Shown: piece by piece, positions 1-64,000 of the stretch
Numbering within the stretch: the first letter of the stretch is position 1
Layout of the letters: each line of letters begins with the position of its first letter
From: an uncultured Porphyromonadaceae bacterium
Lineage (GTDB): Bacteria > Bacteroidota > Bacteroidia > Bacteroidales > Muribaculaceae
Reading direction: 5' to 3'
Length of the DNA stretch: 64,000 nucleotides
Assembly: GCA_947175645.1 (NCBI GenBank)
Contig: CAMWNP010000007.1
Location: forward strand, 1 to 64,000
The notes under the pieces: generated by a model
The model's database searches: none
Seen by the model: the letters and a program-made list of their open reading frames with translations, nothing else
What the model was told of the DNA's origin: nothing
Program-made: the position numbers and the translations under genes

Positions 1-141
1 ACCCTACCCATAGCCCTGCGCAACCACATCGGGTGGCACCGCACCATGACCGAAAGAGGTTATCGTACCGGGCAGTTCCCCACCATGCAACGCTGGCTCA
101 CCGACCAGTCATGGCGTGACAGGCTCCCCGACGTGGAATGA
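1..141 (+). CDS. C-terminal end of an unidentified protein (partial)
   Basis: An open frame runs from the window edge to a TGA at 139-141 and gives 46 residues. The visible peptide is basic and tryptophan-rich, with a W-L-x5-W pattern (RWLTDQSW) near its end. I do not recognise it firmly. The short WL...W tail followed by an acidic end is reminiscent of C-termini of some phage- or plasmid-type replication proteins, but that is a weak inference. The reading frame is supported only by being open to the left edge and by ordinary codon use for this window. Confidence 0.4.
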   Translation, partial: TLPIALRNHIGWHRTMTERGYRTGQFPTMQRWLTDQSWRDRLPDVE

Positions 142-143
142 AC

Positions 144-159
144 CGGATTTATAAATCCG
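144..159. repeat. 16-bp perfect palindrome
   Basis: CGGATTTATAAATCCG is perfectly self-complementary and sits three bases after the stop codon of the left-edge gene, between two genes that converge. There is no T-run beside it, so it may be a weak transcription-end hairpin or a protein-binding site. Its function is not determined. Confidence 0.4.
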
Positions 160-244
160 CGAGCCGCCGGAACACTATCGTAGAATATGAGTGACAGGAT
201 TTGATACACCTGGAACTACAAGACCCCGTATCCGCATACGATTT

Positions 245-991
245 TTAACGTTCCACCCCTAAGCCGCGATCCTGCAGCGCAGCAAGGATATTATAGTTCA
301 TCGCCTCGGTGTAATAACTGATTATGTGCTTAACCCAGTCATTATCCGATTTCTGTCCGGCGCGTGTTGAATTATATTCCTTAATCACCTGATCGTAGGC
401 AAGCACACGTCGCGGAATATTTTCCGTACTGTACTTGTTATGGAAGAACATCAGGTCATCCGGCTGTTTAGGCTTCAGGTCAGGTTGTTCGCGGGGCACA
501 CCCAATGCCAGTCCGCACACAACAAACACACCCTTGGGAAGTTCAAGTATACGTGAAATCTCATCAGGGGCGGCAGTGCGCGCATAGCCTATGGGACATG
601 TGCCTAAACCCAGTGATTCTGCAGCAACAATGGCACTCATCATGGCAAGTGCGGCATCTACCACACCCACAATCACTCCATCGGCGGTCTTTGGAAAATC
701 AGGCATCTCCACACCCTTTGCCTCTGCCCCCATTGCAATCTTGTAGTAATCGATACAGAACACCAGGAAGTGGCTGCACGTCTTGATTTGCTTCTGATCA
801 GTCAGCGAGTAAAGCAACTCCTTCATGGCCTGATCATCTATATCAATCACCGAAAACTGCTGACCGTTATAACTGGTGGGAGTGTTACGGATGGCGTCAT
901 AAATGAACGACATCTGTTCAGGCAATATCTGCTCACGTTCATACCGGCGGATGGAACGGCGTCCAAGAAGGGTATCTCTGACTGTTTTCAT
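245..991 (-). CDS. Nitroreductase family protein
   Basis: A 248-residue flavoprotein of the nitroreductase superfamily, which uses FMN and NAD(P)H to reduce nitro compounds, quinones or flavins in the cytosol. The N-terminal RRSIRRYE segment is the typical FMN-phosphate-contacting start of the family. The motif around residues 129-145 (GLGTCPIGYAR) and the PRxQPDLKPKQP stretch match NfsA/NfsB-like proteins of Bacteroidetes. The length is normal for single-domain members. The ATG at 991 opens directly on the conserved MKTVRDTLLGRRSIR start. No partner gene indicates a substrate, so the physiological acceptor is unknown. It appears monocistronic. Confidence 0.85.
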   Translation of the reverse strand: MKTVRDTLLGRRSIRRYEREQILPEQMSFIYDAIRNTPTSYNGQQFSVIDIDDQAMKELLYSLTDQKQIKTCSHFLVFCIDYYKIAMGAEAKGVEMPDFPKTADGVIVGVVDAALAMMSAIVAAESLGLGTCPIGYARTAAPDEISRILELPKGVFVVCGLALGVPREQPDLKPKQPDDLMFFHNKYSTENIPRRVLAYDQVIKEYNSTRAGQKSDNDWVKHIISYYTEAMNYNILAALQDRGLGVER

Positions 992-1148
992 ATCTTAATT
1001 TTTTGTAGATATAACGCCACCTCCCCACGGATGGTTCAGCCAACGGGATACAAAAGGAACAACCCGAGATCAGAATAAGGACACCCTGCACAATTTGCTT
1101 CCGACCCGGAATGATTCATATTCTCATACACCCGGATTTTCATTTTAT

Positions 1149-1178
1149 AAAAAAAGTCGCCCCAGGTAAGAGCGACTC
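1149..1178 (-). terminator. Rho-independent terminator, minus strand
   Basis: Read on the minus strand, AGTCGC pairs with GCGACT around an 11-nt loop and is followed by seven T residues. It lies downstream of the thioredoxin-like gene. The MITE-like element at 1202-1343 now separates that gene from this terminator. Confidence 0.6.
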
Positions 1179-1192
1179 CATGTTTAAGAGAG

Positions 1193-1352
1193 TTTTGAAT
1201 TTATTGGTGTCGGGTAAAACTTAAATATGTAATTTGAAGATTCTTTTTCTCCGGACAGCCAACATGTTCTTTGAATTAAGGGGCTTGTCAAGCCATATAA
1301 CATGTCAAAATAGGAGGTTATACACATTTACCGGACACCAAAATTTTGAATT
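1193..1352. mobile_element. MITE-like element (142 bp) with 9-bp target duplication
   Basis: Positions 1202-1343 are bounded by imperfect inverted repeats: TATTGGTGTCGGGTAAA on the left and, read inwards from the right end, TTTTGGTGTCCGGTAAA (15 of 17 identical). The 9-mer TTTTGAATT flanks the element on both sides (1193-1201 and 1344-1352). The interior has no reading frame but has a near-palindrome GGCTTGTCAAGCC. Short length, terminal repeats and target duplication together fit a non-autonomous miniature transposable element. A 9-bp duplication is usual for several IS families, for example IS1 and parts of IS4. The parent element is not in this window. The right target copy ends one base before the stop codon of the thioredoxin-like gene. 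Confidence 0.7.
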
Positions 1353-1353
1353 A

Positions 1354-1755
1354 TTATTCCAGGGCATCCTGAATCCGTTCATCAAATTCTTCCGCTGTCA
1401 TCAAACCGATTGACCAGTCACGGGTACCATCGGGATGGATAAAGAGGATTGCGGGGATGGAACGAATGTTGAGTTGACGCGCAAGATCCTGATGCTGATC
1501 CACGTCCACTGAGTAGAAGTCAGCCTTGCCGGCATATTTTTCGGCTGCAGCCTCGAAAATAGGACCGAAAGCCACACAAGGACCGCACCAGGTTGCATTG
1601 AAGTCAATGATGGTGAGTTTCTCGGGCTTGGTCATCTCTATCTTTTCACCGGGCGCAAGCACCTTTACACCTGCATTGGCACCACTGCATGAGGTGAGCA
1701 TAACGGCTACGAGAACAGCCATCAGCAAACCAAATTTTTTCATCGTTTTAATCAT
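1354..1755 (-). CDS. Thioredoxin-fold lipoprotein
   Basis: 133 residues. A short basic start and hydrophobic stretch end in a lipobox (LTSC, lipidated Cys near residue 23), so the protein is expected to be anchored in the periplasm or outer membrane. The mature part is one thioredoxin fold with the redox motif WCGPC (Cys57 and Cys60) and the cis-proline segment RSIPA near residue 99. It probably reduces or exchanges disulfides outside the cytoplasm. A second in-frame ATG at 1743 (MKKFGLL) would give a more typical lipoprotein start. A promoter-like TATATTTG box lies at 1791-1784. The gene is monocistronic, with the MITE-like element directly after its stop. Confidence 0.85.
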   Translation of the reverse strand: MIKTMKKFGLLMAVLVAVMLTSCSGANAGVKVLAPGEKIEMTKPEKLTIIDFNATWCGPCVAFGPIFEAAAEKYAGKADFYSVDVDQHQDLARQLNIRSIPAILFIHPDGTRDWSIGLMTAEEFDERIQDALE

Positions 1756-1798
1756 AGATATTATTCTTAATTTATGTTTTGTTCAAATATACAACAAG

Positions 1799-1834
1799 GG
1801 TGGATGAGGGGTTGTTCACCCACGGATCCACCCT
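1799..1834 (-). terminator. Hairpin downstream of mdh
   Basis: GGGTGGAT pairs with ATCCACCC, with a smaller inner pairing of GGGT and ACCC. It lies just after the mdh stop codon. The T-run is poor, so termination strength is uncertain. Confidence 0.4.
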
Positions 1835-1846
1835 TGAATTATATGA

Positions 1847-2782
1847 TTAAAGTGCAGATGCGAGGGCTGCGTTTGTTTTGTGAACAGCCTCAGCGCTCTT
1901 GTGGAAGAGGGCTTTTTCTTCTTCGTTGAGATCGAATTCAACGATTTTTTCAATACCTTCTTTGCCGAGGATACAGGGAACACCGATGCAGAGGTCTGAT
2001 TCACCATATTCGCCGTCGAGAAGTGCTGAACAAGAGATGAGTTTCTTCTCATCGTGGAGCACGGCAGCAACAACCTGTGCTGCAGCAGCACCGGGAGCAT
2101 ACCACGCAGAAGTGCCGAGGAGTTTGGTCAGTGTTGCACCGCCAACCATGGTGTCGGCTGCAACGGCCGCGAGGTTCTCTGCTGAGATGAAGTCTGAAGC
2201 GGGAACACCGCGGTAAGCAGCGTAGCGGGTCAGAGGAATCATGGTGGTGTCACCGTGGCCACCGATTACGATACCTTCAACTTCTTTGGGGTTAGCACCC
2301 AGAGCGATTGAAAGGAAATATTTGAAACGTGCGCTGTCAAGAGCACCACCCATACCGATGATACGGTTTTTGGGCAGACCTGAAGTCTTGTGGATCAGGT
2401 AGGTCATGGTGTCCATGGGGTTTGACACGCAAACGATAACAGCGTTGGGTGAATGTTTAAGAACGTTGTCAGTCACAGATTTTACGATACCTGCGTTAAC
2501 GCCGATCAGTTCTTCACGGGTCATACCGGGTTTGCGGGGAATTCCTGAAGTGATTACAACAACATCGCTGCCGGCAGTTTTTTCGTAATCGTTGGTTACG
2601 CCTGTCAGACGGGTTTCCAGACCAAGTATGTTAGCGGTCTGCATGATGTCCATTGCCTTACCTTCTGATACGCCTTCCTTGATATCCAGAAGAACTACTT
2701 CGTCCGCTACCTGGGTGGTAACAAGTACGTTAGCACAAGTTGCGCCTACATTACCGGCGCCTACTACTGTTACTTTTGACAT
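1847..2782 (-). CDS. mdh: Malate dehydrogenase
   Basis: A 311-residue NAD-dependent malate dehydrogenase of the LDH-like type, which interconverts malate and oxaloacetate in the TCA/fumarate branch. The start at 2782 (MSKVTVVGAGNVG) is chosen over an upstream in-frame ATG at 2905 because it places the Rossmann GxGxxG at residues 8-13. Visible functional residues are Asp33 at the end of beta-2 (NAD selectivity), substrate-binding arginines near 83, 89 and 152, and catalytic His176 in GGHGDTT. Length is normal. A TATATTTG promoter box lies at 2833-2826, inside the rejected N-terminal extension. It is monocistronic. pckA, elsewhere in the window, uses the same oxaloacetate pool. Confidence 0.95.
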   Translation of the reverse strand: MSKVTVVGAGNVGATCANVLVTTQVADEVVLLDIKEGVSEGKAMDIMQTANILGLETRLTGVTNDYEKTAGSDVVVITSGIPRKPGMTREELIGVNAGIVKSVTDNVLKHSPNAVIVCVSNPMDTMTYLIHKTSGLPKNRIIGMGGALDSARFKYFLSIALGANPKEVEGIVIGGHGDTTMIPLTRYAAYRGVPASDFISAENLAAVAADTMVGGATLTKLLGTSAWYAPGAAAAQVVAAVLHDEKKLISCSALLDGEYGESDLCIGVPCILGKEGIEKIVEFDLNEEEKALFHKSAEAVHKTNAALASAL

Positions 2783-3196
2783 AATTGTTGATATTGATTT
2801 ATGGGTTAATGTTATTTTTATGCTGCAAATATAATCATTAAATTTTGCTTGACCTAATTTATTAAGGAAAAAAAGGGGTAATTCTGTTTTCTTTATTTCC
2901 AACAAACGCCCGCCCCCATCTTTTATGCTCTCCCATCATTTCCATTATATATTCATTATATATTATTGTGTGGGCATACACTCAGGAAATTGCGCGGATA
3001 TTACAAAACAATACAACCTGTAACATCACGCATTTTTCTACCATATTTCTCTTCTGTAACAGGTTTTGTAACATAGTAGAGAATTATTGTAATTTATTTG
3101 TAAAAATATTCCTCAGCGTAATTCATTGTATATCAACATATTAATTCATATTGTGAAATTTAGGCGAAAAATTATTGAAATTTTTCTGCAAAAATA
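2783..3196. other. AT-rich intergenic region between mdh and the sigma factor gene
   Basis: More than 400 bp of AT-rich DNA between two divergent genes. It holds the mdh promoter box near 2826-2833 and leads up to the sigma-factor promoter at 3197. I see no convincing reading frame or RNA gene. Confidence 0.5.
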
Positions 3197-3228
3197 TTTG
3201 GAGGATAAAAATAAATGAACTATATTTG
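3197..3228 (+). promoter_or_regulatory. Bacteroides-type promoter of the ECF sigma factor gene
   Basis: TTTG at 3197-3200, a 20-bp spacer and TATATTTG at 3221-3228 match the Bacteroides primary sigma factor consensus. The predicted start near 3235 leaves a leader of about 65 nt before the ATG at 3300. Confidence 0.75.
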
Positions 3229-3299
3229 CATCGTAAACGTTACAATTATGTAATACGAACGAAATAAATTATTTATCACCACAACTAAAATCTACAATT

Positions 3300-3803
3300 A
3301 TGAGTAAAGCATTTGAAACTAAATTATTGGGTCTGCAAAGTAATCTTCTTAACTTCGCGTACATGCTGACTTCAAACCGTGATGATGCCTACGATCTTCT
3401 TCAGGACACAACTATCAAGGCTCTTGATAACGAAGACAAATATGTAGAGAACACAAATTTCAAAGGTTGGGTGTTCACAATCATGCGCAACATCTTCATC
3501 AACAACTATCGCAAAGTGGTTCGTTCGGCCACCGTTGTTGACACCACCGAGGATCTGTATCACCTCAACCTCCCCCAGGACTCCGGATTTGAAACTCCCG
3601 AAGGCTCTGTTGCCGCTAACGAAATCACCGGCGCTATCAACGCCCTCGCTGAAGAATACCGCGTTCCTTTCTCAATGTACGTTGCAGGTTACAAATACAA
3701 CGAAATCAGCGACAAAATGAATCTCCCGCTCGGAACCGTAAAAAGCCGCATATTCTTCGCCCGCAAACAGTTGCAAGGTACTCTCAAAGACTACCGCAAT
3801 TAA
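3300..3803 (+). CDS. ECF-type RNA polymerase sigma factor
   Basis: A 167-residue sigma-70 family protein with region 2 (about residues 10-75, including NFKGWVFTIMRNIFINNYRK) and region 4 (about 108-165, helix-turn-helix in YNEISDKMNLPLGTVKSR). Both regions needed for promoter opening and -35 recognition are present, and region 3 is absent, as expected for extracytoplasmic function sigma factors. There is no anti-sigma gene or sensor beside it. It therefore differs from SusC-linked ECF systems and is probably controlled by its own expression or by an unlinked factor. It is transcribed alone from a strong promoter and ends at a repeat-type terminator. Confidence 0.88.
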   Translation: MSKAFETKLLGLQSNLLNFAYMLTSNRDDAYDLLQDTTIKALDNEDKYVENTNFKGWVFTIMRNIFINNYRKVVRSATVVDTTEDLYHLNLPQDSGFETPEGSVAANEITGAINALAEEYRVPFSMYVAGYKYNEISDKMNLPLGTVKSRIFFARKQLQGTLKDYRN

Positions 3804-3877
3804 TCCCCAGGATTTAGGAGCCGTCTTGTGGTGATACGGTTCCGGAATCAACAGGAAATCTGTCTAATACAACATAC

Positions 3878-4048
3878 AAGAGGGTGCAGTTCAAAATTCT
3901 GTGAACTGCACCCTCTTAAGGTTTGTCAGAATATGTCAAATGCAAGGCACTGAGGATGAGGACGATAGGAGCATACATAAGTATGTGACTGAGTCCAAAT
4001 TCCGAAAGCAACTACACGGAAGATCTGTCACGAACCTCCTCACACCTT
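3878..4048 (+). repeat. Intergenic repeat family, copy A (terminator hairpin plus tail)
   Basis: A perfect 16-bp stem (3878-3893 with 3902-3917; AAGAGGGTGCAGTTCA) is followed by TTAAGGTTTGTCAGAATATG and about 110 further bases. The same tail is recognisable in reverse orientation at 21785-21960 and 25605-25722, and shortened at 52119-52205. This copy separates the convergent sigma factor and nadE genes and probably terminates both. It carries no reading frame. Confidence 0.75.
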
Positions 4049-4066
4049 CAATATCCGTTATTCTTT

Positions 4067-6004
4067 TTACAGCGAATCAACCTCACGGAGCCACGCTGCA
4101 GCGGAGGCATCTGAAGGCATACGCCAGTCGCCGCGGGGTGACAGACAAACGCTTCCCACCTTAGGTCCGTCCGGCATACAGGATCGCTTGAACTGCTGGG
4201 TGAAGAACCGGCGGTAGAATATACGGAGCCAGTGGCGGATAGTGTCGCCGTCATAGCGATCACCGAAAGCCCGGCGGGCCAGGTAGTAGATTTTGGCAGG
4301 CCGGCGCCCGAAACGGAGTGTGTGATAAAGGAAGAAATCATGGAGTTCGTATGGACCCACGGCATCCTCGGTTTTCTGTTTTATGGTGCCGTCAGTATTG
4401 GCCGGTATAAGTTCCGGACTGATGGGAGTGTCGGCGATATCCTCCAGCGTACGGCGTTCAGCAGGATTCACGGCACGTCGTGCGAACCAGAGCACCAGCG
4501 AGCGGATCAGCGTCTTGGGTATGGAAGCGTTGATGCCGTACATACTCATCTGGTCACCGTTATATGTGGCCCATCCCAGGGCGAGTTCACTGAGGTCACC
4601 GGTTCCCAGGACCATTCCGTTTACCTGGTTGGCAATATCCATCAGCAGATAGGTGCGCTGACGTGCCTGTGCGTTCTCATAGGTGATGTCATGCACTTCC
4701 GGATCGTGCCCTATATCCTTGAAATGAAGATTGACGGCGGGGACTATGGAGATTTCGCGCACGGTGACACCCAGTTGCTCCATCAGGTCGGCGGCGTTGC
4801 TGTGGGTTCGCTTCGTGGTGCCGAAGCCCGGCATCGTCACGGCCACAATCCCTGTGCGGGGAATACCGAGCATGTCGAATGTCCCTGCGGCCACCAGAAG
4901 AGCCAGCGTGGAGTCCAGGCCACCGGAAACTCCTATCACCAGACTCTTGCAGCCGGTCACCTCAAGGCGTTTTGCAAGCCCCAGCATCTGTATGTTGATG
5001 ATTTCAGTGCATCGCTCATCAAGATGTGAATCATTGGCCGGAACGAAGGGTGTTGCAACGATATACCGTTCGAGTGGGGCATCCATGGCTGTGGTATTGC
5101 CCCGTCCGGAGAGTTTTATCAGGCGGCAGCCGCCTTCATGCTCACGTGCGGCACAGTCTGAGAATGTCTTTTTGTGCATCCGGTCACGACGGATCGCTTC
5201 AATGTCAATGTCAGCCACAGCGCTCTGGAATCCCCTACCCCAGCGTTGATTACGGTTCAGGAGAGATCCGTTTTCAGCGACAATGGCCTTGCCGTCAAAC
5301 ACCAGGTCAGTGGTTGACTCACCGTAACCGGCACCGGCGTAGACATATCCCGATATCAGTCGGGCAGACTGCTGGCGGATCAGATTCACGAGATAGTCAT
5401 ACTTCCCAACGTTATCATTACTTGCAGAAAGGTTAAGGATAACTTCCGCACCGGCCAGAGCCAGATGTGTGGATGGGGGAAGTGGCGCCCACAGATCCTC
5501 GCATATCTCCACACCAATCTTCACCCCGTCAATCTCAGTAAGCAGATCGGTTCCGAATGGCACATCCTCACCCATCACGGTCACGCTCCGGGGAGTGGCT
5601 GAAGAGGGGGATGTCCACCACCGTTTCTCGTAAAACTCGTCATAACCCGGCAAATAGGTCTTTGGAACAAAACCCCTGATTCTACCCTTATAAAAAATTA
5701 CAGCACAGTTATATGCCTGATTATCCGCAAGATATGGCGCACCCACCACTATCATCGAGCCGAGAGAGGCCGTTTCAGAGGCAATCCGCTCAAGAGCGGC
5801 GTCAGAGGCCGCAAGCAGCATCCGGTTGTGGAAAAGATCGGCGCATGTGTAGCCGGTGACTGAAAGTTCCGGAAACACCATGACACTGACACCTTTGTCA
5901 TCAAGTTCGCGTGCAAGACTGATGATTCCGTCCGCGTTAGCCTCGGGATTTCCAACACTCACCGGAACAACGCCGGCTGCTACACGTAAAAATTCAAAAT
6001 TCAT
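4067..6004 (-). CDS. nadE: Glutamine-dependent NAD+ synthetase
   Basis: A 645-residue two-domain enzyme that makes NAD+ from nicotinate adenine dinucleotide, ATP and glutamine in the last step of NAD synthesis. The N-terminal nitrilase-type glutaminase (about 1-290) shows the Glu46, Lys115, Cys168 triad (FPELS, PKTYLPG, EICEDLW). The C-terminal synthetase (about 330-620) has the ATP-pyrophosphatase loop SGGLDS at 360-365. Because the glutaminase domain is fused, the enzyme does not depend on free ammonia. The permease gene upstream ends 75 bp before it on the same strand, so the two may be co-transcribed. Length and domains are normal. Confidence 0.95.
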   Translation of the reverse strand: MNFEFLRVAAGVVPVSVGNPEANADGIISLARELDDKGVSVMVFPELSVTGYTCADLFHNRMLLAASDAALERIASETASLGSMIVVGAPYLADNQAYNCAVIFYKGRIRGFVPKTYLPGYDEFYEKRWWTSPSSATPRSVTVMGEDVPFGTDLLTEIDGVKIGVEICEDLWAPLPPSTHLALAGAEVILNLSASNDNVGKYDYLVNLIRQQSARLISGYVYAGAGYGESTTDLVFDGKAIVAENGSLLNRNQRWGRGFQSAVADIDIEAIRRDRMHKKTFSDCAAREHEGGCRLIKLSGRGNTTAMDAPLERYIVATPFVPANDSHLDERCTEIINIQMLGLAKRLEVTGCKSLVIGVSGGLDSTLALLVAAGTFDMLGIPRTGIVAVTMPGFGTTKRTHSNAADLMEQLGVTVREISIVPAVNLHFKDIGHDPEVHDITYENAQARQRTYLLMDIANQVNGMVLGTGDLSELALGWATYNGDQMSMYGINASIPKTLIRSLVLWFARRAVNPAERRTLEDIADTPISPELIPANTDGTIKQKTEDAVGPYELHDFFLYHTLRFGRRPAKIYYLARRAFGDRYDGDTIRHWLRIFYRRFFTQQFKRSCMPDGPKVGSVCLSPRGDWRMPSDASAAAWLREVDSL

Positions 6005-6079
6005 GGGGCAGGTATTGATAATATTGAGGAATGGAGCAAAATTAATAAAAAAAGAGATAACACCAAAGCCTGTCGCGGA

Positions 6080-7345
6080 TTATTCGTATCGCATGGTGCG
6101 TGAGGGAGAGATGGTGGCGATAATCATGGACGGGAACACCATCACGAGCCATGCTATTATAAGTGTACCGAGGTTTACGGCAAGCAGGTGAAGCAGATTG
6201 AACTCCACAGGGACATAATTCAGATAATATGCCTCCGGATCAAGCGGAATGATATGGAATCTTCCCTGCAGAAACATAACAGCAAGGGCCACCGCGTTAC
6301 CCACGGCCATTCCACGCAGAACAATTTTCATTGCAAGGAAGAGGAAGATGCGGCGTATCTGCATGTTTGCGGCACCCATCGCTTTCAGAATCCCTATTGT
6401 CCTGACACGTTCAAGGATCAGGATGAAGAGCGAACTGACCAGAGTGAAGGATGCCACCACTGCCATCAGGAGGATTATCACCCAGACATTAGTATCAAGC
6501 AGATCAAGCCACCCGAAGTACACCGCACCGTTGGTGAACACCGTGGTCACCTGCATTCCTGAGGTCAGGCTTCCTCTGTAATACTCTTTCAGAATTGCGC
6601 CTTGCAGTTTTTCCGAGGCTTCCTGCACTCCTTCCATTCCAACACCGTCGATCATCAGACTGCTTATGGTGAGTGAATCCGCCCCATATACACCCTGCAG
6701 CAACGGAAGTGAACATACAGCGGCCAAGCGGTCGCGCTCGCCGAACATGGTGTCAAAAACACCCGCAACCGTAATACGACGGGCACGCAGATTTCCGTCA
6801 GTGAAAAAGTAAGCATACAGACGGTCGCCCGGCTCAAGCGACAGTTCCCGGGCGGTGGCGGCTGATATAACCACACTGTTGATAGTGGAGTCATTCGAAT
6901 AGTCAGGCAACTCCCCACGGGTAATATGGTCACGGATGAAAGGGTAGTCAGCATCCGGAGTCCATCCCATGAGGGTCAGCCCCACAAACGCCGAGTCGGT
7001 TTTGAGAATAGAAGTGGCGGAGAGCATTCCGCGTACACTGACATCATCACCTAACGCCCCCCGGACCACACCGCTGATGACCTCATCATATTTAAAAAGG
7101 GTCGACTCCGGGTCAGTGAATCCATACTCGTTAACAGCGGGCACGGGTGCAACGGTCAGTTCCGAATCATAGCCCACCACCTTCTGTGTGATCGCATCCT
7201 TGAACCCCGTAACCACGGCAAGGGTGAGAAGCATGACGGCCACAGCAACAGCCATACCCGTGACGGCTATGACCACTCCCGGGGAGTGTCGACCGTCGGC
7301 AGGCGTCAACTGCAACCGCGAGGCTATGAAAACTGAGAGATTCAT
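6080..7345 (-). CDS. FtsX-like ABC transporter permease (LolC/LolE type)
   Basis: 421 residues with one N-terminal membrane segment (about 25-47), a large periplasmic region (about 50-280) and three C-terminal membrane segments (about 285-415). This is the MacB/FtsX layout of LolC/LolE, which with the LolD ATPase releases lipoproteins from the inner membrane. The cytoplasmic coupling helix ERVRTIGILKAMGA (about 312-325) is well conserved and docks onto the ATPase. No ATPase gene is adjacent; the only LolD-like ATPase in the window is 49 kb away at 56154-56804. Lipoprotein release is the likeliest role, inferred from the family. nadE follows on the same strand. Confidence 0.82.
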   Translation of the reverse strand: MNLSVFIASRLQLTPADGRHSPGVVIAVTGMAVAVAVMLLTLAVVTGFKDAITQKVVGYDSELTVAPVPAVNEYGFTDPESTLFKYDEVISGVVRGALGDDVSVRGMLSATSILKTDSAFVGLTLMGWTPDADYPFIRDHITRGELPDYSNDSTINSVVISAATARELSLEPGDRLYAYFFTDGNLRARRITVAGVFDTMFGERDRLAAVCSLPLLQGVYGADSLTISSLMIDGVGMEGVQEASEKLQGAILKEYYRGSLTSGMQVTTVFTNGAVYFGWLDLLDTNVWVIILLMAVVASFTLVSSLFILILERVRTIGILKAMGAANMQIRRIFLFLAMKIVLRGMAVGNAVALAVMFLQGRFHIIPLDPEAYYLNYVPVEFNLLHLLAVNLGTLIIAWLVMVFPSMIIATISPSRTMRYE

Positions 7346-7433
7346 TACTATAATTTACAATGCACAATTCTTAACTCATAATAACCTCAAAAGGATGACG
7401 CTTCCGCCCACATCGAGTAATCACATGAGGTTT

Positions 7434-7472
7434 AAAAAAGCGTGCCGGATGATGCTGAGATCTCCGACACGC
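7434..7472 (-). terminator. Terminator of tRNA-Leu
   Basis: Read on the minus strand, GCGTGTCGGA pairs with TCCGGCACGC (one mismatch) and is followed by six T residues. It lies 12 nt beyond the tRNA 3' end. Confidence 0.75.
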
Positions 7473-7483
7473 TGTTCACTACG

Positions 7484-7564
7484 TGCGCATGAAGGGACTC
7501 GAACCCCCACGTCCTGAGACATTAGATCCTAAGTCTAACGCGGCTACCATTACGCCACATGCGC
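7484..7564 (-). tRNA. tRNA-Leu (anticodon UAG)
   Basis: The acceptor arm GCGCATG pairs with CATGCGC. The anticodon arm TTAGA/TCTAA encloses the loop CTTAGGA with anticodon TAG. A long variable arm (class II tRNA) and a TTCGAGT T-loop are present, and the discriminator is A. Length is 81 nt. CCA is not encoded. It has its own terminator. Confidence 0.93.
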
Positions 7565-7692
7565 GGTTTTCTTGTGCAAAGTTAATATATTTTTCTTGCT
7601 TTTGTCAAGCGCAGAATGTCATTTAACAAGTTTTAAGAGTAGGTGTATGACACACAAAGGTGAAATCCAGACTATTTTGTGTAAATTTGCGT

Positions 7693-8619
7693 ATGGAAAA
7701 ATTCAGTTTGAACATACTCGGATGCGGTTCAGCCACTCCAACCGCCCGGCATCTTCCTGCCTGTCAAGTGATTAACTTCCGTGACACGCTGATGATGATC
7801 GACTGCGGCGAGGGAGCGCAACTTTCAGTGCGCAAAATGGGGCTGAAGTTCTCGCGTATAAGCCATATCTTCATAAGTCATCTTCATGGCGACCATTGCC
7901 TGGGTTTACCCGGATTACTGAGCACAATGGCCCTGCATGGCGTTGGCGGAACAGTGAGGGTTTACATGCACCGCGAGGGTATTCCTGTGTTCACCCAACT
8001 GATGGATTTCATCTGCGCCGAACGCCCCTACACGCTTGAGTTCGTGGAAATTCCTCCGCAGGGAGGAGTCCTTCTGGAAACTCATGCGCTGACAGTGGAG
8101 GCTTTCCCTCTCTACCACCGGATTCCTGCCTCCGGATTCATCTTCCGGGAGAAGCCGAAAGGACGCCACATAAAAGGTGATATGGTGAAATTCTATAATG
8201 TTCCGGTGCGCGACATCCCCTCGCTCAGGGAGGGTGCCGACCTTGTGCTTGATGACGGCCGGGTGATAGAAAATTCCCGGCTGACCACCCCGGCTGACCC
8301 GTCGGGGAGTTATGCCTACTGCTCCGACACGGTTTTCAATCCACGTGTAGCCGAGGCTGTGCGCGGAGTGGATGTGATCTATCATGAGTCGACCTACAAG
8401 CAATCCGAGGCCCAACTTGCCAAGGAGCGTTTCCACTCCACTGCGGCACAGGCGGCCGAAATAGCACGAATGGCTGATGCCAGGCTTCTGATTTTAGGAC
8501 ATTACTCCAAACGATATGAAAGTGGCGAAGAGATGCTTGACGAGGCTGTTCCCATTTTCCCCGATACAATCGCCGCCAACGAAGGGATGGTAATAAACAT
8601 CAATGAATATGCCCGCTGA
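7693..8619 (+). CDS. rnz: Ribonuclease Z (tRNA 3' endonuclease)
   Basis: A 308-residue metallo-beta-lactamase-fold endonuclease that trims the 3' trailer of tRNA precursors. It carries the zinc motif HLHGDH at residues 63-68, the N-terminal GCGSATPT loop typical of RNase Z, and the C-terminal STYK and HFHSTAAQAAEIA-like metal and substrate segments. The start at 7693 (MEKFSLNILGCGS) is preferred to the in-frame ATG at 7660 because it matches the family N-terminus. This fits a genome whose tRNA genes seen here (Leu, Ala, Gln) do not encode CCA. The next gene, tadA, overlaps by 17 bp, so two tRNA-processing genes are translationally coupled. Confidence 0.92.
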   Translation: MEKFSLNILGCGSATPTARHLPACQVINFRDTLMMIDCGEGAQLSVRKMGLKFSRISHIFISHLHGDHCLGLPGLLSTMALHGVGGTVRVYMHREGIPVFTQLMDFICAERPYTLEFVEIPPQGGVLLETHALTVEAFPLYHRIPASGFIFREKPKGRHIKGDMVKFYNVPVRDIPSLREGADLVLDDGRVIENSRLTTPADPSGSYAYCSDTVFNPRVAEAVRGVDVIYHESTYKQSEAQLAKERFHSTAAQAAEIARMADARLLILGHYSKRYESGEEMLDEAVPIFPDTIAANEGMVININEYAR

Positions 8620-9052
8620 AAGTGATGAAAAGTTCATGCGGATTGCTCTGAACGAAGCACGCGAGGCTTTCCGCAACGACGAAGTGCCGGTGGGCGCGGT
8701 GATAGTTGCTGACGGACGCGTGATAGGGCGCGGGCATAATCTCACCGAAACCCTCGGAGATGTCACGGCTCATGCCGAGATGATGGCTATAACGGCCGCT
8801 GCAGAAACCTTAGGGGGCAAATATCTGAGCGACTGCACCCTCTATGTCACCGTGGAGCCGTGCCTGATGTGTTCCGGTGCCATAGGCTGGAGCCAGTTAC
8901 GGAGAATAGTCTACGGTGCCTCCGATCCCAAACGCGGCTACCACACCTACACGTCACGTTCACCGTTTCATCCGTCGTCCGAGGTTACGGGTGGCGTCCT
9001 CGCTGATGAATGCAGTCAACTGATGAAAGAGTTTTTCTCCTCAAAACGATAA
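8603..9052 (+). CDS. tadA: tRNA-specific adenosine-34 deaminase
   Basis: A 149-residue zinc deaminase that converts A34 to inosine in tRNA-Arg(ACG). The CDA-fold signature is complete: HAE at residues 57-59 (zinc His57 and proton-shuttle Glu59) and PCLMC at 86-90 (zinc Cys87 and Cys90). An alternative ATG at 8609 is possible. The start overlaps the end of rnz, and metH begins 3 bp after its stop, so rnz-tadA-metH look like one transcript. Guanine or cytosine deaminase is the alternative within the fold, but the spacing and C-terminal MKEFFSSKR helix fit TadA best. Confidence 0.92.
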   Translation: MNMPAESDEKFMRIALNEAREAFRNDEVPVGAVIVADGRVIGRGHNLTETLGDVTAHAEMMAITAAAETLGGKYLSDCTLYVTVEPCLMCSGAIGWSQLRRIVYGASDPKRGYHTYTSRSPFHPSSEVTGGVLADECSQLMKEFFSSKR

Positions 9053-9054
9053 AA

Positions 9055-12000
9055 ATGACACTTCCTGTTTCCGATAGATCCAAGGCGCTTAAAGAGGCGC
9101 TGACACAACGTATACTTGTTCTTGACGGTGCCATGGGCACCATGATCCAGAAGCGCGGTCTGAGCGAGGCTGACTTCAATCCCGGTTGCCGGTGCTGCCA
9201 CGACCACCCGGCGGAGCATCAGGAAGTGAGCCTTAAAGGGTGTAACGACCTGCTTGTACTCAGCCGTCCGGATGTCATCCGTGAAATCCACAGGGAATAT
9301 CTGGAAGCGGGTGCGGATATCATAGAAACAGACAGTTTCAATGCAAATGCACTGTCCCTTGCCGAATACGGGATGAGCCACCGCGCCGGAGAGATTAACC
9401 GTGTGGCCGCTGAGGTGGCATGTGGCGCACGTGATGAATATCTGAAAGCAACCGGACGTGAATGTTGGGTAGGAGGAAGCGTGGGTCCAACATCCAAATC
9501 CCTGACAATGGCCCTGAATCTGGGGGATGACATTGACTTCGCCACCATGCATCGGACCTACGTGGAGCAGTGCCGCGGATTGATTCTCGGAGGCGTTGAC
9601 CTGTTGATAATTGAAACCTGCTTCGACATCCTGAACGCCAAGGCGGCGCTTACGGCCGCACGTGATGCCATGGAGATGGAGGGGCGTGAAGTGCCCGTGA
9701 TTGTATCAGCCACTGTTGACAGCAACGGACGTACTCTCTCCGGGATGACCTTGGGTGGATTCGCAGCCACGGTGGGATGTTTCGGTCCGCTGGCGTTGGG
9801 AATGAATTGTGGATTCGGGGCCGATGAGGCAGCCCGGCTGACCGGTGCCCTTGAAGAGGCTCCATTTGCATTGGCTCTATATCCGAATGCAGGACTTCCT
9901 AATGAATTAGGGGAGTATGACCAGACCCCGGAAGAGTTTATCTGCGCTCTGAAGCCGTTGATTGACAACGGTCGGCTGAATATTGCCGGCGGATGCTGCG
10001 GCACCACCCCGGAACATATATCCCTCCTGGCCGGAGAGGTAAGAGGTAAGAGACCACGATCAGTCCCCTCGGCAGTCCCGGGGTTGCTGCTGAGCGGTCT
10101 GGAGCCGCTTGCCCTGACCGGAGAAGAGCAGTTTATTGACATAGGGGAGCGATGTAATGTTGCGGGCAGCCGCAAGTTCCTGCGCCTGATAAATGAAGGG
10201 AACTACAGCGAGGCACTTCAGATTGCCGCATCGCAGATCGCTGCCGGTGCATCGGTCATCGATGTCAACATGGACGACGGGATGCTTGACACAAAGGAGT
10301 GCATGAAGCACTTCCTTCAACTTGCGGCCACAGATCCCGCAGTAGCCAGGGTTCCGGTGATGATCGACTCCTCGGACTTCGATGTTGTCCGCACTGCCAT
10401 GAATGTGATTCAGGGGCGTCCGGTGGTAAATTCCATCTCGCTCAAAGAGGGTGAGGAAAAGTTCCGCGAACATGCGCGGGAGATACACCGGATGGGAGGC
10501 GCCATGGTTGTGATGGCTTTTGATGAAAAGGGTCAGGCTGTGACTCCGGAACGCCGGATAGAAGTTTGCCGCCGGTCCTACGATATTCTCACCACGAAAG
10601 AGGGTATACCTCCGGGTGACATAATTTTTGACCCGAACATACTCGCCGTAGCCACAGGAATAGCCGAACATGACAGTTATGCGGCGGATTTTCTGGAAGC
10701 CACGGAATGGATAACCGGCAATCTGCCAGGGAGCAACGTCAGCGGAGGACTCAGCAACCTTTCATTCTCGTTCCGCGGAAATGACCCTGTCAGGAAGGCG
10801 ATGCACTCCATTTTTATCGACATGGCCCGTAAGGCCGGAATGAGGCTTGCCATTGTCAACCCCGCCGGCCTGCAGGATGTGGACTCAATCCCCGATGACC
10901 TGCGCGGCAGTATCACCGATGTGCTCATCAACAGCGACCCCGACGCAAAGGAGCGCCTTATAGCCGTGGCTCAGAAATATCTACCCCCCAAAAAAGATAA
11001 GCCGGCCGCTAACAAACAGACTGAGGAACTATCTGTGGATGAAGCACTTGTCAATGCAGTTGTGAACGGAAACACAACCGGAGTCACTGATCTGCTGACA
11101 CGGGCAATGGAGAGCGGGTTGTCGCCTATAGAGATTATCGACAACATACTGATGAAGGGTATGGACACCGTAGGACAACGTTTCGGAGCCGGTGAGATTT
11201 TCCTTCCCCAGGTAGTGAAATCTGCAGGAATCATGAAGGAGTGCGTGACATTCCTTACCCCTTTCATAGAGCAGTCACGCAAAGGATGCGACACATCACG
11301 CTCCCACCGCATGGTACTTGCCACAGTGAAGGGTGATGTGCATGACATAGGAAAGAACATTGTCGCCGTTGTGATGCGGTGTAACGGCTTCGAGGTAATA
11401 GACCTGGGAGTGATGGTTGCCCCGCAGGCCATAATTGATGCAGCGGTTCAGGCGAAAGCGGACTGCATAGGTGTCAGCGGGTTGATAACCCCGTCGCTGA
11501 ATGAAATGGTGACCCTGGCACGGATGATGCAGGAGCAAGGTCTGGAGATTCCGCTGTTTGTTGGGGGTGCGACAACATCGGCTCTGCACACGGCTGTCAA
11601 GATTGCTCCAAATTATATGGGGGGTGTGATTCACACCACCGATGCGGCAGATCTGGCTTCAAAGGCAAGATTGTTCATTGATCCGCAATGCAGGGAGAAA
11701 CATCTTGCCGAACTGCGCGAAATTCAGGAAACCCTGCGCACCGAACATGCATCGGAAGCCTCACGGATGAGCCCGGAACAGGCACGCGGACTCCGCCCTG
11801 ACTATCCTGTGGCACTACCCTGCTCAACCCCCGACTTCGGGCTGCATATCCAGCCGGTCTATATCTCTGACCTCATTAACCTTATCAACTGGAAGCAGTT
11901 CCTTGCCGCATGGGGAATAAAGCCTACTGACATGAATGATCCGCAGGCGGAGGCTCTGATTGCCGATGCGTCGGACATGCTTGATGAATGGGTGGAAAAA

Positions 12001-12558
12001 GGGATATCCATAATAGTGGAGATGGCTGTGTGCGAGGCCTGCTCAGACAGCACGGACAACATCCATGTGTTCAGCAACGGGAAAGAGTCTGTAACTTTCC
12101 ATGCGCCCCGTCAGAGGAGACTGATGGATAAGGCTGAGCATACCCTCTCGCTTGCCGACTATCTGCCGCAGGGGGCACATGGTGTGAAAGCCCCGGTGAT
12201 ACTCTTTGCCGTCACCGCTACCTCCACCCTTCGCAAGAAACTTGTGCGTGACCCGCAGAGTTACAACGGTATGCTTGCCGACCTGCTGCTGCACCGCCTG
12301 GTTGAAGCAGCCACCCAATATATCCACTCCCGTATGGCTTATCAACTCTCAGGCTACTCAGCCGACACTAATTCCATCCGTCCCGCCATAGGTTATCCGT
12401 CGCTGCCGGATCAGATGCTTACGCACGTTTTTGACAAACTGTTGCATTACAAGAAAATAGGCGTGAAACTGACCGAAAACGGGGCACTCGACCCCGCTGC
12501 CACTACAACAGGTGTAATACTGTTTCATCCCAAAGCACGCTACTTCTCAGTGAAATAA
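9055..12558 (+). CDS. metH: Cobalamin-dependent methionine synthase
   Basis: An 1,167-residue modular methyltransferase that makes methionine from homocysteine with methyl-tetrahydrofolate and B12. Domains in order are: homocysteine binding (about 10-325, zinc cysteines Cys252, Cys314 and Cys315 in GGCCGT), pterin binding (about 355-620), B12 cap (about 640-735), B12 binding (about 740-875, DVHDIG at 761-766 with cobalt-ligand His763) and AdoMet reactivation domain (about 900-1165). All modules are present. The start at 9055 (MTLPVSDRS) is preferred to the ATG at 9010, which lies inside tadA. No cobalamin riboswitch is expected here because the gene starts 3 bp after tadA. A strong terminator follows. 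Confidence 0.96.
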   Translation: MTLPVSDRSKALKEALTQRILVLDGAMGTMIQKRGLSEADFNPGCRCCHDHPAEHQEVSLKGCNDLLVLSRPDVIREIHREYLEAGADIIETDSFNANALSLAEYGMSHRAGEINRVAAEVACGARDEYLKATGRECWVGGSVGPTSKSLTMALNLGDDIDFATMHRTYVEQCRGLILGGVDLLIIETCFDILNAKAALTAARDAMEMEGREVPVIVSATVDSNGRTLSGMTLGGFAATVGCFGPLALGMNCGFGADEAARLTGALEEAPFALALYPNAGLPNELGEYDQTPEEFICALKPLIDNGRLNIAGGCCGTTPEHISLLAGEVRGKRPRSVPSAVPGLLLSGLEPLALTGEEQFIDIGERCNVAGSRKFLRLINEGNYSEALQIAASQIAAGASVIDVNMDDGMLDTKECMKHFLQLAATDPAVARVPVMIDSSDFDVVRTAMNVIQGRPVVNSISLKEGEEKFREHAREIHRMGGAMVVMAFDEKGQAVTPERRIEVCRRSYDILTTKEGIPPGDIIFDPNILAVATGIAEHDSYAADFLEATEWITGNLPGSNVSGGLSNLSFSFRGNDPVRKAMHSIFIDMARKAGMRLAIVNPAGLQDVDSIPDDLRGSITDVLINSDPDAKERLIAVAQKYLPPKKDKPAANKQTEELSVDEALVNAVVNGNTTGVTDLLTRAMESGLSPIEIIDNILMKGMDTVGQRFGAGEIFLPQVVKSAGIMKECVTFLTPFIEQSRKGCDTSRSHRMVLATVKGDVHDIGKNIVAVVMRCNGFEVIDLGVMVAPQAIIDAAVQAKADCIGVSGLITPSLNEMVTLARMMQEQGLEIPLFVGGATTSALHTAVKIAPNYMGGVIHTTDAADLASKARLFIDPQCREKHLAELREIQETLRTEHASEASRMSPEQARGLRPDYPVALPCSTPDFGLHIQPVYISDLINLINWKQFLAAWGIKPTDMNDPQAEALIADASDMLDEWVEKGISIIVEMAVCEACSDSTDNIHVFSNGKESVTFHAPRQRRLMDKAEHTLSLADYLPQGAHGVKAPVILFAVTATSTLRKKLVRDPQSYNGMLADLLLHRLVEAATQYIHSRMAYQLSGYSADTNSIRPAIGYPSLPDQMLTHVFDKLLHYKKIGVKLTENGALDPAATTTGVILFHPKARYFSVK

Positions 12559-12607
12559 GACCCGGTCCCGGTAATTATATTTATAACGCTTATTGCCCCC
12601 GGAAATA

Positions 12608-12650
12608 AAAAAAACAGGCCGAACCCGCAAATTGGGTCAGCCTGTTTTTT
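12608..12650. terminator. Bidirectional terminator between metH and the giant surface protein gene
   Basis: AAAACAGGC pairs with GCCTGTTTT, with an inner ACCC/GGGT pairing. There are A residues on the left and T residues on the right, so it works for the convergent genes on both strands. Confidence 0.8.
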
Positions 12651-12665
12651 GTTAGTCAGTGAAAT

Positions 12666-15600
12666 TTACTTAATCAGATGTTTTTCACCGTTGATGATGT
12701 AGACACCGGCAGGGAGTTTCTTCAGGTCGCCTGTGGTGGCGTTCTTCAGAATCCGGGTGCCGTTCAGGTCATATACATTGGCGGTTTCGCCGTCGGCGAG
12801 GATGGCTTCTACTCCGGTGGGGATATCAGGAATGGTAGGCTCGGGGCTGATTGCCTTGATGCTGATACCGTTCAGGTGAGAGTCGTTCACCTTGAGGGTG
12901 TAGACTCCGTTCTCATCCGGTGAAACATTTTCATCATTGATGGTAACAACCGGGCTGTCAGCATCATTTTCTTCACCGGTCTCTTCATCATCGGCCATGG
13001 TGCGGATTGCATTGAATGCAAATGTCTGCTGGGCAGCCTGAGGAGTCAGGGTGAAGGAGATTTCGGTGCCGGGTAGAACCTCATGGATATCGTTGGGGTT
13101 AATTGCCACATCCTGCTGGCGGTCATGCCATACCTTGAAGTTGTAGCCACGGAGATCGACGGTGTATTCCACACTGATCTTATACTGTTCATCAGAATAG
13201 ATCTTGACGATACTCTTGGCGGGGAGATCCTCGGGGAACTGGTATTTTCCGTCAACCTCTTCAAGAAGTTCATTGTTGACATATACCTTGGCTTTCTCCT
13301 TAGCAGAGGTAGTAACGGCAAGGGGAAGGTCAGCCTTGTGGATCATCACTGTCTGATAGCCGGGAGTCAGTGCTACGTTCTTCACAACTGATTTGCCTTC
13401 GCTGAGCACCACGTGGCTGATCTGATTGTTTTCAACCAGGTCCTCAACGTAAACCAGAAGTTCAACATCGCGGTTATATTCACCCATCACCAGAGTCAGT
13501 TTGCTTTCGCTCTTGATGTTGGTGAGTTCACCTGTCACGGCGTTGAACTGTGCCTGACCGGCGTCGTCGATAACGTTGGTGATCACGTAGCCGTCCAGTT
13601 CGGTGAACAGTTGCAGTGACTTGGTGCTGGCGGGGAACTGAAGTTCGGAAGTGGCGTCATACATCGGGTAAGAGAATCCGTTACCTGTTACGCGTACTGC
13701 CTGCCATGCATCTTCTGAAACTACTGTCACGTTCAGTTTTTCAACTTTCACGGCGATGGTGACATCGGAGTTACCTGTCTGGATGAGATATTTGCCATCG
13801 GTTGCCTCGACGCGTTCGCCGTCAACCTCAACGAAGAGGGGTTCGCCGTTATCAGTCTTGGCCTCAAGTTCAATATATGTGCTGGGGAGTACTTCACGCA
13901 TACCGGCTTCCGTAACCTCCGCCGAGTAGTCCTCGATTGCCTTGAATGTTATACCGGGCTCAACGAGATAGAACAGAGTGATGTTCTTCACGCCGCCGAC
14001 TTCAGGCGCATCGGGATCATCAGGATCGGTTGTGCCGGTTGCAGTTGGGTCAGGAGCGTAAATCTTGATAACAGGAGCGGTATCGCCGGTGAGGGCCTCA
14101 ACAGGGAAGATGTAACCACCATGTTCCTCGCTGTATTCCAGACGCTGACCGTTGACATAGACTGCAGGCATGGTTTCAGGACGGGCGGGATCAAATCCGC
14201 TGTCTTCGCCAAGGCTACCTTCATCCTCGCCGTCGCCTGAGGTCACTTCAGCCAGACGGTAGATCAAGGGAAGATCCTCATCGCTGAACTTGACAGTCTG
14301 GAATCCTTCAGTGAGCGACTCGGAAGTTTCAATAACCTTGCCGTTACCGAGCACGATAGTTCCGGGGAGGTCTTCATCGTCAACGAAGATCTTCACTTCG
14401 CTTTCACGAACCACCCGGTTGGTGGTAAGGGTGACGGTGGCGGTTGCCAGTCCGGAGAGAACGCCTGAGTCCTTATCGAATGTCATGCCATCGGCTGATG
14501 AACTGACTGTCAGATATGATTCAGGTTCAGAAGTTGTCACTTTCAGTGACTTCACGGAAGTAGGAAGCGATATTGAGCCATCGGTGAGATCAAACTTCTT
14601 GCCATTTTCATCTGTTACAGTTATTGTGGCGAGATCAGTTCCTGAAGCAGGGCTAAATGTCAGATTATTCATTACAGGCTGAATATCAAAGAGGATGTCG
14701 GTGACACCGAGTGAAAGAGTCACTCCTGCAGCGGGAACCGCTTTAAACTCGCTTGCCGTTCCACCGGTTGTGGTTGAGTAGCGCACGGTGTAGTCAGTAG
14801 CGGAACCTTTATTGACAACTTTAACAACAGAAGACACAGGATAGGGTTTGTTGAACGCATCATCGGCGATGTTCTCAGAGACAACTGTTCCGTTAACCTC
14901 CAGAGCAAGATTTAGATAGGTGTTACTGTCACCGCTGGCACCTGTCTGAGTTGAAACGTTTACGGATGAAGTCTGATTTGTTGCCTTACGCACAATAACA
15001 AGCGTAGATTTGTCAGGCACATCATCGTAGGGGAAGGCATACGCACCGTTCACATACTCGATTTTCTCATTGTTGAGGAATACGTCAGGCATCATGGTAG
15101 TGCCATTGTTGGTGTATTCCACATCCTTCAATTTGAAGGGAAGGTCGTAAAGTGATGAGAACTTGACATTAACGGAAGTGAAGGTTGATGCATTGACATT
15201 GGCATAATAAACACCTTGTGTGGCACCGTTACCAAGTTCCAACATGGCGTTGGTAGAATTGAACTTGACGTTATTACCGCTGGCTTTCGAGCCCTGGAAC
15301 TTAACCGTCATAGTCCTGTCTGTTACAACATTTTCATACTCGATATTTAGATCCATTCCTGCCTCCAGACCTGTCAGTTTTCCTGTCCTGTGGTCATATC
15401 CAAGTACTTTTCCGGAATTTTTATCGGTAACAGTCTTTATGACATAAGAAGGATCCACGTTGGTCTGGGAGTAAAATCCTAACTTGATAGTTACATCCTC
15501 CGGATCGGACACCAATGCTTCGTAAGCAGCAGAACGACCGTTTATAATGGCCGTAGGACCATCCATATCACCAATCTTACCACCTGAGAATGTGAAATAA

Positions 15601-18600
15601 CAACCGTCGAAGTCCACATCGATTTTGCAAGTTGTGTTGTAACCGTAATTGTTCCAGATTTTCAGGTCTCTGCCGTTAATTATATATTCACCCTTTTCAT
15701 TAGGTTCAATTTGAATGGGGTCAGTATTGGTGATGTTGACAGTAAGGCTTTTTATGGAAAATCCTTTTTCCGCCGGATAAATTTTTACCGAACTGCATTG
15801 ATAGATCATGGCAGAAAGATCACTCCAATGGTTCTCCGGTTCCACCAGTACAGGTTCGGTACCATCAACCTCGTAATAATAAGGCGCTCCACCCGGGTTA
15901 AAGTTGATGGTCTCGTTGCGATACTGAACATTGGAATCGTAAGATATGTAGAGATCCAAAGTATAAGACCCGTCGGCGGGTTTATTTATGGTGTACTCTT
16001 CATCATTTCCTATATAATTAAAGTAGTAACCATAATCTGATTTTTCTGCGACCACCACAGAACTATATTGGCAGGGCAGGCTTGATGCATTAAATATGGT
16101 GAGGGGGAATTCTGATTCATCCAAGTTAAATGTTTCCTGGAAATCCGGACTAGATGTATTGTTGAAATTGCTCGCATCGGAACTGTAGTCACGATAATAA
16201 TTATTATCACCTATGCGCAACAATGACTTGATTTTATACGGCATGGAACCGCCGCCCATGGAGCCGCCGCCGTAACTTTCTCCGTTTTTCACACAGATCA
16301 GATTAGTAGCCTGGTCACATACACCTCCATAATTATCCTCATATAATCCGGATTTAGGGTTATATGAATAGTAATTATCATTTGGGGCTACATGGATGTT
16401 TACATAATAAGGCTTGGGATTCTTTTTAGTGGTTATGTTGACGGTCGCCCCTGAGCGGAAAGTGACAGTCTCGTTAGCCACGCTATAAGAGAATCCGGCG
16501 GTTACACCTGATGCAGATGCCGTTGAGATGGTGTAGATCTTGCTAGGATCATACACTTTCAGCGTATAAGCGGTTGTGGTTGACGCACCGCTTACATAGG
16601 GGAGCATCATGGTGTATGTTTGTGAATTGGGGGAGTAGATCTGCCCGGTTGTCGTTTCCTGAATCTGGAACTGTTTCCAGTTTGAGTCAAGCGCAACGGT
16701 CACAATAGCCTTTGGACGCAGGGTCAGGTCGCAGGCTCCCTTGACAGTATAGGTAAACTTGTTTCCGGTCTGCAGAATGTAAGAGTTGTTGTTTGAGCCT
16801 GTCTGAAGCATAAGATTGGCTGCATCAGAGGAAGTGGTTGGAGTAATAACAACCTGTGAGCCGGGAAGAACATCAACGGGGATGCCGGATGTTATGGTTT
16901 TGCCATCAATAGTGATGGTACAGTTTTTGCCTGACTGGTTGGTAACCTTGACCGAGACGGGGTTTATCTGATTGTCGAACAGGCGGATGTCCTGACCGGC
17001 AGCGGGTTTCTCAGCAAAGTAGTATCCTTCTGCGTCAGGTTCAACTTTTTCACCGTTGACATAAACACAGCCTGCTGAACTTGCCAGCGAGACGGGGAAG
17101 TCGTTGGGATGCACCTTGATTGTGTTCTTACCGAAATCAAGGTAAACCCACTCGCGGTTCGCCGGATTCTTTGGGCTTAGGATAAGGGCAAGTGAACCAC
17201 CCGCAGCGGAGCCCACCGTTACCGTTAAATCCTGAGTACGTTCGTAAGGAACACAGGTGACCTCGTATGTAGCATCCATACCTTTGTGATCCAGTGTAAC
17301 CTCACCGTTGACGGCTTTGTAGATTTTTTCACCGGATTTCACCTGTGTGATCTCGAAGCCGTAGCCGGGGGAGAAAGTAAGGGGAAACTCTGTGCTGTAA
17401 CCATTTTTTGAAATTAAAGTTGAAGGTCCTGACAGAGGATAGTAATATCCGTCGCTTGTGACCTCAAAGTGATTGTATGCATCAGAAACGATGGTGATTC
17501 GGGGAGTATTGTTTACCAGAGCCGATAAGATGATTTCCTGAGGTGAAGCGACATCGCCTTCAATCATCACATTTGCAGATGTGCCGATACTGGTGCCGTT
17601 GAGTGTGCGCGATTTAACCTCAAATCTGCCGCTGACCTGCGTTGCGAGGTAGTAAGATACAGTGGCACCGTTTTTCACGTTGAAGGATTTACCACCTTCC
17701 CAAGCAGAGCGGTCAAGAACGGTTCCATCAACTCTGACAGAAGTTATTTTCTCCTGCAGTTTTGCATCGACAGTCTCGTTGCCTCCGTTCTGAACCACCT
17801 TGATGGATACAGGCATTTCAAACTCAGGCCATTGGGTGGTGACCACAACGTTGTTATCGGAAGAGCCTTTGGGTAGGGAAACGGTGTAGTAAGTGGTGTA
17901 GTCGTAGGTGTTACCTGTGTTGAAAACCATACCGGTTTTGCGTTCCAGGGGAGTGTTGTTCAAGGTAGCCTTGAAGGGAGTTCCATTACCAACGGTAGCG
18001 ACGGTCCAATTCAACTCGGTTTTGGGGTCGTACTTGATTGTCAGTGTGTTTCCGTTGAATTCGTCAGCCGAATACTTGTAGTAGTAACCACCGACATAGT
18101 TGAGCAGACGGATTTTTGAGGGATCGTCGCAGGTGAAAGTCAGTGTGCCTGACTTGACGTTATCTACCATATCCCAGTTCACTTCCACGACATCGCCGGG
18201 GCTTACGGCAGATTTTCTGATGGAGGCAGACTGCGGAGCGTATGACAGGTTGGTGCCTTTTGTTTGGTTAACAATCGACGTGAAAGCGGTGGTGGTGTAA
18301 GTCGCCAGATAGAACGACACAGGGCTTTCAGAAGCCGGAACATAGTAATAGAACTTGTTTGCGGCGGCATCCCAGATTTTGGGGGCATTCAGGTTCTGCT
18401 GCGTGGAGGTACTGTAATAGATACCAACGCCTGAAGCACCGGGATTAATGCCGGGCCCGCTTACTGAGAAGATGTAGGCATCGTCGGGGACTCCTACCGC
18501 TGAGGGGGATTGCGCGTAACTATCTAACCCACAGATACTTACCCCCCCCCCATTTGAGAAAGACAACAGTGCAGCACATCAGCACCGCCATCAATCTTCT

Positions 18601-18615
18601 GATTGAATTTCTCAT
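12666..18615 (-). CDS. Giant secreted repeat protein with sorting domain; frame broken at a G10 tract (phase-variable candidate)
   Basis: The 1,966-codon body (12666 to about 18566) has no good start or signal peptide of its own in frame. The ATG at 18615, about 70 nt below a strong promoter, encodes a signal peptide (MRNSIRRLMAVLMCC...) but runs into ten consecutive G residues and stops after 31 codons at 18520. With 9 or 12 G the signal peptide joins the body and gives 1,982 or 1,983 residues. The body is a chain of degenerate beta-rich modules with repeated phrases such as VYVNGExVE..GxYxFP and E/VLPGTxIxxT. It ends in a type IX-like sorting domain (NVYDLNGTRIL ... PAGVYIINGEKHLIK). It is probably exported and displayed on the cell surface. 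The ligand is unknown and I recognise no enzyme domain. Confidence 0.85.
18542..18551 (-). repeat. G10 homopolymer tract in the signal-peptide region
   Basis: Ten C residues on the plus strand are ten G on the coding strand. They fall at codons 22-25 of the signal-peptide frame (LKWGG...). Ten G gives a premature stop, while nine or twelve restore the 1,982-1,983 residue frame. Runs of this kind are known hot spots for slipped-strand mispairing. Confidence 0.8.
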
Positions 18616-18692
18616 AATAGAAAGTTTAAATGATTAATTTAAGGATAGTTTATAATTTAGTTATTTTTATTCTGCATTGTCCGCTTAATATG

Positions 18693-18724
18693 CAAAATTA
18701 AGAAATAATAGGATTATTTCCAAA
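18693..18724 (-). promoter_or_regulatory. Bacteroides-type promoter of the giant secreted protein
   Basis: Read on the minus strand, TTTG (18724-18721), a 20-bp spacer and TAATTTTG (18700-18693) match the consensus. The predicted start near 18686 leaves a leader of about 70 nt before the ATG at 18615. This argues that 18615, not a codon inside the long frame, is the real start. Confidence 0.75.
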
Positions 18725-18763
18725 AGAACCGGTATTAAAAAAGTTATTTGCAATAGTTAATCC

Positions 18764-19837
18764 TCAATTATTGCGGTGACGGGGGTTGGAGCAAACCTCA
18801 TCATAAATGGCCTGGAGCCGATCAACTGTGTGAGTGAGTGAGAACCGGCTGTTGATAAGGCTGAAAGAGTTTTCGGACAGTTGTTGACGCAGGTGGCGGT
18901 CAGTGAGCATCCGGCGGAGTGCGTCAGTGAGTTGGGGGGTGTTTCCGGGTTCTATGAGCAGACCGGTGACCCCATCTTCGATAACCTCCGGAATGGAAGC
19001 CACGCGGGTGGATATGTTTGGTATGCCGCGGGCCATAGTTTCAAGAATGGTCATGGGAAGACCTTCGTTATATGAAGGGAGTACGTTGAGAACCGTACGG
19101 CTGAGAATCTGTTCCTTGAGTTCGCCGGCGGTCCATCCTATGTGACCTATTCTGTGGGATATCCCCATTTCCCCTACTCTTTGGCGCACCAGGTCCACTT
19201 CACCGTCGCCACACAGATTGAACCGTATATCCTCAGGAAGTTCGTCATCGAGTGCTTTTATGGCGTCAAGCAGTAGGTATACACCTTTCCGCTCACCGAG
19301 CCGCCCAAGCAGAAGCACTTCCTTGCGGTCAGGGTCGTAGGGGTTCTCCGGGAATGTAGCCACCGCGTTATAGAGTGCTGCGACGCGTGCATGTGGAGCG
19401 CGTGAGGTTATCATAGGTTCCAGCCGTCGGCTGAGCACAATGTTGAGGTCGGCTGTTTCGAGCACGGAGTTGATCCGGCGTTTCATGCCCGGAGAGCAAC
19501 TGTCATACCAGGGTTCGAACTCGGCACCGTGATGATGAAGCACCACGGGTATGTTCATGGCATGAAGCATTTTGACCAACAGTCCTTTACGGATGAAACT
19601 GCCACGCTCGGCCACATGGAGGTGCGCCACGTCGATTTTCCGTGCGAGCATGAGCACGCGTGTCAATCCTTTCATGAACTGCCATATAAGTTTGGCCTTA
19701 CCCCCGTTGCAGTGGGTAGGGACAAAATAGATATGGTAGTCGTCGGGCCACCGTGCCACATTAAGATAATTGTTGACCACGGTGACCATCCCTCCTTTGT
19801 AGGAGAGGTCGGAGCAACACATCAGAATATTGGTCAT
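18764..19837 (-). CDS. Glycosyltransferase family 4
   Basis: A 357-residue GT-B fold glycosyltransferase of the GT4 type, which moves a sugar from a nucleotide donor onto a cell-surface glycan precursor in the cytosol. The N-terminal half carries LSYKGGMVTVVNNYL and HHHGAEFEPWYD. The C-terminal Rossmann half has the donor site LGRLGERKG (about 205) and PSYNEGLPMTILETMA (about 277-292), with the EGLP...E motif of the family. The start at 19837 (MTNILMCCSD) replaces an extended in-frame ATG at 19930 that would run through promoter-like DNA. No other polysaccharide gene is near, so the acceptor cannot be inferred. Confidence 0.88.
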   Translation of the reverse strand: MTNILMCCSDLSYKGGMVTVVNNYLNVARWPDDYHIYFVPTHCNGGKAKLIWQFMKGLTRVLMLARKIDVAHLHVAERGSFIRKGLLVKMLHAMNIPVVLHHHGAEFEPWYDSCSPGMKRRINSVLETADLNIVLSRRLEPMITSRAPHARVAALYNAVATFPENPYDPDRKEVLLLGRLGERKGVYLLLDAIKALDDELPEDIRFNLCGDGEVDLVRQRVGEMGISHRIGHIGWTAGELKEQILSRTVLNVLPSYNEGLPMTILETMARGIPNISTRVASIPEVIEDGVTGLLIEPGNTPQLTDALRRMLTDRHLRQQLSENSFSLINSRFSLTHTVDRLQAIYDEVCSNPRHRNN

Positions 19838-19905
19838 AGTAGAATTGCTAATGGTAATGCAAAGATATAAAAAAGTGTGGTAAATTAATGAATTTGAGGT
19901 AAAAA

Positions 19906-19937
19906 TTTGGAAGTGTAAAAAATAAAGCATACCTTTG
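19906..19937 (+). promoter_or_regulatory. Promoter of tRNA-Ala
   Basis: TTTG at 19906-19909, a 20-bp spacer and TACCTTTG at 19930-19937. The tRNA begins 13 bp downstream. Confidence 0.75.
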
Positions 19938-19949
19938 TGACAGAATCAC

Positions 19950-20023
19950 GGGGTATTAGCTCATCCGGCTAGAGCGCGACACTGGCAGTGTCGAGGTGAG
20001 CGGTTCGAGTCCGCTATACTCCA
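19950..20023 (+). tRNA. tRNA-Ala (anticodon GGC)
   Basis: The acceptor arm GGGGTAT/ATACTCC contains a G3-U70 wobble pair, the alanine identity element. The anticodon arm CGACA/TGTCG encloses CTGGCAG with anticodon GGC. The T-arm AGCGG-TTCGAGT-CCGCT is complete. Length is 74 nt and no CCA is encoded. A GGCAGA/TCTGTC hairpin with a following T-run (about 20025-20064) probably terminates it. Confidence 0.95.
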
Positions 20024-20024
20024 C

Positions 20025-20064
20025 AAAGGCAGATAAGGAAGCGATTCCCGGTCTGTCTTTTTTA
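20025..20064 (+). terminator. Terminator of tRNA-Ala
   Basis: AAGGCAGA pairs with TCTGTCTT (one G-T pair) and is followed by a run of T residues directly after the tRNA. Confidence 0.5.
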
Positions 20065-20206
20065 CTAAAATCCGGTTCCCCAATATTTGTTAATACTGAG
20101 GCGGTCAAAGTATTATTCGTAATTTTGTGTTTGAATATCAATACTTCAATCGCTATCCATCAGATGAGCGTGTCGGAGATCAGTGACAACGATAAAATTT
20201 ACTGAA

Positions 20207-21784
20207 ATGAAAAAATCATTTACACTCTTATTCTGCTGTATTATGGGAATTGTCAGTGTATGTGCTGATAATGTTATTATAAAAACGCCAGGTTATTTCA
20301 AGAATCCGGTCCGTGACGGACATCAGTTATTTCCGGACAGTCTTGTATTTCCTCGTGATGCGGAGTCAATTCATATCCCTGATATAGGAATGATAGGTCG
20401 TTTTGAGGATTACGGGTTCACGAATCTAAAGAAGGTTTCGTTCGGCGATATCGATTATGTGCCGGGCGGACTGTTCTACAAAAATTCCACAATAGAAGAG
20501 ATTGAATTTGACGGCTTTACAGGTCATTTTGATTGCACCCTGGTATCCAATTGTCCGAATCTGCGGAAAATTGTGTTTCATGGTCCGGTTTCCAGCACCG
20601 GAGGCCCAGGTTTTGCCTATAATTGTCCACAACTTGACAGCGTGATTTTTGAGGGTGCGGTGGTGGAATTCGGTTTGGGGAAGTTTCCTGATGAATTATG
20701 TCCCCGCTTTGAGAATTATACGAACCGCGGTGCTTTTCTGTCAGTATATGACGACAGCCTTACCGCTAAAACAACGATAGACCAACTGCGTGGCAACATC
20801 CGCTTTATATATGATCTGGAGAGAATTGCCGAATGGCAGGCTGAAGTTCTGACCGCATCCGACCCCGGGTGGATGAGAGCCTACCAATATAGGAATGCCA
20901 AGATACTTCTGCCGGTTCTCGAACAGTTAAACAGCGATAAATCGGTTGTCTTGAAAAATGCCATGGAATATGCATGGAATTTAGGCGACGAAGTTAAAAC
21001 CGACCTTGAGATTCTGAAAGATTCGCCTGAATATAAACGTGACAGTGTCCGGAAACCTGAATTTGTCTATGCGTCGCCATCAGATTCGCTATTAAGCCTG
21101 TCACGTGAAAGATTCAATCTCGACAGCATTGCCGGGAACGGCGACGAGATAAGCCGAATAAAGAATCTGCTTTACTGGGTTCATGACAACATACCGCATG
21201 ACGGTGGGAATGGTCTGGCACCGGGAGCACGAAATTTGAGAAATACTTACGACAGTTCAAAGCGTGACAGTTGCGGTTACAACTGCCGTGCATTAGCCAT
21301 CTGCCTGACAGAAGCGTTGCTTGCCGAAGGGATACCCGCCCGATACATAACGTGTGAATCAAAGAGGTGGGACACGGACAACGACTGCCATGTAATCTGT
21401 GTGGCATGGAGCGAAACGCTTGGCAAATGGATATGGGTTGACCCTACTTTCGCGGCATATATCACTGACGAGAACGGCCTGCTGCTCCATCCTGGAGAAG
21501 TGCGATACCGGTTACAGAACGATCTGCCGTTAATCCTTAATGAGGATTCAAACTGGAATAATCGCTCTAAGGAAGAGAAGGAGTATTATCTCGATGAATA
21601 TATGTCAAAAAATCTATATATAATGTCTGCCAACACATTCAATCAAGCAGAGCCTGAAGGAGTGACAACACACTATACGGGTAAAGTGGCGGCCATTGTT
21701 CCGGACGGTAGCAATTATACAAATGCAGATTTCATCACAACTGATGACGAATGGTTTTGGCAAGCACCTGACATCATAAGGTGA
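20207..21784 (+). CDS. Secreted protein with LRR-like N-terminus and transglutaminase-like domain
   Basis: 525 residues. The start at 20207 (MKKSFTLLFCC) gives a clean signal peptide with predicted cleavage after VCA near residue 22; an ATG at 20183 would spoil it. Residues about 55-160 resemble BspA-type leucine-rich repeats (LKKVSFGD, CPNLRKIVF, CPQLDSVIFEG). Residues about 300-420 form a transglutaminase-like cysteine-protease fold with a plausible triad: Cys360 (GYNCRALAICL), His395 (DCHVICVAW) and Asp412 (WVDPTF). The protein is probably periplasmic or surface exposed and acts on proteins or peptides. Whether it cross-links or hydrolyses is not visible. It is monocistronic and is followed by repeat copy B. 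Confidence 0.82.
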   Translation: MKKSFTLLFCCIMGIVSVCADNVIIKTPGYFKNPVRDGHQLFPDSLVFPRDAESIHIPDIGMIGRFEDYGFTNLKKVSFGDIDYVPGGLFYKNSTIEEIEFDGFTGHFDCTLVSNCPNLRKIVFHGPVSSTGGPGFAYNCPQLDSVIFEGAVVEFGLGKFPDELCPRFENYTNRGAFLSVYDDSLTAKTTIDQLRGNIRFIYDLERIAEWQAEVLTASDPGWMRAYQYRNAKILLPVLEQLNSDKSVVLKNAMEYAWNLGDEVKTDLEILKDSPEYKRDSVRKPEFVYASPSDSLLSLSRERFNLDSIAGNGDEISRIKNLLYWVHDNIPHDGGNGLAPGARNLRNTYDSSKRDSCGYNCRALAICLTEALLAEGIPARYITCESKRWDTDNDCHVICVAWSETLGKWIWVDPTFAAYITDENGLLLHPGEVRYRLQNDLPLILNEDSNWNNRSKEEKEYYLDEYMSKNLYIMSANTFNQAEPEGVTTHYTGKVAAIVPDGSNYTNADFITTDDEWFWQAPDIIR

Positions 21785-21960
21785 TGCTTCGCGCAGGACG
21801 GTGTGTAATGACAGGCAATCTGCTCCGCTGCTTCAGGAATTAGGCTTCGGTCACATATTGGTGTATGCTCCCTTCTGACTCATCCTCAGAGTCTTGCATC
21901 TGACTTATTCTGAAAAACTAAAGGGGTGCGTCAAAATCTTGATGATCTTGACGCACCCCC
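21785..21960 (-). repeat. Intergenic repeat family, copy B
   Basis: A terminator hairpin GGGGTGCGTCA...TGACGCACCCC at 21923-21959 lies beside a tail that, read on the minus strand, aligns along its length with copy A (TCAGAATAAGTCAGATGCAAG, CTGAGGATGAG, GGAGCATACA, TATGTGAC). It fills the gap between the convergent transglutaminase-like gene and tig, starting right at the stop codon of the former. Confidence 0.75.
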
Positions 21961-21989
21961 CTTGTGGTCTGTTGGATTAATCTGAAAGA

Positions 21990-23357
21990 TTATTTCTGTG
22001 CTTCTTCGGCAATTTTTTTGAATTCGTCGAATGAAACGGTTTTGGTGTCGAGGTTTACTTTTGCTTTGATGGCGTTGTAGAGTTTTTCTTCCATTACGCT
22101 TTCAGCCACGCGCTGACGTGTGTTTTTGTCAGCGAGCATGCGTTTTGCGTAATCTTCAAGGACGGTGTCGTCCATGTTTGTCATACCATACTGAGCAAAC
22201 TGCTGTGCGGCAATGACTTTGGCGAAGTTGGTAAGGTCTTCTTCCTTGACCTCGATTTTCAGATCTTCTGCGATGTGGCCGCGGATGAGTTCCCATTTGA
22301 ATACGGGGATGAGTTTGGTGTATTCCTCATCGATGTTGGATGCGTTGAGTTGCTCAGGGTTGCGGAGCATGAGCCATTTCTTGAGGAATTCTGCGGGAAG
22401 ATCAAAGTTTCCGTACTTTTCAATAAGGGCTTTTTCAGCCTGGAAGCGGAAGAGCATGTTGGAGTTGCGTGCGAGTTGTGCGGCGATCCGTTCTTTGACG
22501 GCTTCTTTGTATTCTTCCTCGTTGTGAACTTTGTCTTTGCCGAACACGTTGGTGAAGAATTCTTCGTTGTGTTCCGCTTTTTTCACAACAATGATCTCAG
22601 AGATGGTGAACTGGAAGTCACCTTTGATTTCGGCCGCTTTGTTTTTGTCTTCGATATGAAGCATTGAAGCGACTTCAGTTGCATTGTCGTTGCATGTTTT
22701 CGCGGGATTGAACACCACCTTGTCACCCACTTTCTTACCAATGAATTTTGCTTCCTGATCCTTGTCGGTGAAGTAGAAGGGTGCGATGATTCCGTCAATC
22801 ACCTGGATTGCATCCTCGGTTTCCTTAACGGTGCCGTCGGGGTTGAGTTCAAAGATGGAGCCTTTGATCACGGCTTTGTTGTCGACTTCTTCACCGGGCA
22901 CCTGGGCACCGAAGCGTTCGCGGTAGGCATTGTCCTCATCTTCGATCATCTTGTCTGACACTTCGATTTCATAGTAGGGAACGGTTACGTCAGAAAGATT
23001 TACGTTAATTTCGGGAGCCAGACCTATTTCATATTCGAAGGTATAGTCCTTCTGATCCATTGAAATTTCCTTGAGTTCGACGGGAATAGGCTCACCGAGA
23101 ACCTGGATTTTGTTGTCCTGGATGTAGGAAATTACGGCGCGGTAAACCTCGTTGTTGAGGATTTCGCTTTTTACTTCCTTACCGAACTGACGTACGAGTT
23201 GACCGTAGGGGACGTGTCCTTTGCGGAATCCGGGGAAGTTATGTGTTCTGCCGATTTCTTTCAGCCGTTTAGTGAGGTTGTCGGCATAGTCGCTTTCGTT
23301 AACTGTAACGATGAATTTACCGGTGTAGTCACCGATTTTCTGTAGTTCTACGTTCAT
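21990..23357 (-). CDS. tig: Trigger factor (ribosome-associated chaperone)
   Basis: A 455-residue chaperone that binds near the ribosome exit tunnel and shields nascent chains. The N-terminal ribosome-binding domain (about 1-115) contains the signature FPGFRKGHVP (about 38-47; family GFRxGxxP), which contacts L23. The middle FKBP-like domain (about 150-245) is weakly conserved, as is usual in Bacteroidetes. The C-terminal helical arms (about 250-440) form the substrate cradle. Length is normal. A TAAATTTG promoter box lies at 23403-23396. Confidence 0.94.
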   Translation of the reverse strand: MNVELQKIGDYTGKFIVTVNESDYADNLTKRLKEIGRTHNFPGFRKGHVPYGQLVRQFGKEVKSEILNNEVYRAVISYIQDNKIQVLGEPIPVELKEISMDQKDYTFEYEIGLAPEINVNLSDVTVPYYEIEVSDKMIEDEDNAYRERFGAQVPGEEVDNKAVIKGSIFELNPDGTVKETEDAIQVIDGIIAPFYFTDKDQEAKFIGKKVGDKVVFNPAKTCNDNATEVASMLHIEDKNKAAEIKGDFQFTISEIIVVKKAEHNEEFFTNVFGKDKVHNEEEYKEAVKERIAAQLARNSNMLFRFQAEKALIEKYGNFDLPAEFLKKWLMLRNPEQLNASNIDEEYTKLIPVFKWELIRGHIAEDLKIEVKEEDLTNFAKVIAAQQFAQYGMTNMDDTVLEDYAKRMLADKNTRQRVAESVMEEKLYNAIKAKVNLDTKTVSFDEFKKIAEEAQK

Positions 23358-23432
23358 AGTTTATTTGGAGTTATTGATTTTCTTGTAATATTGTGCAAAT
23401 TTAATTAAAAAATTTGAGATTAGGCGCGATTT

Positions 23433-23888
23433 TTATTTCTTTTGCATAACCCGTGCAAGTGTACGCCTGTCTTCACGTTCTTTAATAGACTGGCGTTTGT
23501 CAAATTCTTTTTTACCGCGACCTATTCCGATAACTATTTTGGCATATCCGCGGTCAGAGATGAAAAGCCGCAGGGGGATTATGGAGAATCCGGTTTCCTT
23601 GCCTGCTTTTTCAATTTTGTCAATTTCTTTTTTGTTGAGGAGGAGTTTGCGGTCGCGCCGTTCGGTGTGGTTGTTGTAGGTTCCGTAGAAGTATTCGGCG
23701 ATATACATGTTCTTTATCCACACTTCTCCGTTGTTGACGTAACAGAAAGAGTCGACCAGCGAAGCCTTTCCCTGACGGATTGATTTGATTTCCGTTCCGG
23801 TGAGGACTATTCCGGCGGTCCAGGTGTCGCCGATGGCGTAGTCAAACGTTGCACGACGGTTTTTTATGTTGATTTCCTTGAGTTTCAT
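23433..23888 (-). CDS. smpB: SsrA-binding protein
   Basis: 151 residues. SmpB binds tmRNA and brings it to stalled ribosomes for trans-translation. Visible family features are the oligonucleotide-binding barrel with [14 protein letters not shown] (about 31-44), the AxYxxGTYNNH-like segment, and the lysine- and arginine-rich C-terminal tail ([17 protein letters not shown]) that enters the decoding centre. The start at 23888 ([10 protein letters not shown]) lies 4 bp after the upstream gene's stop, so the two are co-transcribed. An ATG at 23960 inside that gene is rejected. Confidence 0.95.
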
Positions 23889-23892
23889 TGTG

Positions 23893-24456
23893 TCAGGTGA
23901 AGAGATGAAAAAAGTAGCCGAGGATGTAGACCGGTACCAGAATGGAGAGGACTGCGACAATCATGAAGCGCCCGGTTTTGGAGCGGTCAATCTGTAGATA
24001 TTCCGCGCCTTTCCAGATGACGTAGACCGAGTAAATGGGCAGATACTGCAACAGGGAGAGGTCAAGCGGAATAAGGTTGCTGATGAGGGTTATCAGAAGG
24101 AGTATGCCCACGATGGATGCTGAGAATATTTCCACGCGGTCAGTCTGCTCCGCTCCTTCATTGCTTTTTTCAGGAGTTTCCATGAGGGGGATCTGCATGG
24201 ATATTATGAAGGAGGCGATGAAGTAGGTGGCAAAATAGGTCACGGCTGTTATTATGGCGTTCTGCAGGGCGTCGACCATGGTATAGTCAGTGAAGTAGCA
24301 TACCCTGACGAATGATGTGAGCGCCGTGATGAGGATGAACGGAATAAGTCCGGAAAGGAGCATGCGACGCGGCAGAGGGCTGTCAGCGGCGATGTCCTCC
24401 CAACCTCTTCGCGGGTTTATTATCAACTGTGCTATGTGACCTATGAATGCGAGCAT
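23893..24456 (-). CDS. Yip1-family membrane protein
   Basis: 187 residues with about five hydrophobic segments (roughly 30-50, 62-90, 110-130, 133-150, 165-185). The soluble N-terminus reads [15 protein letters not shown], the usual opening of bacterial Yip1/DUF1282-like proteins. The function of the family in bacteria is not established. It is the first gene of a two-gene transcript with smpB, from a promoter whose leader is only about 7-10 nt. The link to smpB is positional only. Confidence 0.75.
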
Positions 24457-24469
24457 AATTTCGTGGGTG

Positions 24470-24501
24470 CAAAGTTACGCATTTTTCGGGCAGATGTCAA
24501 C
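24470..24501 (-). promoter_or_regulatory. Promoter of the Yip1-smpB transcript
   Basis: On the minus strand GTTG (24501-24498), a 20-bp spacer and TAACTTTG (24477-24470). The -10-like box ends only 13 bp before the ATG at 24456, so the leader is very short. Confidence 0.65.
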
Positions 24502-24530
24502 TGTTTGGGGTGAAAATCTCAAAGGGAGGT

Positions 24531-25565
24531 TCAAAGGGTTGAGAAACTGTAGATTATGGTGTTTGAGTAGGTTTCACCGGGGTTAAGGGTAGTTGACGGG
24601 AAGTGAGGGTGATTCGGAGCATCAGGGTAGCCCTGACATTCCACGGCCACTCCGTCGTAGGCGTGGAAGGGGTGGCCCGAGCGTGAGTCCGGGGCACCTT
24701 CGAGCCAGTTCCCGGTGTAGAGCATGGCAGCGGGAGAGTCTGTGGCCACCTGCATGGTGATTCCGGTGAGGTCAGATGTGAGGGATGCCTGTGGTTGTAT
24801 GCGCCGTGGTGAAGCGAAGTCGAATATCAGACACTGGTCGTAGCCGTTGGCGTCGATGAGGGGCCGGAAGGGTTGCTTTATATCCTGTCCCAGGGGTTTG
24901 GGTGTAATGAAGTCGAGAGGTGTTCCCTGCACGTTGGCTATCTCACCTGTGGGTGTAAGATATTTGTCAGTGACAAGGTAACGTGAAGCATTCATCTGAA
25001 GTATGTGGCCGAGAATCGAGCCTGATCCGTTGAGATTCCAGTAGGCGTGGTTGGTGAGATTGACCACGGTGGGCTTGTCGGTCACCGCGTTGTAGACTAT
25101 TTCAAGGAGGTTATCATCAGTCCATCGGTAGGTTGCCGTCAGATGCAAAGTTCCGGGATAACCCATGTCACCGTCAGGGGAGATCAAGGAGAACACAACC
25201 TGCGCGTCAGTGGCGGAATCGACGGTCCACAGTTTGTTGGCGAACCCCCGGTGTCCGCCATGAAGATGGTTCGGCGGAAGGTTAACGGGGAGATGATATG
25301 TTTGCCCGTTGAGGGTGAACTGTCCGTTTGCTATGCGGTTTGCGAAGCGACCTGCTGTTTTTCCGCAGTTCGGACCGTCCTGGATGTAGTCCTCGGGTGA
25401 TTTGTAGCCGAGTGCTACGTCGACCATGTTGCCCTGTCGGTCAGGGACGATTACAGATATTATGCCTGCTCCTAGGCTTGAGAGTGTGACAGTGGCGCCG
25501 GTGCTGTTCTTCATTGTGATCCAGGTTATTTCTCCGGCAGGGGTGTTGAAGGTCTGTTTTATCAT
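24531..25565 (-). CDS. galM: Aldose 1-epimerase (galactose mutarotase)
   Basis: A 344-residue mutarotase that interconverts alpha and beta anomers of galactose or glucose and feeds the Leloir pathway. Family motifs are NRIANGQFTLNG (about 80-91, substrate arginine), the catalytic base His in NLTNHAYWNL (about 175) and the catalytic Glu in VAVECQG (about 305). There is no signal peptide, so it is cytosolic, unlike the lipoprotein forms common in Bacteroides. No galactose kinase or transporter gene is adjacent. It is monocistronic, with the repeat copy C upstream. Confidence 0.93.
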   Translation of the reverse strand: MIKQTFNTPAGEITWITMKNSTGATVTLSSLGAGIISVIVPDRQGNMVDVALGYKSPEDYIQDGPNCGKTAGRFANRIANGQFTLNGQTYHLPVNLPPNHLHGGHRGFANKLWTVDSATDAQVVFSLISPDGDMGYPGTLHLTATYRWTDDNLLEIVYNAVTDKPTVVNLTNHAYWNLNGSGSILGHILQMNASRYLVTDKYLTPTGEIANVQGTPLDFITPKPLGQDIKQPFRPLIDANGYDQCLIFDFASPRRIQPQASLTSDLTGITMQVATDSPAAMLYTGNWLEGAPDSRSGHPFHAYDGVAVECQGYPDAPNHPHFPSTTLNPGETYSNTIIYSFSTL

Positions 25566-25604
25566 GGCTCTGAGTTTTTTGTGGATTTACAGTAATTTGA
25601 CAAA

Positions 25605-25722
25605 TCTCGGCGGTGTGTCATAAAAGGCCATCTGCGTCGTTGCTTTCGGAAGCGGCTTGCATCCGGCATATTCTGACAAACCTTAAGAGGGCGTGTCAAA
25701 ATTGAATTTCGACACACCCTCT
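25605..25722 (-). repeat. Intergenic repeat family, copy C (internally shortened)
   Basis: The hairpin AAGAGGGCGTGTC/GACACACCCTCTT (25684-25722, one mismatch) is followed on the minus strand by TTAAGGTTTGTCAGAATATG, identical to copy A. It lacks about 55 bp of the middle of copy A but keeps TTCCGAAAGCAAC. It lies after the DUF4295-rpmG-rpmB operon and before galM. Confidence 0.75.
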
Positions 25723-25783
25723 TCGAAATGTTATCTGAAAAGGAGACGTTAAGCCTCCGTCAGTTCAATGGAGTGAGAAGCGA

Positions 25784-25933
25784 TTATTTAAGGATGTCCT
25801 TAACGGCTTCGTTAGGAACCATTTCTTCTTTGAAAACGTAAGCGCCTGTTTTGGGCGATTTTACCATCTTGATTACCTTGCTATAGGTACGACCTTCACC
25901 TTTCTGGAGTGAAGCCACGGTTTTCTTTGCCAT
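25784..25933 (-). CDS. DUF4295 small basic protein
   Basis: 49 residues, reading MAKKTVASLQKGEGRTYSKV at the start and ending ...NEAVKDILK. It is a lysine-rich DUF4295 protein, a short family found in Bacteroidetes and regularly placed after rpmG. Its position 48 bp after rpmG and its basic composition suggest association with the ribosome, but no function is proven. The stop at 25784 is followed by the repeat C terminator. Confidence 0.85.
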   Translation of the reverse strand: MAKKTVASLQKGEGRTYSKVIKMVKSPKTGAYVFKEEMVPNEAVKDILK

Positions 25934-25981
25934 ATCTTAGAGGGATTAAATTCGTTAGGGAAAAAAGTGATATAAAATCGC

Positions 25982-26170
25982 TTATTTGATTTCTTTGTGA
26001 ACTGTAACGCGTTTGAGGATTGGGTTGTATTTCTTGAGTTCCAGACGCTCAGTTGTGTTCTTGCGGTTTTTGGTAGTGATATAACGAGAAGTTCCGGGCA
26101 TACCGCTTGCCTTGTGTTCAGTACATTCAAGGATTACCTGCACACGATTACCTTTTGCTTTCTTTGCCAT
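25982..26170 (-). CDS. rpmG: 50S ribosomal protein L33
   Basis: 62 residues and basic. It carries the L33 core ([34 protein letters not shown]). L33 sits near the ribosomal E site. Only one cysteine of the zinc-ribbon set is present, so this is the zinc-independent type. It begins 4 bp after rpmB's stop and belongs to the rpmB-rpmG-DUF4295 transcript. Confidence 0.96.
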
Positions 26171-26174
26171 TTTC

Positions 26175-26432
26175 TTAGAATACTAATTGTTTGATTTCAG
26201 TTAAATAACCCTTGTTAGCAGCGAGTTTGATAGCAGCGTCAAGACCCATTTTGTTGATAGTGCGGAGACCTGCGGCAGAGATTGTGAGTGTAATCCAAGT
26301 GTCCTGTTCTACCCAATAGAACTTTTTATTGAACAAGTTTACATTGAAACGGCGTTTAGTGCGACGTTTAGAGTGCGATACATTGTTACCAGTGATCGCT
26401 TTCTTGCCTGTAATCTGACAAATCTTTGACAT
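26175..26432 (-). CDS. rpmB: 50S ribosomal protein L28
   Basis: 85 residues. It opens with [21 protein letters not shown] and has [15 protein letters not shown], both typical of L28, which binds 23S rRNA in the large subunit. It is first in a ribosomal-protein transcript with rpmG and DUF4295. Its mRNA has a leader of about 125 nt with a strong hairpin (26477-26521), which may be a control element. Confidence 0.96.
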
Positions 26433-26476
26433 GGCTGTTTGATTATTCTATATGTTTATATTAACAGTTTAACGGG

Positions 26477-26521
26477 GCGCTTCGTGGCCGCCATCTCAGT
26501 TCTCATATCATGGCGGAGCGC
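26477..26521 (-). promoter_or_regulatory. Hairpin in the rpmB leader (candidate ribosomal-protein leader)
   Basis: On the transcribed strand GCGCT and CCGCCAT pair with AGCGC and ATGGCGG, forming a 12-bp interrupted stem with a 6-nt bulge on one side and a 15-nt loop. It lies between the promoter at 26565-26595 and rpmB. It has no T-run, so it is not an ordinary terminator. Autoregulation is an inference from position. Confidence 0.45.
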
Positions 26522-26564
26522 ATCTTTTTCCGCCACTTTACAGGATGAGCCACAAAACAGAGTG

Positions 26565-26595
26565 CAAAGTAAGCAATTTTTCTTCAAATTACAAA
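26565..26595 (-). promoter_or_regulatory. Promoter of the rpmB-rpmG-DUF4295 operon
   Basis: On the minus strand TTTG (26595-26592), a 19-bp spacer and TTACTTTG (26572-26565), one mismatch from TAnnTTTG. Confidence 0.6.
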
Positions 26596-26627
26596 ATATT
26601 TTGCGATAATTCATGAATCATTATGCT

Positions 26628-26663
26628 ATAATTCATATAATTCTTATAATTCTTATAATTCAG
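26628..26663. repeat. Tandem repeat, 4 x 9 bp (ATAATTCTT)
   Basis: The units are ATAATTCAT, ATAATTCTT, ATAATTCTT and ATAATTCAG. The array lies about 30 bp upstream of the rpmB promoter. The same 9-mer is tandemly repeated at 49105-49149. Confidence 0.7.
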
Positions 26664-26810
26664 ATAGGTGATGAAGCGTCCTTCCGGGACAACACAATAC
26701 GATTCCCTTCATTCAAATTGAACATGCCGTTTTTGAGTGCAAAACTACACATCAGAAAACCATGACATAGTCGGTCTTTTTCGGATGGTTACTGCGGGAG
26801 ACTCTTCCGG

Positions 26811-26848
26811 GATAAAAAAAAGGATGCCTCCGGGTGAGGCATCCTTTT
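26811..26848 (-). terminator. Terminator of the SusC/SusD operon
   Basis: AAAAGGATGCCTC pairs perfectly with GAGGCATCCTTTT around CGGGT. On the minus strand it is followed by a run of T residues. Confidence 0.85.
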
Positions 26849-26870
26849 GATATGGTTTCTGAGAGTATTA

Positions 26871-28688
26871 TCAGAATTGTGGGTTCATTGATTTCACAAT
26901 GCGACGGAGTTCACGTCCGCTGTAAGGAGTAGCGTTCATGCGCTGTTTTGCAGAACCTACTTCATTGTTGCCACGAACTGCCTTGAAGGCTTTCTTGGTG
27001 CTTTGTTCACTTTCATTCGCAAAGACTTGGAAACCACCGGGAAGACGTGATGAGTACCAATTATCTCCTCCGTTGAATGAGATGAAGCATGTTGTAGCGG
27101 GGAACCAGAATACATCGTCTTCATAAGTACCTCTATATTCAGCATCAAGGTCAGTGAAGTATCCCTTGGTAGCGATGGTTGCTATACCTTGAGCGATAAA
27201 ACCGTTACCGGTGCTCTGGGGTTCGATGTAAACATCCGTGGGATCCTGAGCGTTGATTTCAATGTTGTAGACGCCGGGTTCAGCAAATTTACCCATGGGA
27301 GAGTTTGCGCCATAGGGGCTGAGGAGGCGGTAGATGCCCTGACGCTTAGTGCTGCGCTGGATAGCACATGGCCACATCCAATCTTGGTATACTTCATCGT
27401 ATGAAGTAACAGCCAACATCCAACCATCGAGGATATAAGCAGTTCCTGCATCTTCCCATTCAGAACCGCCCAAGATAACTTCAGCGATGTCAGAACCGAC
27501 TTCCTGAGGCTTGCCTTCAGCGTAGGTAACAGCCATGATGGTGTAGATTCCACCTTCAGTGATGGGGATCTTAACTTCACCGGAAGCGGTTACTTCAATA
27601 TAATCCACTTCGTCGTTAACAATGGCCTGCTGGAGAGCCACGGGGTCAGATGTAACGGCAGCAGCAACGCGTGCTGATTCCACATCATCACCAAGTTCAA
27701 CCTGAGCGCAGAGGAAAGTCTGATCATCAGGGTCAGTGAAACGGCCTGAGTAAGCGACTTCGGCAGAATAGTCGGTGAGTACTACACCGGGGAGAACCAG
27801 GCGCCAGCCTGATTTGCTGAGAGGACCGACCCAACCTTGGGAATAGGGTTCAGCAGTTGAAGTGAAGTAGAATGAATCAGGCATAGTGAGGATTCCACCT
27901 TTATTAGTACCGCAATAACCTGCAGCCGCAATCATATCGAGTGTATATTCGGGGTTGGCGAGTAACCTGGCTGCACCACAGGTGAATGTCATCACACCGA
28001 TACTGTAATCCATGTTAGTGCAGAATTCCTCCATGTAGACCTGATCCGCTTTTTCAGCGTGAACATACATGTAGTATGTTTCGTTAGAGGTCATATCACC
28101 GGCTTCGGTATATGGGAATACGCCAACACCATAGGGGTTCTTCACGCGGTAGTAACCGGGGGTGATTTCGCTTTCCTCGATTTCAACAGAGTAAGTCAAC
28201 TGATCAATTACATAGATACCGCATATGAGGGCATCAGTGTAGAGACCTGTACCGAGTTTTTTCCAGGGAGCAGGAAGAACAGCGTCGAAAGTGTAGTCGG
28301 TGTTACCATAGATGTCGCCCTGGCTTACAACTGCAGTGATGGAATATTTTTCATCATAAACAAGATCAGCGGGGTCATAGGTGATAACCAGTTCGGTTGT
28401 CAGCGCACCGTCAGCGAATGTCACCTGAGAGGGGATACCGAAAAGGCCTGAGGGGTCAGAAACGGTGATCTGAGCGGTGGAAGGTGCGTCTTTAGACGAG
28501 CGGGCTACAGGGACTGAGAAAGATGTTTTATTTCTGTCGAGGGTGTAGGTTGCTGCAGTGGTGGGGAAATAAGCACCATTGGACTGAACTCCTTCAACAT
28601 AATCAACATCGTTTCCGCCGTCGCAGGAAACCATAGTCACTGCGGAGAAGGCGAGCATAGCCAGTATTGTTGATTTGAATAATTTCAT
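26871..28688 (-). CDS. Surface lipoprotein of a SusC/SusD locus
   Basis: 605 residues. The signal peptide ends in a lipobox (MVSC, Cys near residue 23) followed by acidic residues, a typical outer-membrane surface lipoprotein start. Residues about 38-125 form a beta-sandwich of Calx-beta-like character seen in SusD-linked surface proteins. The remainder has two or three further beta-rich segments of about 150 residues with repeated phrases such as FTDPDDQTF and YRGTYEDDVFWFPA. It is the third gene after susC and susD and probably serves as an additional ligand-binding protein (SusE/SGBP position). The substrate is unknown. The terminator at 26811-26848 closes the operon. Confidence 0.75.
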   Translation of the reverse strand: MKLFKSTILAMLAFSAVTMVSCDGGNDVDYVEGVQSNGAYFPTTAATYTLDRNKTSFSVPVARSSKDAPSTAQITVSDPSGLFGIPSQVTFADGALTTELVITYDPADLVYDEKYSITAVVSQGDIYGNTDYTFDAVLPAPWKKLGTGLYTDALICGIYVIDQLTYSVEIEESEITPGYYRVKNPYGVGVFPYTEAGDMTSNETYYMYVHAEKADQVYMEEFCTNMDYSIGVMTFTCGAARLLANPEYTLDMIAAAGYCGTNKGGILTMPDSFYFTSTAEPYSQGWVGPLSKSGWRLVLPGVVLTDYSAEVAYSGRFTDPDDQTFLCAQVELGDDVESARVAAAVTSDPVALQQAIVNDEVDYIEVTASGEVKIPITEGGIYTIMAVTYAEGKPQEVGSDIAEVILGGSEWEDAGTAYILDGWMLAVTSYDEVYQDWMWPCAIQRSTKRQGIYRLLSPYGANSPMGKFAEPGVYNIEINAQDPTDVYIEPQSTGNGFIAQGIATIATKGYFTDLDAEYRGTYEDDVFWFPATTCFISFNGGDNWYSSRLPGGFQVFANESEQSTKKAFKAVRGNNEVGSAKQRMNATPYSGRELRRIVKSMNPQF

Positions 28689-28767
28689 TTCTGATTGTTT
28701 TAATTCAATAAAAAAAATGATAATGGAGAGAGGAGTGGGAGAAATGCAGTGAATGACAACTCAGTTA

Positions 28768-30432
28768 TCAGCCCTGAATGGGAACGGGACGAGAACCCTG
28801 TTCGTTGTTACCTGCAGAAGAACCAACGGGAGCGTTCTGGTTAAGAGCGGGGTTGGTCTGCATTTCATCTTCAGGAATCTGCATGATGCGCACGGGGTCA
28901 TTTGCGGGGATGTCATAGCGGAATACGTTTACACATCCTGCCTGACGGCGGTTAACCGCCTTGCCCAGACGCTGGAGATCAAAGTAAGCGAGACCTTCAC
29001 CCCAGAGTTCGATACGGCGTTTGTTCCAGATGAGTTCCTGCATTGCTTCGGGAGTAGAAGCGTTGCAAACGAAAGAGGGATTACGATAAGTTTTCTCGAA
29101 GTTGGTGAGAAGTTCAACAGCAGCAGTCATCTGGTTGCTCATTGCAAGACCTTCAGCAGCGATGTAGTACATTTCCTCAATACGCATCAAGGGGATATCG
29201 TTAGCGTTTACAGTCTGCTCGTCAACAGACTGGTAAGAGTCGAATTTGACGTTGGTGTGAGGGACAAGGGAAGCGTCAGAGTCAGCGATAGTACCTTTTC
29301 CGTAAGAGAGGAGGTATTCCTGACGCTCGGCGGGAAGGATGGGAGAATTAAAATCGTCATCAAGCCACCAGCCTTTACGAACGTCATCACCGGGAATTGC
29401 ATTCCAGAGATCATCGGCAATAGCACGCCAGCAACCTGCGTTGGTATAACCGTCGGCGAAAGAGCAGAGCATCGAGGGGTTGTTGACGATGCCGATTGTT
29501 ACGACACGGTCAGTTTCAGCGATTGCGATACCCCACATCCAGTTGTGCTCAGACATGCTGCTGAAGCCGGGCTTAGAACATTCCTCGATAGAGATGGGTG
29601 AAGTGGATGATACGGCGATTGCCTTCTGAGCGTCAGCGGCAGCCTCAGCGTATTTACCCATGGTGAGATATGCGCGGGCACGAAGACCGTAGAGGGCGTC
29701 AAGAAAGAGCATACGGCGGGGTTTGGTGGGAACGTAAGAGGCGATGTTCACATCAGAACTTTCTGTACCGGCGATTGCCTCGGTGAGGTCAGTGATAATT
29801 CTGGTATAAACTTCCTCAACAGAAGCACGGGGAGCACCTTCAGCACCGGCCACGTCAGCATTTTCCTCAGTAATTATGGGCACACAAGGCTTGTCCTGAT
29901 TACCTACATAATTGTACTGGTACATCTGAGCGAGAACCCAGTAGTTGAAAGAACGGAAACCGAGAGCCTGCGCGCGGAACATCTTGAGTTCAGAATTCTC
30001 AGTGTCAGCGGGGATTGAGGCAAGAACGGTGTTTGCAACGTAAATCTGGTTATACATGTAAACCCAGATACCATATGATGGATCACTTTGAGGAGTAATG
30101 ATGGTTCCGTAGTAACCCATCCAGCCGTTAAAGTGGTTGTAACCGATGTAACGGGCGTTCATATCGGCGGTCATGTGGTCCATACCGAGCATTGCACCGG
30201 CGTAGCCGTAGTCCCAGTCGGTACGTGAAGCGAAGCCCGCTCCATAACAGCGGCTGAAGTTGGCGGAGATACCGGTGACACCGGCAACAGCCATTTCAGG
30301 GGTGATTTCAAGCACTTCGGCCTTGGTCTGTGAGGTCACGTAGTAGCCTTCGTAAACGGTGTCGAGGTCGTTACAAGATACCAGAGCCACGCCCATAAGA
30401 GCCGATGCGATAACTTTATTTATATTTTTCAT
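28768..30432 (-). CDS. SusD/RagB-family nutrient-binding lipoprotein
   Basis: 554 residues with lipobox LVSC (Cys20). The N-terminal TPR-like scaffold contains FRAQALGFRSFNYWVLAQMYQ (about 155-175), the RAEA.R...Y hallmark of the family. The C-terminal part has LMRIEEMYYIAAEGLA (about 411-426) and WNKRRIELWGEGLAYFDLQR (about 462-481), the typical SusD C-terminal signature. SusD lids close over the SusC channel on the outer membrane and capture glycans or peptides. It follows susC by 36 bp. No glycoside hydrolase, sulfatase or peptidase gene is adjacent, so the ligand cannot be named. Confidence 0.95.
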   Translation of the reverse strand: MKNINKVIASALMGVALVSCNDLDTVYEGYYVTSQTKAEVLEITPEMAVAGVTGISANFSRCYGAGFASRTDWDYGYAGAMLGMDHMTADMNARYIGYNHFNGWMGYYGTIITPQSDPSYGIWVYMYNQIYVANTVLASIPADTENSELKMFRAQALGFRSFNYWVLAQMYQYNYVGNQDKPCVPIITEENADVAGAEGAPRASVEEVYTRIITDLTEAIAGTESSDVNIASYVPTKPRRMLFLDALYGLRARAYLTMGKYAEAAADAQKAIAVSSTSPISIEECSKPGFSSMSEHNWMWGIAIAETDRVVTIGIVNNPSMLCSFADGYTNAGCWRAIADDLWNAIPGDDVRKGWWLDDDFNSPILPAERQEYLLSYGKGTIADSDASLVPHTNVKFDSYQSVDEQTVNANDIPLMRIEEMYYIAAEGLAMSNQMTAAVELLTNFEKTYRNPSFVCNASTPEAMQELIWNKRRIELWGEGLAYFDLQRLGKAVNRRQAGCVNVFRYDIPANDPVRIMQIPEDEMQTNPALNQNAPVGSSAGNNEQGSRPVPIQG

Positions 30433-30468
30433 TTTATTGTTCAGTTTAAGTCAATGATAACGTTGGAC

Positions 30469-33400
30469 TTAGAAAGAGACGCGGAGACCACCTGAGATGG
30501 AGCGCATAGTTGAATAGTTGGTGTTTGAAGCGGCAGTGAAAGACTGACGGGGATCAAGACCTTTGCGTGCTGACCAGAGCGCGAGGTTTTCAGCGGCGCC
30601 GTAAACGCGGAGTTCGCTTATGCCGATGCGTTCTGTGAGAGATTTGGGAAGGGTGTAACCGATAGTGAGGTTGTTGAAGCAGAGGTAGTTGCTGTTTGTG
30701 AGGAAGCGGGTTGAGAGTGAGTTCTGGCTCTGGAACTTATCATCAGATGCTATACGGGGAACATCTGTGTTGGTGTTTTCAGGAGTCCAAGCCTTGAGGA
30801 TATCCTGGTGCCAGTTGCGACCCATTGAAGAAGTGTCACCACCCCACATGAAAGAAGCGTAAGTGTTATCGTAGATTCGACCGCCCATCTGATAAGAGAA
30901 AGAGGTTGAAATGTCGAAGTCATAAACCTTGAGATTGAATCCGAAACCACCGTATGCTTTGGGAAGGATATTGCCTGTTTCCTTACGGTTTGAAGTATAG
31001 GCTGCATTATAGTAGTTGGTATCGTATTCGTAAACATCGTAAACCTCGGTTACGGGGTTACCGTCGGCATCGGTAGTGTTGACAGTGTTCTGACCGATCA
31101 TGTTGTAGTTGATACGGTAACTGCCGTCAGACATTTCCTTGGGAAGATCTGCAGCAGCAGTACCCTGGGGGAATTCTGCCTTACCGCGATAGAGTGCGTA
31201 ACCGTCTGCGGGGTTAACGCCTGCCCATTCTACGAGATACATATTATAAAGAGCCTTACCTTCAACGAAGATTCTTGAACCGGAGATCCAGTTGCCGTCT
31301 TCGTCAAGGATAGAGGGATCAAGATGGAGCACCTTGCTTGAGGGAAGAGTGATGTTTGCGTTAATGTCAAGGGTGATGTTCTTGGTTTCGATAGGACGGT
31401 AGTTAACCTCGAGTTCGAGACCGCTGTTGCGGATAGAACCGGTGTTCATGGGGATTGAAGAGTAACCCAGAGATGGTGCGGTGGGCACGTTGAAGAGCAT
31501 GTCGTCGGTCTGACGGTTGAAGTAGTCGATAGAACCGGCAACCTTACCGTTGAGGAAACTGTAGTCAACACCGATGTTGAATGCGTTAGACTGTTCCCAT
31601 TTGATTTTGGAGTTACCTTTGTACTGGAGAGTACCGTCAGAGAATACGCCGTTGGCACCTGACATACGGTACTGGTCCTGATAAGCGAACCAAGAGTAGA
31701 CTGAACTACCGATGCGGTCGTTACCGTTCTGGCCGTAAGAAGCCTTGAATTTCAACATGTCGAGCCAAGTGTAGTCACGCATGAATTTTTCTTTTGCGAT
31801 GTCCCAGCCGAAAGAAGCAGACCAGAAGTTACCCCAGCGGCAGTCAGGAGCAAATCGAGAAGAAGCGTCACGACGATAAGATATCATGAAGAAGTAGCGT
31901 CCGTCGTAGTTATATTTACCACGAGCGATGATACCGCGGTGAGCGAGGGTGTAGCCGTTACCACCGCCTTTAAGTTGGTCGATGGTGTTGTCAACTGCCC
32001 AAGAGTTGGGGTTGTAGAGGTTAGAACCGATAGCCCAAACGTTTTCGATGTTATAATCGTCAGATTCGTAACCAACCATGATGTCGGCGTTGTGAACCTT
32101 GTTGAAAGTGCGTGCGTAAGTAGCGGTACCGAGTACGTTGATGTTACGGTAGCGAGTGCTCTGCTGCTGTGCCTGACCGCCATAAGATGCTGACTGGCCG
32201 TAGAGGCTGCTTGAGCGGTAGTGGAGACGGGTGTTGTCAACACGGTAGCCCATAGTACCGCTGATGGTAAGACCTTCGATGGGAGTGATGATAGCAGACC
32301 ATTTACCGTCGAAGATGTCAGAGAGGTAATCCTCTGTGCCGTAGTGGAGGTCACCTGAGGGGTTAGACTGTGACATGAAAGCACGGGTGCGGTTTGTAGA
32401 TTTTGAATCACCGTAGTCGAAGAGGGGAAGACCATAAACATCGTTGTACATCACGTTACCCTGAGCGTCACGAACATACATAGGATAGATGGGTGAGATC
32501 ATATTTGCCACGTAGAAGAGGTTGTCAGAACCACCTGAGTTGTCTACCTGACCATCGGGATAACCTGAGTTGGTGTAAGTGTAGTTAAGGTTGGTGGAGA
32601 GTTTCAACCATTTTTTAGCCTGATATTCAACAGAAGCACGGGTTGAGAGACGGTTGAAGTGAGAACCTGCGATAAGACCTTCATCTTCGAGGTAAGCACC
32701 AGAGAGGTAGTAGTTGATTTTGTCAGTACCGCCTGAAACAGCAAGGCTGTATTCCTGACGCATACCGTTGATCATTGATTCGTCAACCCAGTTGTCAGCG
32801 AGGTAAGTATATTCACCGTCGGAGTAGCCGGGAGTTGCGTTGGGGTTGAATTTACCGTTTGTACCGATGAAAAGTTCACCGTTGGGAACTGACCATGTCT
32901 GATAGCCCAGGGGTGCCCAGAGGTTCTGGTTAGCATATAAATGGGCTTCAGTTTCACTCATACCGTTGTAGCGGGTAGCACCATTGTAGAGTGCCTGGTA
33001 AACGGTTTCCATATACTGCTGCTGGTTAACAGTGCGGTACATTGCCACCTGACGTGAGTTAGAACCCCAGCGTGCGTCGAAGGTGATCTTGGCCTCACCC
33101 TGTTTACCTGACTTGGTGGTGATGAGGATGACACCGTTGGCACCACGCGCACCGTAAAGAGCGGTTGAAGCGGCGTCCTTGAGGACGGTCATTGATTCGA
33201 TATCCTGAGTGTTGATTGCGGAGATGTCGCCATCGTAGGGCATACCGTCAACAACATAAAGGGGAGTAGCCACGGCGTTGATGGTACCGATACCGCGGAT
33301 ACGTACTGTAGGAGCGGAACCGGGCTGACCGTTGCTTGAGAGAATCTGCACACCTGAAACTTTACCTGAGAGTGCTGAAGTAGCAGAGGAAACGAGCGCG

Positions 33401-33789
33401 TCCTCAAGTTGATCTGCTTTCACAACAGATGCTGCACCGGTGTATTCTGATTTTTTCACAGTACCGTAAGCAACGACGATGACTTCATCAAGTTGAGTGT
33501 TTTCATGAAGTTTGATCACCATGTTTCCGGGAGTGATGTTCACGGTCTGTGCTTCATAACCTACATAACTGACTTCAATCTGTTTTGCAGACTGAGGAGC
33601 GGAGATTGAGAAGTTACCGTCAACATCAGTAGAAATTCCCAAAGAGGTTCCTACGATACGGACATTGGCACCGACAAGGGGCTCATTTTCCGAAGCTGAG
33701 AGAACAGTACCTGTGACTGTCTTGTTCTGCGCGGCAACACAGAGAACAGCCAGCATTACTGTCAAAAATGATAGAAACAGCTTTTTCAT
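30469..33789 (-). CDS. SusC/RagA-family TonB-dependent outer-membrane transporter
   Basis: 1,106 residues. A signal peptide (cleavage near residue 20, VAAQ) is followed by a carboxypeptidase-regulatory-like domain (about 22-100). The plug domain (about 115-235) has the SusC signature VVDGMPYDGDISAINTQDIE and LKDAASTALYGARGANGVIL. A 22-strand barrel ends in aromatic Phe. It imports a TonB-energised substrate together with SusD downstream. A TATATTTG box lies at 33899-33892, about 100 bp before the ATG. No ECF sigma/anti-sigma pair or hybrid two-component regulator is adjacent, so its induction is unknown. Confidence 0.95.
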   Translation of the reverse strand: MKKLFLSFLTVMLAVLCVAAQNKTVTGTVLSASENEPLVGANVRIVGTSLGISTDVDGNFSISAPQSAKQIEVSYVGYEAQTVNITPGNMVIKLHENTQLDEVIVVAYGTVKKSEYTGAASVVKADQLEDALVSSATSALSGKVSGVQILSSNGQPGSAPTVRIRGIGTINAVATPLYVVDGMPYDGDISAINTQDIESMTVLKDAASTALYGARGANGVILITTKSGKQGEAKITFDARWGSNSRQVAMYRTVNQQQYMETVYQALYNGATRYNGMSETEAHLYANQNLWAPLGYQTWSVPNGELFIGTNGKFNPNATPGYSDGEYTYLADNWVDESMINGMRQEYSLAVSGGTDKINYYLSGAYLEDEGLIAGSHFNRLSTRASVEYQAKKWLKLSTNLNYTYTNSGYPDGQVDNSGGSDNLFYVANMISPIYPMYVRDAQGNVMYNDVYGLPLFDYGDSKSTNRTRAFMSQSNPSGDLHYGTEDYLSDIFDGKWSAIITPIEGLTISGTMGYRVDNTRLHYRSSSLYGQSASYGGQAQQQSTRYRNINVLGTATYARTFNKVHNADIMVGYESDDYNIENVWAIGSNLYNPNSWAVDNTIDQLKGGGNGYTLAHRGIIARGKYNYDGRYFFMISYRRDASSRFAPDCRWGNFWSASFGWDIAKEKFMRDYTWLDMLKFKASYGQNGNDRIGSSVYSWFAYQDQYRMSGANGVFSDGTLQYKGNSKIKWEQSNAFNIGVDYSFLNGKVAGSIDYFNRQTDDMLFNVPTAPSLGYSSIPMNTGSIRNSGLELEVNYRPIETKNITLDINANITLPSSKVLHLDPSILDEDGNWISGSRIFVEGKALYNMYLVEWAGVNPADGYALYRGKAEFPQGTAAADLPKEMSDGSYRINYNMIGQNTVNTTDADGNPVTEVYDVYEYDTNYYNAAYTSNRKETGNILPKAYGGFGFNLKVYDFDISTSFSYQMGGRIYDNTYASFMWGGDTSSMGRNWHQDILKAWTPENTNTDVPRIASDDKFQSQNSLSTRFLTNSNYLCFNNLTIGYTLPKSLTERIGISELRVYGAAENLALWSARKGLDPRQSFTAASNTNYSTMRSISGGLRVSF

Positions 33790-34364
33790 ACTAAAATTGT
33801 AACATAAATTAATAAATGATTAGTCTTCAAATTCAATTACAGCACGCGTTAAACCTGGGTGTTTTAACTTTAGTTTAACATATATTCTGCAAATATAGGT
33901 AAAAATTTCCAAGTAAAAACAATATTAGAGGAAAAAATTCATTTTTTAACACTTTTATAACTATGTTATTAAACATAATTAAGAAAAATGGTGTTTACGA
34001 GGCCGAAATTGAATTATTTGCGATGAATTTGATAAAAGTTTTACTTCATAATGAATTCGGGGAAATTTGTTCGGATTTGTAATTTCGGACAAATCCGCAG
34101 CCGGTGACAAATTGGAGCATGTTTTTATTGAAACCGTAGCAAAATGACAAAACAGGAGCCACACCGGAGAATCCACGACATAAGGCGATAAAGATGCGGC
34201 TTTTGCCTGTGTGGGAGCAGACAGGATGGAGAAGGCTTTCTGCATACCGATGGAGAGGGGTAGATGCGACAATCATATATCCCCCAAAACGGTTGTCACA
34301 GATGGACGGAGACTACATGATTTTTCCGTTGGCGGGACGGGATTTGCTCTTTTTATAAAAAATC
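33790..34364. other. Intergenic region upstream of susC
   Basis: About 575 bp without a supportable gene. It holds the susC promoter box near 33892-33899 and a perfect 9-bp inverted repeat at 34072-34097. Open frames here lack recognisable protein features. Confidence 0.5.
34072..34097. repeat. Perfect inverted repeat, possible operator
   Basis: CGGATTTGT and ACAAATCCG flank an 8-nt spacer. There is no adjacent T-run. It lies 280 bp upstream of susC, so an operator or a decayed terminator are both possible. Confidence 0.35.
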
Positions 34365-34398
34365 AGGAGGTGCACCCGAATAGATGGCACACCTCCTT
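34365..34398 (-). terminator. Terminator of the outer-membrane barrel gene
   Basis: AGGAGGTG pairs with CACCTCCT. On the minus strand it is followed by GATTTTTTATA. Confidence 0.75.
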
Positions 34399-34427
34399 TA
34401 TATTATATAATGTATAAACAGGCTTGT

Positions 34428-34970
34428 TTAGAAATGATATGAGAATCCGAAACTGAGGTCGTTAGAACTGAAGTGGAATCCCCATTCATCGGCATATCCG
34501 CCGTCTTTGGCCGCATCGTTGGCGCCTTTATATCCGAGGAAACCTACCTTGGCGAGAAGGGTTACTTTATCAGATACATCGTAAGACACACCGGGAGTAA
34601 CACCTACGTTCCATACTACTGCAGTGTCGCTGTCGTCCCCACCTTTGTAAGATGTTTTACCTGCACCGACACCAAATTCGCCCTGAACGAAGAATTTCAC
34701 TTTACCGGTCTGATAGAAGTTATAACGGTAGTAGGGGTTGATCTGGAACACGTTTGTCGTGATACCGGGTGTATGATCATAGGTCCATCCGATTGTGGTA
34801 CCGATATCTGTTTTATCACTGAGGGTGTAGCCTACTTCAGGCATGATAGTCATTTCAGTTTTGTGTTCTGAACCGTTACGCCAGGCACCGATAGAACCAC
34901 CGGCATAGATTTGTGCGGATGCGCAGAGTGAAGAAATTGCCGCTACTGCGAGTAATAAGTACTTTTTCAT
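34428..34970 (-). CDS. Small outer-membrane beta-barrel protein
   Basis: 180 residues. A signal peptide (MKKYLLLAVAAISSLCASAQ) precedes alternating amphipathic beta strands with aromatic girdles, and the protein ends in HF, a C-terminal Phe typical of barrels recognised by the BAM complex. It matches the OMP_b-brl (porin-like, OmpX/OmpA-barrel) class, predicted at 8 strands. The role is unknown; members often serve adhesion or stress roles. It is monocistronic, with its own terminator. Confidence 0.82.
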   Translation of the reverse strand: MKKYLLLAVAAISSLCASAQIYAGGSIGAWRNGSEHKTEMTIMPEVGYTLSDKTDIGTTIGWTYDHTPGITTNVFQINPYYRYNFYQTGKVKFFVQGEFGVGAGKTSYKGGDDSDTAVVWNVGVTPGVSYDVSDKVTLLAKVGFLGYKGANDAAKDGGYADEWGFHFSSNDLSFGFSYHF

Positions 34971-35054
34971 AAATTTGAAGTTTGGTTATTGAATTACATG
35001 TATAACGTCCGGACCGGAAAAATGTTCACGGTGGCGTCGAAAGGATGAAAAGAA

Positions 35055-35093
35055 AGCAGGAGGACAATCCGGTGTGAGCGGAAAATCCTCCTG
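35055..35093 (-). terminator. Terminator of rpsA
   Basis: GCAGGAGGA pairs with TCCTCCTGC, with inner TCCG/CGGA pairing, and is followed on the minus strand by a T-rich tract (TTTCTTTTC). Confidence 0.65.
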
Positions 35094-35133
35094 CGGGAAT
35101 GGTTATTATCTGTTACGCTTGTGGCGCTACGGA

Positions 35134-36924
35134 TTATTTACCTTTTGAAAGTTGCTCTTTGAGGGCAGCGAGTGCTTCGATGTCGCCGAGAGTGGTTTTT
35201 TCAATAGGAGTTGAGAGCATGGGCGCTTCTTCCTTGCGAGCGCGTTTAGCCTTGCGGGGCTGTTCAGCAGCGGGTGCTTTTTCAGCCTTTGCTTCATCTT
35301 CGAAGATGCGGCTGTGGCTGAGGATGATGCGCTTGTTGTCCTTGTTGAATTCAATCACCTTGAAGTTGAGTTTTTCATCAACTTTAGCGGTTGTGCCGTC
35401 CTCTTTGGTGAGGTGTTTGGGAGTTGCGAATCCTTCAACACCGTAAGGAAGTGCGATTACAGCACCCTTGTCGAGCATTTCAATGATTGTTCCTTCGTGA
35501 ACAGAGCCAACGGTGAAGATTGTCTGGAATACATCCCAGGGGTTTTCTTCGAGTTGTTTGTGACCGAGGCTGAGACGACGGTTTTCCTTGTCGATTTCAA
35601 GTACCTGGACATCGATGTTGGCACCGATCTGGGTGAATTCGCTGGGGTGTTTGATTTTCTTGGTCCAAGAGAGGTCGCTGATGTGGATCAGACCGTCAAC
35701 GCCTTCTTCGATTTCAACGAAAACGCCGAAGTTGGTGAAGTTGCGAACTTTTGCAGAGTGTTTGCTGCCAACGGGGTAGCGTACTTCGATATCTTCCCAG
35801 GGATCCTGTTTGAGTTGTTTGATGCCGAGGCTCATCTTGCGGTCCTCACGGTCGAGAGTGAGTACAACTGCTTCGATTTCGTCGCCAACTTTCATGAAGT
35901 CCTGAGCGGAACGGAGGTGCTGGCTCCATGACATTTCGCTTACGTGGATGAGACCTTCTACGCCGGGAGCGATTTCAATGAATGCGCCGTAGTCAGCCAT
36001 GACAACAACTTTACCTTTAACCTTGTCACCAACTTTGAGGTCGGGGTTAAGGGCATCCCAGGGATGGGGATGGAGTTGTTTGAGACCGAGGGCGATACGT
36101 TTCTTTTCGTCGTCGAAGTCGAGGATAACCACGTTGAGTTTCTGGTCGAGTTGAACCACTTCTTCGGGATGGCTTACGCGGCCCCAAGAGAGGTCAGTGA
36201 TGTGGATAAGACCGTCAACACCACCGAGGTCGATGAACACGCCGTAGGTAGTGATGTTTTTAACTGTACCTTCGAGTACCTGACCTTTTTCGAGTTTAGC
36301 GATGATTTCGCGTTTCTGCTGTTCGAGTTCAGCCTCGATGAGGGCTTTGTGAGAAACAACGACGTTTTTGAATTCTTCGTTGATTTTGACAACTTTGAAT
36401 TCCATGGTCTTGCCTACGAAGATATCGTAGTCACGGATGGGTTTAACGTCAATCTGTGATCCGGGGAGGAATGCCTCGATGCCGAATACGTCGACGATCA
36501 TGCCGCCTTTAGTGCGGCATTTGATGTAACCTTTGATGATTTCATCGTTGGCAAGAGCCTGGTTGACACGTTCCCAAGAGCGGGAAGCGCGGGCTTTGCG
36601 GTGTGAGAGGATGAGTTGACCCTTTTTGTCTTCCTGGTTTTCGATGAAGACTTCCACAACGTCACCGACCTTGATGTCGGGGTTGTAGCGGAATTCACTC
36701 ATGGGGATGATGCCGTCGCTCTTGTAGCCGATGTTAACCACTGCTTCGCGTTTGTTAAGTGCGATGATGGTACCTTCGATTACATCCTTGTCTTTAACGG
36801 TGTTAAGCGATTCATCATAAGTTTTGGTGAGTTCTTCACGAGATTTCTCACCGGGGGTTTCGCCTTTTTCGTAGGCTTCCCAATCGAAGTCTTCGAGAGG
36901 GCTGTTTTTTAATTCTTCAGTCAT
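35134..36924 (-). CDS. rpsA: 30S ribosomal protein S1
   Basis: 596 residues with six S1 RNA-binding domains, each about 70-85 residues, with repeated phrases such as GVFVEIEEGVDGLIHISDLSW and GAFIEIAPGVEGLIHVSEMSW shortened across repeats. S1 binds mRNA and helps start translation, which matters in Bacteroidetes where Shine-Dalgarno sequences are weak. An acidic N-terminal arm (residues 1-35) and a lysine/alanine-rich C-terminal tail (about 545-596, KAEKAPAAEQPRKAKRARK) flank the domains. Its promoter is at 37003-37033 and the leader of about 70 nt contains a small ACGGC/GCCGT hairpin. Confidence 0.95.
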   Translation of the reverse strand: MTEELKNSPLEDFDWEAYEKGETPGEKSREELTKTYDESLNTVKDKDVIEGTIIALNKREAVVNIGYKSDGIIPMSEFRYNPDIKVGDVVEVFIENQEDKKGQLILSHRKARASRSWERVNQALANDEIIKGYIKCRTKGGMIVDVFGIEAFLPGSQIDVKPIRDYDIFVGKTMEFKVVKINEEFKNVVVSHKALIEAELEQQKREIIAKLEKGQVLEGTVKNITTYGVFIDLGGVDGLIHITDLSWGRVSHPEEVVQLDQKLNVVILDFDDEKKRIALGLKQLHPHPWDALNPDLKVGDKVKGKVVVMADYGAFIEIAPGVEGLIHVSEMSWSQHLRSAQDFMKVGDEIEAVVLTLDREDRKMSLGIKQLKQDPWEDIEVRYPVGSKHSAKVRNFTNFGVFVEIEEGVDGLIHISDLSWTKKIKHPSEFTQIGANIDVQVLEIDKENRRLSLGHKQLEENPWDVFQTIFTVGSVHEGTIIEMLDKGAVIALPYGVEGFATPKHLTKEDGTTAKVDEKLNFKVIEFNKDNKRIILSHSRIFEDEAKAEKAPAAEQPRKAKRARKEEAPMLSTPIEKTTLGDIEALAALKEQLSKGK

Positions 36925-37002
36925 GTAAAAAGAATGGTTAATAAATAGGGTTAATTAAATCACAAAATGCAGTCAACGGCGAGATGCCGTGGATTGCGTG
37001 TG

Positions 37003-37033
37003 CAAAGTTACGACTTTTCAAATGATTAGCAAA
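37003..37033 (-). promoter_or_regulatory. Promoter of rpsA
   Basis: On the minus strand TTTG (37033-37030), a 19-bp spacer and TAACTTTG (37010-37003). The transcript should begin near 36996. Confidence 0.75.
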
Positions 37034-37174
37034 TGTTTTGTGAACTTTTTTAAGCAATAAAATGAAAATGTGGGGAATTTTATGTAATTTAGCACCGTGA
37101 ATCGCTGACGGGAGCGCGGAGCAAAGTTCCGGGCAACGTGTGCGATGTGGATTATTTAACTGATTTATAGGCTT

Positions 37175-38257
37175 ATGGCTAAACATATAAGAGTAGGGAT
37201 AACTCAGGGCGACATCAACGGAATAGGGTATGAGATAATCCTGAAAACCCTGGAGGATACCCGCATGCTGGAATTGTGCACACCGGTTGTCTACGGTTCG
37301 GCGAAAATAGCATCCTTCTACCGTAAACTGCTTGAAATGCCGCAGATTCCGTTCACCCAGATTGATTCGGCCGATCAGATTCAGGCGCCGGCGAACTATA
37401 TAATTAATGTGGTAGGCGAAGATGTGCGTCCCGAACCGGGTGTCCCTTCAAAAAGTGCCGGTGAAGCGGCTCTGGCGGCTCTTGAACGTGCGGTAGCCGA
37501 CCTGAAGGAGGAGAAAATCGACATTCTGGTCACAGCACCCATCAACAAACAGACCATCCACGGTGAGGGATTTGACTTCCCCGGACACACCGAATATCTT
37601 CAGGCGACCGCCGGCGAGGGGGAGGCTATGATGATAATGGCATCTGAAGTCATGCGTGTAGCGCTCGCCACCATACATGTTCCCGTACAGGATATCCCCT
37701 CGCTGCTGACCACGGAATCCATAACGGAAAAGATATGTTCACTGGCGGAGGCAGTCAAGAGTGACTTTGGAGTTGTAAAGCCCCGCATAGCCGTTCTTGC
37801 CCTCAATCCTCACGCGGGCGACGGCGGAGTCATCGGCACTGAGGAGCAGGAGGTGATCATCCCCGCAATCAACGCTGCAAAGAACAAGAAAGTGCAGGTT
37901 TACGGGCCTTATCCTGCCGACGGCTTTTTCGGGAGCGAGAACTACACCCGTTTCGACGCCATCCTGGCCATGTATCACGACCAGGGACTGGTGCCTTTCA
38001 AGGCGCTTGTAGGGGATCAGGGGGTGAATGTCACCGCAGGACTGCCATTTGTCCGCACTTCGCCTGACCATGGCACAGCATTCGATATAGCCGGAAAAGG
38101 GGTGGCCGACCCGGAGTCATTCCGCAGGGCCATCTACATGGGCATCGACATCTGGCGCAACCGCCGGAACCATGCCGAAATGACCGCCAACCCTCTCCGC
38201 AAGCAATATTTCGACCGTTCAAAGGACAACGTCGTGCTTGACCTAACAAAAGACTGA
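37175..38257 (+). CDS. pdxA: 4-hydroxythreonine-4-phosphate dehydrogenase
   Basis: A 360-residue NAD-dependent dehydrogenase of the DXP-dependent pyridoxal-phosphate pathway; it oxidises and decarboxylates 4-phospho-hydroxythreonine. The N-terminal GITQGDINGIGYE matches the family opening (GDPxGIGPE in enterics). Metal and substrate histidines lie in FPGHTEYLQ (about 132-140), near LNPHAGDGG (about 212) and in MYHDQGLVPFKAL (about 267-279). Length is slightly above the usual 330 residues. It leads a string of same-strand genes with short gaps, the rest of which make inositol lipids; whether it shares their transcript or function is not clear. Confidence 0.93.
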   Translation: MAKHIRVGITQGDINGIGYEIILKTLEDTRMLELCTPVVYGSAKIASFYRKLLEMPQIPFTQIDSADQIQAPANYIINVVGEDVRPEPGVPSKSAGEAALAALERAVADLKEEKIDILVTAPINKQTIHGEGFDFPGHTEYLQATAGEGEAMMIMASEVMRVALATIHVPVQDIPSLLTTESITEKICSLAEAVKSDFGVVKPRIAVLALNPHAGDGGVIGTEEQEVIIPAINAAKNKKVQVYGPYPADGFFGSENYTRFDAILAMYHDQGLVPFKALVGDQGVNVTAGLPFVRTSPDHGTAFDIAGKGVADPESFRRAIYMGIDIWRNRRNHAEMTANPLRKQYFDRSKDNVVLDLTKD

Positions 38258-38292
38258 TAATAATTTAACACTCAGACCATCAATATATTACC

Positions 38293-38991
38293 ATGCATTT
38301 TGCTATAATAGCGGCCGGAGAAGGCTCACGTCTTGCACAGGAAGGGGTAGCACTCCCCAAGCCACTGGTCAACCTGTGTGGCACACCCATGGTGCAACGC
38401 CTGATTGACATATTTCTGGAATGTGGAGCAGAGTCAATATCCATCATTATAAACAATGAGATGACACAGGTGCGGGAGTACGTGGAAAACCTGCGGCTGC
38501 CCGTTCCGCTGAAGGTTGTGGTAAAGTCCACCCCCAGTTCCATGCACAGTTTCTATGAGGTGAGCCGCCATTTCACCTCAGGAAAATTCATACTCACCAC
38601 CGTCGACACCATATTCCGCCCTGACGAATTCAAAAAGTATGTCGAGGCGTTCGAGAAGGATGACACTGTTGACGGCTACATGGCCGTGACATCGTTCATT
38701 GACGATGAAAAGCCGCTCTACATCGACGTGGACTCAGAGATGATGATAACCGCCTTCCGCGACAAACCGTGGGAGGGTGTACGCTACATCTCCGGAGGAA
38801 TCTACGGACTGACCGCCCCTGCCCTTTCCACACTCGAGAAGTGCATAGAAACCGGCGTTTCAAGGATGCGCAACTATCAGCGCGCCCTCGTTGACGATGG
38901 TCTGCGGCTCAAAGCATATCCTTTCAAGAAAATTATCGACGTCGACCATCAGGCCGACATCCTGACGGCCGAGAAATTCCTCCAAGAATAA
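38293..38991 (+). CDS. NTP-transferase-type nucleotidyltransferase (inositol-lipid cluster)
   Basis: A 232-residue single-domain sugar-phosphate nucleotidyltransferase fold. The nucleotide-binding loop is AAGEGSRL (about 6-13) with the downstream LPKPLVNLCGTPMV. A metal-binding Asp lies in TTVDTIF (about 97-103) and the IDVDHQAD region near 216 provides the second. The family makes NDP-sugars or CDP-alcohols. Here it opens a cluster that ends with inositol-3-phosphate synthase, so activation of an inositol phosphate or a head-group sugar is a reasonable guess but unproven. It begins 35 bp after pdxA and the ATP-grasp gene follows 33 bp later. Confidence 0.78.
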   Translation: MHFAIIAAGEGSRLAQEGVALPKPLVNLCGTPMVQRLIDIFLECGAESISIIINNEMTQVREYVENLRLPVPLKVVVKSTPSSMHSFYEVSRHFTSGKFILTTVDTIFRPDEFKKYVEAFEKDDTVDGYMAVTSFIDDEKPLYIDVDSEMMITAFRDKPWEGVRYISGGIYGLTAPALSTLEKCIETGVSRMRNYQRALVDDGLRLKAYPFKKIIDVDHQADILTAEKFLQE

Positions 38992-39024
38992 CATATCCCC
39001 ACCCATTATCACCAAGTTTCAACT

Positions 39025-39897
39025 ATGTCAGAAATAAAGATTGCCGGAGTGATGCGCGCAGGCGCCTACTCCCCGAATCATATAGGTAACGACACCGCCA
39101 TCTTCAACGCCACCGTGGAGCAACTGCGCAAACGGGGCTGCGAGGTTACCGTCTACAGCGAGGAGCAACTTATTTCAGGTCAGGTGAAGGAGCGCATCAT
39201 AGTCAACATGTGCCGTGAGCAGCGCTCGATAGCCATCCTGCAGCAGATGGAGGATGACGGATGCCTGGTAATAAACTCAGGCTACGGAATAGAGAACTGC
39301 ACGCGCGAGCGCATGACACGCATCCTGATAGCAAGCAACATCCCCTACCCTGAAAGCCTTATCGTGAACACCAACGAGGTCATCCGTGACAAACTCGTTG
39401 AAAACGGCTACACCCAGGCTTGGATCAAGCGAGGCGACTTCCACGCCATGCACAAGGAAGATGTGAGTTACGTGCGCCACCCCGAGGAAGCCCAGGAAGT
39501 CCTTCAGGAATATTTTCTCCGCGGCATCAACCGCGCCGTCATCAACCGTCACCTCGTAGGCGACCTCATCAAGTTCTACGGCGTCCAGGGCACACCATTC
39601 TTTTTCTGGTTCTATCCCTTCGACGAGGGGCACAGCAAGTACGGCCATGAAGCAATCAACGGCAAGAGTCAGGGAATCAAGTTCGATATCGAACGGATGA
39701 AACAGATCTGTCAGGAAGCATCGGAGGTCCTTGATGTCAAGATCTACGGAGGTGACTGCATCGTGTCGCCCGAAGGTGACATACGCATCATCGACTTCAA
39801 CGACTGGCCCAGTTTCGCACCATGCCGCAACGAGGCGGCTCCCTACATAGCCAAATGTATTTTCCAGGCAATCAAAGACCGCAAGAACCAGCAATGA
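39025..39897 (+). CDS. ATP-grasp-fold protein (inositol-lipid cluster)
   Basis: 290 residues. The N-terminal part is a pre-ATP-grasp Rossmann-like domain (about 1-95). The ATP-grasp core follows, with the lysine in AWIKRGDFHAMHKED (about 132-146) and the metal-binding acidic residues in GGDCIVSPEGDIRIIDFNDWPSF (second half, about 258-275; Asp and Asn of IDFNDW). Such enzymes ligate a carboxylate to an amine or alcohol through an acyl-phosphate. The substrate is unknown. Its stop codon overlaps the next gene's ATG (ATGA), so the two are translationally coupled, which implies a direct role in lipid head-group chemistry. Confidence 0.72.
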   Translation: MSEIKIAGVMRAGAYSPNHIGNDTAIFNATVEQLRKRGCEVTVYSEEQLISGQVKERIIVNMCREQRSIAILQQMEDDGCLVINSGYGIENCTRERMTRILIASNIPYPESLIVNTNEVIRDKLVENGYTQAWIKRGDFHAMHKEDVSYVRHPEEAQEVLQEYFLRGINRAVINRHLVGDLIKFYGVQGTPFFFWFYPFDEGHSKYGHEAINGKSQGIKFDIERMKQICQEASEVLDVKIYGGDCIVSPEGDIRIIDFNDWPSFAPCRNEAAPYIAKCIFQAIKDRKNQQ

Positions 39898-40841
39898 GCA
39901 CAGAAGAGTCAGAAAAGAAATCATCCTATCGTGACTCCCTGAAGTCGATGGATACCGAAGAGCATATCGACCTGGCGTTCTACCGTCCGATAGGATATGC
40001 ATGGGCATGCCTGGCCGCCAAACTCGGCATAACCCCTAACGTGATAACGATAGCATCAATATTCCTGGGCGTGGGGGCCGGCGTATGCTTCGGCTACAAC
40101 TCCCTTGCCATTAACATTGTTGGCATGCTGCTTCTGATCTGGGCAAACTCGTTCGACAGCGCCGACGGACAACTTGCACGCATGACCAAGCAATACTCAC
40201 GCCTTGGCCGCATCCTTGACGGGGTCTCAGGCGACTTCTGGTTCGCCGCCATCTACATAGCCATCTGTATCCGCGAGAACCAGACGTCAGTAATTTTCTC
40301 ATCACACCCCTGGCTTATATGGCTCATAGCGGTTGTCACCGGCATCTGTCATGCCAAACAGGCAGCCATGGCCGATTATTACCGTCAGTTCCACCTCTAT
40401 TTCCTTAAAGGTGAGGCCGGCAGCGAACTCGAGAACTCGGCCGAACTCAAACAGAAACTCAGGCAGATCAGTTGGAAAAAGGACTTTTTCAGGAAACTGG
40501 CGCTTACAACCTATACAAACTACACTGTCCAGCAGGAGGCCACAGCCCCGGCTATGCAGGCTTTGCGGCGCGAACTCGCACTGAGATTCCCCTCGGGAGT
40601 TATTCCGCAAAGTTTCCGCGATGCATTCCGGAAAGCATCGCTTCCCCTGATGAAGTACACCAACATACTCTCATTCAACTGGCGGACCATAGCCCTGTTC
40701 ACGGCACTTTTCCTGAAGATGCCATGGCTTTACTTCGCTTTCGAACTTGTGGTGCTCAACGGCCTGCTCCTGTACATGATAGTACGCCACGAACGTATTT
40801 GCCGCAACTTCACCATAGACCTTAAAGATGGAAAATATTAA
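39894..40841 (+). CDS. CDP-alcohol phosphatidyltransferase, probable phosphatidylinositol-phosphate synthase
   Basis: 315 residues with about six membrane segments. The CDP-alcohol signature is present: Asp88, Asp91-Gly92, Ala95-Arg96, Gly105 and Asp109. The usual last aspartate (position 113) is Gly, with Asp114 next to it, a shift that may be a subfamily feature. By analogy with the Bacteroides inositol-lipid cluster it should join CDP-diacylglycerol to inositol-3-phosphate to make phosphatidylinositol phosphate at the inner membrane. The start at 39894 is chosen because it overlaps the upstream stop in ATGA; an ATG at 39822 lies inside the ATP-grasp gene. The long soluble loop (about 145-225) is unusual for the family. 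Confidence 0.8.
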   Translation: MSTEESEKKSSYRDSLKSMDTEEHIDLAFYRPIGYAWACLAAKLGITPNVITIASIFLGVGAGVCFGYNSLAINIVGMLLLIWANSFDSADGQLARMTKQYSRLGRILDGVSGDFWFAAIYIAICIRENQTSVIFSSHPWLIWLIAVVTGICHAKQAAMADYYRQFHLYFLKGEAGSELENSAELKQKLRQISWKKDFFRKLALTTYTNYTVQQEATAPAMQALRRELALRFPSGVIPQSFRDAFRKASLPLMKYTNILSFNWRTIALFTALFLKMPWLYFAFELVVLNGLLLYMIVRHERICRNFTIDLKDGKY

Positions 40842-41541
40842 AGGTATAATCTTTGACTACGGAGGCACCATTGACAGTTTCGGTCACCACTGGAGCCACA
40901 TCATTGAAGAAGGGTATCGCACGGCAGGCATAATCCTTGACAACGGGCTGTTCCGCGACGCATACGTCCACGCCGAGCGCGCCCTGGCAAAAGAAAGAAT
41001 AATCCTCCCCACCGATAACTTCCTTATGCTAATGCGCAAGAAGGTGAGGATAGAACTGCAGTGGCTCCAGGATAACGGACATATTACCGCAGAAACAGCA
41101 TCCGGTAACGCATGCGAGACCATAGCACGTTATTGCTACGACTATGCCGCACGCTCCGTCAACGCCGCGCGTCCGGTGCTTGAAAAACTGTCGGCCCGCT
41201 ACCCCATGATGCTTGTCAGCAATTTCTACGGAAATGTGGAGGAAGTGCTGCGCGACTTCAATTTGCGGCAATTCTTCAAAGGAATAATTGAAAGCGCCGT
41301 GGTTGGAGTCCGCAAACCTGACCCCGCAATATTCATGCTCGGGGTTGTTGCCCTGGGGCTGAAACCCGATGAAGTACTCGTTGTCGGCGACAGCCTTAGA
41401 AAAGATATCCGGCCCGCCCGTTCCATAGGTTGTCACACAGCCTGGATAAAAGGGCGCGGATGGACCTCCGATGAAGATGCCGCCACAGACCCCGCACAGA
41501 TATCGGGGCTGTCCGCCCTACTGGAAATGCTGCAAGCATAA
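40828..41541 (+). CDS. HAD-superfamily hydrolase, probable phosphatidylinositol-phosphate phosphatase
   Basis: 237 residues with the HAD motifs: motif I FDYGGTID (about 9-16; the second acidic residue of DxD is Gly here), motif II VSNFYG (about 130), motif III lysine in RKPDPAIF (about 158) and motif IV GDSLRKDI (about 183). The Asp nucleophile is residue 10. Its start overlaps the preceding gene by 14 bp. In the comparable Bacteroides thetaiotaomicron cluster a phosphatase converts phosphatidylinositol phosphate to phosphatidylinositol, and this gene is in that position. The replacement of the acid/base Asp in motif I by Gly is notable and may mean a different chemistry or slower turnover. 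Confidence 0.75.
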   Translation: MENIKGIIFDYGGTIDSFGHHWSHIIEEGYRTAGIILDNGLFRDAYVHAERALAKERIILPTDNFLMLMRKKVRIELQWLQDNGHITAETASGNACETIARYCYDYAARSVNAARPVLEKLSARYPMMLVSNFYGNVEEVLRDFNLRQFFKGIIESAVVGVRKPDPAIFMLGVVALGLKPDEVLVVGDSLRKDIRPARSIGCHTAWIKGRGWTSDEDAATDPAQISGLSALLEMLQA

Positions 41542-41752
41542 TTTGCATAGTTTCACACTTTAGAATCATTTTCCGCATAATTTAAAGTCTGTTTTGATAA
41601 TTTTGCAAATATTTACCAAAAGAATATATAAATAAATATTTTTTAACTTTTCTATAGGTTAAAGAATAAAAAACAATATGTACTTTTACACGCTCAAATC
41701 AAAACAAGCAATAGAAAAAGAATATAAAACCAATTAAATATTACAGAAAATC

Positions 41753-43054
41753 ATGAGTAATGTAAAGAAAGCCGAAGGTAAACTCGGCGTAATGGTCGTG
41801 GGTCTCGGTGCCGTGACATCAACTTTCATGACCGGTGTACTTATGGCTCGCAAAGGCCTTGCAAAACCTGTTGGTTCAATGACCCAGTACGATAAAATCC
41901 GTGTTGGCGAAGGTGAAAACAAAAAATATCTCAAATATAACGAAATAGTTCCTATCGCTGACCTCAACGACATAGTGTTCGGCGCATGGGACGTTTATCC
42001 CGCTAACGCCTACGAATCTGCAATCAACGCTGAAGTTCTCAAAGAAAAAGATATCAACCCCGTAAAAGAAGAACTCGAGGCAATCAAACCCCTCAAGGCT
42101 GCTTTCGACAAAAACTATGCCGCACGTCTTGACGGCGACAACGTGAAACAGTGCAAGGACCGCTGGGACATGGCACAGCAGATCCGCGAGGATATCCGCA
42201 AGTTCAAAGAAGAAAACGGTTGCGACCGCATCGTTGTTCTCTGGGCTGCTTCCACTGAAGTATACGTTCCCGTTGATGAAAAAATCCACGGTTCAATAGA
42301 GGCTCTCGAGGCAGCAATGAAGGCTGACGACAAAGAACACATCGCTCCCTCAATGTGCTACGCTTACGCAGCCCTCAAGGAAGGTGCTCCCTTCATCATG
42401 GGTGCCCCCAACACCACCGTTGACATCCCCGCAATGTGGCAACTCGCCGAAGAAACCAAAATGCCCATCGCCGGCAAGGACTTCAAAACCGGTCAGACCC
42501 TTGTTAAATCAGGTTTCGCACCCATCATCGGAACCCGTTGCCTCGGTCTGTCAGGCTGGTTCTCAACCAACATCCTCGGTAACCGCGACGGTCTCGTTCT
42601 TGACGAACCCGCCAACTTCCGCACAAAAGAAGTCAGCAAACTTTCCACTCTGGAATCAATCCTCGTTCCAGAAGAACAGCCCGACCTCTACACTGACTAC
42701 TACCACAAAGTACGTATCAACTATTATCCTCCCCGCAACGACAACAAAGAAGGCTGGGACAACATCGACATCTTCGGTTGGATGGGCTATCCCATGCAGA
42801 TCAAGATCAACTTCCTCTGCCGCGACTCAATCCTCGCCGCACCCCTCTGCCTTGACCTCGTGCTTCTGAGTGACCTCGCCGCACGTTCAGGCCGCTACGG
42901 AATCCAGCGTTTCCTTTCATTCTTCCTCAAGAGCCCCATGCATGACTACACTAAGGGTGAGGTTCCCGTAAACCACCTCTTCCAGCAGTATGTAATGCTC
43001 AAGAACGCTATCCGCGAAATGGGTGGTTACAAAGCAGACGAACTTATCGACTGA
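41753..43054 (+). CDS. Inositol-3-phosphate synthase
   Basis: A 433-residue myo-inositol-phosphate synthase that cyclises glucose-6-phosphate to inositol-3-phosphate with NAD. The N-terminal Rossmann motif is VVGLGAVTSTFMTG (about 15-28). The NAD and substrate domain carries GAPNTTVDIPAMW (about 218-230), KDFKTGQT (about 244-251), and ILGNRDG and the KVRINYYPP segment (about 283-330). The 210-bp AT-rich gap before it suggests its own promoter. It supplies the inositol for the phosphatidylinositol-phosphate step encoded just upstream. A strong terminator follows at 43080-43117. Confidence 0.92.
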   Translation: MSNVKKAEGKLGVMVVGLGAVTSTFMTGVLMARKGLAKPVGSMTQYDKIRVGEGENKKYLKYNEIVPIADLNDIVFGAWDVYPANAYESAINAEVLKEKDINPVKEELEAIKPLKAAFDKNYAARLDGDNVKQCKDRWDMAQQIREDIRKFKEENGCDRIVVLWAASTEVYVPVDEKIHGSIEALEAAMKADDKEHIAPSMCYAYAALKEGAPFIMGAPNTTVDIPAMWQLAEETKMPIAGKDFKTGQTLVKSGFAPIIGTRCLGLSGWFSTNILGNRDGLVLDEPANFRTKEVSKLSTLESILVPEEQPDLYTDYYHKVRINYYPPRNDNKEGWDNIDIFGWMGYPMQIKINFLCRDSILAAPLCLDLVLLSDLAARSGRYGIQRFLSFFLKSPMHDYTKGEVPVNHLFQQYVMLKNAIREMGGYKADELID

Positions 43055-43079
43055 TATAACACCTGACATAAAACAAACC

Positions 43080-43117
43080 GGAGGACCTGCCGCAGAGGCA
43101 GGTCCTCTATTTTTTTA
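43080..43117 (+). terminator. Terminator of the inositol-lipid cluster
   Basis: GAGGACCTGCC pairs perfectly with GGCAGGTCCTC around GCAGA and is followed by TATTTTTTT. Confidence 0.9.
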
Positions 43118-43177
43118 TTCATTTTCACGTTATATTTTTTTATAAGAAGATAACCGTTGAAAACCAAAAAAAATGAC

Positions 43178-43457
43178 TAATTTTGCAAGTTGATAACCTA
43201 ACATTAACTCAGGCTGATTCTGTCTCTCCTGCCAACCGGAAAGCCTTAAATCGGTTATCTGTTGATATGCAGCCTGTTACACAGGCTTAAAAGATATATT
43301 TCACTGATGCCGCAATGGTGATTCAAACTCCGTTGAGACATCCTGATTCAGCGTATGCCTCCGCGTGGGCCGAGCGCTGAGACATCCACTCTCTCCCCGT
43401 CGCTTCCTCCATGAAAGAGGTGGCGGCTGCCCCACAGATAATAAAAAAACGACATAA
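43178..43457 (+). other. Promoter box and long structured leader of recJ
   Basis: A TAATTTTG box at 43178-43185 points to recJ but its -33 match is weak. It leaves a leader of about 265 nt without a reading frame. The leader holds two clear hairpins, AGCCTGT/ACAGGCT (43271-43288) and CGC-CCTC/GAGG-GCG (about 43400-43424), and GAGACATCC occurs twice (about 43333 and 43379). It could be an untranslated regulatory leader or a separate small RNA; I cannot match it to a known RNA class. Confidence 0.4.
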
Positions 43458-45182
43458 ATGATAAGTAAATGGAATTACTTACCCCTGACATCCGACGAAC
43501 AAAAAGCGCAGACGGCTTTGGCAACGAAGTACGCCTCATGTCCGCCCATAAGTGAATTGCTGGTGGAGCGCGGTATCACGACAGTGGAGGAAGCGGAAAA
43601 ATTTTTCCGTCCGTCGCTGCGTGACCTGCACGACCCGTTCCTTATGCCCGACATGGACAAGGCGGTTGCGCGCCTTAACCGGGCCATGGGGTCAAAGGAA
43701 AAAATCATGGTATTCGGAGACTATGATGTGGACGGCACCACAGCCGTGGCACTGGTCTACAAATACCTGCGAATTTTTTATTCAAACGTGGAATTCTACA
43801 TTCCCACACGCGATGACGAGGGGTACGGAGTATCGTTCCGGGCCATTGATGAATTTGCCGAACAGGATGTGAAACTGGTCATTATCCTTGACTGCGGCAT
43901 CAAGGCTAACGGTGAGGTTGAGTATGCCAAGAGCAAAGGTATAGATTTCATCATCTGCGACCATCATGTCCCTGACAGCGAACTCCCCAATGCCACTGCA
44001 ATCCTCAATCCCAAACTTGAGGACAGCACATATCCCTGCCGTCACCTCTCGGGGTGCGGTGTAGGCTACAAATTCATGCAGGCCTTTGCCATGAGTAACG
44101 GCATTCCCACCACCGAACTCGAGGGTATGCTTGATCTTGTTGCCGTGAGCATTGCGGCTGACATAGTGCCTATGGTCGACGAAAACCGCATCATGACATT
44201 CCACGGTCTGAAACGCCTGAACACCAACCCCAATCTGGGACTGCGCGCAATAATAAAGATCTGCCAGTTGTCAGGAAAAGAGATTACCGTGAGCGACCTG
44301 ATTTTCAAAATCGGTCCCCGGATAAACGCATCAGGCAGAATGCAGTGTGGCAGCGAGGCCGTGGAACTCCTTGTGGCTCGTGACTTCAGCGAAGCACTGG
44401 CCAAGGCGCGTGCCATCGACCAATACAACAAGGACCGCAAGGAACTCGACAAGCGGATTACGGAGGAAGCCAACGCCATTCTTGAGGCCCGCGGCGACAA
44501 ACTCCAGGAACAGAAGTCCATAGTGATCTACAACAAGGACTGGCACAAGGGAATCATAGGAATTGTGGCATCACGCATAACCGAACTCTACTACAAGCCC
44601 TCGGTGGTACTGACCCTGTCAGACGGACTCGCCACAGGCTCGTCACGCTCGGTGCAGGGCTTCGATGTCTACAAGGCCGTGGAATCAGCACGTGACCTGC
44701 TGGAAAATTTCGGCGGACACACCTATGCCGTGGGGCTTTCGCTCAAAGAGGAGAATATTCCGGAATTCAAGCGCCGCTTCGAGGAATATGTAGCCGCAAA
44801 TATCCTGCCGTCGCAACTCTATCCGCAACTCGACATAGATGCCTACATCAACTTCGCCGACATCACTCCGGAGTTCATCTCACTCCTGCGCCGGTTCAAC
44901 CCCTACGGTCCGGGCAACACCAAGCCGGTGTTCTGCACCCGCAACGTAATTGACTTCGGCACAAGCAAACTGGTGGGCCGCAACATGGAACATATCAAAC
45001 TGGAACTGGTCGACGACACCTCCGGAAAAGTGTTCAACGGAATAGCCTTCAACAAAGGGGAACTGTTCGAGCATATCCACTCGCAGAAGCCTTTTGACAT
45101 CTGCTATACCATTGAGGACAACCGCCGGCATGGCGGCAGCGGCGCCATCCAGTTGCTGGTCAAAGAGATAAATGTTCACTGA
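43458..45182 (+). CDS. recJ: Single-stranded-DNA-specific exonuclease RecJ
   Basis: A 574-residue 5'-3' ssDNA exonuclease that works in recombination and mismatch repair. The DHH phosphoesterase core shows DYDVDG (about 87-92, metal ligands), DCGIKANGE and CDHHVPD (about 160-166). The DHHA1 part has GGHTYAVGL (about 415-423). The C-terminal oligonucleotide-binding domain ends the protein. Length is typical. recQ starts 11 bp before its stop. RecJ and RecQ act together to resect DNA ends or gaps in the RecF-type pathway, so the overlap makes functional sense. Confidence 0.94.
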   Translation: MISKWNYLPLTSDEQKAQTALATKYASCPPISELLVERGITTVEEAEKFFRPSLRDLHDPFLMPDMDKAVARLNRAMGSKEKIMVFGDYDVDGTTAVALVYKYLRIFYSNVEFYIPTRDDEGYGVSFRAIDEFAEQDVKLVIILDCGIKANGEVEYAKSKGIDFIICDHHVPDSELPNATAILNPKLEDSTYPCRHLSGCGVGYKFMQAFAMSNGIPTTELEGMLDLVAVSIAADIVPMVDENRIMTFHGLKRLNTNPNLGLRAIIKICQLSGKEITVSDLIFKIGPRINASGRMQCGSEAVELLVARDFSEALAKARAIDQYNKDRKELDKRITEEANAILEARGDKLQEQKSIVIYNKDWHKGIIGIVASRITELYYKPSVVLTLSDGLATGSSRSVQGFDVYKAVESARDLLENFGGHTYAVGLSLKEENIPEFKRRFEEYVAANILPSQLYPQLDIDAYINFADITPEFISLLRRFNPYGPGNTKPVFCTRNVIDFGTSKLVGRNMEHIKLELVDDTSGKVFNGIAFNKGELFEHIHSQKPFDICYTIEDNRRHGGSGAIQLLVKEINVH

Positions 45183-47103
45183 GGCTGACATACTGGCCAC
45201 GCTTCAGAACCGATGGGGCTACCCCTCGTTCCGCGCTCCTCAGCAACAGATCATCCTCAGCGTTCTGGCCGGAAACGACACCCTGGGACTGATGCCTACG
45301 GGTGGCGGAAAATCAATCACGTTCCAGGTGCCGGCAGTGATGCTTCCGGGACTGACCATTGTGGTCACACCTCTGATATCCTTGATGAAGGATCAGGTGG
45401 ACAACCTCAACTCACGCGGAATAAAGGCCCTGTGTCTGCACTCCGGGCTCTCCCGCCGCGAACAGCGGTATGCCGTTGAAAAGTGTCTCTACGGCAAGGT
45501 AAAACTCCTTTATGTGTCACCGGAACGTCTGCAATCACCAACGTTCCGCGACACCCTGCGTGACTTTGACGTAAGTCTCATTGTGGTTGACGAAGCCCAC
45601 TGCATCTCGCAGTGGGGCTATGACTTCCGACCCGCATACCTCGAGATAGCCCACCTGAGGGAACTGTTTCCCCAGGCACCCGTGCTGGCGCTTACAGCAT
45701 CCGCAACCCCTGAGGTTGCATCTGACATAGAACGTGTGCTTCGCTTCCGACCGGGCAAACAGCGGTTCTCGCTCAGTTTCGCACGCAAGAACATATCCTA
45801 TCTGGTACGGTACACGGAAAACAAGATGGGGCTGCTCCTGAAAATCCTGAATTCCTTCGGAGGCTCGGCCATTGTGTACGTAAGGTCGCGCAAACGCTGT
45901 AAACTTATCGCCGATGAACTCGCTGCCGACGGCATATCAGCGAATTTCTATCATGCCGGGCTCTCTCCTCAGGAAAAAAATGAGCGTCAGAACAATTGGA
46001 AGACCGGCGAGACACGTGTGATCGTGGCCACGAACGCCTTCGGCATGGGTATCGACAAGCCGGACGTAAGGATTGTGGTTCATGTTGACCTCCCGCCGTC
46101 GATAGAGGAGTACTATCAGGAGACAGGCCGTGCCGGGCGTGACGGCAAGGAGTCGCTCGCCGTGGCTCTTGTGGCCCGCAACGACAAAGGGCTGCTCAAG
46201 CGCCGGCTTAACGACGCGTTTCCCCCGCGTGACTATATCCGCGACATTTACCACCGGGTGTGCGTAAGCCTTGACGTTGCCATCGGCGAGGGATATGAGC
46301 AGGTCTATGAATTCGATTTCGAGAAATTCTGTATGAAGCAGCGGCTTCAGCCCGCCCCGGCCATGAGTGCCCTGAATCTGCTCACCCGCGCGGGCTATCT
46401 GGAATATGTCACCGAGTATGACACCCGTTCACGCATAATGATGCTGATGAACCGTGAGGAACTCTATGCCCTCACTCTTCCTCCACGCGCCGCACGCCTG
46501 TTCGATCTGATTCTGCGCACATCCACAGGAATCTTTGCCGATTACGAGTATATCTCAGAATCCACGCTCGCCTCATCGCTGCGTGTAACACAGGAAGAAG
46601 TTTATGAGGATATGCTTCTCCTATCCAGGATGCACGTGCTGCATTATGTTCCCCGGCGGACAACCCCTTACATCTACTTCACAACGGCACGTGAAGAACA
46701 GCACGACATACTCATTCCCACCGCCATCTACGAAACCATGAAACAGAAGATGGAGAACCGCTCCGAAGCCGTCCGCCGCTACTTCTGGGAGATGAACGGA
46801 TGCCGTGTCAACCGCATGCTCGCCTACTTCGGCGAACACTCGGCTGAGCCATGCGGTAAGTGTGACATCTGCCGTGACGCGGCTAAGCACAAGTGCGAAC
46901 CGGCGCCCATTACCGCCGAACAGGCTCTCCCCGTAGTTGAGAAACTCCTGCAGGAAAGAGACGAACTGACAATAAAAGATTTCTTAGCCACACTGCCTCG
47001 TTTGACCCGGACCCAAACCGATTCCGCTATTGAAGCGCTCCGTCAACTCGCCGACAGCGGAGCAATCCTCCTTGACGGCTACAAAATTAAGGCGGCACAA
47101 TAA
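45172..47103 (+). CDS. recQ: ATP-dependent DNA helicase RecQ
   Basis: 643 residues and a superfamily 2 3'-5' helicase. Motif 0 and motif I (PTGGGKS, 42-48), motif II DEAH (140-143), the aromatic-rich loop CISQWGYDFRP and motif VI QETGRAGRDG (about 311-320) are all present. The zinc-binding part contains a Cys and the CGKCDIC cluster around 547-569. The winged-helix follows. The C-terminal region (about 580-643) is shorter than a classic HRDC domain and looks like a helical tail. Coupled with recJ. Confidence 0.94.
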   Translation: MFTEADILATLQNRWGYPSFRAPQQQIILSVLAGNDTLGLMPTGGGKSITFQVPAVMLPGLTIVVTPLISLMKDQVDNLNSRGIKALCLHSGLSRREQRYAVEKCLYGKVKLLYVSPERLQSPTFRDTLRDFDVSLIVVDEAHCISQWGYDFRPAYLEIAHLRELFPQAPVLALTASATPEVASDIERVLRFRPGKQRFSLSFARKNISYLVRYTENKMGLLLKILNSFGGSAIVYVRSRKRCKLIADELAADGISANFYHAGLSPQEKNERQNNWKTGETRVIVATNAFGMGIDKPDVRIVVHVDLPPSIEEYYQETGRAGRDGKESLAVALVARNDKGLLKRRLNDAFPPRDYIRDIYHRVCVSLDVAIGEGYEQVYEFDFEKFCMKQRLQPAPAMSALNLLTRAGYLEYVTEYDTRSRIMMLMNREELYALTLPPRAARLFDLILRTSTGIFADYEYISESTLASSLRVTQEEVYEDMLLLSRMHVLHYVPRRTTPYIYFTTAREEQHDILIPTAIYETMKQKMENRSEAVRRYFWEMNGCRVNRMLAYFGEHSAEPCGKCDICRDAAKHKCEPAPITAEQALPVVEKLLQERDELTIKDFLATLPRLTRTQTDSAIEALRQLADSGAILLDGYKIKAAQ

Positions 47104-49045
<1,942 letters not shown>

Positions 49046-49062
49046 GCAGAAGAAGAAACGAT

Positions 49063-49104
49063 AAAGAAAGGGTCCGGAAAGCCAAACTTCCGGACCCTTT
49101 CTTT
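49063..49104. terminator. Bidirectional terminator between guaB and miaB
   Basis: A perfect 17-bp stem, AAAGAAAGGGTCCGGAA with TTCCGGACCCTTTCTTT, with an 8-nt loop. Confidence 0.88.
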
Positions 49105-49149
49105 ATAAATCTTATAAATCTTATAATTCTTATAAACCTTATAATTCAC
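49105..49149. repeat. Tandem repeat, 5 x 9 bp (ATAAATCTT / ATAATTCTT)
   Basis: The units are ATAAATCTT, ATAAATCTT, ATAATTCTT, ATAAACCTT and ATAATTCAC. The last two overlap the miaB stop codon (49139-49141). The same 9-mer array occurs at 26628-26663. Confidence 0.7.
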
Positions 49150-50494
49150 CCACCAGCGACCCAATAAGAGTGGCTGACGAAGCCTCCTCGATGCGCACGC
49201 GTACCGTCTGACCGACGGCTACATTGCCACGTGGAAACACCACACTCTTGTTCTGCGGGGTGCGACCAACCATCTGCTCGTTACTACGTTTGGCGACACC
49301 TTCCACAAGCACGTCAAACGTTTTGCCTATGTCACGTCGGTTCGATTCCAGCGAGAGTTGGTTCTGGAGCGCAATCATTCGGTTCAGGCGTTCGATCTTC
49401 ACCTCCTCGGGGACATTGTCACCCATGGTGCGTGCGGCCAGAGTGCCCGGACGTTCAGAGTATTTGAACATGAAAGCATTGTCAAATCCAACCTCGCGCA
49501 TCAGTGACAGAGTCTGGTTGAAATCCTCCTCCGATTCATTGTAGAAACCGGTGAACATGTCAGTTGTTATGGCGCAGTCAGGAATGGACCGGCGTATGGC
49601 GGCTATACGGTCAAGATACCACTCGCGGGTGTACTTGCGGTTCATGTCGTGTAGCACACTGTTGCTTCCTGACTGTACCGGCAGGTGAATGTGATTGCAG
49701 ATATTGTCATAGCGGGCAATTGTAGCAATGATTTCATCGCTCATATCCTTCGGGTGGGATGTGGTGAATCGCACCCTCATGTCAGGCGCGGCCTCGGCTA
49801 CCATGGCAAGAAGGTCGGCGAAGCGCACCGTATTCCCGGTTTTAGGATCTGTGTGGCAATAGGAGTTCACGTTCTGTCCCAGCAGTGTCACTTCCTTGAA
49901 ACCTCGCTGCCGCAGGTCGGCCAGTTCTGCAAGTATACTGTGTGCCTCGCGGCTGCGTTCACGTCCGCGTGTGTAAGGGACAATGCAGTAGGAGCAGAAG
50001 TTGTTACATCCGCGCATTATGCTTATGAAGCCGCTGACACGATTGTTTCCCAGTCGGCGCGGCAACACGTCACGATAAGTTTCCGTGGTGCTCAATTCCA
50101 CGTTGATCGCGCGGTTTCCCGCCTCGGCCTCCGCAAAAAGATTCGGCAGATCAAGGTAGGAATCAGGGCCCGCCACAACGTCCACACCCTGATCCATAAG
50201 AGACTCCCTTACACGTTCGGCCATGCAACCTATGACACCCACAATCAGACGGTGGTCACGGCGTTTGCGCCTGAGAGAACCCAGATAAGCCAGGCGGCTC
50301 AGTATTTTCTGTTCGGCATTGTCACGTATGGAACAAGTGTTGAGAAGAATAGCATCAGCCTCCGAGATATCATCCGTAGGCTCATAGCCGGCGACACCCA
50401 TAACGGAAGCCACCACTTCGGAATCAGCCACATTCATCTGACATCCGTAAGTTTCAATATATAACAGGCGAGCATCGCCCTCTTTTCCTTTCAT
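49139..50494 (-). CDS. miaB: tRNA-2-methylthio-N6-dimethylallyladenosine synthase
   Basis: A 451-residue radical-SAM methylthiotransferase that adds a methylthio group to i6A37 of tRNAs reading U-starting codons. The N-terminal UPF0004 domain binds the auxiliary 4Fe-4S cluster through Cys18, Cys54 and Cys90. The radical-SAM cluster is Cys163, Cys167 and Cys170 (CNNFCSYC). A TRAM domain closes the protein (about 385-450). All six cluster cysteines are present. Its promoter overlaps the divergent CoA-transferase promoter at 50550-50581. MtaB/RimO are the alternatives, but length and sequence fit MiaB. Confidence 0.94.
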   Translation of the reverse strand: MKGKEGDARLLYIETYGCQMNVADSEVVASVMGVAGYEPTDDISEADAILLNTCSIRDNAEQKILSRLAYLGSLRRKRRDHRLIVGVIGCMAERVRESLMDQGVDVVAGPDSYLDLPNLFAEAEAGNRAINVELSTTETYRDVLPRRLGNNRVSGFISIMRGCNNFCSYCIVPYTRGRERSREAHSILAELADLRQRGFKEVTLLGQNVNSYCHTDPKTGNTVRFADLLAMVAEAAPDMRVRFTTSHPKDMSDEIIATIARYDNICNHIHLPVQSGSNSVLHDMNRKYTREWYLDRIAAIRRSIPDCAITTDMFTGFYNESEEDFNQTLSLMREVGFDNAFMFKYSERPGTLAARTMGDNVPEEVKIERLNRMIALQNQLSLESNRRDIGKTFDVLVEGVAKRSNEQMVGRTPQNKSVVFPRGNVAVGQTVRVRIEEASSATLIGSLVGEL

Positions 50495-50516
50495 AAATTG
50501 AAATTTCTAAAAACTC

Positions 50517-50547
50517 TTTGAAAAACAAAGTTTATTTTATATTTTTG
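50517..50547 (+). promoter_or_regulatory. Promoter of the CoA-transferase gene
   Basis: TTTG at 50517-50520, a 19-bp spacer and TATTTTTG at 50540-50547. The transcript should start near 50553, about 50 nt before the ATG. It overlaps the opposing miaB promoter. Confidence 0.75.
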
Positions 50548-50549
50548 TA

Positions 50550-50581
50550 CAAAATTACGAAAACCATCTTTTTATCACAAG
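50550..50581 (-). promoter_or_regulatory. Promoter of miaB, interlocked with the opposing promoter
   Basis: On the minus strand CTTG (50581-50578), a 20-bp spacer and TAATTTTG (50557-50550). The two boxes share the perfect palindrome TTTTGTACAAAA (50543-50554), so the two promoters cannot be used by two polymerases at once. Confidence 0.6.
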
Positions 50582-50602
50582 AAAAACTAATAGTAAAATT
50601 AC

Positions 50603-52096
50603 ATGGCGCTTAATTTTATCACAGCCGAAGAGGCTGCACAGATGATTAAACACAATGATACCTTCGGACTCTCAGGATTCACCGCGCCCGGCACTCCCAA
50701 GGCTATCATAGAAGAAGTTGCCAAACGTGCGGAAAAAGAGCACGAAGCGGGTAACGAGTTCAAAATCAACGTATTCACAGGTGCTTCAACAAACGATCAC
50801 GTAGACGGTATACTTGCCCGCACAAACACTATGGGCCGTCGCGCGCCATACCAGAATACACCTGACCTGCGCAAACGAATCAACTCACATGACGCTCACT
50901 ACAATGACCGTCACCTCTCAGAAATGGCACAGGAAGTACGCTACGGTTTCTACGGAGATATCGATTATGCCATCATTGAAGCAGCCGACATAACCCCTGA
51001 CGGTGAAATCCTGCTTGGAACCGGTGTCGGTAATGTCCCCACATACGCCCACAAAGCGAAAAAAATCTTCATTGAACTTAATGAAGCCCTCCCCAAGACC
51101 CTTTACGGTATGCACGACATCTATTTGCCGCAGGATCCTCCTTACCGTCGTGAAATACCCATTTATACCCCCAGCGACCGCATCGGCTCCCCCACCCTGA
51201 AAATCGACATGGATAAAGTGATAGGGGTTGTCAAGACCAATTCACTCGACGGAGTTAAACCGTTCACCGAACCAGATGAAGTTTCAAAGCAGATAGGCTC
51301 GAACGTTGTGAACTTCCTGCTCAGCGAATACCGTCGCGGACGTCTACCCAAAGAGTTCCTCCCCCTGCAGTCAGGAGTAGGCAACGTGGCAAACGCTGTC
51401 CTCTATGACCTTGGAGAAAGTACCGAACTCCCCAAGTTCCGCATGTACACTGAGGTTATCCAGGATGCCGTCCTCGAACTGATGAAGAAAGAGAAATGTA
51501 TTTTCGCCAGCACCTGTTCAATGACGTTCTCCGATGACACCGAACGCGAACTGTTCAGCAACCTCGACTTCTTCCATGACAAGATTCTGATGCGTCCGGC
51601 CGAAATTTCCAACAATCCGGAAGTAATCCGCCGACTGGGAGTCATTGCCATGAACACTGCCCTTGAAGCAGATATATTCGGTGGCGTGAACTCAACTCAC
51701 GTTCTCGGTACAAGAATGATGAACGGTATCGGCGGCTCAGGTGATTTCACCCGTAATGCCTACATTTCAATCTTCTCATGCCCCAGCGTGACAAAAGGTG
51801 GTCTGATAAGCAACATCGTACCCATGGTTGCACACGCTGACCACTCGGAACACTCCGTGGATATTCTTGTAACAGACCAGGGTGTAGCAGATCTTCGTGG
51901 CAAAGATCCCGTTCAGCGTGCTGAAGAAATCATCACAAACTGCGCCCATCCCCTCTACAAGGAACTCCTCTGGGATTACCTCAAAATGGGCAAAGGTGGA
52001 CAAACACCCCACTCTCTTGCCGCCGCATTCGCTTTCCACACTGCTTTTGCGGAACATGGCGACATGCAGAAAGCCGACTACTCAAAATACTGCTGA
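50603..52096 (+). CDS. Acetyl-CoA hydrolase / succinate-CoA transferase family
   Basis: A 497-residue class I CoA-transferase of the acetyl-CoA hydrolase/SpcC type; it moves CoA between acetate or propionate and succinate, a step of propionate and acetate fermentation. The catalytic Glu is in FRMYTEVIQD (about 282) and the oxyanion-type glycine loop is GIGGSGDFTRNA (about 376-387). AAFAFHTAF near the C-terminus is also conserved. Whether hydrolase or transferase activity dominates cannot be read from sequence, though gut Bacteroidales make propionate and transferase use is more likely. It is monocistronic and ends at repeat copy D. Confidence 0.88.
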   Translation: MALNFITAEEAAQMIKHNDTFGLSGFTAPGTPKAIIEEVAKRAEKEHEAGNEFKINVFTGASTNDHVDGILARTNTMGRRAPYQNTPDLRKRINSHDAHYNDRHLSEMAQEVRYGFYGDIDYAIIEAADITPDGEILLGTGVGNVPTYAHKAKKIFIELNEALPKTLYGMHDIYLPQDPPYRREIPIYTPSDRIGSPTLKIDMDKVIGVVKTNSLDGVKPFTEPDEVSKQIGSNVVNFLLSEYRRGRLPKEFLPLQSGVGNVANAVLYDLGESTELPKFRMYTEVIQDAVLELMKKEKCIFASTCSMTFSDDTERELFSNLDFFHDKILMRPAEISNNPEVIRRLGVIAMNTALEADIFGGVNSTHVLGTRMMNGIGGSGDFTRNAYISIFSCPSVTKGGLISNIVPMVAHADHSEHSVDILVTDQGVADLRGKDPVQRAEEIITNCAHPLYKELLWDYLKMGKGGQTPHSLAAAFAFHTAFAEHGDMQKADYSKYC

Positions 52097-52118
52097 TCAG
52101 CATATTGCCTATAGTCAC

Positions 52119-52205
52119 AAGAGGCTGTGTCAAAACGAAAATTTTGGCACAGCCTCTTAAGTTGTGTTAGGATAGGTCAGATGTTACGGACTCCCTGACA
52201 TTTGT
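52119..52205 (+). repeat. Intergenic repeat family, copy D (short)
   Basis: The hairpin AAGAGGCTGTGTCAAAA/TTTTGGCACAGCCTCTT (52119-52158, one G-U pair) is followed by TTAAGTTGTGTTAGGATAGGTCAGATG, a diverged and shortened form of the tail in copy A. It separates the convergent CoA-transferase and helicase genes. Confidence 0.65.
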
Positions 52206-53608
52206 CACTTTATGCGGATGGAGGGGTTAATCAGACCTACTTTTTCCGTTGCTCGGGTAAGCGAAGTATAAAGCCATCGGTAAAGTTCTTTGGAGGTATA
52301 AGCCTCAGGAGGGATGTAGCCCATGTCAACAAACACGTTTTTCCACTGACCGCCCTGGGCTTTATGACACGTCACGCAGTAGGCATATTTCACCTGAAGG
52401 GCATTGAAGTAGGGATCCTCTTTCAAAGCCTTCATACGTGCGCTTTTAGGCGAGTATTCGTTGAAACGGTCAGGGTCGTAGAACACCCTGCGTCCGAGCC
52501 GGTCCACCTTGTCGCGGGGAAGTCCGGGAGTGTCAGATGTGAGTGAGTCAAGGACAATTTTCAGGTCAAGTTCCGCGTCACGGTCAGGGAAACGGAGGGT
52601 GACGTCAGCAAAGCGTATCCCCTCCAACTCCTCCGTTCCATAAATGCGGACAACCTCGGCGATATCGCCGTTAGCGATGAAATCCACGGCTTTTGTCTTT
52701 GCACTCCAGAAGTAATTGTTCTTGGCTATCATCAACAGGTCGCCGCGGCAAAGTATTTCCTCATAATCGAGAATACGTGACCGGATGGCAAGATTAAAAT
52801 CTGTTGCACGCCTGTTGGAGCGGGTAATAAGTATGGTGTCAGCGACTCCGTTGGCTGAGTAGGCTGATGAAATAATATCGTCAAGTTCCGCCGGATCAAC
52901 GGCTGTAATATCCCTGAAAGGTGTCAGCACCAGTTCAGGCACGGGCAATTCCTCCAACTGCATCATGCGGCGGAGCAATGTTGCGTTATATAGAATTCCG
53001 GAGTTACGCGCCTGACGGACGGTCTCGGTCATAGTGACACGGGTCACTCTTAGCCCCATGGATTTCAGGACTGCGGGATTCATGGCCGGTGATTCTTCCG
53101 AACCCACGGGTGGCAACTGGGCGGTGTCGCCTAACAGTATGAGGCGGCATCCTTCTCCGGTGTAGACATATTGTATCAGATCACGCAGAATGTCCGCGCC
53201 TCCGTCTTTGCCGTCACCTATCATGGAGGCTTCATCTACAACGAAGAGTGTGTTTCTGTGGTTGTTATGGTTTACAGCGGGAACTGAGGATTCACCATCG
53301 GCTGCCCGGTAAATTTTCCTGTGAATGGTGAACGCGCTGTGGCGGGCAAAGCCACTGAACACTTTGGCTGCACGTCCGGTTGGGGCGAGCAGGACTGACG
53401 GCACACCCACCTGTCCGAGAGTCTTTATCAGCCCTCCCATCACCGATGTCTTTCCCGTACCGGCATATCCGTTCAGAATGAAAACGGCATTCGACGGGGA
53501 TGTCGGGGCGCAAAAACGAGCCAGGGCAGCGATAAGTTGTATCTGCTGCCCGGTTGGCTCGAATGGTAGATTATCAGATATGCGGACTGCAAATTCAAGT
53601 GCGTCCAT
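52205..53608 (-). CDS. RecD-like ATP-dependent helicase
   Basis: 467 residues and superfamily 1. The Walker A motif is LNGYAGTGKTS (about 45-55), Walker B is VVDEAS (about 122-127), motif III is LLGDTAQLPPVGSE (about 157-170), and the C-terminal UvrD-type motif is VTCHKAQGGQW (about 413-423) with LYTSLTRA. This is the RecD/Dda-like arrangement without the N-terminal barrel of RecD2, common in Bacteroidetes. The likely role is in DNA repair or replication restart. It is the last gene of the LolD-like/lipoprotein/DUF3467/cysS transcript, 28 bp after cysS. Confidence 0.86.
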   Translation of the reverse strand: MDALEFAVRISDNLPFEPTGQQIQLIAALARFCAPTSPSNAVFILNGYAGTGKTSVMGGLIKTLGQVGVPSVLLAPTGRAAKVFSGFARHSAFTIHRKIYRAADGESSVPAVNHNNHRNTLFVVDEASMIGDGKDGGADILRDLIQYVYTGEGCRLILLGDTAQLPPVGSEESPAMNPAVLKSMGLRVTRVTMTETVRQARNSGILYNATLLRRMMQLEELPVPELVLTPFRDITAVDPAELDDIISSAYSANGVADTILITRSNRRATDFNLAIRSRILDYEEILCRGDLLMIAKNNYFWSAKTKAVDFIANGDIAEVVRIYGTEELEGIRFADVTLRFPDRDAELDLKIVLDSLTSDTPGLPRDKVDRLGRRVFYDPDRFNEYSPKSARMKALKEDPYFNALQVKYAYCVTCHKAQGGQWKNVFVDMGYIPPEAYTSKELYRWLYTSLTRATEKVGLINPSIRIK

Positions 53609-53636
53609 CAGAGTCAGTGTTTTATCAGACGTTCAC

Positions 53637-55133
53637 TCATTTGAGTGACCATTCAAATCCGTCCTTTGTGTCCTTGATATTGAACCCTATTTCCGTCAGA
53701 CGGTTGCGAATAAGGTCACTGGTGGCCCAGTCTTTCTTTGCTTTTGCTTCGGAACGGATGTTGAGCAGCAGGTCTACGGCATCTTCAAAAGGCTTGAGTT
53801 CTGCCGTTGAATCCCCGGCAAGAATATCGGACCGCATACCCAGGATGTCAAAGAGGAAAGTATTGAACAACATGTTCAGTTTTTCAATGTCGGCTGACGT
53901 TGCCGTTGCCTTGCCGTCGTTAACCATGTTTATCAGACGGCATGCATCGAACAGATGGGCTATGACAATGGGGGTGTTCATATCGTCATCCAGTGCCTCG
54001 TAGCACTTGGCTTCAAGTGCATTCACCTCGTCAGAGACCGTGGAAACATCAGATGCCTTGAGGTCCTTGAGGCGGCGATATCCTTCCATCATTCGGTTGT
54101 ACGCTTTTTCAGATGCCTGCAGGGCTTCATTGCTGAAGTCAACCGTACTCCTGTACTGGGCCTGGAGAATGAAGAAGCGTATGGTCATGGGTGAATAGGC
54201 CTTATCCAGCAAAGGATGGTTGCCGGTGAAAAACTCATCAAGAGTGATGAAGTTGCCGAGCGATTTACCCATTTTCTGACCGTTGATGGTTATCATGTTG
54301 TTGTGCATCCAGTAGTGGACGGTGGGATGACCGTTGTGTGCTACGGATTGCGCTATCTCACACTCATGGTGCGGGAACTTGAGGTCCATGCCTCCTCCGT
54401 GGATGTCGAACTGCTCGCCCAGATATTTCTCACCCATGGTGGAACATTCCAGATGCCAACCGGGGAACCCTTCGCTCCAGGGTGAGGGCCAGTGCATGAT
54501 ATGTTCCGGCGCCGCTTTCTTCCACAGCGCGAAGTCGGCGGGATGACGCTTCTCGCTCTGTCCGTCGAGTTGACGTGTCTCGCTGAGAAGTTCGTCGATA
54601 TTGCGGCCTGAGAGTATCCCGTAATGATGGTCAGCGTTATATTTCGGCACATCGAAATAAACCGAGCCTTCGCTTTCGTAGGCGTATCCGGCATCGATGA
54701 TTTTCTTGATATACTCGATCTGTTCGATGATGTGGCCCGAAGCATGGGGTTCGATTGATGGAGGAAGGACATTGAGTTTGTCCATCGCTGCATGGTAGCG
54801 GTTGAGATAATACTGCACCACTTCCATAGGCTCCAGTTGCTCTATGCGTGCTTTCTTTGCTATCTTGTCCTCACCCTCGTCAGCATCATGTTCCAGATGA
54901 CCCACGTCAGTGATATTCCGCACGTAACGCACCTTGTAGCCTAAATGGCGCAGGTAGCGGTAGAGTACGTCGAATGTGATGGCCGGGCGGGCATGCCCCA
55001 GGTGTCCGTCACCGTATACCGTGGGACCGCAGACATACATGCCCACTGATCCCGGATGTACGGGCTTGAAGAACTCCTTGAGGCGTGTCAGGGAATTATA
55101 AATTGTAAAACTGTTGGGCTTTATTCCTTCCAT
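53637..55133 (-). CDS. cysS: Cysteinyl-tRNA synthetase
   Basis: 498 residues, class I synthetase. HIGH motif is HLGH (44-47), zinc ligands are Cys35, the Cys in LECSTMG (about 230) and the histidine and glutamate of FPHHECE (about 255-261), and the KMSKS equivalent is KMGKS (about 292). The DALR-type C-terminal helix bundle follows. It is third from the end of a transcript read leftwards; DUF3467 lies 14 bp upstream. Length is typical. Confidence 0.96.
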
Positions 55134-55147
55134 TGGATAAAGTTAAG

Positions 55148-55459
55148 TTATGCCATGAATGGATTGGGGATATCGTTTCCGTTGTTACCGCCGTTTTTGG
55201 GCGTCTTGTGGGTGATTTCACCGAAAGTCTGCTCATATTTCGCAATGTTGTCACGCAGCGCGAACAGCAGGTTCTTGGCATTCTCGGGATTCATGATAAT
55301 GCGGCTCTGGACACGTGCCTGGGGCATGTTGGGTGCAACGGCAATGAAGTCAATGAAGAATTCGCCGGCGGTGTGTGAGAGAACTGCGAGGTTAGCATAA
55401 TGTCCGCCTGCCACTTCAGGAGTAAGTTCAATCTTTATTTCGTTTTTTTTCTGTTCCAT
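55148..55459 (-). CDS. DUF3467 protein
   Basis: 103 residues, acidic to neutral, with a compact alpha/beta core (GGHYANLAVLSHTAGEFFIDF, read as two pieces, and NPENAKNLLFALRDNIAKYEQTFG). It is a cytosolic family of unknown function found across bacteria and well kept in Bacteroidetes. The C-terminal 20 residues are asparagine- and glycine-rich. It sits between a lipoprotein and cysS with gaps of 13 and 14 bp. Confidence 0.85.
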   Translation of the reverse strand: MEQKKNEIKIELTPEVAGGHYANLAVLSHTAGEFFIDFIAVAPNMPQARVQSRIIMNPENAKNLLFALRDNIAKYEQTFGEITHKTPKNGGNNGNDIPNPFMA

Positions 55460-55472
55460 AGTTGTAAGTATT

Positions 55473-56150
55473 TTATTCGTTTAACATATTCAAAGTTACT
55501 ACATTTTCTTTGAGATTGGAGTTATTAAGGCAAATTTTAACACCTTTCCAATCTTTTTTTTCGTTTATCTGATCAAGGCTGAATGCTACAATGTAACTCT
55601 TCATATAGGATTTATCGGCAGATTCAGGCATATCCTGTATCAGCCGGAACTCCGGTACGGATTCTCCGGCGGTTTCCGGGTTGAGTAGAAGCATCAGACG
55701 GCGATCATTGGCCGGATAAGGTAATTCCATCCTGAAAATCACACGGTTGCAGAAACTCCATGCGCTGATCAGGTAGACCGGGGTGTCACTGTATCCGGCT
55801 ATCTCCTCCGGAACGGCCACTGAGGCTTCAAGGTTGGGAACGGCATAACACCCCAGCAGATCGATGTCGGCGGAGGTATAGGGTTCGGCGGGTGTGGTGT
55901 AACGGATCAGGCAGCATTTGCCCGGCTCGGCATCATCTCCGGACAACACCTTTCCCGTCTTCAGGAAGGCCACTTTGTCACTGCCCGGAAGTGACACCGC
56001 AAAGGTGGTTGACTGAGATGTAATCTCATCTATCACAACAATATCCTGCAGAACCGCTTCGTCAGAAGCAGGGCCGTCATCAGTACATGCCGCCAAGGTG
56101 AATGTCAGCACAACCGCAAGAATTATTTTCATCAGTTTTTTCATAGACAA
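55473..56150 (-). CDS. Lipoprotein, NigD-like possible
   Basis: 225 residues. The signal peptide ends in LAAC with lipidated Cys22 followed by TDD. The mature part is beta-rich with a first small barrel-like domain (about 35-110) and a second domain with a repeated strand pattern. This recalls NigD-like lipoproteins of Bacteroidales, but the match is weak. It starts 3 bp after the LolD-like gene stop, so it is co-transcribed and may be a lipoprotein exported by that system, or merely linked. An ATG at 56144 is an alternative start. Confidence 0.6.
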   Translation of the reverse strand: MSMKKLMKIILAVVLTFTLAACTDDGPASDEAVLQDIVVIDEITSQSTTFAVSLPGSDKVAFLKTGKVLSGDDAEPGKCCLIRYTTPAEPYTSADIDLLGCYAVPNLEASVAVPEEIAGYSDTPVYLISAWSFCNRVIFRMELPYPANDRRLMLLLNPETAGESVPEFRLIQDMPESADKSYMKSYIVAFSLDQINEKKDWKGVKICLNNSNLKENVVTLNMLNE

Positions 56151-56153
56151 TTA

Positions 56154-56804
56154 TCATACAATCCGGCCGTCAATCATCTGTATCACCCTGTCCGTGTCGG
56201 CAGCAAGATTCTCATCATGTGTGACAATAACGAAGGTTGCCCCCATATCACGGCGCAGATCAAAGAAAAGACGGTGAAGTTCGCGCCGGTTGGCCGAGTC
56301 AAGACTTCCTGATGGCTCATCGGCAAGAATCACCTGAGGACGGTTAATAAGCGCACGTGCCACGGCTCCCCTCTGACATTCGCCGCCGGAAAGTTCGCCG
56401 GGCTTATGATCCATGCGGTGTTCCAGTCCAAGATACTTTATCAGCGGACGCGCCATTGCGAAAGCCTCCTTACTCCCGGCTCCCGCAATCAGAGCGGGCA
56501 TTGCCACATTCTCCAGAAGCGTAAATTCTGGCAGCAACTGATGGAATTGAAACACGAACCCTATGTTGCTGTTTCTGAATCCGGCGAGTCGGTTGTTGCC
56601 GAGCGCGAACACATCGGTGTCGCCATACATCACTTTGCCTGATGTGGGACGGTCAAGTGTGCCGAGAATCTGAAGCAGTGTGGTTTTACCTGCGCCGGAG
56701 GGCCCTACCACGGCCACAATCTCACCTTTGTCAATAGTGATGTCGATTCCGCGTAACACCTCAAGTGAGTCAAAACTCTTCCTTATATCTTTTCCGGTTA
56801 TCAT
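56154..56804 (-). CDS. ABC transporter ATPase, LolD-like
   Basis: A 216-residue ABC ATPase with Walker [10 protein letters not shown] (34-42), signature [15 protein letters not shown] (about 134-148), Walker [10 protein letters not shown] (about 155-163) and the switch His in [13 protein letters not shown] (about 191). The sequence fits the MacB/LolD group that energises FtsX-fold permeases. The matching permease may be the distant LolC/E-like gene at 6080-7345. The start at 56804 ([14 protein letters not shown]) matches the family, and the promoter box ends only 8 bp before it, giving an almost leaderless message. An upstream in-frame ATG at 56858 would require transcription from before the promoter. 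Confidence 0.88.
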
Positions 56805-56812
56805 ACGTTTCA

Positions 56813-56844
56813 CAAAGATAATACTTTTTTGTGCCTTCTCCAAA
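56813..56844 (-). promoter_or_regulatory. Promoter giving a (near-)leaderless message for the LolD-cysS operon
   Basis: On the minus strand TTTG (56844-56841), a 20-bp spacer and TATCTTTG (56820-56813). The ATG at 56804 is 8 bp beyond the box, so the message should start within a few nucleotides of the start codon. Confidence 0.65.
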
Positions 56845-56857
56845 AAAAGAAATAGCA

Positions 56858-58090
56858 CTATGGCTCAAATTCATCAGGAACTAACTCTTTGATGTCCATT
56901 AGTAACCACTGTGGTATGTCAACGATTCTTATACCTTCGTAGTCAGTATCCTCGTTTCGGGTTCGCGCAAGTAGCAATTTGGGATAAGCATCACGTATCT
57001 GCAACAATGGCTCCACCTCACGTTTGAAGGTCTTTTCTTCTGAAATATCATCGCTTACCTGAATGTAGATTTTCTCCCCTCCTTTCATCGCAACGAAGTC
57101 TATCTCCTTTTGGTATAGTTTGCCTACATAGACCTCATATCCGCGCCGTAGCAATTCAATGAACACAATATTTTCCAGCATCCGTCCCCAGTCCATGTTA
57201 CGTTTACCAAGTTCGGCAAAACGGATCCCGGTATCTGCAAGATAGTATTTGTTCAATGTTTGCAAGTAGGTTTTCCCCTTTACGTCATAACGCTTAGCCT
57301 CATAGAACACAAAAGCGTTGCATAAATAATTGATATAATTACCAACCGTCATGTGATTGGTCAATGTTCCATCATTAGAGAGCGCATTGCTAATATTTCT
57401 TGATGAGGATATATTGCTGATATTATCCATGAGATAGTGGCCTACGCGCTTCATGACAGTAGGATTACCCAATTGGTATTTCTCCACGAGGTCACGAATA
57501 AGTATTGTTCCGTATACCTCCCGAATATATTTATCCCTATCGGCTGTCCTTGAATAAGGATATGCCCCTGCCAGACCACCAATTTGAATATAATCAGTAA
57601 AAGCCTCTTGAATTTTGCTATCTGCTATCTCAAAGTATGTACAATATTCCTTAAAACTGAATGGAAAAACATGTATCTCGATATGGCGACCAGTAAACAA
57701 TGTGGCAAGATCACTGCTCAAAAGAAAAGCATTGGAGCCTGTAAGATATATATCATATTTTTCTTCAGAATGCAGACTGTTTATGGCAAGTTCAAATCCT
57801 TCACATAACTGCACCTCATCAATCATCAGATAATTATTAGCACCATCAATATACCGATTCACCACATACTCATTAAGAGCATGATATTCTTTTAGTTTTT
57901 CAAAACGAAGTTTTGTAAGGTCGATTTCTATGACATTTGCAGTAGAATCAATCTCACGGATATGGTTGGCAAAAGCATTCATTAGTTTTGATTTTCCCGA
58001 GCGTCTGATACCGGTTACAATCTTTATATCGGGAGTATTTATCACTCCCGATAATTGCCTGAGGTAGTGCGGTCTGCTGATTAACTTCAT
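56858..58090 (-). CDS. AAA ATPase with DUF4143 domain
   Basis: 410 residues. The P-loop is GIRRSGKS (27-34), Walker B is YLMIDEVQ (about 88-95), and sensor LTGSNAFLL follows near 117. The C-terminal DUF4143 region (about 190-400) has the nuclease-like core [17 protein letters not shown], with Glu, Asp and Lys at positions typical of a PD-(D/E)XK fold. This family is widespread, often mobile, and of uncertain role (defence or DNA transaction has been proposed). Its base composition is clearly more AT-rich than its neighbours, which suggests recent acquisition. The start at 58090 ([13 protein letters not shown]) matches the family. Confidence 0.85.
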
Positions 58091-58224
58091 CTTATTATGC
58101 TTTACAAACTGAAAAAAATTTACTTTTGGAAAACGATGCAAAGTTACGAAAACTTCATTGATTTGAGGAATAATTCGATTAAAATCCTGACTTATGGTTT
58201 ATATCCGACCACTATCTTGGCGAA

Positions 58225-58259
58225 AAAAAATGAGGATGCGAAACCAATTCGCATCCTCA
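58225..58259 (-). terminator. Terminator of pckA
   Basis: TGAGGATGCGAA pairs perfectly with TTCGCATCCTCA around ACCAA; on the minus strand eight T residues follow. Confidence 0.9.
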
Positions 58260-58283
58260 TGATATAAAGGTTAACTAAGATTA

Positions 58284-59882
58284 TCAGAGTTGGGGACCTG
58301 CCGCTACGAGAGCCTTACCTGCTTCGTTGTTTTCAAATTTCTTGAAGTTAGCGATGAACATTTCAGCGAGTTTGTCTGCTTTCTTAGTCCATTCTGCGGG
58401 ATCAGCGTAAGTGTCGCGGGGATCAAGAATTTTGGGATCTACTCCGGGGAGTTCGGTGGGAACTGTGAAATCGAAGATAGGAATCTGTTTGGTGGGAGCA
58501 GTGAGGATGGCACCTGACAGGATGGCGTCGATGATACCACGGGTGTCACGGATAGAGATACGTTTGCCTGTACCGTTCCAGCCGGTGTTAACGAGGTATG
58601 CTTTAGCACCGCTCTTTTCCATTTTCTTAACGAGTTCTTCAGCATATTTTGTGGGGTGCAGTGAAAGGAACGCTGCGCCGAAGCATGCTGAGAATGTGGG
58701 AGTAGGTTCGGTGATACCGCGTTCTGTACCTGCGAGTTTGCTGGTGAAGCCTGAGAGGAAGTAGTATTTGGTCTGCTCGGGAGTCAGGATTGAAACGGGA
58801 GGAAGTACACCGAATGCGTCGGCTGACAGGAAGATAACGTTCTTAGCAGCGGGGCCGTGGCTTCCGGGAGCGATCTTGTCGATGTGGTCGATGGGGTAAG
58901 ATACGCGGGTGTTTTCAGTCACGCTCTTGTCAGCGAAATCGATTTTGCCGTTTTCGTCAACTGTAACGTTTTCAAGAAGTGCGTCACGACGGATAGCACG
59001 GTAGATATCGGGTTCGCTTTCTTTGTCAAGGTTGATTACCTTAGCGTAGCAACCTCCTTCGAAGTTGAACACGCCGTTGTCGTCCCAGCCGTGTTCGTCG
59101 TCACCGATGAGCAGACGTTTGGGGTCAGTTGAAAGGGTAGTTTTACCGGTACCTGACAGACCGAAGAAGATAGCGGTGTTTTCGCCGTTGAGGTCGGTGT
59201 TGGCAGAGCAGTGCATTGAAGCCATGCCTTTGAGGGGGAGGTAGTAGTTCATGATAGAGAACATACCTTTCTTCATTTCACCACCGTACCAGGTGTTGAT
59301 GATCAACTGCATGCGTTCAGTGAGGTTGAAAGCCACGCAAGTTTCAGAGTTGATGCCGAGTTCTTTCCAGTTTTCAACTTTTGCTTTGGAAGCGTTCATA
59401 ACCACGAAGTCAGGCTTGAAGTTCTTCAGTTCTTCTTCAGTGGGGCGAACGAACATATTCTTAACGAAGTGAGCCTGCCAAGCCACTTCCATGATGAAGC
59501 GAACAGCCAGACGTGTGTCGGGGTTGGTACCGCAGAAAGCGTCAACCACGTAAAGAGTCTTGTCAGAGAGTTCCTTGTCAGCGATAGCCTTGAGGGCGTC
59601 CCATGTTGCGGGAGTGATGGGCTTGTTGTCGTTTTTGTATTCTTCAGAAGTCCACCAGATAGTGTTAGCAGAGGTGTCATCCTTTACGAAAAATTTATCC
59701 TTGGGAGAACGTCCGGTGTAGATACCGGTCATCACGTTGACAGCGCCGAGTTCAGTGTCCTGACCTTTTTCATAGCCGGTGAGCGCTGAGTCAAGTTCTG
59801 CCTTGTTGAGTTCTTCCCATGAGGGATTGTAGATCACCTTTGAGCCGGTGATGCCATACTGTGTTAAGTCAATGTTGCTCAT
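58284..59882 (-). CDS. pckA: Phosphoenolpyruvate carboxykinase (ATP)
   Basis: A 532-residue ATP-type PEP carboxykinase, which interconverts oxaloacetate and PEP. In gut Bacteroidales it mostly fixes CO2 on PEP during succinate fermentation. The kinase P-loop is GLSGTGKTT (about 240-248), the metal and substrate segment is [11 protein letters not shown] (about 257-267) with the FEGGCYAK motif following, and GRSPKDKF (about 57-64) is the oxaloacetate loop. The start at 59882 ([10 protein letters not shown]) matches the family; the ATG at 59957 would extend through the promoter. A TAACTTTG box lies at 59962-59955, about 75 bp upstream. Confidence 0.96.
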
Positions 59883-60151
59883 TTTTTCGTAATGATTTAA
59901 TTGAGTTATAGAAGAGTTATTTATTATTTTCTGTCTTATAAATTTTTTCAACTGCAAAGTTACAAATTTTTATACGATATAAAGCAATTAAATAAGGAAA
60001 TTTTTCCCTATTAATTATTTTTTGCATTTTCATCCCGTAGATTGCGGGTAAAATTTCAGTAATTGAAACCTAAATTTATTGCATAATGTTCTAAGACGGA
60101 TTAATAAATAAGGCTAAAAATGATTTAGGCGAGTCAAAAAAATGGGGAAAT

Positions 60152-60183
60152 ATTGCAAAATCGAAAAAAACTTCTTAACTTTG
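60152..60183 (+). promoter_or_regulatory. Promoter of tRNA-Gln
   Basis: ATTG at 60152-60155 (one mismatch to TTTG), a 20-bp spacer and TAACTTTG at 60176-60183. The tRNA begins 32 bp downstream. Confidence 0.65.
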
Positions 60184-60214
60184 CAACGCTTTAGGGAAAC
60201 CTGGGCGCAAGGAT

Positions 60215-60285
60215 TGTCTTATGGTGTAATGGTAGCACTGCAGTTTTTGGTTCTGCCTGTCTTGGTTCGAATCCAGGTAAGACAA
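60215..60285 (+). tRNA. tRNA-Gln (anticodon UUG)
   Basis: The acceptor arm TGTCTTA/TAAGACA contains the U1-A72 pair typical of glutamine tRNAs. The anticodon arm GCAG/CTGC encloses TTTTGGT with anticodon TTG. The T-arm carries TTCGAAT. Length is 71 nt and no CCA is encoded. Confidence 0.93.
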
Positions 60286-60287
60286 CA

Positions 60288-60327
60288 CAAAGAAAGAGGT
60301 CACATTCATCGTGTGACCTCTTTCTTT
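60288..60327. terminator. Terminator of tRNA-Gln and the glycosyltransferase gene
   Basis: AAAGAAAGAGGTCACA pairs perfectly with TGTGACCTCTTTCTTT around TTCATCG, so it can stop both the tRNA and the convergent polysaccharide operon. Confidence 0.85.
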
Positions 60328-60344
60328 ATGTTATGTGTTTACTC

Positions 60345-61112
60345 TTATCTTCTGTACTTGAAATAGGATATTACCGCCCAGCAGCCCAGATAATAGACAG
60401 CGGGGATGAATCCGATTTTCTCTACTTTTCTCAACACATTCCACTGCGGCTTGATAACTTTCTTTTTGTTTCCGGTGACGGAAGATTTTCTCATGCGGTA
60501 ATCCACCAGGATTTCCGGATTTCCGTAGCCATAGTCTATATCCTTGAACATCGTCAGCCAGTAGACATAGTCATCGCGCATGCTGCCGAGGTTTTCATTG
60601 AAGAAAATCTTCGGGGTTTTCTGAGTGTCGTAGATGGCTGTTGAAGGGAAAATAGGACATGTTTTCAGCAATGACTTGTAGTTGACTTTCTCCGGCACGA
60701 TGAACGGGCGAAGCAGTTCCTCCTTTGAGTTTTCATCAATACGTTTGTAGGAAGAGAACACCAGGGGTGCGTTTTTCTCCTTCATGAATTTCATCTGCTT
60801 CTCAAGGAAATCGGGGTGCCAGATGTCGTCCGAGTCCAGGAAGGCGATATAACGTCCCCGAGCCTTATGCAAGGCTATATTACGTGCGCCTGACGAACCG
60901 CGGTTTTCTTTGCTTTCCACGAGAATGACCCTGGGATCGGAGGTGTATTTCTTCACCTCCGCTATACCTGCGCCATTGTCAGGCGAGCAATCGTCGACGA
61001 TAATCATCTCCCAGTATTTGTAACCTTGGGCGAGAACGCTCTCAATGGTTTCTCCAACGAAAGCCGCACCCTTGTACATGGGAGTTATTATTGATACTAA
61101 TTCTTTTTCCAT
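60345..61112 (-). CDS. Glycosyltransferase family 2
   Basis: 255 residues with a GT-A fold. The N-terminal VSIITPMYKGAAFVGETIESVL (split: VSIITPMYKG, then ETIESVLAQ), IIVDDCSPDNG, and the metal-binding DSDD (about 93-96) match GT2 enzymes of the WcaA/EpsJ kind. The acceptor is unknown; it is the last gene of a polysaccharide transcript read leftwards (galactofuranosyltransferase-like, glf, acyltransferase, GT2). The C-terminal hydrophobic helix suggests membrane association. Confidence 0.9.
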   Translation of the reverse strand: MEKELVSIITPMYKGAAFVGETIESVLAQGYKYWEMIIVDDCSPDNGAGIAEVKKYTSDPRVILVESKENRGSSGARNIALHKARGRYIAFLDSDDIWHPDFLEKQMKFMKEKNAPLVFSSYKRIDENSKEELLRPFIVPEKVNYKSLLKTCPIFPSTAIYDTQKTPKIFFNENLGSMRDDYVYWLTMFKDIDYGYGNPEILVDYRMRKSSVTGNKKKVIKPQWNVLRKVEKIGFIPAVYYLGCWAVISYFKYRR

Positions 61113-61121
61113 GTTGAAAAT

Positions 61122-62129
61122 CTATATTCCTATTAATTTGAAAATATCTTTGAACCGCGGACTCCGCTCCTTGAGTTTCATTGCAATCACCCCAATAATT
61201 ACAGGCACTGCCAATCCCACGACAAACGACGCCACGGAAAGCAGATACTGGTTTACGGACGGGAAAATATGCGATATGGGACCGCGAAGAAGCATCTGGG
61301 GAAAATATGAGAGAAGGAAGACTGTGTAACTGAAGGCTGAAAATCTGACCACGGTGTCGCTGCATTTATCCTCCAGCAGCAGTGAAAGGACAAGGCTGAA
61401 ACATATTCCTGACAATGCCGCCATGTATTTGCTGAACATCAGGGACACCGACGCTGCAAGAGACAGTACTCCAATCACAACCCAATACTTTCTGAGGAAC
61501 CTGTCAACAGCCGTCTTGTAGTCACAATAGATTATACCCGTCAGAAAGTAACTCGCATAATAGACTGCGTTACTGACCTGCATAAATTTTATTTTTGGCA
61601 GAAATACACTCAGTGTTGCCATACCTATGACCGCCAGAAACATGAAGATCAAATACCATCCCCCAATTATTTTACTGATTTTTAGATACTTATACATCAG
61701 AAACAGCACCGCAAAAATCACAAACAACGTTGGGAGGAACCACATGAAACCCATCGGGTTAAAGAATGTGGAATCGAGAAACGAGCCCCAATCCAGCGTG
61801 ACCGGATTCTGCATCATTGCCGGATCGGACATCCGGCTCTTGATAACAAAGATGACAGTGTTTATGAATAAAAAAGGTATCATAAGCCGTATCGCCTTTT
61901 TCTTCACAAAGGAAAGAAACGTTGTGTTCCTCAACTTTTCCACAGGCAGCGTATAACAGAACAGAAATCCGGAGATAAAGAAGAATAGGGGCATGTGGAA
62001 ACTGTAAACCCACTTGTAAATCCAGAGAGCCTTGAAGTCATCCGTGATGTCAGAGTGTCCTATAACCACCAGAATAGTGGCGAACACGGTCAGAAGGACT
62101 ATCTGCCTGTTTCTTGATTTTCCCTTCAC
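61122..62129 (-). CDS. Acyltransferase family 3 membrane protein
   Basis: 335 residues with about ten membrane segments. The N-terminal VFATILVVIGHSD contains the conserved His of the OafA/NodX-like family and the RLMIPFLF segment follows. Such proteins O-acetylate or succinylate surface sugars. It overlaps glf by 4 bp and lies 9 bp before the GT2 gene, so it probably decorates a galactofuranose-containing glycan. Confidence 0.82.
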   Translation of the reverse strand: MKGKSRNRQIVLLTVFATILVVIGHSDITDDFKALWIYKWVYSFHMPLFFFISGFLFCYTLPVEKLRNTTFLSFVKKKAIRLMIPFLFINTVIFVIKSRMSDPAMMQNPVTLDWGSFLDSTFFNPMGFMWFLPTLFVIFAVLFLMYKYLKISKIIGGWYLIFMFLAVIGMATLSVFLPKIKFMQVSNAVYYASYFLTGIIYCDYKTAVDRFLRKYWVVIGVLSLAASVSLMFSKYMAALSGICFSLVLSLLLEDKCSDTVVRFSAFSYTVFLLSYFPQMLLRGPISHIFPSVNQYLLSVASFVVGLAVPVIIGVIAMKLKERSPRFKDIFKLIGI

Positions 62130-63262
62130 AGCAACTGTTTAACCTTCTTCAATGCCTCGGATATAACCTGGTGCATATCGTAATAGCGATATTCGGCAAG
62201 TCGTCCGCAGAAAATGACATTCTCCTCGCGGTCGGCAAGTTCCTTATACTTGGCATAAAGCGCACTGTTTCGTTCATCGTTAACGGGATAATACGGTTCA
62301 TCGCCCGGATTCCATTCCTTTGAATACTCACGCGAAATGACAGTCACGGGGTTTGCGTACACCTCATTTCCGAACGCCTCAAAATGCTTGTGTTCGATGA
62401 TTCGTGTGAACGGAGTTTCGGAGTCAGTGTAATTGATCACCGCATTACCCTGATAGTTAGGCATATCATGGGTTTCGGTTTCAAAACTTACTGTTCGATA
62501 CTGCAGATGACCGAAGCGATAATCATAGAAGCGGTCGATTTCACCGGTATAGATTATCTTGTCGGCCAGTTTGTGCAACTCTTCACGATGTTCAAAATAG
62601 TCGGTGTTGAGTTTCACCTCCACCCCCTTGAGCATGTTTTCAATCAGGAGAGTGTAACCGCCTACGGGAATACCCTGAAATGAATCGTTGAAGTAATTAT
62701 TATCGAAAGTCAGGCGCACCGGTAGACGACGTATGATGAATGCAGGCAGATCAGTGCATTTTCGACCCCACTGCTTTTCAGTGTAATGCTTAATCAGTTT
62801 TTCATATATATCCTTACCGATGAGCGTCAGAGCCTGCTCCTCCAGGTTTCTGGGTTCCTCCACCCCTTCGGCATGCATACGCTCCAGGGCATCCTTGCGC
62901 TGCTCGTCGATCTTACGTTGCGCCTCGTCGGGAGTTTTCACGCCCCACATCTGATAGAACGTGTTCATGTTGAACGGCAGGTTATAGAGTTTGCCGTCGG
63001 GGGCCTGCGCCACCGGACAGTTGGTGTAGCGGTTGAACCCAACGAAGGAGTTCACGTAGTCCCATATCTGCTTGTCCGAGGTATGAAAAATATGCGCGCC
63101 ATATTTATGGACATTAATGCCACTGATATTTTCAGTGTAAACATTACCGCCAACCTGAGGGCGTTTGTCAATGACCAGACACTTAAAACCTGCTTTTGTA
63201 AGTTCATGAGCAGTTGTGGCACCGGCCAGGCCGGCACCGACAATCAGATAGTCGTACTTCAT
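62126..63262 (-). CDS. glf: UDP-galactopyranose mutase
   Basis: A 378-residue FAD enzyme that converts UDP-galactopyranose to UDP-galactofuranose. The Rossmann FAD site is VGAGLAGATTAHEL (about 7-20), followed by VIDKRPQVGGNVYT (about 29-42) and GAHIFHTSDK (about 55-64). Substrate residues are seen in CGRLAEYRYYDMHQV (about 353-367). Length is normal. The gene upstream is a galactofuranosyltransferase-like GT2, which uses its product. The glycan locus therefore carries galactofuranose. Confidence 0.95.
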   Translation of the reverse strand: MKYDYLIVGAGLAGATTAHELTKAGFKCLVIDKRPQVGGNVYTENISGINVHKYGAHIFHTSDKQIWDYVNSFVGFNRYTNCPVAQAPDGKLYNLPFNMNTFYQMWGVKTPDEAQRKIDEQRKDALERMHAEGVEEPRNLEEQALTLIGKDIYEKLIKHYTEKQWGRKCTDLPAFIIRRLPVRLTFDNNYFNDSFQGIPVGGYTLLIENMLKGVEVKLNTDYFEHREELHKLADKIIYTGEIDRFYDYRFGHLQYRTVSFETETHDMPNYQGNAVINYTDSETPFTRIIEHKHFEAFGNEVYANPVTVISREYSKEWNPGDEPYYPVNDERNSALYAKYKELADREENVIFCGRLAEYRYYDMHQVISEALKKVKQLL

Positions 63263-63268
63263 ATTGAA

Positions 63269-64000
63269 TTATTTTAGATATTTCTTATGGCGATCAAATT
63301 TCTCCCTCAACCCGTCAAAAAACGATGCGAGGAACAATCTGTAGTTTTTTAAATCAAACCGGCGGGTAATAAGGAAGAGCCATGTGTAAGCGGCAAAAGT
63401 CTTGCACAGGCTCAGATACCTGTGATTGGTTTTATTTATGTATGCCCAGTTGCGAATCAGACAGACGAATCGTAAAGGAGATTCGACAAAAGGCACATCG
63501 ACCAGACCGAAGAAAGCCTTTACCGTAGGAGCCTTATTTACCGGATGATAAAATTCCGCATCAAGGATTGTTACGGGATTGAACCCGGCTTTCAGGCAAC
63601 GGTAGTAGTGTTCATAATCATCACCCCAGATGAACAGTTTAGGATTGATATAACCGACTTTGTCAACGATTTTGTTGGAAAGAAGCGACCCGTTGAAAGG
63701 GAAAATGAACGGCATCAACTCGCCCCACTCCGTTCGGAGTTCATCGACGTTTATCGTTTTCACGCCATCCTTTTTTCGGGTGGCCCATGAAAGATTTTCG
63801 TGGTTATCAATGTCAATGCTCAGCGGCATCACATAATCATATTTGTCAATATAGGGAAGTTGCCGTTTCAGGCAGTCCTTTGAGGGGTACCCGTCATCAT
63901 CCATCAGCCAGAATCCATCGAACCGACCTGCTTCATGGGCCAGTTTCAGCCCTTGATGAAAACCACCGGCACCACCCTGATTGGATGAGAGCCTGTAATA
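63269..64000 (-). CDS. Galactofuranosyltransferase-like glycosyltransferase (partial, GT2)
   Basis: The frame is open to the right window edge and gives 243 codons, ending just upstream of glf (6 bp gap). The first visible part carries SSNQGGAGGF and FWLMDDDGYPS, the donor-site and metal-binding motif of GlfT-type GT2 enzymes. Together with glf it points to transfer of galactofuranose. The 5' end lies outside the window, so the start is unknown; a start at the internal Met at 63904 would delete the catalytic motif. Confidence 0.85.
   Translation of the reverse strand, partial: YYRLSSNQGGAGGFHQGLKLAHEAGRFDGFWLMDDDGYPSKDCLKRQLPYIDKYDYVMPLSIDIDNHENLSWATRKKDGVKTINVDELRTEWGELMPFIFPFNGSLLSNKIVDKVGYINPKLFIWGDDYEHYYRCLKAGFNPVTILDAEFYHPVNKAPTVKAFFGLVDVPFVESPLRFVCLIRNWAYINKTNHRYLSLCKTFAAYTWLFLITRRFDLKNYRLFLASFFDGLREKFDRHKKYLK

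Follow-up and report, generated by a model that had tools for sequence, protein, structure and literature searches.

A poly-G run in the leader of a giant predicted surface protein: a probable slipped-strand switch in a Bacteroidales bacterium

The locus and its interrupted reading frame

The DNA analysed here, the window in what follows, is a stretch of 64,000 nucleotides from contig C7 of a genome of 3.17 Mb in 139 contigs. The gene of interest lies on its minus strand, downstream of a GT4 glycosyltransferase gene of the same orientation (18764-19930), while the methionine synthase gene metH occupies the opposite strand beyond its 3' end (9010-12558). Past the glycosyltransferase gene, the minus strand carries a promoter-like motif of Bacteroidales type, TTTG-N20-TAATTTTG (18693..18724), located 77 nt 5' of an ATG at 18615. 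This motif, which we take to be the Bacteroidales promoter consensus, has seven occurrences on the two strands of the whole window, equivalent to 0.016 per 300 nt on a single strand. It is present with the same N20 spacing 98 nt and 132 nt 5' of the ATG of two homologues discussed below (G001:C63 and G001:C53, respectively), and absent from the 300 nt 5' of the ATG in six other homologues examined (G210, G342, G409, G403, G401 and G135).

The ATG opens a short leader frame (18520..18615, minus strand) with a positively charged start and a hydrophobic stretch that has, as judged by eye, the character of a signal peptide. This frame enters a homopolymer of ten G residues (18542..18551, minus strand) and ends at a stop codon (18520-18522) after 31 codons. 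The body of the gene, an open reading frame of 1,966 codons without a single internal stop (12666..18566, minus strand), is one base off the frame of the leader. The initial annotation had described this same arrangement, with the deposited copy in the OFF phase, and re-reading the sequence bears it out; the 1,983 codons that it gave for the frame joined by nine G are correct by arithmetic once the stop codon is counted. Because the run lies between the ATG and a body that is read in another frame, a change in its length would switch the frame. As for an invertible promoter, this candidate was rejected, with no inverted repeat of at least 10 found within 18300-19000. Elsewhere in the window, a Transglutaminase-core protein with a sub-threshold match to BspA-type leucine-rich repeats is encoded on the plus strand (20183-21784).

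The predicted protein

Structure models depict the body as a multi-domain, all-beta protein. AlphaFold, run with six-row alignments, yields strings of beta-strands with a mean pLDDT of 83.4 for residues 12-560 and of 77.8 for residues 1150-1850. The best Foldseek matches include streptococcal pilins and adhesins, a Bacillus TIE protein and a Vps13 domain, with E values around 1e-7 and TM-scores of at most 0.16 for the model. As a consequence, the predicted fold is claimed at the level of the class only, that of a string of beta-sandwiches. No Pfam family scores above its cut-off on the body, and the body profile has no match among PDB sequences.

At the C-terminus, residues 1908-1959 (12690..12845, minus strand) resemble the type A sorting domain of the type IX secretion system (T9SS), with an E value of 3.5e-4 for TIGR04183 and a score of 20.5 bits, below the curated cut-off of 23 that would place the protein among the type A cargo. 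The same genome codes for the SprA translocon (2,716.7 bits), and this, together with the weak match of the tail, suggests that the giant protein is probably exported by T9SS. Taking the leader, the tail and the predicted all-beta fold together, we infer a surface or secreted protein of adhesin-like nature.

A G-run against its genomic background

How unusual is such a run in this genome? Among the 41 open reading frames of the window taken as genes, it is the sole run of at least seven G or C, and the other run in the window, of eight, is intergenic (47360). Yet a plain G8 pattern has four matches in the window, overlaps included, against a mean of 1.76 in shuffled sequences, and 16 of 100 shuffles reach four, so that a G-run by itself proves little. 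Across 26 window open reading frames, GGG makes up 98 of the 1,134 glycine codons (8.6%), the run's own GGG codons being counted in, and two consecutive GGG codons at a given Gly-Gly pair have an expectation of 0.75%. It is the place of the run and its recurrence in homologues, not its mere presence, that raise it above chance. In the whole genome there are 18 distinct runs of at least nine, and only that of the window sits at the junction between a leader and a long body.

Several of the other runs deserve mention in their own right. Two are found in a polysaccharide gene cluster just past the window: a G11 (C7:66674-66684) flanked by a flippase-type gene (Polysacc_synt) and a gene for a UDP-GlcNAc 2-epimerase, and a G9 (C7:71265-71273) at the 3' end of an open reading frame for a hexapeptide acyltransferase. 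Seven G10-G11 runs share one near-identical repeated context on contigs C38, C60, C77 and C97, which may be contamination or represent a repeat family at which the assembly breaks up; eight of the 18 runs are no more than about 105 bases from a contig end.

The run in related giant genes

The body used alone as a query retrieved full-length relatives in two genomes, G001, which belongs to the same genus as the window genome, and G022, with partial ones elsewhere. A profile was then made of six proteins (identities to the window protein of 51, 43, 27, 29 and 23%) and searched against four overlapping samples, comprising 398 genomes from the family, 393 from the order, 111 from the genus to which G342 belongs and 27 from that of G210. 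In the search of the 393 order genomes, at an E value of 1e-30, the window's own genome was the sole match. In all, 11 giant proteins were recovered, and the ten with a readable leader, the window included, all belong to the window's own family, probably Muribaculaceae; these ten are counted below, the eleventh (G135:C105) being excluded because its start is missing from the contig. An early scan of contigs with a single protein as the query had found no relative, and a scan with the six-protein alignment gave five loci, all of them found before. A leader cassette common to other genes of the genus was considered and rejected: in nine genomes, a query of 201 leader bases, which failed to report the known run-bearing copy G001:C53, matched only its own site, G001:C63 and a 33-base piece in G003.

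The initial annotation had suggested looking for the tract in orthologues, and it is there: an unbroken run of seven to ten G occupies the same site in eight of the ten giant homologues, that is, in seven of nine besides the window. Two of these eight copies are in frame, G001:C63 with G8 and G403:C27 with G10. Six are out of frame: the window with G10, G001:C53, G022:C61 and G342:C80 with G9, G409:C12 with G8 and G210:C33 with G7. The two remaining homologues, where glycine codons break the run (GGAGGCGGGG in G401:C25 and GGCGGT in G135:C24), are both in frame. Two of eight fits the one third expected of a freely slipping run (the probability of two or fewer is 0.47). For G022, the contig starts 88 bases before the run and contains no ATG, so that its phase was called from the hydrophobic frame; without it, two copies are in frame and five out (n = 7). 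Tract length and phase thus vary among related copies, with lengths of 7, 8, 9 and 10, the variation being that between species and between paralogues, and both states are present in the G001 assembly alone, with C63 in frame and C53 out. Runs such as the G10 of the window and the G7-G10 of its relatives reach the length needed for high slippage.

All these homologues come from assemblies, some of them metagenome-assembled, and run lengths in such sequences may contain errors. Homopolymers are indeed error-prone, which raises the question whether the run is in frame in the actual genome and the apparent switch stems from a fault in sequencing or assembly. This would demand six wrong lengths among the eight run-bearing copies of seven genomes, an event with a probability of 4e-7 at an assumed error of 5% per copy, albeit for copies that are not independent. 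The same assembly also has a G10 close to the C-terminal end of ftsA, a 474-codon frame identified as FtsA by Pfam (L023:6565-6574, i.e. C3:104565-104574), and this run stays in frame. Errors would also not account for the upkeep of the run at one position in several genera. That eight of ten homologues have the run speaks against an isolated assembly error and favours a hypermutable tract that is maintained. With the run recurring in related genes of several genera, a mere sequencing glitch appears unlikely, and we hold the wider explanation by artefact to be very improbable.

Maintenance of the run and integrity of the body

If the run were simply inherited, it should have decayed. It persists in proteins with 23-51% identity to that of the window (five homologues measured), and synonymous changes have reached saturation in comparisons of the window with G022, G210 and G001:C53, a divergence at which shared ancestry alone would have eroded it. 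Short relatives, which have only parts of the body in common with the giant proteins, are different in this respect: none of 16 has a run of six or more G around its start, and G-runs of seven are absent from the 7 kb of a seventeenth (G282, L077).

It might still be argued that the run marks the spot where a one-way frameshift killed the gene, since the sequenced copy cannot give the full protein from its ATG. Against this, none of the ten bodies has an internal stop over the available sequence (four homologues, G001:C63, G135, G342 and G401, are truncated by a contig end). In particular, the six out-of-frame bodies are all open, over 1,851 to 2,917 codons of available sequence; the same site is broken in six copies and no other break is seen. 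Comparison with G001:C63, the closest relative, points in the same direction. DNA identity with the window is 80-82% in the leader, about 42-63% over most of the body and 85-95% in the last 900 aligned bases, and in the last two blocks, the measurable part, dN/dS is 0.06-0.10, an indication of purifying selection there. Conserved ends around a divergent middle are usual for diversifying antigens. Decay of the gene seems to us an extremely remote prospect.

A more subtle alternative leaves the DNA unchanged. G-runs are slippage sites, and either programmed frameshifting or RNA polymerase slippage at the run could produce the full-length protein from out-of-frame copies. A passage on slippage in one article concerns poly-A/T (PMC3711429). 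The best argument for this explanation is that the offset has one and the same sense in five of the six out-of-frame copies, an outcome that a fixed frameshift or slippage during transcription would also produce. However, the sixth, G001:C53, is offset the opposite way, and a split of five to one is no significant departure from random phases (two-sided binomial, about 0.22). The best argument against it lies in the in-frame copies, two with the run and two without, which need no shift at all. No RNA element that would stimulate frameshifting was seen: strong structure is lacking 3' of the window run (z +1.5), and Rfam gives two sub-threshold matches there and none at a gathering score. A frameshift or transcriptional slippage is, in our opinion, very unlikely.

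Phase variation by slipped-strand mispairing

There remains the reading of the G-run as a contingency locus, where slipped-strand events drive phase variation of a giant predicted surface protein. We consider it very probably correct, as the initial annotation had proposed, the leader, the tract, the two frames and the OFF phase being now joined by the same tract in most of the giant homologues. In this mechanism, DNA polymerase would slip on the run, and single G residues would be gained or lost. One length class of three would fuse leader and body into a single frame, leading to synthesis and export of the giant protein. With a run of either other class, ribosomes starting at the leader ATG would meet a stop within about ten codons of the run, and no product would be exported. 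The sequenced copy would represent an OFF class. The leader, the run, the frames, the promoter-like motif, the open bodies and the recurrence of the run with varied lengths and phases are all observed features of these sequences; slippage as their cause and its reversibility are what we infer from them. If the product has the adhesin-like surface role suggested above, changes of phase may help the cell against host antibodies or phages, or in changing niches.

This would matter for gut Bacteroidales, where most descriptions of phase variation have concerned DNA inversion. If true, a homopolymer switch maintained in several genera would be a second and much cheaper system beside inversion. It would be invisible to tools that seek inversions, and easily filtered out as sequencing error. 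It would also explain why such giant genes appear frameshifted and go unannotated in assembled genomes.

G-runs in other genes of the family

The family might use G-runs as a general alphabet of phase variation beside DNA inversion, with translational switches in export signals (of giant beta-rich, SusC/RagA, lipoprotein-like and T9SS-like proteins) and transcriptional switches where promoters of exported proteins have the run some 18-21 bases 5' of their -7 box. This is a tentative idea, to which we give somewhat less than even chances. A pattern combining a charged start with G8 was matched in 45 of 396 family genomes, against 21 for the reversed pattern used as a control. Twelve matches, none of them a giant relative, were selected for their hydrophobic leader; L185, which has no long frame, and L183, with a G16 at a contig end, were excluded. 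Nine of the twelve are in frame and three out, and one (L203) probably lies within a longer open reading frame. A rough chance expectation is three to nine such leaders (37 per 393 kb scaled to about 1 Gb, with one to three sense G8 runs per Mb), so that their number proves nothing alone and is a lead only. Two of the selected proteins, from different genera (G031 and G050), are 55% identical over 490 residues, with a run in both leaders.

The proteins themselves are varied. Runs of G8-G10 occur in hydrophobic leaders of other exported proteins at L192-L202 (G106, G191, G031, G053, G050, G133, G237, G097 and G163). One is a SusC/RagA receptor (L193 in G191; TIGR04056, 647 bits), another a lipoprotein-like frame of 1,130 codons (L192 in G106) and a third a protein with a T9SS-like tail (L199), all three out of frame; T9SS-tailed or tail-like proteins are also present among the selected leaders.

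Some matches outside leaders look like a second, promoter-side class of G-runs. The motif TAnnTTTG follows a run of at least G8 by 18-21 bases in six of 35 non-leader matches, against 0.31% of positions, a background taken over whole loci rather than intergenic DNA alone (P = 1e-9, or 7e-8 with the near-identical pair L171/L175 counted once). These intergenic G8-G10 runs are at L165 (G183), L168 (G130), L171/L175 (G095/G161), L182 (G346) and L206 (G226). The next open reading frame has a hydrophobic start at L165, L168, L171, L175 and L182, and several of the runs have TTAAC before them and TAA after. They look like candidate transcriptional switches.

Comparison with known systems

The mechanism is already known; the protein family, and such a use of it in Bacteroidales, were not found in print in the open-access articles of PMC, where we found no account of the locus or of poly-G leader switches in the window's bacterial family. 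Within the same order, the invertible promoters of Bacteroides fragilis and other Bacteroidales and the invertase-controlled SusC/SusD and capsule loci are likewise devoted to phase variation of the envelope. These systems invert DNA between inverted repeats, whereas here the length of a homopolymer changes, a contrast consistent with the relevant passages of a 2025 review, where Bacteroides is cited for inversion and Neisseria, Haemophilus, Campylobacter, Helicobacter, Treponema and Gardnerella for slippage at repeats (PMC11868660). A passage of another article mentions a C-run of four in an acetyltransferase region of B. fragilis as a possible source of variation (PMC3090145).

With T9SS type A cargo the predicted protein has in common a leader, a very long beta-rich body, a C-terminus that resembles a sorting domain and SprA in the genome; it differs in that the match of its tail is below the curated cut-off and its body has no Pfam domain above cut-off.

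Another close parallel is with the poly-G and poly-C contingency loci of Neisseria, Campylobacter and Helicobacter. The present case, a putative switch, is set apart from these loci by its phylum, by an unrelated, giant beta-rich protein and by a run placed inside the codons of the predicted signal peptide. It has the same design, with a homopolymer in the 5' coding region, a frame that depends on its length and mixed phases among relatives, and its product is predicted to lie at the cell surface.
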